DNA from: Christensenellaceae bacterium
Lineage (GTDB): Bacteria; Bacillota; Clostridia; Christensenellales; DTU072
Direction of reading: 5' to 3'
DNA length: 41,699 nt
Assembly (NCBI GenBank): GCA_031259965.1
Contig: JAIRKT010000024.1
Location: 1 to 41,699 of the forward strand
The notes under the pieces were generated by a model, which ran no database searches, was not told where the DNA came from, and worked only from the letters and a program-made list of their open reading frames with translations. Shown piece by piece: positions 1 through 41,699 of the stretch (positions within the stretch are counted from its first letter, which is position 1; the number at the start of each line of letters is the position of its first letter). Both the position numbers and the translations under genes were made by a program.

Positions 1-183
1 TTCAAGTTATTCGTAAATTATGGCTAGTTTTTAACAAAAAAATAAAAAAATATTACGGTTTTTAATAGATTCTCAATTAAAATTGATGTTACACATTTAA
101 TATTTGGGGGATTTAGGTAAACATACGTTTAAATAATTAACTATAGTCAATAATATATACTAATTCAATCTAGGAGATAGACA

Positions 184-867
184 ATGGAAAATAACAATTC
201 GAAAAAGGGAATGTTTAAATTGTTTTTAAAAAAAAATCTATATTATATAGTAATGTTCGTATGCGTGCTAGGAATAGGTTCACTGATAATTGCAACTGTA
301 ATTGCAAATAAGATACCAGATCCTGATGATATTATAGTAGATGATTCCCCTATTGAAATACAGCCTACAATAGATGACCCCACAGTAATGCCTGATGAAC
401 CTTTAACGCCCAGTGAAGATGTGGTTGTTCCACCAATTGAAGCCGAACCTATAATATTTACTATACCCACAGAAGATTGCACAATAGTTAGAAATTATAG
501 CATGGCAGCACCAATTAAATGGGAGACACTGGGCCATTTTGCTGTCCATAATGGTATAGACTTCGCAGGACCACAGGGTGCTCCTGTAAGGGTTGTTTTT
601 GATGGAACTGTTGTGCAATTATCTTATGACATACTAAATGGACATAAGGTTGTAGTGGATCATGGTGATGGGCTATTGACAACATATGGGTCTTTATCTG
701 AACCAGTTGTGACAATCGGACAAGTTTTATCTAGTGGTGAGGTTATAGGCGAACTCAGCAATTCTGCTTCTTCAGAGTTAGAACTAGGTGCACATCTCCA
801 TTTTTCAGTGATTCACAACTCTGAATATGTAGATCCTTTGCTATACCTGCCTATAGGCGATAAATGA
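184..867 (+). CDS. spoIIQ: M23 (LytM-type) peptidase, SpoIIQ-like
   Basis: 227 aa. One N-terminal membrane segment (about residues 20-41) is followed by an acidic, proline-rich linker (45-90) and a C-terminal LytM/M23 domain (about 105-222). The zinc ligands of M23 peptidases are visible: HNGID (H122, D126) and HLH (H204, H206), so unlike Bacillus SpoIIQ the site looks intact, as is known for clostridial SpoIIQ. In the family, SpoIIQ sits in the forespore membrane and bridges to SpoIIIAH across the intermembrane space during engulfment. The start is fixed by an AGGAG seven bases upstream of ATG. The next gene downstream is spoIVB, which supports a sporulation role. A vegetative cell-wall M23 endopeptidase is the alternative. 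Confidence 0.72.
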   Translation: MENNNSKKGMFKLFLKKNLYYIVMFVCVLGIGSLIIATVIANKIPDPDDIIVDDSPIEIQPTIDDPTVMPDEPLTPSEDVVVPPIEAEPIIFTIPTEDCTIVRNYSMAAPIKWETLGHFAVHNGIDFAGPQGAPVRVVFDGTVVQLSYDILNGHKVVVDHGDGLLTTYGSLSEPVVTIGQVLSSGEVIGELSNSASSELELGAHLHFSVIHNSEYVDPLLYLPIGDK

Positions 868-1316
868 TCACATCTTTCTTCTGTGTAACTTAAAAAGTGA
901 TTACAATTTAACTACTTGCTCTTACGTTAATATATTTTAACGTAAGGGATTAACAAGTACTAAAAATTCAATAAACATATTGTTGCCTATTTTTTAATTA
1001 ATCTGCTATTGATCTTTATTAGTACCAACTTTATAAATTTTGGACACGCCAAGCATATTATTTTCATTAATTTTCCACCCAAAATCAAATTATTATTTTG
1101 TTAATTTTGTATTTCCATTATATGTAATACTTTACTAATTGTGCAATAAAAGTGAACGATATAATCATTCTTTAGTTTGGTTGCCAGAGATAAATCATGC
1201 AAACCAGCTAATGTTTGCATAATTTTATAAACATCTCACAAATTATAATTAACATACTAAATGCTTAATCAAACTCTCAATTATAAATTTTTGTTTTTTA
1301 AGTATTAAAGGGGCAA
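868..1316. other. Intergenic region between spoIIQ-like gene and spoIVB, with one hairpin
   Basis: 449 bp, very AT-rich and without a supportable gene. It holds a perfect 9-bp inverted repeat (CTTACGTTA at 921-929 against TAACGTAAG), with outer ACTTG/CAAGT arms at 914-918 and 954-958. There is no T-run after it, so it is not a textbook terminator. I could not define a forespore-type promoter for spoIVB by eye. Confidence 0.5.
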
Positions 1317-2351
1317 ATGAAAATCTCAAAAAAAATATTGTATATAATTTTACCAATTATTTTACTTTTATTTCTGTCAGTAACTGCATTTCAATCCATG
1401 ATTGTGAAGGCAGAAAATAATGAGCAAGTATATTTAGGTGGGCAACCTATAGGGCTATTACTTCGCTGTAAGGGCGCAATTGTTAGTGAATTTAAGGATA
1501 TAGTAACCCCTGATGGGAGTTGTAATCCTGCAAGAGATGCAGGAGTTATGATAGGCGATAATATTATCATGGCTGGTAATATTTCGATTAATTCGCCTGA
1601 AAACCTTATAAAACTTCTATCAAATTTAAGTGCTACGCAAGAGAACATAACTCTTAAAATATCTAGATTAAATAAGCAAATTGAGATAGTTGTAAAACCC
1701 AAATTAGACATCGTAACTAATACGCTAAAACTTGGAATAATGGTGCGTAATGAACTAACTGGAATTGGGACTTTAACATTTGTCACAGCAGATGGCCTGA
1801 GATTTGCAGGCCTAGGCCACAGAGTATTTGACGGATCGAGTCTTACAAGCAATAATTATAATGAAGGACATATATATACTGCAGAGATAATTGATAGTGT
1901 AAAGGGGCAAATTGGTGTACCTGGAGAACTGCGAGGAACATTTAACTCGAGCAGCATTAAATCTGGAAAACTTGACAAAAACGAATGGTATGGGGTTTAT
2001 GGTGATTCAAAAACAATACTACACTCGGGTCGCCCAAAAATCAAATTAGCGAGCAAAAATAGCGTTAAAAGAGGCACTGCCTATATTTACACAACCATAG
2101 AAGGTAAAATCCCTGAAAAATACGAAATCAATATTGTAAAAACAATGCAGCAAGAGACACCTGGCGAAAAGGGTATGGTAATTAAAGTAACTGACAAGAG
2201 ATTGATTAATAAAACTGGAGGAATTTTACAGGGGATGAGTGGTTCGCCTATTGTACAAGATGGTTTATTAATCGGTGCTGTAACTCATGTATTTTTAAAC
2301 GATCCTACCCTAGGCTTTGGAATTTATATTGACTGGATGCTCAATCACTAA
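1317..2351 (+). CDS. spoIVB: SpoIVB serine peptidase (family S55)
   Basis: 344 aa. An N-terminal membrane anchor or signal (about 5-30) precedes a PDZ-like region (about 40-130) and the S55 protease domain. The SpoIVB triad is recognisable: His in GLGHRVFD (H168), Asp in VTDKRL (D293) and Ser in GMSGSP (S308). Their spacing is close to that of H236, D363 and S378 in B. subtilis SpoIVB. In the family the protease is secreted from the forespore and cleaves SpoIVFA to trigger pro-sigma-K processing. The AAAGGGG ribosome site is five to six bases before ATG. The protein is shorter than the ~425 aa Bacillus form but complete at both ends. Its 3' end overlaps the convergent next gene by 11 bases. 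Confidence 0.9.
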   Translation: MKISKKILYIILPIILLLFLSVTAFQSMIVKAENNEQVYLGGQPIGLLLRCKGAIVSEFKDIVTPDGSCNPARDAGVMIGDNIIMAGNISINSPENLIKLLSNLSATQENITLKISRLNKQIEIVVKPKLDIVTNTLKLGIMVRNELTGIGTLTFVTADGLRFAGLGHRVFDGSSLTSNNYNEGHIYTAEIIDSVKGQIGVPGELRGTFNSSSIKSGKLDKNEWYGVYGDSKTILHSGRPKIKLASKNSVKRGTAYIYTTIEGKIPEKYEINIVKTMQQETPGEKGMVIKVTDKRLINKTGGILQGMSGSPIVQDGLLIGAVTHVFLNDPTLGFGIYIDWMLNH

Positions 2352-3393
2352 AATTGAAATTTTGATTGCATTTGGATGTAAATATCTCTTGAAATTTATG
2401 ATCATCTGCCACATTAGTCATAACAATTTTCTTCGACAATTTATTCAATTTTGTTTTGTATGCATTAGATGTTAACGCAAGTGCTGCGTTTTTAAGTGCA
2501 GTGCTTGCCTGATGTTTTATAGGAACATTGCATTCAGACAAATCTATATAAGTATCCAAGTTAGACACAACCCTTAACTTCTCTACCATAAACTCACTGA
2601 CAAAATATTCACATGCAGCTTTTACAACCAGCCCTCGCATTTCTTCAAGCCTGTATTTTGGATCATCCAAAACAAGTGTTGTACAAACAACACTTGTATC
2701 ATTATTATAAACAAAAATGAGAGAGTCAACTAATGTTAGTAATTCTCCTACCTCAAGATCTATAGCCTCTAATAAAGTGGTCCCACCAATTAGTGAATTC
2801 GGCGTTGCTACTATGTACACATCTTCTGCTGGCATGTCGAATTCATTCCCTTCAAAAAATTCGCCTGAGGGCATGATGACATCTTGACATGCCCCTTTAA
2901 ATTCTGCCACAGCTCTAGATGAGCCTGCGATCAAGATTGTAGTAGCTTTTGGAACATTGTATTTCTCAAAATATTCAATTGCATAGTGGCTTATAAGTGA
3001 CCTTAATTCTTTAGTATTTTCAGGATAATTCTTAACTACTATACTTTCTAAAATGTCATTATCAACAAACGCAATCTCTACGTGGTTATCGAATACAACC
3101 ACAGCAACAGTGGGCCTATCTGGTTTTGTTATAATCACACCAGACAACATTAAAAAATCAGTTATTTCAAAATCACCAGTTATCATTTTGTCGCAAGCAA
3201 GCCTAACACCTCTTGCTAAATCCTCTGGGGATATATGTTTTTTGTCGAATTCTGTGATTTCAAACTCAGGAGATGCAATAATCCTGCACCTTCCACAAAG
3301 ACCCATTCCACCACAAGGGAATTTATATCCAGCCAAACTGAGTTCTTCTTTTAAACTAGAATTCCTCTTTTTGTTATTAAAAATTTTCATCAA
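2341..3393 (-). CDS. 2Fe-2S ferredoxin-like/degenerate ASKHA-domain protein
   Basis: 350 aa. Near the N-terminus a plant-type 2Fe-2S motif is seen: C27, C33 and C36 in the CGGMGLCGRC region, and C67 in RLACDK. This arrangement is typical of the ferredoxin domain of corrinoid-protein reductive activators (RamA/DUF4445 type). The rest resembles an ASKHA fold, but the usual phosphate-binding DIGTT loop is replaced by VVVFDNHVEIA and the protein is much shorter than the ~600 aa family norm, so ATPase activity is doubtful. The start is TTG at 3393 or ATG at 3390, with no strong ribosome site. It lies 26 bp after the 582-aa gene, so translational coupling is likely. Function in this lineage is unknown. 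Confidence 0.6.
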   Translation of the reverse strand: MMKIFNNKKRNSSLKEELSLAGYKFPCGGMGLCGRCRIIASPEFEITEFDKKHISPEDLARGVRLACDKMITGDFEITDFLMLSGVIITKPDRPTVAVVVFDNHVEIAFVDNDILESIVVKNYPENTKELRSLISHYAIEYFEKYNVPKATTILIAGSSRAVAEFKGACQDVIMPSGEFFEGNEFDMPAEDVYIVATPNSLIGGTTLLEAIDLEVGELLTLVDSLIFVYNNDTSVVCTTLVLDDPKYRLEEMRGLVVKAACEYFVSEFMVEKLRVVSNLDTYIDLSECNVPIKHQASTALKNAALALTSNAYKTKLNKLSKKIVMTNVADDHKFQEIFTSKCNQNFNFSD

Positions 3394-3419
3394 ATTATTG
3401 AATGAACAAATCCCATACT

Positions 3420-5168
3420 TTAAGTTTCATCATTAATTTCAGAATATTCTTCATCAGGTTTGGATTTGTATTGATCATTATTAGAATCTATCCTTACATT
3501 TTGTGCAACCATAATTGCCTTATCATCTTTTCTCTCATACTTAAATTCGCCAGATGATTGGAAACCATTACCATTCTGAAAGTTTATAGTGCCATTTTCA
3601 CCATTATATGTTTTTCCATCTGATTGCACGACCATACTAGAGCCTATATCAATGTATACATAACCTGTTTTGTCTGCATCTGGATTATTATAATCAAGTT
3701 CAAACACAACTCCATCAGCATCAAGCGTAAGAGTTTTGCCATTAAGCATAAAGTTCACAGCTATTGGAATTATAAACTGGTTATTATCGCTAGTATCAAA
3801 TGTTACATCGCCAGTCAATACTAGAGTGTCACCTGCATTCAATGTTATATTATTTTGTTGAATGTAAGAGTCAAAACTGGTAAAATTGCCACTTATTTCA
3901 TAAAGTTTTCCCATATTAACAGTGCTACTGTTACCATTTAATATGTTCAAATATGTATCTAAAATATCCAGAGTAGATGAATTATAAAAAACTGATTTGC
4001 TACGACTGCTTGAGTTTTCTAGAGTGTTACCAAAATCATACATCCCCACTTTCTCTAAGCGAAAAAGAGATGTCTTTGAAACAGGCCCTGTTATCGCAGT
4101 TGAAAAACCAGATAATGTAGTATCAGCTGGAACAAGGCCCATAAAACCAACATCATAATTGTCAAATAGATCTTTTAGCTTCAACTCCTTCATTCTTTGG
4201 TTCATTTCAGCAGAAGTTAAATGTGTATCTCTCAGTGAGCTTAGTATTTTTTCCTCACCCTCAGTTTCCGCGCCTAGCAAATCGCCTATAGTACAGCTTT
4301 CGATAGCAGGAGTTAGAGCTTTATTTATATCTTTAATTTTAACAGGTTCACCTTCTGTGCCGCCCGAATAAGTGCCATTACGAAGTTTTACAAGCACTGC
4401 GTTATCATTATCATTAATCTCAAATAAATCAGTTATTTTCATGTTATCAACAGTATCATTTAAATCCTTAATTGGGGTGTCTGAGAATTTTCCTAGTATA
4501 CTGTCATCTCCAGATGTCCCCATAATATCACCAACCGTCATATCCCCTATCATATCCATTATGCTATCGCCTTTTAGCTGTGCAATAGACAATACACCAA
4601 TTTTTTGCAAAATGGCGTCACTAGCTTCCATTTCAGCAGTAGCCTGATCATCATAAACTACTGGAATCAGTTGATCTATTCTTAGATCCTCAAATGAAGA
4701 AAATTGGCCTAGTAATGGTTTGGTCAAAAATTCGTTGTCTTTAAATAATGGAATATCATCTGGTAATTGTATATCTAAGATCTCTACAATAGGCCCCAAA
4801 GACAAGGTTTCAATTGTATTATCCATTATTTTTGACAATGCGCCATTTCTTATGACGTCTGCGTCAGCGCCAAACGATGCTGCTAAAAACGCAGACAGTG
4901 CTCTTGTTCCTATCGCGGATTCAAACTCCGCAACAGTCATATTAGAAAGATTACTAAATGATTTAATTAAAGGAAATATTGTATTTATCAGCTCAAAAGA
5001 AAGTTCGTCATCTGTCAATCCGGTTTTATCTTTGTCAATTTTTATTAGATCCGCAATATCATTTACAGTGTATGAAGACAATACTAGATATCCCACTAAG
5101 CCGACACTTCCAACTATAAGAGCGATACCTACTATAAAGCCAATTAAAAATGAAACAAAACTCTTCAT
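3420..5168 (-). CDS. Membrane-anchored repeat protein of unknown function
   Basis: 582 aa, not recognised. A single N-terminal membrane segment (about 5-30) predicts a large extracytoplasmic domain. The middle part carries recurrent short units of the pattern I/L-x-DLF/IMG/LLG: TVGDIMG, KITDLFEI, TIGDLLG, LKLKDLFD. The C-terminal third is Ser/Thr/Asn/Gly-rich with alternating hydrophobics, suggesting a beta-rich or beta-helical surface domain. GGAG precedes the ATG. It is in line with the CvpA-like gene upstream (19-bp gap) and the 2Fe-2S gene downstream, so it is probably transcribed from the promoter at 6168-6195. A surface adhesin or envelope scaffold is possible; this is inference only. 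Confidence 0.6.
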   Translation of the reverse strand: MKSFVSFLIGFIVGIALIVGSVGLVGYLVLSSYTVNDIADLIKIDKDKTGLTDDELSFELINTIFPLIKSFSNLSNMTVAEFESAIGTRALSAFLAASFGADADVIRNGALSKIMDNTIETLSLGPIVEILDIQLPDDIPLFKDNEFLTKPLLGQFSSFEDLRIDQLIPVVYDDQATAEMEASDAILQKIGVLSIAQLKGDSIMDMIGDMTVGDIMGTSGDDSILGKFSDTPIKDLNDTVDNMKITDLFEINDNDNAVLVKLRNGTYSGGTEGEPVKIKDINKALTPAIESCTIGDLLGAETEGEEKILSSLRDTHLTSAEMNQRMKELKLKDLFDNYDVGFMGLVPADTTLSGFSTAITGPVSKTSLFRLEKVGMYDFGNTLENSSSRSKSVFYNSSTLDILDTYLNILNGNSSTVNMGKLYEISGNFTSFDSYIQQNNITLNAGDTLVLTGDVTFDTSDNNQFIIPIAVNFMLNGKTLTLDADGVVFELDYNNPDADKTGYVYIDIGSSMVVQSDGKTYNGENGTINFQNGNGFQSSGEFKYERKDDKAIMVAQNVRIDSNNDQYKSKPDEEYSEINDET

Positions 5169-5187
5169 ATTATCTCCAAATCCTAGT

Positions 5188-6030
5188 TCAACCCTTTTTC
5201 ATTATTTTGTCAACAATCGCCTGAACCATAGGGGTTATCGCATTATCGTTGTACAGAAATTTTACAAGCGATGTGGATTCTATGCCAGTTTTTACTTGAT
5301 CCATAAAAGACTGACCTTCAAATGCTTTAAGAACACCTAAAACCAAATAGAGCAAACCAGCAACTAAAGCAGCGCCTATAACAAATCCAATAAGACGATC
5401 AATAAAATGCGCTATATAGAAAGTAGCGATAATCTTCTTTAGTATCATTAATAGTATACCAATTACTATTCTCAAAGCAATTGCAAGCAAAACAAAAACA
5501 ATTACCAGCATAATGATATAACTAACATTGTCAGATAATGTCTTTAAAACATTAAGTGTACCCTCAGGTGTATCCTCAAAATATTTTTCAGCTTTAGGTA
5601 AAACCAAATACTTTATTGCAATTTTTCTGAAATCAACGATGTTACCATCTGACTCCAAACTATCAATAGATTTAACTTCCTCACCATCAACATACACTAT
5701 ACCAACAGGGCCATCTGCGACATCTGAATCCTCTGGGATATATCGCAGCAACATGCCAGACTCAATAGAGAAAAATGAACCAATTCGAGTTGCAAGTGTA
5801 TTAGATAAATTGGATTCAAGTTTTGTATTTGCGTATAGCGCCTTTTGAATTGGACTAACCAGCATGACTGCAATAGCCACTGTTAATAAAGAGGCCATCA
5901 GACCTTTAAATATCTTTAAAAATCCTATTTTCATGCCAATGAGTGCAACTATAATCGCAAGCACGATTACACCCACATCTATTAAGATACCTGTTAGTTT
6001 TACTGCATCTTGCACTGCCGCAACAAACAT
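5188..6030 (-). CDS. CvpA-family-like membrane protein
   Basis: About 280 aa. Membrane segments lie near the N-terminus (two, about residues 15-60), centrally (about 165-195) and near the C-terminus (about 210-240). The stretch DRLIGFVIGAALVAGLL resembles the CvpA/colicin V production family signature. A soluble loop of ~100 aa separates the first and second membrane pairs, longer than in classical CvpA (~160-180 aa). I chose ATG at 6030 because GAGGAG lies eight bases upstream; an in-frame ATG at 6060 lacks such a site. It is the first gene of a three-gene minus-strand unit with its own promoter at 6168-6195. Substrate or partner is unknown. Confidence 0.6.
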   Translation of the reverse strand: MFVAAVQDAVKLTGILIDVGVIVLAIIVALIGMKIGFLKIFKGLMASLLTVAIAVMLVSPIQKALYANTKLESNLSNTLATRIGSFFSIESGMLLRYIPEDSDVADGPVGIVYVDGEEVKSIDSLESDGNIVDFRKIAIKYLVLPKAEKYFEDTPEGTLNVLKTLSDNVSYIIMLVIVFVLLAIALRIVIGILLMILKKIIATFYIAHFIDRLIGFVIGAALVAGLLYLVLGVLKAFEGQSFMDQVKTGIESTSLVKFLYNDNAITPMVQAIVDKIMKKG

Positions 6031-6167
6031 AATTATTTCTCCTCTAGAGACAACAAACACAAATAACTCAACTTTTGCACTGGCGTCAGATTAACCAACA
6101 AAAACCAACTGCAATAAATCTATTATTAACATTTGTAGACAATCCACATTAACATATCTGCTAAACA

Positions 6168-6195
6168 ATTATACCACAGACTGCGCTTTTCACAA
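6168..6195 (-). promoter_or_regulatory. Sigma-A promoter for the CvpA-like operon
   Basis: On the minus strand TTGTGA (6190-6195), a 16-bp spacer and TATAAT (6168-6173). It lies ~140 bp before the CvpA-like start and marks the break between this operon and the proline-rich gene cluster upstream. Confidence 0.6.
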
Positions 6196-6294
6196 AACTA
6201 ATTATTAAATTAGCAAAACTAATCAAAAACAAGCTAGGAAATGCTTTTAAATCGCGTTAACTCTCGATTATTTATTCTCGCTCCAAACAACCAA

Positions 6295-7293
6295 TTATGG
6301 GTTTATGACATATGATTGAAGAGAATCAGTAATCGTAGGTTCTTCAATATTAAACGCATGCGCTTTTGCGAATAATGGAACAATTAGTAAGGCAATTGAC
6401 GCCACCAAACCCACTATCAAACCAATGCCTGGTTTTACTGAAGTCTTAAGAGTTACAAAATCCACTATCGAATTAGAACTTCCATCAGCTGCCTCACCAT
6501 TAGATATTATGTACAAAATAGCGGCTATTGCTAGACAAAAAATAACATTAATTAATGCTAAAACACTAAAACTTCTAGGAGTTCTTCTCTCTGCAATCCT
6601 TTTCAAATATTTAATCAACAAAAGAACAAAGAAAACTATAACTACAAGAATGAGTATTGGTAAAGCATACGATACAATTTTTGTCATCGTGCTAGCGTCA
6701 CTATTAGCTTTCCAAACAGAACTATAATAAGCAGGTGCTGAATCTTCACTAATAACACCCAGACCAACTAACAAGGTTTTAGCAGAATCAATCCCACCAA
6801 ACTCAAAAGCCTTTCGTGTATCATTTTGTGCAAATGATGAAACAAAGGACAAAAGCATTGCGACAATTCCTATGATTGCAAAGATTAATGCGACAAAACT
6901 AACAGACCGGAATGGCTTTTTTTCAAATGAAGGAGCTATTATATCATTTCTAGGCTCTTGTGGTCTTGAGTATGGATCATACTGTAGTAATGGTTGATTC
7001 AAGGAAGTATATGGCACTAAAGCAATTGGTTGCACTATTGGAGGCATCTGTACGATAGTAGGTGGAGTCGGTATTGCGTTTGAAGCACTGCCAGGAAGCC
7101 CAACACTTTGGGGATCTTGAGGTGCACCACCTATTCTATACATATAACCATCAGGCCCATTCACAATCTGATTTGGTTGTCCATGAAGCGGAAAGCCCAA
7201 AGTAGAGACATCAACAGGTATCCATTTACCAGATTGGTTGTTTTCTGGTGTTTGTGGAGCATTATTAAATACAGAGTTCGTTTTCATATCCAT
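6295..7293 (-). CDS. Proline-rich 4-TM membrane protein, QLTPIVQP-motif family (member 1)
   Basis: 332 aa, not recognised. A ~125-aa Pro/Gln/Gly-rich cytoplasmic N-terminus contains the cluster motif as IVQMPPIVQPIALVPY (about residues 80-95), followed by a QPLLQYD tail. A membrane domain follows with helices near 130-153, 208-230, 243-264 and 292-313; the extracytoplasmic loop of ~50 aa sits between the first two. The N-terminal half aligns by eye with the 127-aa neighbour (both have DVST..G and a PxxIVQ run), so the two are probably a duplication. GAGGAAA precedes ATG by nine bases. It is the last gene of a five-gene run on this strand. Confidence 0.6.
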   Translation of the reverse strand: MDMKTNSVFNNAPQTPENNQSGKWIPVDVSTLGFPLHGQPNQIVNGPDGYMYRIGGAPQDPQSVGLPGSASNAIPTPPTIVQMPPIVQPIALVPYTSLNQPLLQYDPYSRPQEPRNDIIAPSFEKKPFRSVSFVALIFAIIGIVAMLLSFVSSFAQNDTRKAFEFGGIDSAKTLLVGLGVISEDSAPAYYSSVWKANSDASTMTKIVSYALPILILVVIVFFVLLLIKYLKRIAERRTPRSFSVLALINVIFCLAIAAILYIISNGEAADGSSNSIVDFVTLKTSVKPGIGLIVGLVASIALLIVPLFAKAHAFNIEEPTITDSLQSYVINP

Positions 7294-7319
7294 TGTTTTT
7301 ATTTCCTCACTTTGGATTA

Positions 7320-7703
7320 TTATCTTGCATCTACATCATCAAACTGATATAAGCCCTGGTTTTGTGTAGAATAAGGAACAAAAGCTACAGGTGACACAAT
7401 TGGTGTCAATTGAACGATCTGAGATGGAATTGGAATCGGAACAGGTGCGCTATTTGGTTGAGGTCCAAAAGTCATAACTGGAGTATAAATACGCCCATAA
7501 TCATCTACCGATGTATATCTAGGTAAACCCATAGGCATACCATTAGTTGAAACATCAAACAAGCCACTAGTTGGCAACCTATATGGCGCACTACCCGCCT
7601 GTTGAATTGAGGGGCTTGGACCAGTTTGTGGTTGCCTTATTCCCTCAGATGATCGAGCCACAATACTTTGGGTTACAACCTCTTCTCTATCGCGTTTACG
7701 CAT
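7320..7703 (-). CDS. Short proline-rich protein, QLTPIVQP-motif family without membrane domain (member 2)
   Basis: 127 aa, not recognised. It is Pro/Ser/Gln-rich throughout, with no hydrophobic segment. It ends just after the shared motif, IVQLTPIVSPVAFVPY, then a short QGLYQFD tail. This makes it look like the N-terminal half of the 332-aa neighbour standing alone. GGAG lies about eight bases before ATG. A strong promoter (7734-7762) sits immediately upstream, so genes 7703-6295 can be transcribed as a pair. It could act as a soluble partner or competitor for whatever binds the motif; that is inference. Confidence 0.6.
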   Translation of the reverse strand: MRKRDREEVVTQSIVARSSEGIRQPQTGPSPSIQQAGSAPYRLPTSGLFDVSTNGMPMGLPRYTSVDDYGRIYTPVMTFGPQPNSAPVPIPIPSQIVQLTPIVSPVAFVPYSTQNQGLYQFDDVDAR

Positions 7704-7733
7704 ACGACTTTTCTCCTTAAAAATTTAAGTTAT

Positions 7734-7762
7734 ATTATACACTATTTACCACACAAATTCAA
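7734..7762 (-). promoter_or_regulatory. Sigma-A promoter inside the proline-rich cluster
   Basis: On the minus strand TTGAAT (7757-7762), a 17-bp spacer and TATAAT (7734-7739), about 31 bp before the ATG of the 127-aa gene. This is a near-consensus promoter and suggests that the last two genes of the cluster can be expressed separately. Confidence 0.7.
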
Positions 7763-7822
7763 CATTTAAACACTTTGATGTGACTTTGATTTGGTGATCT
7801 AATATTATTTAGTTTACTCTGT

Positions 7823-8632
7823 TTATCCCTTAATTTTTTTTGGTTTGTATCGCTTAACCGCAAAAACCAAAATTGCCATCACTAAGGAAACACCCAATAT
7901 TATATATGCGCCGATGCCCAGTTCAACTTTCTTAACCATAGCATAAGCAAAATAGAAACCAGCACCAGCAAATGTCAGCAATGAGGTTAACTTTGTAGCA
8001 AGTGGTGCACCGCCTGATCCAAAATTAAACAATGAGAGCAGGAATGTTAACGCTGCAAAAACAGCAGTAACCGCGAGTCCTAGAGTCAAAATGTTTGTGT
8101 CTGTCGAAAACAATGCTGAAAATTCAAAATCTTTTAAGAAAAGATCTGTAACTAGCTTGTACGCAGTAACCTTTTCTTCATTTAAAACCATAACCGCTGT
8201 GTAGTCAACTACGGCCTCAACAAATTGACCAATGATTAGGACTGCTAATGTAATAAGAGAGAACAAAATCAGCAACAAAGAAGTGCCTCCCTTTTTTCTT
8301 TTCTTATCTGTCTGCGCAGCGTAATTATAACCATCATAATACGCATTGTAATCGTTACTTCCCGCATCAGCATATCCAGCCATTGCACCAGCGCCACCCT
8401 CAGGACCATCAAAAGTCAACAAGGGTTGTTCTTGTGAAGAATAAGGCACAAAAGTAACTGGTTGTACGATTGGTGTCAATTGAATATGCAGTGGAACAGG
8501 CGCTACAGGAAATGGTTCTGAAACAGGCATCTGTCTAATAGAGGCACTGCTATAGCGTTTAGTGCTAGCTGCTACTGATGATGATTTGTTATCATATGAA
8601 GCCAACTGTGTTGGGATCTCTTCTTTTCTCAT
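7823..8632 (-). CDS. Proline-rich 4-TM membrane protein, QLTPIVQP-motif family (member 3)
   Basis: 269 aa, not recognised. The soluble N-terminus (about 1-110) contains HIQLTPIVQPVTFVPY followed by SSQEQPLLTFD, then a Gly/Ala/Tyr-rich stretch. A lysine cluster (DKKRKKG) precedes the first membrane helix (about 117-140). Further helices are near 178-205, 215-232 and 240-260. The layout (cytoplasmic motif, TM1, ~40-aa external loop, TM2-TM4, basic C-terminus) matches the 332-aa paralogue. AGGAG lies ten bases before ATG. Confidence 0.6.
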   Translation of the reverse strand: MRKEEIPTQLASYDNKSSSVAASTKRYSSASIRQMPVSEPFPVAPVPLHIQLTPIVQPVTFVPYSSQEQPLLTFDGPEGGAGAMAGYADAGSNDYNAYYDGYNYAAQTDKKRKKGGTSLLLILFSLITLAVLIIGQFVEAVVDYTAVMVLNEEKVTAYKLVTDLFLKDFEFSALFSTDTNILTLGLAVTAVFAALTFLLSLFNFGSGGAPLATKLTSLLTFAGAGFYFAYAMVKKVELGIGAYIILGVSLVMAILVFAVKRYKPKKIKG

Positions 8633-8728
8633 ATGTCACTATCACTCCTAACTATGTTTAAATAGATTTTTAACCGTTAACCGGCATTTTTATTATCCGA
8701 CTTTACTTTTAACAAAGATTACTAATTA

Positions 8729-8938
8729 TTATTCGTCACTATCTTCGTATTGAATCACGTGAACGTCAATTATTGTTTGTACTATTGGAGTTAACTGAAT
8801 AAAGTCTGCAGGCCGTGCTACAGGCACAGGTCCACAATTATTCATTATTTTATACGACGCAGTCAAAGGATACTGGTTATTAACTTGATTACCAGATGTA
8901 TCCTCTATCAAATCCTTTTTTTTGTTCTTTTTTGACAT
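8729..8938 (-). CDS. Mini-protein carrying the QLTPIVQ motif (member 4)
   Basis: 69 aa, not recognised. A lysine-rich start (SKKNKKKD) is followed by a polar linker and the shared motif FIQLTPIVQTIID, then an acidic end (EDSDE). No membrane segment. AGGAG lies about ten bases before ATG and the gap to the upstream gene is 21 bp, which supports a real translated gene despite the small size. The motif has lost the VPY half seen in members 1-3, so this may be a decaying copy or a minimal motif peptide. Confidence 0.55.
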   Translation of the reverse strand: MSKKNKKKDLIEDTSGNQVNNQYPLTASYKIMNNCGPVPVARPADFIQLTPIVQTIIDVHVIQYEDSDE

Positions 8939-8959
8939 TTCTGTTTATTCTCCTAATAG

Positions 8960-10102
8960 TTATCTATCAAATATTGCATATGGTATTTTCTTTCTTGCAA
9001 ACAAAGAGAAAACGAACACTAATATTCCACCACCTAACAAGGCAAGGAATCCAATGCCTGCTGTAACAACTGGTGCACCAGGCACGACTTCAGCTTCAGT
9101 CGCTGGAATTGATGGAAATGCACCAGAAATAAACGGCATGAGGTTAGCAAAGTCAATTAAACTAGGCGGTGCCTCCTCTTCCTCACTTTCCTCTCCATCA
9201 GCTGGATCTTCTTCTCCATCATCCTCTGCGTTGATAGCAGGCAAAATATTTTGCTCTGTTTCAGATGGGTCATCTATAATGCTAGGGTCTTCAGCAACGG
9301 CTTCGACGTAAGCACCATTTGCAGCTAGTCCAAACGCAAGCAAAGCAACGCAAGTAACTAAAACAATAAGGCTCACTAAACCAAATCTAAATACCCTTCT
9401 ACCAAACATACTAAACAAAGCAAAAAACAATGATATAATTAAAAGATTAAAAGCAACAGCTGCAACTAAAGGCACAAACTTAAAGATCGACGGTGCCAGT
9501 TTAGTTAACATATCCTCAGATCCCTCGGCTTTTTGTGTAATTATATCAAGGGTCTCGTTATAAAACTCAACACCAACTAAAGCACTTTCAGGTGCCTCCA
9601 TGAGTTTCAATTGTGCAGCAGCTCCATAAACAAGGTCAGCAAACGATATGTATACATCCTTTGGTATATATTCAGATGCTTCCTCTTCACTATCCTCAGT
9701 AGTATCATCAGTTGTTGCGGCGTCACGAATATTTTGCGGAGTATAGTCAGGTTTTACTAGAACGGCTGTAAACTGATCTATCGGTAAATCCATTGGTAAA
9801 AAGCCTACGTCACTAACGGCAACTACTACTAAACAAAATATAAATATAATTAGGCATATGCCTTTACGCATCACATAAAAATAATCTTTCTCGCGCCTGC
9901 GTGCTTTCTGAAGTTTTCGTAATTCTTTACTACTCATTTGAGGCTTTTTAGTAGCGGTGTTCGCCCCTGTAATAGGCTTTCTTACAGGCGGCGCATATCC
10001 TCTAGGATTGTTTCCATGAGGACGAGGCCCCATCTGCGGAGAACGCCCTGGGAAAGGAGGTGGCGCTGATCTCGATCTAATATTTTGTTGGTTTCCCGTC
10101 AT
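8960..10102 (-). CDS. Proline-rich 4-TM membrane protein with acidic external loops
   Basis: 380 aa, not recognised. The N-terminal ~75 aa is Pro/Arg/Gly-rich and positively charged (APPPFPGRSPQMGPRP, KLQKARRREKD). The first helix (about 82-103) is followed by a ~105-aa external domain with an acidic Thr/Asp/Glu run. Helices near 212-233 and 238-262 flank a tight turn, and a long, very acidic segment (about 265-335, EDDGEEDPADGEESEEEE region) leads to the last helix (about 347-370). It lacks a clear QLTPIVQP motif but has the topology of members 1 and 3 and starts the same run. GGAG precedes ATG. A promoter is at 10157-10185. Confidence 0.6.
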   Translation of the reverse strand: MTGNQQNIRSRSAPPPFPGRSPQMGPRPHGNNPRGYAPPVRKPITGANTATKKPQMSSKELRKLQKARRREKDYFYVMRKGICLIIFIFCLVVVAVSDVGFLPMDLPIDQFTAVLVKPDYTPQNIRDAATTDDTTEDSEEEASEYIPKDVYISFADLVYGAAAQLKLMEAPESALVGVEFYNETLDIITQKAEGSEDMLTKLAPSIFKFVPLVAAVAFNLLIISLFFALFSMFGRRVFRFGLVSLIVLVTCVALLAFGLAANGAYVEAVAEDPSIIDDPSETEQNILPAINAEDDGEEDPADGEESEEEEAPPSLIDFANLMPFISGAFPSIPATEAEVVPGAPVVTAGIGFLALLGGGILVFVFSLFARKKIPYAIFDR

Positions 10103-10480
10103 GCTAACTCCTTGAGTAACTTAAGGTTTTAAGTCTCTTGCAACATTAGTGTTAATAGTTTATCATACAAAACGCAAAAATTCAATATCTAACACTGAAT
10201 TTAACGCAAAACTTTTCAAATTTTTTACTATAATTGCATTTTTAATTAAAAAGATTAATTAAAACTACATAACTACATACATTATTTTCATAGAACGCAT
10301 GTTGTTAAATCACACTAGAAAATTCTTGGGTTTTTAAGTTTATATAATTTATGTTGTTTTACAAATGCTACCTTTGTATTCAATTTACTTTGTTTGCATC
10401 TGTTTTTTGATATGAAGTTGATTTCATATGTTAAATCTTGACTGTTTTTAATTTTGCACCGAGGAAGTTTTAAAGCAAAT
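10103..10480. other. Intergenic region upstream of the proline-rich cluster
   Basis: 378 bp, AT-rich, without a supportable gene. It contains the minus-strand promoter listed at 10157-10185 and the 3' flank of the REC-HD-GYP gene. No clear terminator hairpin is visible. Confidence 0.5.
10157..10185 (-). promoter_or_regulatory. Promoter of the proline-rich gene cluster
   Basis: On the minus strand TTGAAT (10180-10185), a 17-bp spacer and TAAACT (10157-10162) preceded by TGA (extended -10 pattern). It lies ~55 bp before the first gene of the cluster. Confidence 0.5.
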
Positions 10481-11548
10481 TTAGTCGGCGTGCACTACCA
10501 TGTTTTTCAAGCTGTCTTTGATTTTTTCGAATGAATCTATTAATTTGGGATTAAATTGGCCACATTCACCTTTTAAAATCATCGCTACCGCTTCTTCATG
10601 TGTATATGCGCCTTTGTAAACGCGTTTGCTTGTTAGAGCATCGTAAACATCAGCGATAGAAGTAACTTGTGCCCAGATTGGTATGGCGTCTCCTACTAGT
10701 TTGTCAGGATATCCCCTACCGTCCCATCTTTCGTGATGGTGTCTGCATATTTCGTAGCAATATTTATAATAATCTTTGTCCTGGACATAATTGAGACTCT
10801 CTAAAATTTCACAACCTCTAATCGTGTGTGTTTTCATAATCTCAAATTCTTCCTTTGTGAGCGCCCCAGGCTTTAATAATATCGCGTCTGGAATAGCGAT
10901 TTTTCCTATATCATGCAAAACCGAAGCACTAGATATACTTTCAATTTCATCGATGGATAGGGGATAGTGCTCGACCATTTGAGTTAATATACGTTTAACG
11001 AGCAAACGAACCCTTTTAATATGCTCGCCTGACTCTAAGCTGCGAAACTCGACAGTTGTGCTCAAAGCATCCATTATAAAGAGGTTAAATTGCTTTATGC
11101 GCTCGTTTTGTTTCTCTAATTCCTCGCGTTGTTCAATTAACTTTTGTTCTAGATAATTCTTATACGAATACAAATCTATCGTATTATACACACGCTTCAA
11201 TACAATATCTGGATTAAATGGTTTGCGTATGAAATCAGAAACACCTAGACCATATGCCATTAAAGTATTTTCTTCGTCATTATCACTTGTAATCAATATA
11301 ATTGGGATGTTCTTAATAGTGCCATCTGCATTGAGCCTGCGCAAGACCTCAAAACCATCCATAACAGGCATCACGAGATCTAGTAAAATTATAGAAATAT
11401 CGTGTCGATGCGTCTCGAGAGCTTTTAACGCCATTTCACCATTTTCCGCTTCTAGCACGTCAAACTTGTCTGAAAATAAATCGCTTAGAACAATTCGATT
11501 AATCTCAATATCATCCACCACTAATATTTTCTTTTTGTCCTTGTTCAA
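10481..11548 (-). CDS. Response regulator with HD-GYP phosphodiesterase domain
   Basis: 355 aa. The N-terminal receiver domain has the acidic pair D12-D13, phosphoacceptor D57, T87 and K109. A coiled coil of about residues 130-150 leads into an HD-GYP domain with HDIGKIAIPD, the diagnostic HHERWDGRGYP and the IADVYDALTS metal-site motif, all intact. The family hydrolyses cyclic di-GMP (RpfG type). No DNA-binding domain is present, so output is enzymatic. The start is TTG at 11548, chosen because AGGAG sits nine bases upstream and a consensus promoter lies at 11641-11669. No cognate histidine kinase is adjacent, so it is an orphan regulator here. Confidence 0.9.
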   Translation of the reverse strand: MNKDKKKILVVDDIEINRIVLSDLFSDKFDVLEAENGEMALKALETHRHDISIILLDLVMPVMDGFEVLRRLNADGTIKNIPIILITSDNDEENTLMAYGLGVSDFIRKPFNPDIVLKRVYNTIDLYSYKNYLEQKLIEQREELEKQNERIKQFNLFIMDALSTTVEFRSLESGEHIKRVRLLVKRILTQMVEHYPLSIDEIESISSASVLHDIGKIAIPDAILLKPGALTKEEFEIMKTHTIRGCEILESLNYVQDKDYYKYCYEICRHHHERWDGRGYPDKLVGDAIPIWAQVTSIADVYDALTSKRVYKGAYTHEEAVAMILKGECGQFNPKLIDSFEKIKDSLKNMVVHAD

Positions 11549-11640
11549 TTATATAACTCCTACATAAGGATAATAATCATTGTTTGTATGCTGCATGATT
11601 AACTCACAATATCAAGCATTCTAACATACTAATTTAAATA

Positions 11641-11669
11641 ATAATATCATTTAAAAAGGTAATTGTCAA
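11641..11669 (-). promoter_or_regulatory. Sigma-A promoter of the REC-HD-GYP gene
   Basis: On the minus strand TTGACA (11664-11669), a 17-bp spacer and TATTAT (11641-11646). The -35 is perfect and the -10 has one mismatch. The leader to the TTG start is ~85 nt. Confidence 0.75.
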
Positions 11670-11809
11670 TACTAACAAGGCATACTGTGATAAAAAATTT
11701 AGAATTTTTTTAATAAACAAAAAAAATAGTGTTATAAACAAATTTTTTATCGTCTCGTTCTTTTGAACACCTTTTATTCGAGCAAACCATTATAACCATC
11801 TTTATTTAT

Positions 11810-11838
11810 TTGACACAAATCGTAAATAGCATTAATAT
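11810..11838 (+). promoter_or_regulatory. Sigma-A promoter leading toward ffh
   Basis: TTGACA (11810-11815), a 17-bp spacer and TAATAT (11833-11838). The nearest plus-strand gene is ffh, ~380 bp downstream, so this predicts an unusually long leader or a small RNA in between. Confidence 0.65.
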
Positions 11839-12112
11839 ATTAGAGAGTATTTTGCGGTGGTATATTTTGATCTGAAATTAACCACCCATGGCTATTAACG
11901 TCTGATAGCCTTTAAAAATGCTAATTAAACGCGATTTATCAAAATCTACAAAATATTTTGTAATTTTTGATTGAAATTTAACTATAACTATTAGCAAACC
12001 CACCAGAATTTTGCTATTCGGCCCTATTAGTTATATAAAATTTGATAAGTCTCTATTTGTTCGGCTTAGTAATTTAACAAAACTATTAAAGTATTTATTC
12101 AAATTCTTCTGA

Positions 12113-12150
12113 GTTAGGCAGGCCAAACGCCTTTCTAATTTAATTTTTTT
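12113..12150 (+). terminator. Possible attenuator/terminator in the ffh leader
   Basis: TTAG-gc-AGGC-caaac-GCCT-tt-CTAA forms an interrupted stem at 12114-12138, followed by TTTAATTTTTTT. It could end the transcript from 11810 before ffh or act as an attenuator. The stem is short, so this is tentative. Confidence 0.4.
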
Positions 12151-12222
12151 GAAAGAAATTTAACCTTTTTTTATTTGTTTAATTATTAATTAGCAAATCA
12201 TCGCTCTAAAGGAAATATTGCA

Positions 12223-13545
12223 ATGGCTTTATTCTCAAGTTTAAGTGAAAAACTAAATCATGCTTTTTCAAAACTAAAAAACCGAGGCGCGCTGACAGAA
12301 CTCGAAATCAAAGAAGCTATGCGCGAAGTTAGAATAGCTTTGCTCGAAGCTGATGTCAATTTTAACGTTGTCAAAAATTTTATAAAAACCGTATCTGAAA
12401 AGGCCATTGGTGAAACTATACTTAAAGGGCTACAATCATCTCAGCAAGTTATTAAAATTGTTAATGATGAGTTGATTGAATTAATGGGGAGCAAACACTC
12501 TAAAATTGAAATCTCGGATAAACCTCCTACTGTTATTATGATGTGCGGTTTGCAGGGTGCTGGTAAAACCACAATGTGTGGCAAACTAGCGACACTTATG
12601 GCACGCGATAATAAAAAAACGCTCTTGGTAGCCGCTGATATTTACAGACCAGCAGCCATAAAGCAGCTGCAAATTGTAGGCGAAAAGGTAAAAACCGAAG
12701 TTTTTGAGATGGGCAACACTGACCCTGTTAAAATAGCTGAGGAAGCTGTCAAATATTCAATCAAACAAGGCATTGACGTGGTAATCATTGATACAGCTGG
12801 TAGATTGCAAATAGATGAAGTGCTGATGCGAGAGCTTCAAAACATAAGAGCACGCGTTAACCCAAAAGAAATTCTGCTTGTCGTTGATTCAATGCTAGGC
12901 CAGGAATCTGTCAATGTAGCGGGCACATTTAACTCTAAACTCGATATAACAGGTGTTATACTCACAAAGCTTGATGGTGATACACGCGGAGGCGCCGCCC
13001 TCTCCATTCGCGCAATATGTGGCAAACCCATAAAATTTGCGGGAATTGGTGAAAAATTTACTGATATTGAGCTTTTTCATCCAGATAGGATGGCAAGCAG
13101 AATTTTAGGGATGGGTGATGTGCTAACGCTGATAGAAAAGGCACAAACTGCATATTCAGAGGAAGAAGCTGCGAAAATCGCAAAAAAAATGCGCACAAAC
13201 AGCTTTGACTTAAATGATTATCTAAAGCAATTAAAAGACATTAAAAAAATGGGAAATATTGCTGAACTTATGCATATGATACCAGGTGCATCAAACGCCC
13301 TTAAGGGACAGAACCTAAATATCGATGACAAAACAATCGAACGCAACAAAGCTATAGTCTTGTCGATGACACCTGATGAACGCTCAAATCCTGATATTAT
13401 AAAAGGATCTAGACGCAGACGAATTGCAGCTGGTTGTGGACAATCTGTCCAGGATGTGAATCGCTTCTTAAACCAGTTTGAACAGAGTAAAACTATGATG
13501 AAACAAATTAGTTCTGGAAGCAAGTTTCCATTTAAAATGAGATAA
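12223..13545 (+). CDS. ffh: Signal recognition particle protein Ffh
   Basis: 440 aa, normal length for SRP54/Ffh. An N-terminal helical bundle (about 1-90) is followed by the G domain: P-loop CGLQGAGKTTMCGKLA, DTAGRLQ, and TKLDGDTRGG. A methionine-containing M domain comes last (about 300-440), with the RRRRIAAGCG stretch seen in SRP RNA-binding helices. With 4.5S/6S-like SRP RNA and FtsY it targets nascent membrane proteins. GGAAA lies nine bases before ATG. The usual ylxM partner is absent upstream, and rpsP follows after 58 bp as in many Firmicutes. Confidence 0.97.
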   Translation: MALFSSLSEKLNHAFSKLKNRGALTELEIKEAMREVRIALLEADVNFNVVKNFIKTVSEKAIGETILKGLQSSQQVIKIVNDELIELMGSKHSKIEISDKPPTVIMMCGLQGAGKTTMCGKLATLMARDNKKTLLVAADIYRPAAIKQLQIVGEKVKTEVFEMGNTDPVKIAEEAVKYSIKQGIDVVIIDTAGRLQIDEVLMRELQNIRARVNPKEILLVVDSMLGQESVNVAGTFNSKLDITGVILTKLDGDTRGGAALSIRAICGKPIKFAGIGEKFTDIELFHPDRMASRILGMGDVLTLIEKAQTAYSEEEAAKIAKKMRTNSFDLNDYLKQLKDIKKMGNIAELMHMIPGASNALKGQNLNIDDKTIERNKAIVLSMTPDERSNPDIIKGSRRRRIAAGCGQSVQDVNRFLNQFEQSKTMMKQISSGSKFPFKMR

Positions 13546-13603
13546 GAGGGTATAACTCTTTAAATTATACAATCATAATAAATTAAATTTATCGGAGGAT
13601 AAA

Positions 13604-13951
13604 ATGGCAGTAAAACTAAGACTAACCCGAATGGGTTCAAAGAAATCACCTTTCTATAGAATCGTAGCAACCGATTCAAGAAAATCACGTGATGGACAAT
13701 ATATCGAGCAAATTGGTTATTATAACCCTGTTAAAATACCACCAGTTGTTAAAATCGATGCAGAGATTGCTCAAAAATGGCTATCAAGAGGCGCTATCCC
13801 TACTGACACAGTAAGAGATCTCTTTTTTCACGCTGGCGTTATAGAAGGCATAAAAAAAGAAGTTCAAGCGGACAGTGAGACACAAAATATTGAAATTGAT
13901 GAAGTGAAAGATACTGTCGACGCAGCTGTTAAAGCACATATCGCTGAATAA
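13604..13951 (+). CDS. rpsP: 30S ribosomal protein S16
   Basis: 115 aa. The first ~80 aa match S16 ([28 protein letters not shown]). The last ~35 aa are an acidic extension (about residues 85-115) beyond the ~80-90 aa core, as in several Clostridia. CGGAGG lies seven bases before ATG. Usual downstream partners (KH protein, rimM, trmD, rplS) are not here; lysA follows instead. Confidence 0.97.
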
Positions 13952-13961
13952 CTAACACACA

Positions 13962-14023
13962 AAAGAGATAACCCGCAGCACCTATGTAAGAGGGTTAGCC
14001 TCTTTAAGCTACTAACCAAAGAG
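13962..14023 (+). promoter_or_regulatory. Alternative hairpins in the rpsP-lysA spacer
   Basis: AAAGAG-at-AACCC (13962-13974) can pair with GGGTT-agc-CTCTTT (13992-14005). The same GGTTAG (13993-13998) can instead pair with CTAACC (14012-14017), and CTCTTT with AAAGAG (14018-14023), the bases that precede the lysA ATG. The two folds exclude each other, and the second hides the ribosome site. No T-run follows, so a terminator is unlikely. Confidence 0.45.
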
Positions 14024-14030
14024 ATACCTT

Positions 14031-15293
14031 ATGAAAAAATGTTTTTTAGATTTAGCTAAAACTAAAGAAATTATCTCTAAATTTCCAACACCCATCCATG
14101 TTTACGATGAAAAAGGAATTTCAGATAACGCATCTGAATTATACGATGCCTTTTCCTGGAATAAAGCTGGCTTTAAGGAATATTTTGCGGTAAAAGCCAC
14201 ACCCAATCCAGCTATACTAAAACTCTTAAGAGCTCATGGTTGTGGGTTGGATTGTTCCTCCCTTGCTGAACTAGCGATAGCTGACAAACTAGGATTCAAA
14301 GGTTCAGACATAATGTTCTCGAGCAATGAAACTCTAGCCGAGGAATATGTATACGCGAAAAAACTAGACGCAATTATAAACTTAGATGATATAACACATA
14401 TTCCATTTCTTCAAAAGCACGCCGGTATACCTGAAAAAATTTGTTTAAGGTATAATCCAGGTGGTGATTTCTGTCTTAACAAGGATATTATGGGCAGGCC
14501 TGAAGAAGCCAAATACGGACTAACTAGGAAACAATTAACTGAAGCTGTCAGAGAACTTTTAAAACTCGGTGTTAAGGAGTTTGGTTTGCACGCCTTTTTA
14601 GCCTCAAACACAGTTGGTAATGATTACTATCCACTGCTTGCTCGTCTTATGTTTACAACGGTATGTGAACTGATGAGAGAGACTAACGCCCGTTTTACAT
14701 TTGTAAATTTGAGTGGTGGCATTGGGATTCCCTACAAGCCAGACCAGCAAAAAGTTGATATCTACAAGGTTGCAAATGGTGTTAAAGAAGCATATGACAG
14801 TATTTTTGTGGCAAATGGCTATTCAAACATAAAACTTTTTACAGAACTAGGCAGATATATGCTGGCTCCATATGGTGGATTGCTAACTACAGTTATACAT
14901 TTCAAACACACATACAGAGAGTATGTGGGTGTAGACGCCTGTGCAGCTAATCTTATGCGCCCAGCAATTTATGGCGCCTACCACCATATTACAGTTTTAG
15001 GCAAGGAAAACAAGCCTCTAGACCATGTTTACGACGTTGTTGGGTCTCTTTGCGAAAATAGTGATAAATTCGCAATTAACAGATCACTACCCGCTATCGA
15101 TTATGGTGATATACTCTTTATTCACGACGCTGGCGCACATGGACATGCTATGGGATATAACTATAACGGGAAGTTGAGGAGCGCAGAAGTCATCTTGAAA
15201 AAGGATGGTGCTTTTGAATTAATTAGACGCGCTGAAACGCTAGATGACTATTTCAGCACTTTAGATATTTATGATGAATTTAAGAGATCGTAG
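14031..15293 (+). CDS. lysA: Diaminopimelate decarboxylase
   Basis: 420 aa, fold type III PLP decarboxylase. The PLP lysine is in FAVKATPNP (about residue 54), the glycine-rich phosphate-binding loop is LSGGIGIPY, and a CENSDKFA segment corresponds to the CES(G)D active-site loop supplied across the dimer. A late YNY supports PLP/substrate binding. It converts meso-diaminopimelate to lysine, the last step of lysine synthesis. It shares the short form used in Bacteroidetes and some Clostridia. The start has a weak AAAGAG site within an alternative hairpin, hinting at translational control. The MMPL gene follows after 27 bp. Decarboxylases for other amino acids (carboxynorspermidine, for example) are less likely by motif. 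Confidence 0.85.
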   Translation: MKKCFLDLAKTKEIISKFPTPIHVYDEKGISDNASELYDAFSWNKAGFKEYFAVKATPNPAILKLLRAHGCGLDCSSLAELAIADKLGFKGSDIMFSSNETLAEEYVYAKKLDAIINLDDITHIPFLQKHAGIPEKICLRYNPGGDFCLNKDIMGRPEEAKYGLTRKQLTEAVRELLKLGVKEFGLHAFLASNTVGNDYYPLLARLMFTTVCELMRETNARFTFVNLSGGIGIPYKPDQQKVDIYKVANGVKEAYDSIFVANGYSNIKLFTELGRYMLAPYGGLLTTVIHFKHTYREYVGVDACAANLMRPAIYGAYHHITVLGKENKPLDHVYDVVGSLCENSDKFAINRSLPAIDYGDILFIHDAGAHGHAMGYNYNGKLRSAEVILKKDGAFELIRRAETLDDYFSTLDIYDEFKRS

Positions 15294-15320
15294 GATTTCT
15301 TATGTAGGGGATCTTTTAAT

Positions 15321-17543
15321 TTGAACAAAAATTTTAAAGTTAAGAAACAAAAGTTTTTTTTGTTTTCGCAAATTCCTTTGTTTTTTGCTAAACACACTCG
15401 AAGCATGATCGCTTTACTGTGTTTATTACTTTTTCTCTCAATTGCAGGCATATACGGATTTTTAAGCGAAGGAAAGGCCAGTAGTGACGTGCTTGACTAC
15501 GTCACTGGGGACTTTGATACAAGAGTGGGCCTTGATTTTTTAAAAGAGTATTTTAACGTAGCGGGCGATGCTATGTTTTCGGTGGCAGGCGCAAATCAGG
15601 ACCTAGAGCTAGCAGAGCACATTGATAATATTACCCAAATAGGCGGAGTCGAACAACTTATTTGGTATAACACTCTAGATGCCTTTGACTCAATAGGCTT
15701 GTTGTTAAGTCTCTTTACCGATATTACAATAGACACAAGTGAATTTAAGAGTTTTTTAAAACAACCTATTGATGATTCTAACTCCATATATTTAGTATTA
15801 ATTTTACACGAATACTCTCCATCTAGCAGTGAAGCTTTTGAGCTCCTTAAGAGCATTGAACTTGAATTGTCACCTAGAGTTGTATCATTTGCTGGAATGA
15901 CTGCTACAGCAGTGAATGTTATGAACGATACTTTAAACGAATTACCTATGTATATGCTTATTGCCGCCTTAGCGGTACTCCTTGTTTTTACATTGTCGTC
16001 TAGATCATTAACAGAAACTCTTGTGCTTTTAGTTGTAATTTTTGTGTCAGTCGCATTAAATATTGGAGTTAACTATTTATTACCAGAAGTCTCTGTCGTA
16101 GGTGTTGCCACGTCTGCTCTCTTTCAGTTGGGCATCTCTCTTTCATTTTTCTCTATTATACTAAACTACTACAGAGAAAAACGCATAATATCAAAAACTC
16201 CATTTGACGCTATTAAACTCACTATTGCTGATAAATGGCCCGCAATTTTCGCCTCATGCACAATATCTACGGTCGCGGTTTTTGCACTTTCGTTTATGAG
16301 CATTTCAATAGGATTCGAAATAGCCTTTTCACTAGTTAGAGGTTTATTAACCAGTGCGTTTGTCACATTAATATTGTCGCCTTCCTTGTTAATTCTATTA
16401 GACAAACTAACAACAAAGACACAATTCAAACACCCAATCAAATTAAAGCCTCCTGCTACTAAATTTTCATTTAAGATAAGTCTTGCTATCTTAACTATAA
16501 CCGCGATAATAGGTGCTCTCTCATTTATCGGACAAAAACGTATGCACTTTTCATACTTTAAAATGTATGAGAACACTACCCAATTATCTCACGAGGGAAT
16601 GGGTGCTGCGCAATTATCTAATCAGTTGATTGTGGCGATGCCTGTTATCCCAAAAACAAACTTGTCTCATGCTAATTATATATCTGAAATAAAACAAGTC
16701 GATGGAGTAGAGCATGTGCTGGGTGCTTTCTCCGCAATTGACATAGATCCCTCTTTGCTAATTAAATTGATTCCAATTATGCCTGATAACATAATGAAAT
16801 TCTTTTCTAATGTCGATGGTGTTTGGTACACTATGACGACTGTCGTTTTAGATGGAGATGTTAACAACCCAAATTTTATTAACACCTATGCTAAAATCAA
16901 TGAAATTACAAACAAATATTTCAATCAGGCCTATAAATTTGGTGTCTTGTCTGGTGTCTATGATATGTCAACAATCACGACATATGATTTCAATCTTATA
17001 TCTCTCATTGTATTTATATTTATAGCATTATCACTAACAGTTATATTTAAATCACCACTTAAAGGCCTTCTTATTAGTTTGATTTTGCAAATCAGTATAT
17101 ATTCCTCTTTATCACTTTACACACTTTTGTTTAAAAACATCAACTTTTTAGTATATTTGCTTTCAACTGTAATCCATATTCCAGTTTTCCTCTCACAAAC
17201 TTTAACAATTTTCGCTGGTTATAACAAAAATGTAAATAATAAAATCAAAAACTCCATAAAATTTACTAGTCAAAACGCTTTTAGGGATGTATGGAGGAGT
17301 GCTTTAGCATTTGCGTCAGGATGCATCGGTGTCGAAATCTTTGCAAACAATCTCATTGTAAAAAACCTAACCGCACTCCTAGCATTGGGGTCTTTAACAA
17401 TCGCACTACTAATAACTTTAACAATGCCCACCATTTTAGTAATTTTAAATAAACCAGCCACTCTTGCGGATTTAAAAGAGCCTGACGACTCTGATCCCTA
17501 TCTTTTAGAAGGAACAGAGTATGCGGATTTAATTGACGAATAA
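15321..17543 (+). CDS. MMPL/RND-superfamily membrane transporter
   Basis: 740 aa. It has the two-fold RND layout: TM1 (about 30-48), an external domain (about 55-210), TM2-TM6 (about 210-370), then TM7 (about 385-405), a second external domain (405-560) and TM8-TM12 (about 560-720). This fits the MMPL class, which moves lipids or hydrophobic compounds using the proton gradient. The start is TTG at 15321 with AGGGG about eleven bases upstream; the next ATG would fall inside the first membrane helix. It is probably cotranscribed with lysA and ends at the terminator at 17550. Substrate unknown. Confidence 0.8.
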   Translation: MNKNFKVKKQKFFLFSQIPLFFAKHTRSMIALLCLLLFLSIAGIYGFLSEGKASSDVLDYVTGDFDTRVGLDFLKEYFNVAGDAMFSVAGANQDLELAEHIDNITQIGGVEQLIWYNTLDAFDSIGLLLSLFTDITIDTSEFKSFLKQPIDDSNSIYLVLILHEYSPSSSEAFELLKSIELELSPRVVSFAGMTATAVNVMNDTLNELPMYMLIAALAVLLVFTLSSRSLTETLVLLVVIFVSVALNIGVNYLLPEVSVVGVATSALFQLGISLSFFSIILNYYREKRIISKTPFDAIKLTIADKWPAIFASCTISTVAVFALSFMSISIGFEIAFSLVRGLLTSAFVTLILSPSLLILLDKLTTKTQFKHPIKLKPPATKFSFKISLAILTITAIIGALSFIGQKRMHFSYFKMYENTTQLSHEGMGAAQLSNQLIVAMPVIPKTNLSHANYISEIKQVDGVEHVLGAFSAIDIDPSLLIKLIPIMPDNIMKFFSNVDGVWYTMTTVVLDGDVNNPNFINTYAKINEITNKYFNQAYKFGVLSGVYDMSTITTYDFNLISLIVFIFIALSLTVIFKSPLKGLLISLILQISIYSSLSLYTLLFKNINFLVYLLSTVIHIPVFLSQTLTIFAGYNKNVNNKIKNSIKFTSQNAFRDVWRSALAFASGCIGVEIFANNLIVKNLTALLALGSLTIALLITLTMPTILVILNKPATLADLKEPDDSDPYLLEGTEYADLIDE

Positions 17544-17549
17544 CTACAT

Positions 17550-17590
17550 AAAACAAACATTTGTTTGTTTTGGTGGTTTCTTTTCTTTAA
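17550..17590 (+). terminator. Rho-independent terminator after the MMPL gene
   Basis: Perfect 9-bp stem AAAACAAAC (17550-17558), loop ATTT, GTTTGTTTT (17563-17571), followed by a T-rich stretch with TTTCTTTTCTTT. It lies six bases after the stop codon region. Confidence 0.55.
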
Positions 17591-17758
17591 AATTTAATTT
17601 TATATTGGAACGGCAAAAACCCTCTTAAAAACAGCAAAATTTCAAAGTATTTGTAATATTTAAATAGAATTTTATTTATACCCTCTTTAATTCTGCAAAT
17701 ATTCATTTTTAACATTTAAAATTTTTTTCAAATTTTATATTTTTTTTTAATTTACTTA

Positions 17759-17807
17759 TTTACATATTGAATTTTTGTGGTATAATATATATAAACAGAT
17801 TATATAT
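17759..17807 (+). promoter_or_regulatory. PadR promoter with overlapping inverted repeat
   Basis: TTTACA (17759-17764), a 16-bp spacer and TATAAT (17781-17786). An inverted repeat ATATATA (17787-17793) / TATATAT (17801-17807) sits on the start-site region. PadR proteins often repress their own promoter, so this is a candidate operator, though low-complexity AT sequence weakens the case. Confidence 0.55.
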
Positions 17808-17841
17808 GTAATATAATTTGATACCTTGAGGAGGAACTATC

Positions 17842-18177
17842 ATGGCTGTTAGTAGCGATATTCTAAGAGGTCACACAGAAACGATTATCCTGAGAATTCT
17901 CAGGTCTAAAGATAGTTATGGTTACGAGATCACTAAAGAAATAATTGAGGCTGGTGAGGGGCTAATTGACGTAAAGGATGCGACCATATATACTGCTTTT
18001 AGACGAATGGAATCGGATGGACTAATTAATACATATTGGGGTGATGGCACACTGGGTGCGCGTAGGAAATATTATCAAATTACTGAGGCAGGGATACGGT
18101 TCTATAATGATAGGCTAGAGGAATGGAAAGAGATATCGCGGCTTTTGAGTAATCTCATAATAGGCCCCACACATTAA
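17842..18177 (+). CDS. PadR-family transcriptional regulator
   Basis: 111 aa, typical short PadR (class s-PadR). A winged helix of about residues 5-90 is recognisable from the pattern GHTETIILRIL, YGYEITKEI and DATIYTAFRRMESDGLI, then the wing GARRKYYQITEAG. A short C-terminal dimer helix follows. GAGGAGG lies seven bases before ATG. The next gene encodes a membrane protein with the HAAS-like N-terminus that commonly accompanies PadR, so both probably form a small stress or envelope-sensing unit. Confidence 0.9.
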   Translation: MAVSSDILRGHTETIILRILRSKDSYGYEITKEIIEAGEGLIDVKDATIYTAFRRMESDGLINTYWGDGTLGARRKYYQITEAGIRFYNDRLEEWKEISRLLSNLIIGPTH

Positions 18178-18225
18178 AATACATATTATGTAAATATATT
18201 CTATTATTATAAAGGAGACTTTATT

Positions 18226-19032
18226 ATGCTAACTGATCGATTTAACAAATATATTGACAAACAAACAAGTACTCTGCCCTTAAACAAGGCAACAGCTGAT
18301 TTTAAAGCTGAATTATATGATACTTTGATGTCAAAAGCGAGTGATCTTAGTGACGCTGGATTGTCTGAAGACGAGATCTTCACAAAATGTGTTGATACTC
18401 TAGGCGACTTTTCAGAGACAAAAAGGGATTTATCCTCTAATCCAATTGATATGGTCAGAGATGGCAGAATATTGCGCAAATTTTTATACTGCGGTGTAAT
18501 TTCAATAATATCTGTCATACTCTATATTGGAATTTCCTATTTTGCTAACAACTGGTCTATACCCGCATATACGATCTTTCCCGCAATGGGGATAATCCTC
18601 ATCGCCTATTTAACATTTGATGTCATTAAACATAGTTTTATGACAAACCGTCACGGTTATACTACGATAATCTTTTCCTTATATGCTTTGATACTACTCA
18701 CATGCCTCTATCTAGGCCTAGCATTCGGAATTAACGCAGGATGGGCTCAAGACGATAGAGCCTGGTCAATATTTCCTTTCATATTTCCCATTATCTTCTT
18801 AATCCATATAACAAAATTACGTGTCACTGGAAAAGCCAAAAAGGGATTGAGTTTGTTTACACAAGTAGGACTCACGATGTCTTCGTCAATCGCAGTTTTT
18901 TTGCTCGTAGCAACAATTATAGATGAATTCCATCCAACATGGTTAATTGTATTGATAGGGATTTTGCTATCACTTATTATGATTATAAAGAAACTTGACA
19001 AGCGAATTTATAAAAATAAATCTATCAGATAA
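18226..19032 (+). CDS. PadR-associated membrane protein with HAAS-like N-terminal domain
   Basis: 268 aa. The N-terminal ~75 aa (LPLNKATADFKAEL, GLSEDEIFTKCVDTLGDF) resembles the short helical domain found on membrane proteins encoded beside PadR (permease-prefix/DUF1700-HAAS type). It is followed by about six membrane helices (about 85-105, 110-130, 145-167, 180-195, 210-230, 235-253) and a basic tail. AGGAG precedes ATG. It lies 48 bp after padR in the same transcript and ends at a clear terminator. It probably senses or transmits an envelope signal; the substrate is unknown. Confidence 0.75.
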   Translation: MLTDRFNKYIDKQTSTLPLNKATADFKAELYDTLMSKASDLSDAGLSEDEIFTKCVDTLGDFSETKRDLSSNPIDMVRDGRILRKFLYCGVISIISVILYIGISYFANNWSIPAYTIFPAMGIILIAYLTFDVIKHSFMTNRHGYTTIIFSLYALILLTCLYLGLAFGINAGWAQDDRAWSIFPFIFPIIFLIHITKLRVTGKAKKGLSLFTQVGLTMSSSIAVFLLVATIIDEFHPTWLIVLIGILLSLIMIIKKLDKRIYKNKSIR

Positions 19033-19054
19033 TTAGTGAGTTTCAATCAAACAA

Positions 19055-19098
19055 GGGCTGCAAATTTATTTAACACTAAGTTTGCAGCCTTTTAGTTA
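19055..19098 (+). terminator. Rho-independent terminator after the PadR operon
   Basis: GGCTGCAAA (19056-19064) pairs perfectly with TTTGCAGCC (19081-19089), with a 16-nt loop, followed by TTTTAGTTATTTT. Confidence 0.8.
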
Positions 19099-19407
19099 TT
19101 TTCACACCTTTAGAGATTTAAATCAAAGCCCAAGCCGCGCGCGGCGTTTTTCAATTTTAAAAGCTCATTCATTGAATAAAATAATACTTCTTAATTTGTA
19201 TTATTTGTAAAATTGCCCATCTTACGTGAATATTTAAAATAGTATTTTGTATAGAATTTTTCTCATTTAAAAAATTTACTTATTTTTAACTCTGCCCAAA
19301 AGCTATGATTTTTTTTAAGAAATGTACATTAGTTTTGATTATTTTAGCAAGAAATTTGAAAAAAATTAGTTGAAAACTAATTAATTTAAATTTTTCACTT
19401 AATTGTG

Positions 19408-19436
19408 TTTACAAATCTATCTCTTTGTGTTATTAT
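19408..19436 (+). promoter_or_regulatory. Sigma-A promoter of the small HTH gene
   Basis: TTTACA (19408-19413), a 17-bp spacer and TATTAT (19431-19436), 28 bp before the ATG. Confidence 0.65.
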
Positions 19437-19463
19437 ATTAGTAAATAATAAGGAGTTTATTTT

Positions 19464-19712
19464 ATGGACGATAACAAAAAGTATATCACTTATGAAGTAA
19501 GTGATGATTTAAATGCAAGACTTGTAGCCGAAATAGCACGCGCTAAAACTTTATCTAAATTAAAAGATTATGAGCTGGCCCAAATGTTAGGCAAAACAAA
19601 GCAAGCATATTCCGCGATGGTAATAAATGGATTGTCTAAGCTTGGAAACATCGAGGCTATAGCCGACGCTTTAGGTTGTAAGGTTGATATAAAATTCGTA
19701 AGAAAAACCTAA
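19464..19712 (+). CDS. Small helix-turn-helix protein (XRE-like)
   Basis: 82 aa. The segment LKDYELAQMLGKTKQAYSAM (about residues 31-50) reads as a helix-turn-helix, with a following helix GNIEAIADALGCKVDIKFV that is typical of XRE-type repressors and antitoxins. There is no partner toxin next to it; both sides are long non-coding AT-rich stretches. AAGGAG lies eight bases before ATG. It has its own promoter, so it is a free-standing regulator of unknown target. Confidence 0.7.
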   Translation: MDDNKKYITYEVSDDLNARLVAEIARAKTLSKLKDYELAQMLGKTKQAYSAMVINGLSKLGNIEAIADALGCKVDIKFVRKT

Positions 19713-20262
19713 TTTTGTTTTTCTTTACTTCTTTCTAATAATTAATGTATGCACAGATTAAATTTATCTGCTCGCATATCATTTAATTATTGATAGAGCT
19801 TTAATTCTATTTTTGATTTTGTATTAATTCACTTATACAATCAGCATATTTGTTGGTTTGTTCTTTCAAATTAACTTGCTGTTTTAAGTACAGTTTGTGA
19901 TTTTCCAATATTTGAGTGATTATTCATTTTCACATAAAAAGGCTCTAACTTTGTTTTAATAACAAATCTTTAAATTTTTGGCATATAACTAATTTGCACT
20001 TTGTAATTATCGAAAAGTTAACTATCTACTATGCACTTTTAGTTTTTCGCGATTTACAGGCATTTAGTTTAGTTCTGTATTATTTTTTTTCTATTCATGT
20101 TAATTCATCTCACAATAGCTTCGTTAATTCAAATTGCTTTTAAATGTAGTCTGTTTCCATTCGAAATTTTAATTTAGATTTATTTAATGAAACTTCGTTT
20201 AAGTGAGTTAATACCAAAACTTTTAAATCCATAATCCGCAGTACTTTTATAAAGGAGTTTAA
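19713..20262. other. 550-bp AT-rich non-coding region
   Basis: I see no gene, structured RNA or convincing repeat on either strand. The rrf2 promoter must lie in its right part, but no box pair stands out by eye. Confidence 0.5.
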
Positions 20263-20703
20263 ATGAAAATTTCGACAAAAGGACGCTATGGGCTTTCTGT
20301 AATGTTGTATTTAGCTGAAAATTATCCAACTATAGTTTCTTCTATCTTTATATCAAAACAATTAGATATTTCTAAACTTTATTTGGACCAAATTTTTTCC
20401 TTGTTAAAGGTTTCAAATCTAGTACGAGTTGACAAAGGTCCAAATGGTGGTTACACCATCAGCAAACCATCAAATCAAATCACAGTCTATGATATACTGA
20501 AATGCACACAACCACATCTACTATCAAAAACGGATTCAACAGTTGGGCCTAAATCAATTACACACATTGACATAACCATTCAGGAAAATATTTTTAACAA
20601 TTTAGATTCATTAATATTCAACTTCCTAAATGGTATTACACTTGATGAATTAGTTAAACTCAAAACTGAAAAAAATGATATGAACGATATGTTCTATATC
20701 TAA
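20263..20703 (+). CDS. Rrf2-family transcriptional regulator
   Basis: 146 aa. The N-terminal winged helix is characteristic (MKISTKGRYGLSVMLYLAEN, SKLYLDQIFSLLK, GPNGGYTISKP). IscR-type members bind an iron-sulfur cluster through three cysteines in the C-terminal third; here only one Cys is visible (LKC at about residue 86), so cluster sensing by that mode is unlikely. It lies 28 bp before nfnA in the same direction, so it probably regulates the nfnAB pair. AAAGGAG precedes ATG by seven bases. Confidence 0.9.
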   Translation: MKISTKGRYGLSVMLYLAENYPTIVSSIFISKQLDISKLYLDQIFSLLKVSNLVRVDKGPNGGYTISKPSNQITVYDILKCTQPHLLSKTDSTVGPKSITHIDITIQENIFNNLDSLIFNFLNGITLDELVKLKTEKNDMNDMFYI

Positions 20704-20731
20704 AACTATTTATATTTTAAAACACAGGAAA

Positions 20732-21562
20732 ATGTATCAAATAATTTCAAAAAAAATCTTAGCACAAGATATAATTGAATATACCATTTTTGCCCCAGAC
20801 GTCGCATCTCGCGCCAACCCTGGACAATTTGTAATACTGCGCACTGAACCAGATGGAGAGCGTCTGCCATTCACTATATGTGATTTTGATCGCAGGGCAG
20901 GTACTGTCGTTATGTTAGTACAAACTGTAGGCGCATCTACTTATATACTCTCACAAAAAGAGAATGGTTCATATATCTCCGATTTTTTAGGCCCACTTGG
21001 TAACGCTACAGATCTTTTAATGTACAATAAGATACTTTTAGTATCAGGCGGCATAGGTATCGCGGTTACATACCCTCAAGCAAAATTGCTCCACGAACAT
21101 TCTAAATCATTTGAAATGATAATTGGCGCTAGAAATTACGATCTTTTAATTTATAAAGAAGAGGTTAAAAGAATTACTGACTCAGTTCATTTCACAACAG
21201 ATGACGGCAGTTTTGGTTTTAAAGGCTTTGTAACAGACAAAGTGCGAGAACTCCTATCTAATGAGAATTCTAAATTTGATATTATATTTGCGGTAGGGCC
21301 ACTCCCTATGATGCGCGCTGTTTTTAATGTGGCACGTGAGTTTTCTGTTAATACAATAATTAGCATGAATTCAATTATGCTTGATGGTACTGGCATGTGC
21401 GGTTGTTGCAGACTCACAGTTAATGGCAAAATTAAATACGCCTGCGTCGATGGTCCTGAATTTGACGCAAATGGCATCGATTGGAATGAAACTATAAATC
21501 GCTCTAAAAGATTCAAAGAAATCGAAGCTGAGCATTATTGTAAGGTGCGGGGATTATGTTAG
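20732..21562 (+). CDS. nfnA: NfnA-type ferredoxin:NADP+ oxidoreductase alpha subunit
   Basis: 276 aa. FAD-binding (about 1-95, with RLPFTICDFD) and NAD(P)-binding (LLVSGGIGIAVTYP) domains of the PyrK/NfnA/SudB class. The C-terminal 2Fe-2S motif is intact in DGTGMCGCCRLTVNGK with a later Cys in KYACVDGPEFD. It partners the next gene product. NfnAB couples electrons from reduced ferredoxin and NADH to two NADP+ by electron bifurcation. An AGGAAA site precedes ATG. The stop overlaps the next start by seven bases, a translational coupling sign. Confidence 0.85.
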   Translation: MYQIISKKILAQDIIEYTIFAPDVASRANPGQFVILRTEPDGERLPFTICDFDRRAGTVVMLVQTVGASTYILSQKENGSYISDFLGPLGNATDLLMYNKILLVSGGIGIAVTYPQAKLLHEHSKSFEMIIGARNYDLLIYKEEVKRITDSVHFTTDDGSFGFKGFVTDKVRELLSNENSKFDIIFAVGPLPMMRAVFNVAREFSVNTIISMNSIMLDGTGMCGCCRLTVNGKIKYACVDGPEFDANGIDWNETINRSKRFKEIEAEHYCKVRGLC

Positions 21563-22938
21563 ATGTTAAAAGAAATGCCTTGCGTGAGTTGCCAATCAAA
21601 GAGCGACTCACAACATTTAAAGAAACTACTTTCACTTATGACGACGAGACTGCGATAAAAGAAGCGAAAAGATGTCATAAATGCAAGAACGCACCTTGTG
21701 CTAAGGGATGTCCTGTAGGCGTCGATATACCTGGTTTCATATCAAAGATTGCGTGCCATGACTTTGATAGCGCCGCATTAATACTTAAGAGCGTTAATGC
21801 ACTGCCTTCTATATGTGGTCGTGTATGCCCTCAAGAGGAACAATGCGAAAAATTTTGTGTTAAGTGCAAGGCGAATCGCGAGGCCGTGGCCACAGGCAGA
21901 CTCGAGCGTTTCATAGGTGATTATCTTTTAAATAAAGGTAATTTGCCAAAAGCATCCTCTGTTGTATCAACTAAAACAAGCAAAATAGCAGTTATCGGCT
22001 CCGGGCCTGCCTCCTTATCATGCGCTAATGATTGTGCTATGGCTGGATTAGATGTCACAGTGTTTGAATCTCTACATAGTCCAGGTGGAGTTTTAACTTA
22101 TGGCATTCCAGAATTCAGACTTCCAAAAGATCTAGTAAACGCTGAAATCGAGTCCTTAAAAAATATAGGCGTTAAAATAAAAGTTAATTATCTTATAGGG
22201 AAAACCCTATTCTTTAAAGAACTAGTTGAGCAATACAATGCTGTATTTATAGGCACTGGCGCTGGTTTACCAAAGTTTTTAGGAATAGAGGGTGAGGAAT
22301 TAAATGGTGTATACTCAGCAAATGAATATTTAACACGCACTAATCTAATGAAAGCATATTCAACTAACAGTCAGACACCCATCGTTAAACACAAAAATGT
22401 TATTGTTTTAGGCGGTGGAAATGTTGCGTTTGACGCAGCTCGCACCGCACTCCGCTTAGGCACAGAGTCAACTATACTAGCATACAGACGAGGGCACAAT
22501 GAACTGCGAGCTAGACATGAAGAAATTGTACATGCCCAGCAAGAAGGTGTGCAGATTAAAACTCTGATAGCGCCTGTTAAAATAGTATCTACAGATGGCG
22601 TTAATGTTACCAGTGTAGAATTTGTAAGAAGCGAGTTATCTGAGCCTGACTCAAGTGGACGGCGCGGTTTTACATTGATTCCAAATAGCAACTTTGAAAT
22701 TGCATGTGACGCAACTATTGTAGCAATAGGCACAAACCCAAATCCTCTCATAAAAGGGGGTTTTGACGGCCTTATCACTGACTCCAGAGGCTGTATACCA
22801 GTTGATTCCAACTTTAAAACTAACCTTGATACTGTCTATGCGGGTGGTGACGCAACAACAGGTTCCGCTACTGTAATCAGTGCTATGGGAGCTGGCAAAA
22901 AAGCCGCCGCATCTATCATCGCTCGTTTTGCAAACTAA
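21556..22938 (+). CDS. nfnB: NfnB-type NADPH-dependent glutamate synthase-like subunit
   Basis: 460 aa, normal length for the family. N-terminal cysteine motifs for two 4Fe-4S clusters (CHKCKNAPCAKGCPVGVDIP and CGRVCPQEEQCEKFC) precede two Rossmann folds (IGSGPASLSCANDCAMAG and VLGGGNVAFDAARTALRLG). The C-terminal FAD motif TVYAGGDATTGSATVISAMG is present. It overlaps nfnA, which argues for the transhydrogenase NfnB rather than the small subunit of glutamate synthase; the two share sequence. Its end lies three bases from the convergent NodB-like gene. Confidence 0.88.
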   Translation: MLDVKRNALRELPIKERLTTFKETTFTYDDETAIKEAKRCHKCKNAPCAKGCPVGVDIPGFISKIACHDFDSAALILKSVNALPSICGRVCPQEEQCEKFCVKCKANREAVATGRLERFIGDYLLNKGNLPKASSVVSTKTSKIAVIGSGPASLSCANDCAMAGLDVTVFESLHSPGGVLTYGIPEFRLPKDLVNAEIESLKNIGVKIKVNYLIGKTLFFKELVEQYNAVFIGTGAGLPKFLGIEGEELNGVYSANEYLTRTNLMKAYSTNSQTPIVKHKNVIVLGGGNVAFDAARTALRLGTESTILAYRRGHNELRARHEEIVHAQQEGVQIKTLIAPVKIVSTDGVNVTSVEFVRSELSEPDSSGRRGFTLIPNSNFEIACDATIVAIGTNPNPLIKGGFDGLITDSRGCIPVDSNFKTNLDTVYAGGDATTGSATVISAMGAGKKAAASIIARFAN

Positions 22939-22941
22939 TTA

Positions 22942-23670
22942 TCAATAAACTATGGGTTCTAAATTTTTGCTCACGAATACTAAATCAAAATTTGATCCGC
23001 TAAAATACTCTAATACCTTTGGTAATGCTTTTAAAGTATGAAGGGTGGGATGTATTAATATTACATCCCCACTGCGTATATTGTGTGTTGCACGATAAAT
23101 CATAGTGTTATAATCATTATCAACTAAATCATTAATCTCTCTTGACCGCATTATAATTTTATACCCCAATTTTTCGCAAACATTAACCGCCACACTATTT
23201 GGAACACCTACAGGCGGAGCATACATGCTTGTTTTAATACCGCACAGATTAAATAGAATATCTTCTGTTATTTTGATCTCACTCTTGAATGATTTCTCGT
23301 CTATCGATTGCGCACTACTTTTGGAAAAGCCAAGACTGCCAATTTCATGCCCATAGTCGCGGATTTTAATTACCTGGTCTGAATATTTGCATGCAACAAA
23401 TCCAGATATGAAAAAAGTTGTCTTTACGTTGTACTGATCAAATATATCTAACATCCTTTCAAGATATTCAGCGCCTTTATATACACTAACCGTTATAGTT
23501 ACTTTGTTTTTGGACATATTCCCTACAAAATATATATGCTTTCCATTAAAAAATGTATGAGACTCTCGGACCCCAGTCAGCGCTCCAAATATTATCATTG
23601 CAATAATTAGCAATATTAAAAAATTAGCACATGAATTGATCATAAGTTTTTTTGTGAAAAACTTTCGCAT
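22942..23670 (-). CDS. NodB-fold polysaccharide deacetylase-like protein, probably catalytically dead
   Basis: 242 aa. One N-terminal membrane segment (about 14-34) is followed by a NodB-like fold. Compared with the family motifs, the TFDDG that supplies the catalytic Asp pair reads TVSVYKG, and the HxxxH metal site reads SLGFSKS; the later APPVG and LIHP pieces are kept. Loss of metal ligands means deacetylation is unlikely. Relatives such as PdaB act in spore cortex or late sporulation, so a structural sporulation role is possible. A TATAAT lies only six bases before ATG and no ribosome site is visible, suggesting a leaderless or internally started message. Confidence 0.7.
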   Translation of the reverse strand: MRKFFTKKLMINSCANFLILLIIAMIIFGALTGVRESHTFFNGKHIYFVGNMSKNKVTITVSVYKGAEYLERMLDIFDQYNVKTTFFISGFVACKYSDQVIKIRDYGHEIGSLGFSKSSAQSIDEKSFKSEIKITEDILFNLCGIKTSMYAPPVGVPNSVAVNVCEKLGYKIIMRSREINDLVDNDYNTMIYRATHNIRSGDVILIHPTLHTLKALPKVLEYFSGSNFDLVFVSKNLEPIVY

Positions 23671-23839
23671 AATTTCATTATATGCGAGACCTCATAACTA
23701 ATTCACAAATTTTGATTTTTGCTTCTTAACTAGCTAGACTCATCTATCCAGCTCACCTGTAAATCAGGGATTTTTCAAATTCTCAAAAAATTAACTAATA
23801 CAAAATTTAGTGTTTTTTGAGTTTGTGGAACTATCATTT

Positions 23840-24568
23840 TCACTCTTTTATGTCAAAATATTTCATCCATTCCCTAAATTTATCCTGCGCCGACAAACAA
23901 GTATCTAGTAGATAACCCTTTTCGCTTTTCCACTCTTTAAGCCCCCTGTAATAATACCACTTGTGACGTTCATCAATCACAAATGGAACGATATTGTTTG
24001 CAAGGCTTTCCTTGAACATAATAAGCCGACCCACTCTGCCGTTCCCGTCTTGGAATGGATGTATTTTCTCAAAACTATAATGAAAATCAATTATCTCTTC
24101 AAGCCCCTTCCCCCTTGCGTTGTATTCATTTAACAATTCTCTTATTCTATCCTGCACTTCGGCAGGCGGAGAAGTTTCCTGACCTGCTACTTCATTTGGT
24201 TTCAGTTTATAATCGCCTATTTTAAACCATTCAAATCGACCATCACTCGTTCCAGATTTCAACACTGAATGAAGCCTCTTTATAAATGTCTCAGTCAAAG
24301 GCTTTTCGCACTCTTCAATAACTAAATCAATACAACGGAAGTGATTTGTAGTTTCCACTATATCGTCTATTGACGCACCATTAAAATCCGCACCTACTGT
24401 GTTCGTCTCAAATATAAAACGCGTCTGCTCCTCAGTTAGCTTGCTACCCTCTATGTGGTTTGAATTATACGCAAACTTGACTTGTACTTTATGATAAATG
24501 CCACCACTAATCTTAGCATCCTTTTCCTCTTTGAGTCTATTCAAAAGCTTATTATCAGAAAATTTCAT
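23840..24568 (-). CDS. Fic/DOC-family protein with N-terminal inhibitory helix (class II Fic)
   Basis: 242 aa using ATG at 24568, which has AGGAG upstream; a longer frame to 24649 lacks this. The Fic motif HPFQDGNGRVGR (H170 to R181) is complete, including the catalytic His. The inhibitory (S/T)xxxE(G/N) motif is seen as SNHIEG (S36, E40, G41), which places it with self-inhibited Fic AMPylators. The target is unknown. It lies next to a decayed DUF1016 nuclease gene on the same strand and away from housekeeping operons, consistent with accessory DNA. The C-terminus carries a helical tail and no DNA-binding domain. Confidence 0.88.
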   Translation of the reverse strand: MKFSDNKLLNRLKEEKDAKISGGIYHKVQVKFAYNSNHIEGSKLTEEQTRFIFETNTVGADFNGASIDDIVETTNHFRCIDLVIEECEKPLTETFIKRLHSVLKSGTSDGRFEWFKIGDYKLKPNEVAGQETSPPAEVQDRIRELLNEYNARGKGLEEIIDFHYSFEKIHPFQDGNGRVGRLIMFKESLANNIVPFVIDERHKWYYYRGLKEWKSEKGYLLDTCLSAQDKFREWMKYFDIKE

Positions 24569-25037
24569 TGCTCTCCTACTCAGGTAAAACCCTGCTTTCA
24601 AGTATAATGTAACGATGCTTAAAGCCTTACATCTTCGATTTTGCCTCATTAATGATAATAGAAGGGCTCAGCATGTAATACTCAAGGCTCTTCCTTTTAA
24701 TTACAATTTTATACGCATAGACGCTCTAACTTATTACTTATATAGCGTGCCACACAATCAGATAAAAAGTAAATTTAAAATCTTCCATCTGTAGTTTCAA
24801 TTTCCCGGGTTTTTGTCTCATCTTAGAAAACACTTGCTAAAATCAAGTTAAGCGAAAATATTCCTCTTTTCTATATTTTGAATAAACCCATCCCACAAAA
24901 AGTAGTTAATAATATTGTTCATAATTAGACATTTTTTGCTTTTATAGGACGCTATAAAATTTGGGGATTTCTTCTCTTTGCTTTAATGTAAGCTTTCTAT
25001 AACAACATTTTGTAGAGCACAACCTCATCCTTTTTAC
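24569..25037. other. Non-coding stretch between fic and the DUF1016 remnant
   Basis: About 470 bp of AT-rich sequence with many stops on both strands. Some coding-like runs continue from the pseudogene on the minus strand, but no gene can be named. Confidence 0.4.
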
Positions 25038-25440
25038 CTATTCATTTTCATTAAATCGGACGCGTCTGAGAAAACGATCTATTTTTTTAAACTTATGCGT
25101 CAACTCTTTTTTCGTTGACAAATATGGTATATATTGGGTTTCCAAAATCTGAATGTCACATCATTTTGAGAAAATAAATTTTACCATATTTTCTCCCCTG
25201 TTCAGACAAAGTATCATTTCAACAGGAGATTGTTCCCATTCGTCCCATTTTCGCGGTCATAATAATTGACGAGCTTTTGCATTCTTTCAATATCTGGCGT
25301 TTTAGTTTTCCTCTTTTTAGATCCAGTAAGAGTTGATACTTAAAATTACGATTATATAAAACGAGGTCTATTTAGAAACACTTTCCATCAAAACTAATGC
25401 TTTTTTTTGATTCAAACGCAAATCCCCCGGGTCTAATTTC
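25038..25440 (-). pseudogene. DUF1016/YhcG-type PD-(D/E)XK nuclease gene, decayed
   Basis: Read on the minus strand, pieces of the DUF1016 C-terminal nuclease domain appear in order: GGFAFESKKSISFDGK, then IDLVLYNRNFKY, LLLDLKRGKLKRQ, DIERMQKLVNYYD, EQSPVEMILCLNR, and QYIPYLSTKKELTHKF. They carry the Asp and the DxK of the nuclease core. The frame is broken by an in-frame TAA (25372-25374), shifts near 25294 and 25240, and an in-frame TGA (25161-25163). It ends at TAG (25038-25040). The N-terminal domain would lie at 25440-25800 but is too decayed for me to follow. It sits upstream of fic on the same strand. Confidence 0.75.
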
Positions 25441-26143
25441 AACATCCTGTTCGATGAATTAATAGAGAATTTCTGGTTTTTTACACAAGGTAGTATCAAT
25501 GCTCTCGCTTGACGAGCCGTTTAGTAGATTATCTTTTATGTTTATCTTATGCCATTCCACATTCTCAGTGAATTGTATCAATAACAGTAATGGATTATAC
25601 TTCACACCTCTGTTCATAAACATATTTTTATTTACGCCCTCTGCAAGGTTTAAAACAAGAGTATATCAGACTATGTTTAAAAAATCTAACTTAAGTCATG
25701 CCGTCTGTATGTTGAATCAAAACCAGACAATTTTACGAGTGCCTGCTTTTATAGTGCGCTTTTCTTTATATTATTGTATATAAATAATAGCATAACACAA
25801 AATAAAAAACAAGCATAAGTTAGAATATTCTCATCAATGCCTCATTTAAATTATACAATAACAACTCAAATTCCTATATTTTAGAAAGATTAAAAAGATA
25901 GCTGTTAGCAGCTGAGTTTTTTTAATGCTTTTCTATGTCAATTGATCTTAATTAACCTTGTGTGCTATTATTAATATAAGATTTAGGTAACAAACTTAAC
26001 GTGCAATTCTAAAAAATTAACTGCTCTTTTGAAAATTAACTAGAAAAATGCTATTTCCCCACAAAATACATGTGAAAGCTCGAAGTTATTTTGCTATTAT
26101 AATCAACTTTAGTCACAAATTTCAATAAAATTTAAATTAGGTA
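25441..26143. other. AT-rich region with a decayed N-terminal DUF1016 part at most
   Basis: No intact gene. Minus-strand reading at 25450-25650 gives short open pieces that could be the remains of the nuclease N-terminus. A 94-aa plus-strand frame at 25499-25783 lacks a ribosome site and family signs and was not called. Confidence 0.4.
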
Positions 26144-26172
26144 TTGAATTAATTCGCCTTATGTAGTATTAT
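26144..26172 (+). promoter_or_regulatory. Sigma-A promoter of the EF-G-like gene
   Basis: TTGAAT (26144-26149), a 17-bp spacer and TATTAT (26167-26172), ~65 bp before ATG. Confidence 0.7.
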
Positions 26173-26236
26173 ATTTAGTGTAGATTTTTCTGCCTTAGTT
26201 TTAATTATTTTAGTTGTATTTTCATAGGAGAATCAA

Positions 26237-28279
26237 ATGACTGTATACAAACAGGATAAAATTCGAAATGTCGCATTAATTGGACACAGTGGTGAGGGTA
26301 AAACCTCGTTGTTAGAAGCACTTTTGTATAAGACAAAAGTACTTGACAGGTTAGGACGTGTAGACGATGGAACAACCGTATCTGATTACGATCAGGAAGA
26401 AATTGCTCGAAAAATATCAATTAGTTTATCTTGTGCCTACACAACTGTAGGTGATTATAAGATTAATTTCCTTGATGTTCCTGGTTTTTTTGATTTTGAA
26501 GGTGAATTAGTAGCTGCGCTAACCGTAGCGGACGCAGCGATTGTTGTGACAACCGCATCTGGTATTGTCTCTGTCGGCGCTGAAAAAGCTATAGATTATT
26601 GTATCTCAGAAAAAATACCTGTTGCTATTTTTATAAATGGAATAAATAAAGAAAATTCCGATTACAAAAAAACCATTGAGGCATTTAAAGAAAGGTATTC
26701 AAACAAAATACTCCCAATCGAATTACCAATTATGAATGGATTTAAATCTGTAGGTTTTGTAAATTTGCTAGATTATTGTGCCTATCAATCACTAGGTGCT
26801 AATGAAATTAATATACCAGATTCTATGCTAAATGAAGCAGGCGCAGCTCGTGATACCATATCTGAGATTGCGGCAGAAGCTTCTGAAGAATTAATGGACA
26901 AATTTTTCGGTGGAGATCCTCTAACCGCTGCTGAAATCAAATCTGGTATTGCGTCAAGATTTGCAGCGGCGGAAATTATACCAGTTACAGCAGGTGTAGC
27001 TGTAAATCCAATTGAACCTGGGGATTTAATTAAATACATTATAGAAATTTTTCCAGATCCATCTAAGGGACGTGGATTAAAATATGATAATGGAAAGAAA
27101 ACTTTAAAATGCGGCGATGGCAAATTCGCAGCACAAATTTTTAAATCGGCTGTAGATCCTTTTGTTGGAAAATTGCTTCTCTTTAAGATTATACGAGGGA
27201 AGTTGTCTGCAGGTGAGTTAATATACAATTCCAATAAAGAAGAGAACGAAAAAGCAATTTCTCTCTCAATTGTAAGAGGCAAGAAACAGGATAATGTGGA
27301 AACACTATACGCAGGTGACATAGGAGCACTCGCGAAACTCTCATACACCTCAAATGGCGACACATTATGCGACACAACTGAACGTATAATTTTTGATCCC
27401 ATTAACTTCCCACAACCATCAATTTCATTATCTGTTGTAGCGCTTGAAAAGGGATCCGAAGAAAAAGTAATTGCAGGATTAACTAAATTAATGGATGAAG
27501 ATTCATCATTTAAATTAGAGAAAAATGTAGAAACTAACGAGATGTTGCTGAGTGGACAAGGTGAGACTCAACTTGATGTTTTGTGTAAAAAACTTAAAAA
27601 CAAATTTAAAGTTTCCGCTGTTTTAAATCCACCACGCGTGGCCTATCGTGAGACAATAAAGAAAACTATCGAACAACAAGGAAAACACAAAAAACAATCT
27701 GGTGGACATGGACAATATGGTGATGTTCATATTAGATTTGAGCCTTGCTATGATAACGAATTCGAATTCCATGAGGAAATAGTAGGAGGTATTGTTCCAA
27801 AACAATATATCCCAGCAGTTGAAAAGGGTTTGAGAGAATCAATAGCACATGGCGTCCTAGCTGGTTATCCTGTTCATGGGCTTAAAGCAACATTGTTTTT
27901 TGGAAGCTATCATGATGTCGATTCTAATGAACTATCATTCAAAATGGCAACAGGCATTGCTTATAGAGAAGGTTTAGTTAAAGCTAACCCTGTATTACTA
28001 GAACCTATTATGACTATAAAAATCAGTGTACCAGATGTGTATATGGGCGACATAATGGGTGACCTCAGTAAACGAAGAGGCCGCATTCTTGGAACAGAGT
28101 CTGTTGAAGGCAAAACTGTAGTAACAGGTGAAGCCCCACAATCTGAACTAACTAAATATGCTACAGATCTTAGAAGCATGACACAAGGGCGTGGCAAGTT
28201 CACTACTACCTTCTCAAGATATGAAGAGGTCCCAAGCATTCTAGCCCAAAAGATTATAGAAAGTAATAAACAAAATTAG
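26237..28279 (+). CDS. EF-G-like translation GTPase paralogue
   Basis: 680 aa, five-domain EF-G layout. G1 reads GHSGEGKT (16-23). G3 reads DVPGFFDF (80-87): the catalytic His of EF-G (DTPGH) is Phe, as in the EF-G2/FusA2 class where Tyr is common. G4 aligns as INGINKENSDY against VNKMDRENADF, so NKxD has become NGIN (134-137), losing both guanine-reading residues. Domain IV GGHGQYGDVHIRFEP and a normal domain V are kept. AGGAG lies eight bases before ATG. It has its own promoter and a strong terminator, so it is a single-gene unit. It probably binds the ribosome but is not the main translocase. Confidence 0.85.
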   Translation: MTVYKQDKIRNVALIGHSGEGKTSLLEALLYKTKVLDRLGRVDDGTTVSDYDQEEIARKISISLSCAYTTVGDYKINFLDVPGFFDFEGELVAALTVADAAIVVTTASGIVSVGAEKAIDYCISEKIPVAIFINGINKENSDYKKTIEAFKERYSNKILPIELPIMNGFKSVGFVNLLDYCAYQSLGANEINIPDSMLNEAGAARDTISEIAAEASEELMDKFFGGDPLTAAEIKSGIASRFAAAEIIPVTAGVAVNPIEPGDLIKYIIEIFPDPSKGRGLKYDNGKKTLKCGDGKFAAQIFKSAVDPFVGKLLLFKIIRGKLSAGELIYNSNKEENEKAISLSIVRGKKQDNVETLYAGDIGALAKLSYTSNGDTLCDTTERIIFDPINFPQPSISLSVVALEKGSEEKVIAGLTKLMDEDSSFKLEKNVETNEMLLSGQGETQLDVLCKKLKNKFKVSAVLNPPRVAYRETIKKTIEQQGKHKKQSGGHGQYGDVHIRFEPCYDNEFEFHEEIVGGIVPKQYIPAVEKGLRESIAHGVLAGYPVHGLKATLFFGSYHDVDSNELSFKMATGIAYREGLVKANPVLLEPIMTIKISVPDVYMGDIMGDLSKRRGRILGTESVEGKTVVTGEAPQSELTKYATDLRSMTQGRGKFTTTFSRYEEVPSILAQKIIESNKQN

Positions 28280-28586
28280 CATGTGACAAGCTAACCTAGC
28301 GCTCATTATACCTCTCAATACAGTTATACCTCTTGTTACCAGTTTGCGAGTGCTAGGTTAGCATTTTCTTGACTAATTATTCATTCTCTTGTTAGCTAGA
28401 TTAGCATTGCTATTTTCATCGAACTTTAAAAAATTTGCTTTTTTCTGCTAGGTATGATATATTTTAATACAGATATTTGATTTAATTATTTCGATTCTGG
28501 ATATCAATTGTGATTCACATTTAAAATATTCTATTGAATAAAATCTATATTTCATCTGACAAAATCTAAAGGTTGGTACTAAATTT
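28280..28586. other. Terminator and promoter region before the asp23-nusB operon
   Basis: 307 bp holding the terminator of the EF-G-like gene (28290-28370) and a plausible promoter TTGCTT-17-TATATT (28435-28463) for the next operon. No gene seen. Confidence 0.55.
28290..28370 (+). terminator. Long-stem terminator after the EF-G-like gene
   Basis: GCTAACCTAGCGCTC (28290-28304) pairs with GAGTGCTAGGTTAGC (28348-28362), 15 pairs with one G-T wobble, across a ~43-nt loop, followed by ATTTTCTT. The stem is exceptionally long and symmetrical for this region. Confidence 0.65.
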
Positions 28587-28922
28587 ATGGTTGAAAAACC
28601 AAAAGATCTGCATTTGCAATCAAATATTATAACATCTATAGCAAATAGTATAGTTGCAACAGCGGAGGGCATCTCTCTTGACGTCTCATCACAATCACCT
28701 TCTTATGGATCTAAGCATTTGAAGAAAAACCGTACAACTATGGTCCATGTTTATGATGATAATACAGTACTAATCGACATGGTAATATCGGTAGTTTTCG
28801 ATAATAGCATCCCTGAATTAGTTTCTGGTTTGCAAGAAAAAATTAAAAAAGAAGTAGAAGGAAGAACACGTTTTAAAGTTCGTAAAATTAATATGCACGT
28901 TTTAAACGTTGTTTTTAGTTAA
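28587..28922 (+). CDS. Asp23/Gls24-family protein
   Basis: 111 aa, the short Asp23 form encoded before nusB in most Clostridia. The recognisable pieces are IANSIVATAEGI near the N-terminus, then VHVYDDNTVLIDMVISVVFD and a C-terminal helix LVSGLQEKIKKEVEG. Members form membrane-associated or cell-envelope stress complexes; the nusB-linked form has no assigned reaction. It is the first gene of the operon, two bases before nusB. Confidence 0.85.
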   Translation: MVEKPKDLHLQSNIITSIANSIVATAEGISLDVSSQSPSYGSKHLKKNRTTMVHVYDDNTVLIDMVISVVFDNSIPELVSGLQEKIKKEVEGRTRFKVRKINMHVLNVVFS

Positions 28923-28924
28923 AT

Positions 28925-29449
28925 ATGATAAGTCGATCAAAAGCACGAGAATCTGTATATAAACTTATATATGAATTTTTATTTCTAAAAAAACAAAACA
29001 AAAAGTCATTATCCATCTTCTTGAGTGCTGATTTAGCGGAAAAAGACCGTGACTATATATCAGATACTTATTTTGGCGTAATCGAAAAATACGATAGTCT
29101 AATTGAGATCATTGCTAGTCATTTGAAAAATTTCACAATTGATAGATTGGTAAAGGCGGATCTGGCAGCTCTTGTATTAGCAATTTACGAAATGCTTTAT
29201 ATCCCTCACATTCCAATTGAGGTTTCAATTTGTGAAGCTGTTGAATTAGTAAAAACCTTTTCAACAGAAAAAAGCAAGCAGTTTGTTAATGGTGTCCTTG
29301 CTTCAATATCAAAAATAATTGCAAGTGGAGAGTCCAAAACCAATCAACCACAATCTGATGATAATGCGGATGTTAGCTTAACAGCTGACTTAAATCATGA
29401 TAGCCTACCAGTTAACCCAACAGATGATTCAAATTGCAATTTAAACTAA
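28925..29449 (+). CDS. nusB: Transcription antitermination protein NusB
   Basis: 174 aa. The helical NusB core spans about 1-140, with SRSKARESVYKLIYEF at the start and the signature DLAALVLAIYEMLYIPHIPIEVSICEAVELVKTFSTEKSKQFVNG near the end (split here in two segments of about 20 residues each by eye). An extra ~35-aa Asp/Asn/Ser-rich tail follows, longer than the ~130-150 aa norm. NusB with NusE binds boxA of rRNA leaders and supports processive rRNA transcription. The start follows the asp23 stop by two bases, so translation is likely coupled. Confidence 0.92.
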   Translation: MISRSKARESVYKLIYEFLFLKKQNKKSLSIFLSADLAEKDRDYISDTYFGVIEKYDSLIEIIASHLKNFTIDRLVKADLAALVLAIYEMLYIPHIPIEVSICEAVELVKTFSTEKSKQFVNGVLASISKIIASGESKTNQPQSDDNADVSLTADLNHDSLPVNPTDDSNCNLN

Positions 29450-29519
29450 TTTTGTGCTATTAAATGCGCTTTTGTTTAACACCACGCATACTAAATTGTA
29501 CAACTAACAAGGTATAATA

Positions 29520-30371
29520 ATGATATTACTCGATGGAAAATGTTTATCTAATCAAATTAAAGAAGAAATAGCTACTGAAATCAGTGCTCTCTATGAAAAA
29601 GATAGTTCTCATAAAATCGGGCTAGCGGTAATTCTAGTCGGTGATAATCTGGCAAGTCAAATTTATGTTAAAAACAAAATCACTGCTTGTTTGCATGTTG
29701 GTATTAAATCATTCCAATACAATTTAAAAGAATCAACTACTGATGATGAATTATTAACTCTTATAGATGAATTAAATGATGATGATAATGTAAATGGTAT
29801 TTTAGTTCAACTCCCACTCCCACCTCACATTGAGGAAGAAAAAATACTAGCAAAAATAGATCCTTTAAAGGATGTTGATGGTTTTACACCATATCAAGTA
29901 GGGCTCTTAACAATTGGTCAAAAATCATTTGTCCCTTGCACACCTAAAGGCATAATAACGCTCCTTGAACGTAATAAAATTGAAATTGCAGGCAGGCACG
30001 CAGTAATTGTAGGGCGTTCAAATGTAGTAGGCAAACCATTAATGCAACTTCTACTTCAAAAAGACGCGACTGTTACAATATGCCACTCTAAAACCAAAAA
30101 CTTATCTGATATAACAAAAAGTGCGGATATCTTAATCGTTGCAGTAGGCAAACCCTGCTTTATAAAAGCTGATATGCTTAATCAGGGTGTAATATTGGTC
30201 GATGTTGGAATAAATAGAGTAGATGGCCGATTAGTAGGCGATGCTGATTTTGAAAATGTTAAAGACAAATGTGCATACATAACACCTGTCCCAGGTGGAG
30301 TTGGGCCTATGACAATTACTATGCTTTTGCAAAACACAGTGGAGGCATATTATGCTAGAAAAAACAGATAA
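29520..30371 (+). CDS. folD: Bifunctional methylenetetrahydrofolate dehydrogenase/cyclohydrolase
   Basis: 283 aa, normal length. The active-site SxxYxxxK is SQIYVKNK, followed by NGILVQLPLPPHI, the KDVDGFTP segment, PCTPKGI and the NADP-binding VIVGRSNVVGKPL. It interconverts methylene-, methenyl- and 10-formyl-tetrahydrofolate in one-carbon metabolism. It lies 70 bp after nusB and overlaps xseA by 20 bases, so it is part of the same operon. Confidence 0.97.
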   Translation: MILLDGKCLSNQIKEEIATEISALYEKDSSHKIGLAVILVGDNLASQIYVKNKITACLHVGIKSFQYNLKESTTDDELLTLIDELNDDDNVNGILVQLPLPPHIEEEKILAKIDPLKDVDGFTPYQVGLLTIGQKSFVPCTPKGIITLLERNKIEIAGRHAVIVGRSNVVGKPLMQLLLQKDATVTICHSKTKNLSDITKSADILIVAVGKPCFIKADMLNQGVILVDVGINRVDGRLVGDADFENVKDKCAYITPVPGGVGPMTITMLLQNTVEAYYARKNR

Positions 30372-31554
30372 ATGCATAAGCGTATCTGATCTAAACACCA
30401 TAATTAGCGCAACTGTTGATGCTATTGAATATCTGCCACCAGTTCTGGGTGAAATCTCTGGCATCGCTATGCATGGCGCACATCTATACTGTACACTTAA
30501 AGATTCAGATTCATTAATATCCTTAATAATGTATAACTATCGCGCTTCAAAATTCATACCTTCGAATGGTGACAAGGTTATTGTAAGGGGACGCCTTAGT
30601 TATTATGCTAAAAACGGAAAATTAAGTTTTATTGCAACATCAATTACAAAAGTTGGCATGGGGAATCTGCGTATAGAACTCGAAGCCTTAAAAACAAAAC
30701 TACGAGAGGCTGGTTATTTTGATGAATCACATAAAAAGAAAATACCCACATATCCCACTAATGTCTGTGTCGTGACAAGCGAAACTGGTGCGGTAATAAA
30801 CGATATCGAGCGTACGATAAGACATGTTAATCAAATGATCAAACTTACTTTGATTAACACAAATGTACAAGGCACAAGCGCAGTATCAAGCATTTGCAGG
30901 GCTTTAGCACATGCAGACACGCAAAACTATGATGTTATAATTCTAGCGCGCGGTGGTGGTTCGTTTGAGGAATTAATGCCCTTTAATGATGAAAAACTAG
31001 CAATCCTTATATACAATCTCAAAACTCCCATCATATCCGCGATTGGACATGCAGAAGATTGTCCCATTTCAGACTTTGTGGCTGATCTAAGAGCAAACAC
31101 ACCTACGGCAGCTGCTGAAACTATTGCATTCTCTGTGCAAGATTTATATTCAAATATAATATCAAACGTGAATGGCATTTTTTCATCTATACAAAGCAAA
31201 CTAAATAAATCTGTTTCTGAAATAAAATATGCTTCTAACAATATTTATTATACATTATCAGCTAAACTTAAATCGCTAAAATCAACAATTTCTGATGACC
31301 TTAAAGATACATATAATAGCATATTAACACAATTAACTGAAAAACTAAATAATATTAATACCATTTCTCGTTTGCTCAAAGAGAATAGTCCTACTAATCT
31401 ATTTAAACAAGGTTATTTCAAAGTAACACACAACAACAAAACAATTTCCACTATTACCAATTTGAAAATTGGTAATACAATTTCTTTATACTCATCAGAA
31501 GGGATTATAAATGCCGAGATAACTCAAATAATTCAAAATAATAAGGAGATATAA
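30352..31554 (+). CDS. xseA: Exodeoxyribonuclease VII large subunit
   Basis: 400 aa. The N-terminal OB-fold DNA-binding domain (about 12-105) precedes the catalytic region with TSETGAVINDIERTIRHVN, LARGGGSFEELMPFNDE and SAIGHAEDCPISDFVADLRA, then a long coiled-coil C-terminus (about 270-350) that contacts XseB. Exo VII degrades single-stranded DNA in repair. GGAGG lies seven bases before ATG inside folD. It is followed directly by xseB. Confidence 0.96.
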   Translation: MLEKTDKCISVSDLNTIISATVDAIEYLPPVLGEISGIAMHGAHLYCTLKDSDSLISLIMYNYRASKFIPSNGDKVIVRGRLSYYAKNGKLSFIATSITKVGMGNLRIELEALKTKLREAGYFDESHKKKIPTYPTNVCVVTSETGAVINDIERTIRHVNQMIKLTLINTNVQGTSAVSSICRALAHADTQNYDVIILARGGGSFEELMPFNDEKLAILIYNLKTPIISAIGHAEDCPISDFVADLRANTPTAAAETIAFSVQDLYSNIISNVNGIFSSIQSKLNKSVSEIKYASNNIYYTLSAKLKSLKSTISDDLKDTYNSILTQLTEKLNNINTISRLLKENSPTNLFKQGYFKVTHNNKTISTITNLKIGNTISLYSSEGIINAEITQIIQNNKEI

Positions 31555-31555
31555 T

Positions 31556-31783
31556 ATGAGTGAATTAACATTCGAACAAAAATTACAGAAATTAGAAACG
31601 CTAGTTGCAAAATCAAAGGATTCCAACTTAACATTAAATGAGTCCTTAAATACTTTTTCTGAAGCTATTAATGCAGCATCTGAATGCATAACTGAATTAG
31701 AAGCAAAAAAGACTGAACTCTATAATCTTAAAATTGAAATGGACAATCTCACAAAGTCTGAAGAAAAGGATGACTCACAATGA
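31556..31783 (+). CDS. xseB: Exodeoxyribonuclease VII small subunit
   Basis: 75 aa, typical for XseB. It opens with LTFEQKLQKLETLV, equivalent to the conserved FEEALxxLExIV, and forms a helical hairpin (EAINAASECITELEAKKTEL). It coats the coiled coil of XseA. AAGGAG lies six bases before ATG. Its stop overlaps the ispA start (ATGA). Confidence 0.95.
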   Translation: MSELTFEQKLQKLETLVAKSKDSNLTLNESLNTFSEAINAASECITELEAKKTELYNLKIEMDNLTKSEEKDDSQ

Positions 31784-32595
31784 TGCTTGAATTCGAAAAA
31801 TTTGTGAATTCTTATGTTTATGGATTGCGCACACAAACTGACGAAAAACTAGCTAGCGCGATTACATATGCTCTTAATGGTGGTGGCAAACGTGTGCGAC
31901 CTAAATTAATGCTCCTTACGTCAGAGGTTATTGGATTATCTAAATCATTAATCATGCCTTTTGCGTTAGCAATAGAATGTATTCATACCTATTCATTAAT
32001 ACACGATGATCTGCCCGCTATGGATAACGATAATTTCAGACGCGGAAGGTTAACTGTTCATAAGGCATACGATTATGCGACTGCAATACTTGCAGGTGAT
32101 GCCCTCCTGAATGCAGCATTTGAAGTTGTTTTAAACCAGTCCAAAGAAATTCCAAATCTTATTCGTGCCGCATCTACGCTTGCATCTGCGTCTGGCGCAA
32201 GAGGAATGGTAGGTGGACAGGCTCGAGAATTGAGTAAATCATGCCACACCACCAGTGAATTGCTAGAAATATACAGCAAAAAAACTGGAGCGTTAATTTC
32301 GGCTTCTATTGTTATACCATGTCAAATTTGTAATATAAATGAAAACGAACTTGCTCTTTTCGAAGAAATTGGAAACACAACTGGTTTAATATTCCAACTA
32401 GTAGATGATATATTGGATATGGAAAAAGAACTCGGTTTGGGCAAACTTACATTTGCAACATTAATGGGTAGTGAAAACACAGAATCCTTTATTAAAGAAA
32501 AGACTGAATATTTACATCGTCTGTTTTCAAAATCAAAATACAACTGTTCCTGTTTGATAAGATATATAGAAGAACTAACATATAGGTCGGTCTAA
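31780..32595 (+). CDS. ispA: Farnesyl/geranyl diphosphate synthase (short-chain prenyltransferase)
   Basis: 271 aa, a little shorter than the ~295 aa norm, mainly in the region after the second aspartate motif. Intact motifs include GGGKRVRPKL, the first Asp-rich motif DDLPAMDND and the second DDILDMEKE. It condenses IPP with DMAPP/GPP to give FPP for undecaprenyl-phosphate and quinones. It starts at the ATGA overlap with xseB. A convergent tlyA-oapA-OLE unit lies 52 bp downstream. Confidence 0.93.
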   Translation: MMLEFEKFVNSYVYGLRTQTDEKLASAITYALNGGGKRVRPKLMLLTSEVIGLSKSLIMPFALAIECIHTYSLIHDDLPAMDNDNFRRGRLTVHKAYDYATAILAGDALLNAAFEVVLNQSKEIPNLIRAASTLASASGARGMVGGQARELSKSCHTTSELLEIYSKKTGALISASIVIPCQICNINENELALFEEIGNTTGLIFQLVDDILDMEKELGLGKLTFATLMGSENTESFIKEKTEYLHRLFSKSKYNCSCLIRYIEELTYRSV

Positions 32596-32647
32596 TTTTT
32601 AAGGTTTCACTAAATTCTAAATTTAAAAAATTTTTACGCCTTATTAG

Positions 32648-33385
32648 TTAACTATTTGCTTTTTCAAATAATGCCAAAATTTCTCTGTTTTTGTCTGCAA
32701 ACGGATGAGGTGCATCTATCACACCACCATTTCTAAGGCCCAGTGCCTCACCAAACGCTATAACATCGTCTCGCGCTTTTTCAACTACTTTTTGATTAGT
32801 TACCATTCCATTTTTATTCAGATATTTACGCCCTACTTCAAACTGAGGCTTTATTAATGTTATCATTTTTGTATTATGATCCATAAATTGTAGTAGTGCA
32901 GGTAATATTAAACGCAGTGAAATAAAAGAGACATCAACTGTTATAATATCTGCTTTGATCCCCAGATCCTCAAAAGTTAAAGACCTCGCGTTAAGTTTAT
33001 CTTTTACACATACTCGTTCATCATTCTTCAATTCATCAGGGAGGGCACATTGTGAGACGTCAACAGCAAAAACCTTTTTAGCACCGCTCTTAATCAAAAC
33101 ATCAGTGAAACCTCCGTTTGATGCTCCTATATCAATTGCGACACAATTCTGAAGGTTAATGTTAAAGTATTCTAGTGCTTTTTTTAGTTTAATACCACCT
33201 AATGAAGCATAATCGCCAATGTTTGATATCAATATAGCGTCATCTGCTGAAACAGCGCGCGCTACTTTGAACTCAACAAGATCATTAACCTTAACCATTC
33301 CTAGCTTAATCAAATTGGATGCGTGTGTTCGAGATCGCGCATAACCATTTAAATACAAAAAAACGTCTAGTCTCATACAATTCAC
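32648..33385 (-). CDS. tlyA: TlyA-family rRNA (cytidine-2'-O)-methyltransferase
   Basis: 245 aa. An N-terminal S4 RNA-binding domain (about 5-60, RLDVFLYLNGYARSR) is followed by an FtsJ-like SAM methyltransferase domain with IDIGASNGGFTDVL as the SAM-binding loop and the catalytic K-D-K-type residues in DKLNARSL and LIKPQFEVG. Start is GTG at 33385, overlapping the oapA stop (GTGA), or ATG at 33376, which better fits the family N-terminus. In Firmicutes tlyA lies with the ispA and recN genes; here it is the last gene of the OLE-oapA unit, on the strand opposite ispA. Confidence 0.92.
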   Translation of the reverse strand: MNCMRLDVFLYLNGYARSRTHASNLIKLGMVKVNDLVEFKVARAVSADDAILISNIGDYASLGGIKLKKALEYFNINLQNCVAIDIGASNGGFTDVLIKSGAKKVFAVDVSQCALPDELKNDERVCVKDKLNARSLTFEDLGIKADIITVDVSFISLRLILPALLQFMDHNTKMITLIKPQFEVGRKYLNKNGMVTNQKVVEKARDDVIAFGEALGLRNGGVIDAPHPFADKNREILALFEKANS

Positions 33386-34020
33386 TTGTTCTTAGAAAAC
33401 ACACTTAAAACTTTGGAGACAAACAATACAACTTCTTTTGATTTTTTTACGGCAAACACCTTTACTATCGCTTTCCCACCAACTGTTAGCGCTGCAACAA
33501 TCCCAGAACAAATTATGCTAATCCAAAAAGGCAGTGACCCAGCGCCAGTCCCTTCTCCAATTGTTTTTAACAATATAGCAGCTGTGCATGCCCCACTTAT
33601 AATTCCGCATATGTCACCTATGACATCACCACATATGCTACTAACTCGTTCAGCGTTTTTAACGAGTTTTACGGCAATCCTTCCACCTTTTATTTTTCTG
33701 GATGCCATAGCAAGTAAAGGAGGCAAATCACACGATGTTGTAGCAATTGCCACTGCGTCGAATAAAATATTTATACAAATTAGTGTTATAAGTAAAATAA
33801 ATGAGATTGCGACATGCGCATATGTTGCGGTCAATTCAGAAATATACGAGAAAAAACACGATAAAAATAGGGTTATTACAATTATCTTAATAGTCCATAT
33901 CGTAATATTCGAGCGCTTCGAATTGTTGCGTGGTTTTGATTTCTGCTTATTTTTATCACCACTTGAGGACTTGTCATCCTTTTCCTTCAAAGTGTGTGCC
34001 GCAGGTATTCTATATTTCAC
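33382..34020 (-). CDS. oapA: OLE-associated membrane protein OapA
   Basis: 212 aa. The N-terminal ~38 aa is strongly basic and polar (KSKPRNNSKRSN), as suits an RNA-binding tail, followed by about four membrane helices (about 40-62, 70-95, 138-158, 166-188) and a basic C-terminus. The central NAERVSSICGDVIGDICGIISG segment is the conserved core of the family known in Bacillus halodurans as OapA, the membrane partner of OLE RNA. The family has distant likeness to CorB/CNNM-type magnesium exporters. Start is GTG at 34020 with GGAG upstream. It lies ~120 bp after the OLE RNA 3' end and overlaps tlyA by four bases. Naming rests on the sequence core plus context. Confidence 0.82.
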   Translation of the reverse strand: MKYRIPAAHTLKEKDDKSSSGDKNKQKSKPRNNSKRSNITIWTIKIIVITLFLSCFFSYISELTATYAHVAISFILLITLICINILFDAVAIATTSCDLPPLLAMASRKIKGGRIAVKLVKNAERVSSICGDVIGDICGIISGACTAAILLKTIGEGTGAGSLPFWISIICSGIVAALTVGGKAIVKVFAVKKSKEVVLFVSKVLSVFSKNK

Positions 34021-34139
34021 TTTTCTCCAGATATCATCATGTTAATGAATCGCTTAATTAAAATATACTAAATTATGAACAAAACAAATCTAAAATTTCT
34101 ATAAATTGCGACTTTTGTTAAATTTGTATAAACAATTAA

Positions 34140-34681
34140 TAAAAGATGGCGGATATGCGAGTAAACCTTGCGCCATAGGTTCGGTAGGATTTCCCTGTTT
34201 CATACCTGCTGTCGCCAACCAGGCGGTTTCCCTTTAAATTCAACAACGCCAATAGTTTTCTATTAGCATAACCGAATCGCCACTTAGAGCACACTATAAT
34301 CCCCGTATATCCAGACAGTCTAGAAATTTTCTTTAACAGAATTGAAATAACCTATCCTCTTTTGCGTTAATGAGTTTCAGATTGCTCAAGAACCATCCGC
34401 ACATTCCGCGCAAGGCAAGCTACACTGCACACAGCCATTTATTACCGCGATGCAGGTTTATCCCCGAGCAGTAAATTGTTCATCCACCAAATCGGGTCTC
34501 CACGAAAATTGGGTCGGCTCTCGCATGCCATTGCAAGACGCCCAAAAATCTTAACTCCCAGCACCAACCCAGATTTGGGCAATCCAAGCCAACACAAGGA
34601 ACTTCATCGATATGCTCTTTTACGGTATTTTAACCCCGTCCTCAACTATTTCAATCCTGACTAGAATACTGCGCCATCGAT
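34140..34681 (-). ncRNA. ole: OLE RNA (ornate large extremophilic RNA)
   Basis: About 540 nt, non-coding on both strands and more G/C-rich than its flanks. It has a near-consensus promoter immediately upstream and lies directly before oapA, the known OLE partner, near ispA and tlyA as in other Firmicutes. Visible pairing: ends GAUGGCG (34672-34678) with CGCCAUC (34145-34151); a 7-bp stem at 34540-34546 with 34574-34580; UUCGGU (34271-34276) with ACCGAA (34180-34185); an AAUAG/CUAUU hairpin at 34251-34264; and CCUG/CAGG and GGUA/UACC stems in the 3' domain. OLE RNA of ~600 nt forms membrane-associated ribonucleoprotein with OapA and affects alcohol, cold and magnesium tolerance. It lacks RNase P and tmRNA signatures. 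Confidence 0.82.
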
Positions 34682-34687
34682 ATTAAA

Positions 34688-34716
34688 ATTATACAATAAA
34701 ATTTAAAAAAATACAA
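34688..34716 (-). promoter_or_regulatory. Promoter of OLE RNA
   Basis: On the minus strand TTGTAT (34711-34716), a 17-bp spacer and a perfect TATAAT (34688-34693). Transcription would start near 34681, just before the terminal GAUGGCG arm of the RNA. Confidence 0.8.
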
Positions 34717-34828
34717 CTTTTAATTAATATTATGTTGTCCATTAAAAAGTTGATTTTGTTATTTTCTATATCGCCTCAGTTTGCTACCATTTTTACTGAA
34801 TGTTAACACTCCGTTTTTAGCCAAAAGC

Positions 34829-35762
34829 AAAACTTGCATTTTTTGTCTGGACAGGTGTAGAGAAGTCCACACCATAAACGAACACATAAAAAATGTGTTC
34901 ACTGATTGTGAACTAGCGGATGAGGCAACTATTCGGAATTTCCGAATAGTTCAAATCGAAGGTTCACGCCAAATAACGAGGGACGTGAAGCATTACAGTC
35001 TGCAAATGATTATCGCTGTGGGCTTTAAGGTCAATAACGATCGCGCTGTGCGGTTCCGTAAATGGGCAAACGGCATCGTGAAGGATTACACGATTCAAGG
35101 CTGGGTAATGGACGAGGAACGACTAAAAAACGGAGGAACGATCCTAACGCAGGAATATTTCGATAGACAGCTTGAAAAAATCCGCGAGATACGCCTGTCA
35201 GAGCGGCGTTTTCATCAAAAAAATAACCGACAACCTACGCCACCGCCCTCGACTACGACAAGACCGCTAAGACCACGCAGGAATTTTTTGCCAAGGTTCA
35301 AAACAAACTGCATTTTGCGGTTCACGGCAACACGGCGCCGGGGTTATCTACACCCGTGCCCACTCCGAGTGCGGGCATATGGGACTGACTACCTGGGAAG
35401 ACGCACCAGATGACAAGATCCAGCGACGCAATGTTATCATTGCCAAGAACTACTTAACTGAAGAAGAGATGCGCTCTCTTGAGTTGATTGTGTCGGCGTA
35501 CCTTGACCATGCCGAGCGCAGGACTTTGGCACATATTCCTATGACAATGGAAGACTGGGCGAAGCACCTTGACCTTATTTTACAGGCCGACGGCAACCTG
35601 ATTTTAACCAACGCAGGCAAGATTTCAGCGCAAATCGCAGAGCAACATGCGCTGACTGAATTTGAAAAATACCGTGTAATACAAGACAGGCTGTTTGAGA
35701 GCGACTATGACAGGTTCATCTCCCAACTAAACAGTTTGGAAGAGAAATTACAACGCGACTGA
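34829..35762 (+). pseudogene. rhuM-like (virulence RhuM family) gene, frameshifted
   Basis: RhuM-family sequence can be followed across frames: REVHTINEHIKNVFTDCEL, then FRKWANGIVKDYTIQGWVMD and LSERRFHQK; after a shift at an A-run near 35222 and another near 35240 come YATALDYDK and EFFAKVQNKLHFAVHGN; after a shift near 35342 come VIYTRA and MGLTTWEDAPDD up to the stop at 35762. The N-terminal end is also damaged. Base composition is clearly richer in G+C than the neighbouring operons, with codons such as CGC, CTG and GCG, which suggests acquisition from another genome. RhuM proteins are encoded on pathogenicity and mobile islands; their reaction is not known. Confidence 0.8.
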
Positions 35763-35935
35763 TAAAAATAATGCCTATCCGAGCAGACCAGCTTCAAAAA
35801 AACTACCAGCATCTGATTCTGGAAGAGTTGCTAACATAAACGGTTATTTTGTCTGCAACGTTCAAAAGGACGGGAACATGGGTACACAATTTCAACCTCC
35901 CAAAACCAAAAAACCCAGGTCCCTTGCATTTAGAC

Positions 35936-35968
35936 AAACAAAATCCGCCGCAACCTGCGACGGATTGG
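35936..35968 (-). terminator. Terminator of tRNA-Gly
   Basis: On the minus strand AATCCG-t-CGCA-ggt-TGCG-g-CGGATT (35942-35966) forms a strong stem with one mismatch, followed by TTGTTTGTC. It begins ~28 bases after the tRNA 3' end. Confidence 0.7.
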
Positions 35969-35993
35969 TTGTATCAACAACTGTTGATTAAGA

Positions 35994-36068
35994 TGGAGCG
36001 GAAGACGGGATTCGAACCCGCAACAACTGCCTTGGGAAGGCAGGACGCTACCGTTGCGCTACTTCCGC
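35994..36068 (-). tRNA. tRNA-Gly (anticodon CCC)
   Basis: 75 nt including an encoded CCA (35994-35996) and discriminator T. Acceptor stem GCGGAAG/CTTCCGC is perfect, the anticodon stem is CTGCC/GGCAG with loop TTCCCAA (anticodon CCC), and the T arm is GCGGG-TTCGAAT-CCCGT. A promoter lies just upstream and a terminator just downstream. The 3' end faces the GC-rich rhuM remnant, as expected if the tRNA served as an integration site. Confidence 0.95.
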
Positions 36069-36077
36069 ATCTCATAT

Positions 36078-36106
36078 ATTTTAACTTATTTTGCACAAAA
36101 TATCAA
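36078..36106 (-). promoter_or_regulatory. Promoter of tRNA-Gly
   Basis: On the minus strand TTGATA (36101-36106), a 17-bp spacer and TAAAAT (36078-36083), nine bases before the tRNA 5' end. Confidence 0.75.
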
Positions 36107-36127
36107 ACATTTCATTATCAATTTTGA

Positions 36128-36280
36128 AAAATATCTAATATAGTTAATTCTGCATTATACAAAAAGGAAGAATTTGTACCAAAATCAAACAACAAATTAG
36201 CGTTAGAAGATACTTTAAAAATAATTGCAAAAGCTGGTTATTTTGTTGTTGATGAGGTTGGTAAAATTAAAACAAACTAG
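36128..36280 (+). pseudogene. Possible gene fragment (C-terminal piece)
   Basis: A 50-codon open stretch without ATG ends at TAG (36278-36280). It reads like real protein in its last part (NNKLALEDTLKIIAKAGYF, then VVDEVGKIKTN). No ribosome site or start is seen. It abuts the inverted repeat at 36282, so it may be the tail of a gene cut by repeat insertion. Function unknown. Confidence 0.3.
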
Positions 36281-36281
36281 A

Positions 36282-36403
36282 TAAATTAACACTAATAATA
36301 AAGTTTCAGATAGGCATTGTTTTTTTGATTTTAAGCGGTGTTTAATTTGTTATGTCTAAAATATAAAGATTTTGTCAGTTACACTTCTTTTTTTAAACTT
36401 ATA
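36282..36403 (+). repeat. Inverted repeat copy A (~122 bp)
   Basis: About 94% identical by eye to the reverse complement of 41579-41699. Shared blocks include AAAGTTTCAGATA, the TTTTTTTGATTTTAAGCGGTG core, TTTAATTTGTTATGTCTAAAA and CAGTTACACTTCTTTTTT. It has no coding capacity. Confidence 0.88.
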
Positions 36404-36449
36404 ATTTCAAAATGCTGTCAGAAAGATTAAATTATTGGACTGATATTTG

Positions 36450-37136
36450 CTATACATGAAAAATCCGTTTTAACTGTGATACAATTTTCTTTGACGATGA
36501 AATTAATGATATTAATATTATACTAACAGCAAGTGTTCCAGTTACAATTGAAAAAATCAAATTGGGAGCTTTTGAATCACTTAATATGTTAATTATAAAT
36601 GGAAATATACCTAAGAATGCTACAAAAACGAGATTAATGAGATGTCTAGACATCATTTTCCAATGGCTAAGTGTGAAAATCCCTAACAGAATTATAGACG
36701 CCAAATAAATTGCTGGCAATATGTATTCGTAAATGAATAGTGGGCTTGTAAATGCAGGTGGAAGCGTGAAGGATATAGCAGTTAACAATAGTGTTTGAAA
36801 TACAACCTTTTGCGTCAAATGGTTTGTGCCTCTTATAGTATAGCGTATTAAGAAATATAAATAAACAAGTCCTGCTAGTGTCACCCAAAAAAACCTGAAT
36901 GACTTTAGCACAATGAAGGTTATAAACATCGTTATTGCAATGGAGGCAGCTATTGCAAGATATATTCTATCAAACAATGCGGTAGCAAACGCTGGTGCTT
37001 TATTAAGTGGCGAAAAATATCTTGGTAGTCTCAATAACTCCACGTTAGAATTTTCAATATCAGATAGCTGGGCGTGACATAAAGGACATTTTACTGCTCT
37101 GCACCCTATTTCAATACCACATTTTGGACAAATCAT
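36450..37136 (-). CDS. Zinc-ribbon membrane protein (DUF6320-like)
   Basis: 228 aa. It opens with a zinc ribbon of two CxxC pairs: CPKCG (3-6) and CPLCH (17-20). A ~30-aa linker leads to about six membrane helices (about 54-76, 80-97, 112-130, 135-152, 165-183, 195-213) and a basic tail. This matches the DUF6320-type zinc-ribbon integral membrane proteins of Firmicutes, whose role is not established. It follows cysS by two bases, so it is co-translated; the ribosome site lies in the cysS end. It is the last gene before repeat copy A. Confidence 0.75.
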   Translation of the reverse strand: MICPKCGIEIGCRAVKCPLCHAQLSDIENSNVELLRLPRYFSPLNKAPAFATALFDRIYLAIAASIAITMFITFIVLKSFRFFWVTLAGLVYLYFLIRYTIRGTNHLTQKVVFQTLLLTAISFTLPPAFTSPLFIYEYILPAIYLASIILLGIFTLSHWKMMSRHLINLVFVAFLGIFPFIINILSDSKAPNLIFSIVTGTLAVSIILISLISSSKKIVSQLKRIFHV

Positions 37137-37138
37137 AG

Positions 37139-38542
37139 TTAGTCACCTACTTTTGATACTTTAACGCCTTCTTTAGTGTCAAGAATTTGATAACCTCTTT
37201 CTTGTATTTGTTTTCTTATATCATCAGCCAACGCATAATCTTTGTTGGCTTTTGCGATAGTTCGCTTTTCAATCAACTCCTTTATATCATCTGGTATTAT
37301 TGCTTCTTCCCTATCTTCAACTAAATCAGTAGTTGTTTTATCTAAGGATAAACCAAATATAGAATCAAATTCTAAAGCTAATTTGTATATATCATAACTT
37401 TTTGATTCTTTTAGCATTGTAAATAATATACCTAACGCAAGAGGCACATTTATATCATCCTCAATGGCTTTTTTAAACAAATTTCTATAATGATTTAAAA
37501 TTTCAGTTGAACTTCTTTCATTAGAATCTTTGTGTTTTGCAAGTTGAATACCAAGGTTTCGGCGCGTTTTTTTTGCGGCATCCATACCAGAAAATGTAAA
37601 ATTTAATTTGCTTCTGTAATGCGCATTAAGACAAAAATATCTAAAATCTAATGCGTCATAACCTATTTTTTCAAGATCAGTAATAGTATAAACGTTGCCT
37701 AGGCTTTTGCTCATCTTACCACCATCAACAAGCATAAACTCACCATGCATCCAATAATTAACTGATTTCTTTTTAGAAATTGCCTCGTTTTGTGCAATTT
37801 CATTTTCATGGTGAATTGGAATATGATCTACACCTCCAGTATGAAGATCAAATGTTTGGCCTAAATATTTTTGGCTCATAACAGAGCATTCTATATGCCA
37901 ACCAGGATAACCCTCGCCCCATGGACTATCCCATCTCATAATGTGCAAGGGTTCTGCCTTTTTCCATAAGGCAAAATCAGCTGGATGTTTTTTTTCATTA
38001 TTTATTTCTACTCTGATGCCTGCAATTTGCTCGTCTAAAATGGCACCACTCAGTGCTCCATAATTTGAAAACTTAGCTCTATCGAAATATATACCATCTG
38101 ATGTCTCATAAGCAAAGCCTTGTTCTATTAGTTGTGAAACATAATCTATCATTTCTGAAACATGATCTGTTGCTTTTACAATAATTTCTGGCTTTTCAAT
38201 ATTTAGTTTGTCGAGATCTACAAAAAAGGCGTCTGTATAAAATTCAGCAATTTCAAGAGGTGATTTATTTTGTTTCTTTGCGGCAGTAACAATTTTATCT
38301 TCCCCATCATCAGAGTCCGCCATTAAATGACCTACGTCCGTAATATTCATTACCCCTTTAAGTTTGTAACCTTCAAACTTAAAAACACGCCTAACAAGAT
38401 CCATAAACACATATGTCCTTAAATTGCCTATATGTGCATAATTATATACTGTCGGGCCACATGAATACATGCAAACCAAACCTGGAACAATGGGCACAAA
38501 AGACGATTTAGTTCTAGTTAGTGTGTTATATATCTTCAACAT
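37139..38542 (-). CDS. cysS: Cysteinyl-tRNA synthetase
   Basis: 467 aa, normal length. The HIGH motif is HIGN in YNYAHIGNLRTYV, preceded by the zinc-ligand Cys of CMYSCGPTVYN; further zinc-site residues are in GYPGWHIECSVMS and HHENEIAQ. KMSKSLGN is intact. GGATAA lies three to eight bases before ATG. Gene order cysE-cysS is classical in Firmicutes (usually gltX-cysE-cysS), here on the minus strand with cysE 95 bp upstream. No T-box leader is visible in that spacer. Confidence 0.97.
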   Translation of the reverse strand: MLKIYNTLTRTKSSFVPIVPGLVCMYSCGPTVYNYAHIGNLRTYVFMDLVRRVFKFEGYKLKGVMNITDVGHLMADSDDGEDKIVTAAKKQNKSPLEIAEFYTDAFFVDLDKLNIEKPEIIVKATDHVSEMIDYVSQLIEQGFAYETSDGIYFDRAKFSNYGALSGAILDEQIAGIRVEINNEKKHPADFALWKKAEPLHIMRWDSPWGEGYPGWHIECSVMSQKYLGQTFDLHTGGVDHIPIHHENEIAQNEAISKKKSVNYWMHGEFMLVDGGKMSKSLGNVYTITDLEKIGYDALDFRYFCLNAHYRSKLNFTFSGMDAAKKTRRNLGIQLAKHKDSNERSSTEILNHYRNLFKKAIEDDINVPLALGILFTMLKESKSYDIYKLALEFDSIFGLSLDKTTTDLVEDREEAIIPDDIKELIEKRTIAKANKDYALADDIRKQIQERGYQILDTKEGVKVSKVGD

Positions 38543-38636
38543 AGATTATCCTTTTATATCATTTGGTTTTATGTTAAAATTAGCAGATCTAATGCAGTTT
38601 TAATAAATATAAATTAACTATAAAACTTTATTTGTT

Positions 38637-39329
38637 TCATAATTTTGAACTATCTATCGGATCCTCAGTAAAATCACTATCTTCGGCTATGGAATATTTA
38701 CATCCTGTTATTCCTACTGAATCCTCAACTGCATTTAGTCGCTTGCTTATTCTTTTAATTTCATCTAATATCGGATCAGGAGATTTTTGTTTACCTTCCC
38801 CATCATATTTCTGACCAAACATTCTAACTATGCGTCCTGGCACACCTACAACGGTGCAATTAGCAGGCACATTAGTCAGAACTACAGACCCAGCGCCAAT
38901 TTTAGAGTTCTCCCCAATAACAACTGGCCCTAAAATTTTTGCGCCCGCAGAAATCATAACGTTGTTTTTAACAGTTGGATGCCTTTTACCTACATCCTTG
39001 CCAGTGCCTCCCAAAGTAACGCCTTGATATATGACAACGTCATCACCAATTTCAGCAGTTTCACCTATGACCACGCCATCACCATGATCAATAAAGACAC
39101 CTCGACCTATAGTCGCGCCTGGATGAATATCAATGCCAGTTATATGTTTAGCTCTAGACATTATTAAACGCGGAATAAGCCTCCATCCTCTAAGATATAA
39201 TTTATGCGCTAACCGATAGCGAATAAGTGCTTTTATTCCATCATAGGTTAGAAAAATTTCAAGTTTGTTGCGAGCTGCTGGATCTCTAGCCATTGCAGCT
39301 TTTATGTCGCTCTTAATATTTTTAAACAT
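38637..39329 (-). CDS. cysE: Serine O-acetyltransferase
   Basis: 230 aa. N-terminal helices (1-60) lead to the left-handed beta-helix with hexapeptide repeats. The acetyl-CoA/serine site motifs are seen: GIDIHPGATIGRGVFIDHGD, then GVTLGGTGKDVGKRHPTV and GAGSVVLTNVPANCTVVGVP. It makes O-acetylserine for cysteine synthesis. A very strong AGGGGGGAGG ribosome site lies directly before ATG. The ~40 aa after the beta-helix are polar and extend beyond the short form of many Firmicutes. It pairs logically with cysS downstream. Confidence 0.95.
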   Translation of the reverse strand: MFKNIKSDIKAAMARDPAARNKLEIFLTYDGIKALIRYRLAHKLYLRGWRLIPRLIMSRAKHITGIDIHPGATIGRGVFIDHGDGVVIGETAEIGDDVVIYQGVTLGGTGKDVGKRHPTVKNNVMISAGAKILGPVVIGENSKIGAGSVVLTNVPANCTVVGVPGRIVRMFGQKYDGEGKQKSPDPILDEIKRISKRLNAVEDSVGITGCKYSIAEDSDFTEDPIDSSKL

Positions 39330-39373
39330 TCCTCCCCCCTAATTGTTGTAAAATCTTTTTGCATATTTAACAA

Positions 39374-39396
39374 GTGCGTCCATACTATGAACGCAC
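39374..39396 (-). terminator. Hairpin between the 498-aa gene and cysE
   Basis: GTGCGT (39374-39379) and ACGCAC (39391-39396) form a perfect 6-bp stem with an inner CAT/ATG pairing. It sits 45 bp before cysE. No immediate T-run follows, so it may be a weak terminator or part of the cysE leader. Confidence 0.4.
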
Positions 39397-39426
39397 CTGC
39401 CATGAAAACTTCTTCTAATTTAACTA

Positions 39427-40920
39427 TCATGTTGATCGCCGTTGCTGATTCATAGCTGGTCTTGCCATGTTCGGTGGCATCATCATTTGTCCAGCTGGAA
39501 TTGGCCGCTGTGATTGTGGGGCTCCACTAGGAACAGCCGGCCCACTTACAGGAATACTTTTACCTGGTTTGGTAGGATAAGCATTACCTTTAAAGGTATG
39601 TGCCCTATTTCCTTTAGGAACGAATGAAGGTGATTTAAATGCCCGGTTTTTAAACAGTTTTGGTAAAAACATATATATAAGTACTAAACCAGCAAACAAA
39701 ACTAGCAAATAGTTAACACCTATCAAACCAGTTTTTTGTAAAAAACTATCCCACGAGAAAGTAAAGTATGTAGTAATGTCTTTGCTTAATACAGAATTTT
39801 CAAAACTACTCATAAGCGAAAAGACAGGACATATAATAGTCATTATTAAACTAACTAATAATATTATTGGTATTGCGTGAAAACGCCGCGATGTATGAGT
39901 AAACATACGCGCAATATTAATTATAACCTCCAATGCACAACAGATCATCGCAATGTAAAAGAAAATGACAGTGCCGTATGTCGCAAGATTATTAATTATA
40001 TTCACCGCATTCCACTTGCCATTGGCATCCTTTTGAATTTTTAGTGTGTCCTCCCTTTGAGATACAAACATTCTATAATACCAAGAAATGCGCGCTCTTT
40101 CAGTTGGAAACAAAAAATCTTCTAGAGATTTAATCTGATACTTGCTAGCTATGTCAGTATAAAAAACAGCTTTTAAAACATCATTTGCGGTAATGTTTAT
40201 AGAAGTCATGTTTAAATCTTTATAAAGCCAAACAGATTCAGGCCTAAACCCTGCCTCAGTTTCATACAGCACACCCTTTTTAATTGCGTTTTCAGGTTGA
40301 GCAAATGTGCCTGATGGCCATAATCCATCATTCAATACTAGAAAATCATCCTCTTCTGTTAGCTTAAAATATAACACACTCGTTGGCATGATTCTCGGAA
40401 TATCTACAGTCTCAGCAGTTTCATTTAAAGATGTTTCAATACTTTCTATTGTAGCAGAAGGCACAATTAAACTGAAAGCTGAAATAAGTAAAAACAAAAT
40501 TGCAAGTATGAGTGAAATTAATGGAAGTGCAACACCATAATAGCGTGATCTTCGAAAGTAAGCATCAAAATCAAAATCAATACTTTCGTATGAATCGACA
40601 TATTTCCCAACTTTATTAGGAACTTTTCCAGCTACTGTAGAATATGTACCGATCCCACGATTCTTGGCCATTTGGTAAGAGGCCATTTGATTTGCTAAAA
40701 TGTCACTGTTATAATTACCAGATTCAATTTTAACTAAAAGTCTCTTGTATTGAGCACGGCGCGTTTTTAGCCTTGCTCTTGAATATGGAGAAGATGCTTC
40801 ATTAATATCATAACGCAACTCGCCTATTTTTCTTTTGAGCAAGTCAACAAGGATAGCTTCATCGCGTTCGCTCCAATGCGAACTAAATTGTTTATGGTTT
40901 GCTAATCGCTCTTGTGCCAT
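39427..40920 (-). CDS. 4-TM membrane protein with proline-rich C-terminal tail
   Basis: 498 aa from ATG at 40920, which has AGGAG six bases upstream (a TTG at 40926 would abut that site). Not recognised. A basic, helical N-terminus (about 1-125) is followed by TM1 (about 130-155), an external domain of ~160 aa (155-310), TM2 (about 318-340), TM3 (350-372), TM4 (402-420) and a Pro/Gln/Met-rich tail (about 435-498, SGPAVPSGAPQSQRPIPAG). The topology repeats that of the proline-rich cluster at 6.3-10.1 kb, although without the QLTPIVQP motif. It has its own consensus promoter and is not obviously part of cysteine metabolism. Confidence 0.6.
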   Translation of the reverse strand: MAQERLANHKQFSSHWSERDEAILVDLLKRKIGELRYDINEASSPYSRARLKTRRAQYKRLLVKIESGNYNSDILANQMASYQMAKNRGIGTYSTVAGKVPNKVGKYVDSYESIDFDFDAYFRRSRYYGVALPLISLILAILFLLISAFSLIVPSATIESIETSLNETAETVDIPRIMPTSVLYFKLTEEDDFLVLNDGLWPSGTFAQPENAIKKGVLYETEAGFRPESVWLYKDLNMTSINITANDVLKAVFYTDIASKYQIKSLEDFLFPTERARISWYYRMFVSQREDTLKIQKDANGKWNAVNIINNLATYGTVIFFYIAMICCALEVIINIARMFTHTSRRFHAIPIILLVSLIMTIICPVFSLMSSFENSVLSKDITTYFTFSWDSFLQKTGLIGVNYLLVLFAGLVLIYMFLPKLFKNRAFKSPSFVPKGNRAHTFKGNAYPTKPGKSIPVSGPAVPSGAPQSQRPIPAGQMMMPPNMARPAMNQQRRST

Positions 40921-40998
40921 ACGCAACTCCTTTTAGAAAATAGTCACTTCGCCAACTTTTTTTAGTTGAAAATCAGAGAAGAAATTTAGATACAATAT

Positions 40999-41027
40999 AT
41001 TATATAACTTAATGCAATAAATATCAA
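40999..41027 (-). promoter_or_regulatory. Sigma-A promoter of the 498-aa membrane protein gene
   Basis: On the minus strand TTGATA (41022-41027), a 17-bp spacer and TATAAT (40999-41004), ~80 bp before ATG. Confidence 0.75.
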
Positions 41028-41578
41028 GTTATATCATAAATTATCGCATTAATTTTTAAAAAAACTATCATTTAAAATAAAAAATCAAAGGTTTTGACTG
41101 CTATATAACCGCAAATCAGTTAAATCAACTTTTTCTATATCTCTATACATAAAGATAATCACTCTCGTTTTTGTTAGTCGCATCATTAACGAAGATGATT
41201 TTTTTAATTGGATTTTATAACTCTTTTATTTTTTTAATCTACTACGTACAATATTTTCTCTTGTGTTTTGTTTTACTCTGTGTTATGATATTTATGTTCT
41301 AGAATAAATTTAGTCTTATCTAAAAGTATGTCACTATTTAGAGCAAATACTTTTATATATTACTTTAGCTTTTGAATTTTCTAATTTAGTCAGGACAAAC
41401 AGCGTTTGTAGTTTCTGCAATTTTTAAATTGTGATTTATAAAATTCTGATATTTAAAACAGCACTTATTTATCATGTTAATTAGTAAATCGCTAAACACA
41501 TTGAGACTACAAAACTATGCTAATTTTAATGCTGTGCTGATATTAAATTTGCTAATTTTTAATATCAATGATAAACTA
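41028..41578. other. AT-rich non-coding region
   Basis: About 550 bp without a supportable gene on either strand, between the last promoter and repeat copy B. I see nothing beyond simple AT runs. Confidence 0.5.
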
Positions 41579-41699
41579 TATAAGTTTGAAAAAAGAAGTG
41601 TAACTGATAAAATCTTTACCTTTTAGACATAACAAATTAAACACCGCTTAAAATCAAAAAAACAATGCTATCTGAAACTTTACTATTAGTTTTAATTTA
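41579..41699 (-). repeat. Inverted repeat copy B (~121 bp, runs to the window edge)
   Basis: The reverse complement matches 36282-36403 with about seven differences and one single-base gap. The match is still good at the last base, so the repeat may continue beyond the window. Confidence 0.88.

Follow-up and report, generated by a model that had tools for sequence, protein, structure and literature searches.

An OLE RNA lacking the P9.3 dimer contact in a Christensenellaceae bacterium, and OapA proteins that have outlived OLE among its relatives

The window analyzed here, the whole 41,699-nt stretch of contig JAIRKT010000024.1 (GCA_031259965.1) from a Christensenellaceae bacterium, encodes a genuine OLE RNA, a member of the known family, which has undergone a lineage-specific loss of the P9.3 arm. 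We consider it very probable that the locus comprises a functional OLE RNA with its own promoter, followed by oapA and tlyA, and that this RNA, having lost P9.3, forms a membrane ribonucleoprotein (RNP) with OapA; its expression, RNP assembly, dimerization and function we infer. What is new in this work is that a dimer contact has been lost in nature and that, among the relatives, OapAs outlive their RNA. The features of the locus are as follows.

29520-32595 (+), folD-xseA-xseB-ispA, convergent with tlyA here; normally upstream of OLE and codirectional with it.
32648-33385 (-), tlyA-type gene for an rRNA methyltransferase, sharing 4 nt with oapA.
33382-34020 (-), oapA, 212 aa, GTG start behind GGAGAAAA; DxxxD motif (DVIGD) at residues 132-136; residues 101-112 a candidate segment for contact with OLE.
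34130-34693 (-), OLE RNA, full Rfam span; expected transcript from about 34681 to 34140.
34145-34151 (-), 3' strand of the outermost helix (helix 1), CGCCAUC, covarying in relatives.
34205-34238 (-), P13 region with GGCGAC loop, the OapB-binding region, retained (PMC12265935).
34356-34418 (-), truncated P9 region, 63 nt versus the usual ~92-109, from the Rfam match and the alignment of relatives.
34380-34394 (-), short hairpin GGUUCUUGAGCAAUC in place of the P9.3 arm and its kissing loop (bridge B3), from the alignment and P9 measurements.
34522-34535 (-), P6.1 loop AAUGGCAU, partner in dimer bridge B2, retained (PMC12265935).
34575-34582 (-), P5.1 loop GCCCA, partner in dimer bridge B2, retained (PMC12265935).
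34602-34609 (-), CGAUGAAG, the J4a/5 part of the OapC-bound k-turn, retained (PMC9723947, PMC12286853).
34627-34632 (-), A-rich L4 loop (UAAAAU), dimer bridge B1, retained; located by the Rfam match, the bridge being defined in PMC12286853.
34672-34678 (-), 5' strand of the outermost helix (helix 1), GAUGGCG, covarying in relatives.
34688-34716 (-), promoter-like site TTGTAT-17-TATAAT, read from the sequence; TATAAT kept in relatives.

A preliminary description had proposed, from the letters of the DNA, that the structured non-coding region before oapA is an OLE RNA, and had named a search with the Rfam covariance model as the check. When this was run, the OLE model (RF01071, curated cut-off 50 bits) matched the minus strand at 34693-34130 over its full span (model positions 1-616) with 408.5 bits and an E value of 1E-116, and the Rfam scan placed no other family on the OLE stretch. 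The Rfam model, the covariation described below and the protein family evidence on OapA agree on this identity. A single OLE copy, the one in the window, was found in the organism's own genome, a draft assembly of 2.24 Mb in 127 contigs that is 89% complete. Of the named relatives in the genome collection, Candidatus Stercoripulliclostridium species (Bacillota, Clostridia) are the closest, with OapA proteins that are 54-56% identical. The plasmid and phage collections searched held no DNA similar to the locus, which therefore shows no sign of mobility.

The secondary structure scored in the alignment was made up of the pairs of the Rfam model and those of the outermost helix, 142 pairs in all. 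In 30 relatives, 89.4% of cells were paired, compared with 40-43% when the pairing partners were slid by 1-3 columns; the structure was derived from one of the aligned sequences, so this percentage is biased toward it and carries less weight than the counts of double changes. Both partners had changed in 690 cells (30 relatives), versus 231 in shuffles, and 100 of the 142 pairs changed on both sides. The pairing of the two ends noted earlier, GATGGCG (34678-34672) with CGCCATC (34151-34145), was borne out as covarying, with double changes in five of the six scored pairs and 99.4% of cells paired in the 30 relatives. This outermost helix lies outside the Rfam model, which leaves those positions unpaired. 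Thermodynamic folding of the OLE sequence gave a z score of -1.78, and RNAfold alone did not recover the OLE fold. The structure is shown by homology and covariation; thermodynamics alone would not suffice. The sequences of bridges B1 and B2, of the J4a/5 k-turn element and of the OapB site are all kept in the window OLE.

The length of about 540 nt given previously holds when counted from the -10 element to the end of the terminal helix, the Rfam match itself covering 564 nt. The RNA thus falls short of the typical ~600 nt, and relatives are mostly 590-620 nt; this length is typical for OLE and not obligatory, shorter variants being accepted members of the family (PMC11332333). Several very short "OLE" matches (in G031, G052, G019 and G066) were rejected as minimal OLEs because contig ends cut them. 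Elsewhere among the relatives, a strongly diverged OLE at L089 (approximately 4237-4808), detected by nhmmer only with 94 bits, has kept a P9 arm with a GGCC loop, and an unusually long OLE of 736 nt (L036, 7056-7791, genome G008; 256 bits) has expanded P7 and P9.

It had also been suggested that the shorter copy would show which domains are dispensable, and this proved correct. Three stretches are short relative to the model: P7, a small hairpin at model positions 424-435, and the tip of P9. The shortening of P7 and of the 424-435 hairpin is common in the family of the window OLE and accounts for most of the shortening apart from P9. What has been lost specifically in this lineage is P9.3. 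In the window (G000) the P9 region is 63 nt long, in G001 62 nt and in G007 58 nt; none of the remaining 114 OLE RNAs, out of 117 measured, has less than 92 nt. The tips of the three short P9 arms are unrelated small hairpins with the loops CUUGAGC, GGGG and UUUU. On the OapA tree two losses of P9.3 are needed, one in G000 plus G001 and one in G007, and G002, of the same genus, is intact. G001 and G007 lack P9.3 yet contain clear OLE RNAs; that of G001 is 92% identical to the window RNA, with the pairing maintained and the same deletion.

In cryo-EM structures, two OLE molecules meet symmetrically through their P9.3 loops in a kissing contact, bridge B3, whose palindromes were reported to switch among GGCC, GAUC and AGCU (PMC12286853). 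We counted palindromes at the apex position of P9. A palindromic tetramer was present there in 102 of 106 RNAs with a P9 of normal length, compared with 23.5 in shuffles; GGCC (74), CGCG (18), GCGC (4) and GTAC (3) together made up 99 of the 102. A search for any palindrome in the P9 stem-loop was dropped, as it separated real from shuffled P9 poorly. CGCG, GCGC and GTAC are compensatory switches additional to those named in PMC12286853, and they support B3. The loop at the P9 tip of the window RNA, CUUGAGC, had a self-pairing energy of -3.4 kcal/mol, versus -11.1 for UUGGCCAA and -6.3 for CGCG loops; it could provide a residual loop contact with weak self-pairing. The dimer of the window OLE would be held by B1 (A-A pairs of L4) and B2 (P5.1/P6.1 loops) alone, and the P9 arch would be dispensable in this lineage.

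We weighed whether the window OLE is instead decaying, the P9.3 deletion being a first step of loss that left an RNA no longer able to dimerize or function. The repeated loss of OLE in this order, the strong maintenance of B3 elsewhere and the rearrangement of the block by inversion all fit such a course. However, the conserved columns, the promoter and oapA are intact, G001 retains its pairing alongside the same deletion, G007 has a different tip hairpin of its own, and the organism's genome holds no MpfA replacement; we regard decay as very improbable. The deletion might also be an assembly error at the hairpin, since the genomes concerned are all drafts and long hairpins can collapse. But it is common to two species with 92% identical RNA, a third genome has it with another tip sequence, and assemblies from the same family contain P9.3 hairpins of equal strength in intact form, which leaves this explanation hardly tenable. 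That the element is another structured RNA or a cis-regulatory leader of oapA has next to no probability: it does lie directly upstream of a gene, but the full-length OLE match, with no other Rfam family, refutes this, and OLE is not obligatorily a leader, as it lies apart from oapA in L092/G058. A functional OLE RNA that has lost P9.3 is the reading we retain.

Comparison with described OLE classes places the window RNA near the full-length form (Halalkalibacterium halodurans, Clostridium acetobutylicum), with which it shares all stems of the Rfam model, the conserved loops, the outermost helix, the oapA neighbor and the OapB region. Unlike that form, it lacks P9.3 and the L9.3 kissing loop (B3), and its block is inverted relative to folD-xseAB-ispA. 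OLE variant 1 (TANB77 type; Fernando and Breaker 2024, PMC11332333) likewise has a P9 shorter than that of full-length OLE and a somewhat shorter P7; in this variant, however, P7, P8 and P9 are all shortened and the OapB site is often missing, whereas the window organism keeps P8, the P13 OapB end and oapB. A score of 408.5 bits would fall in the full-length bin of PMC11332333 (at least 390), the model used there differing from ours. With OLE variant 2 (RF39 type) the window RNA shares the core conserved nucleotides; that variant is without P7 and P8, both of which the window OLE has.

As in the window, oapA directly follows OLE in nearly every relative examined, and 77 of 80 named loci have OLE upstream of oapA. 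The close relatives G002 and G003 have, on a single strand and up to the ends of their contigs, the order folD-xseA-xseB-ispA-OLE-oapA-tlyA. The window and G001 have the OLE-oapA-tlyA block inverted relative to folD-xseAB-ispA, and in the window tlyA and ispA converge 52 nt apart. OLE cannot be read from the folD operon here and depends on its own predicted promoter. Elsewhere, L048 and L176 (G046) are a further case of separated partners, OLE and oapA lying on two contigs and no oapA hit adjoining the OLE. On the other side of the window OLE, at 34781-35762 (+), a RhuM-family gene in two overlapping frames (Pfam Virulence_RhuM 1-97 and 150-249), probably frameshifted, diverges from the OLE promoter. 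Farther along, at 39427-40926 (-), a 499-aa membrane protein had no Pfam or NCBIfam match.

The preliminary description had credited OLE with a strong promoter. Both elements are present, TTGTAT at 34716-34711 and TATAAT at 34693-34688 with 17 nt between them, but only the -10 is consensus-like: the -35 agrees with TTGACA at three of six positions, and for this reason a standard promoter scan did not list the site. In 29 of 46 relatives a perfect TATAAT lies within 30 nt of OLE, whereas 500 shuffles gave 3.1 on average and 10 at most. Judged by this conservation, the -10 of the OLE promoter is real, and OLE of this order therefore generally has its own promoter. The predicted window promoter is unexceptional in this comparison, being common to many relatives, including those with OLE in the canonical operon.

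The gene next to OLE (33382-34020, minus strand) was confirmed as oapA, and the partnership is backed by protein family evidence. Its DxxxD motif (D132-VIG-D136) is invariant in the alignments, and the only Pfam match was a weak one to CNNM (31.1 bits). A sequence-profile search of the PDB matched no chain; a fold comparison with the predicted structure (mean pLDDT of 85) did, the model aligning with archaeal CorB 7m1t at a Z score of 12.8 over 131 residues (root mean square deviation of 2.7). The fold matches 7m1t, 7m1u and 7cfg, and these CNNM chains score well above the unrelated helical rows (Z of at most 8.5). OapA thus has a CNNM-like membrane domain, as do the CNNM-family transporters MpfA and CorB, but it differs from them in having DxxxD and in being without the CBS and CorC_HlyC domains. 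According to published work, P2 and P4a are where OLE dimers bind OapA at the membrane, and the dimers are required to withstand stress from Mg2+, cold and alcohol (PMC12265935, PMC11332333). By analogy with H. halodurans, the window OLE is most likely part of a membrane-bound RNP with OapA, in which OLE dimers at the membrane would place the divalent-ion transport that is probable for OapA under RNA control during stress.

Genes for other RNP components were sought in the organism's own genome. Between map and infA lies the OapB gene, whose KOW protein matched PDB 7k9b, "OLE-associated protein B" (E value of 3E-11), and a bS21 gene is present. The assembly gave no match for OapC (YbxF). An L7Ae-family (ybxF-like) gene lies beside rpsL in G001, G002, G003 and G007, and rpsL too is missing from the assembly, so the stretch where an OapC gene would lie is missing from it. 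CorC_HlyC/MpfA likewise had no match in the assembly. Among 58 relatives, MpfA was present in 10 of 11 that are OLE negative versus 8 of 47 that are OLE positive (Fisher P of 8E-6, kinship ignored); this anticorrelation of OLE and MpfA gene content has already been published and is repeated here on a new sample. At 184-2351 (+) the window also encodes an M23 peptidase and a SpoIVB-type peptidase (S55), pointing to sporulation, which is reportedly correlated with OLE.

It has been suggested that OLE and OapA perhaps never occur apart (PMC11332333). We found 23 oapA loci without OLE, in 14 of which the slot after ispA is empty. At L172-L175 and L189-L198, from at least three lineages, oapA sits in the canonical folD-xseA-xseB-ispA cluster without OLE, with gaps between ispA and oapA of ~30-100 nt. 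In G015, G024, G038 and G040, a whole-genome search with all candidates scored gave no OLE at E values up to 10, and oapA follows ispA by 33-91 nt, which leaves no room for OLE. These first four cases also carry MpfA-type proteins. Ten further genomes of family f6 have an intact folD-xseA-xseB-ispA-oapA-dxs cluster in which OLE is missing, and in family f26 (L199-L207; genomes of 0.8-1.3 Mb) an OapA-like protein is encoded near xseA with no adjoining OLE. For f26, and for f6 apart from G038, which the fuller search covered, genome-wide absence of OLE is likely; there the search scored three candidates per genome, and OLE could lie apart from oapA, as in L092. One f26 genome, G081, has two OapAs, one OLE free and the other separate and OLE linked. 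L092 was itself rejected as an orphan oapA because its genome has OLE elsewhere. At L199-L202, L204 and L207 the OapA-like gene is just upstream of a weak, subthreshold match to the ribosomal protein L20 leader.

We aligned 122 OLE-linked with 23 OLE-free OapAs, the latter from a few clades and so amounting to a handful of independent comparisons rather than 23. Nine positions were conserved by residue class in at least 85% of the first set and in at most 50% of the second, and all nine fall within residues 101-112 (PLLAMASRKIKG, window numbering). DxxxD and the remaining core are kept in the OLE-free OapAs. In the OapA model, residues 101-112 form a short helix (99-107) and a linker between TM2 and TM3, a segment that is presumably cytoplasmic, judging from the distribution of positive charges. 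We infer that this candidate segment contacts OLE RNA. In the most recent OLE losses, G015 and G024, the segment is altered only slightly. We see about an even chance that the joint proposal is right, namely, that OLE works without the P9 arch, B1 and B2 sufficing, and that OapA has an OLE-independent function, with residues 101-112 as the OLE contact.

Natural RNAs minus exactly one dimer contact show which contacts are essential and offer ready-made constructs for cryo-EM and mass photometry. The survival of OapA without OLE contradicts the suggestion that the two may never occur apart (PMC11332333), and the residues relaxed in such OapAs point to one particular stretch of 12 residues by which OapA may contact OLE.
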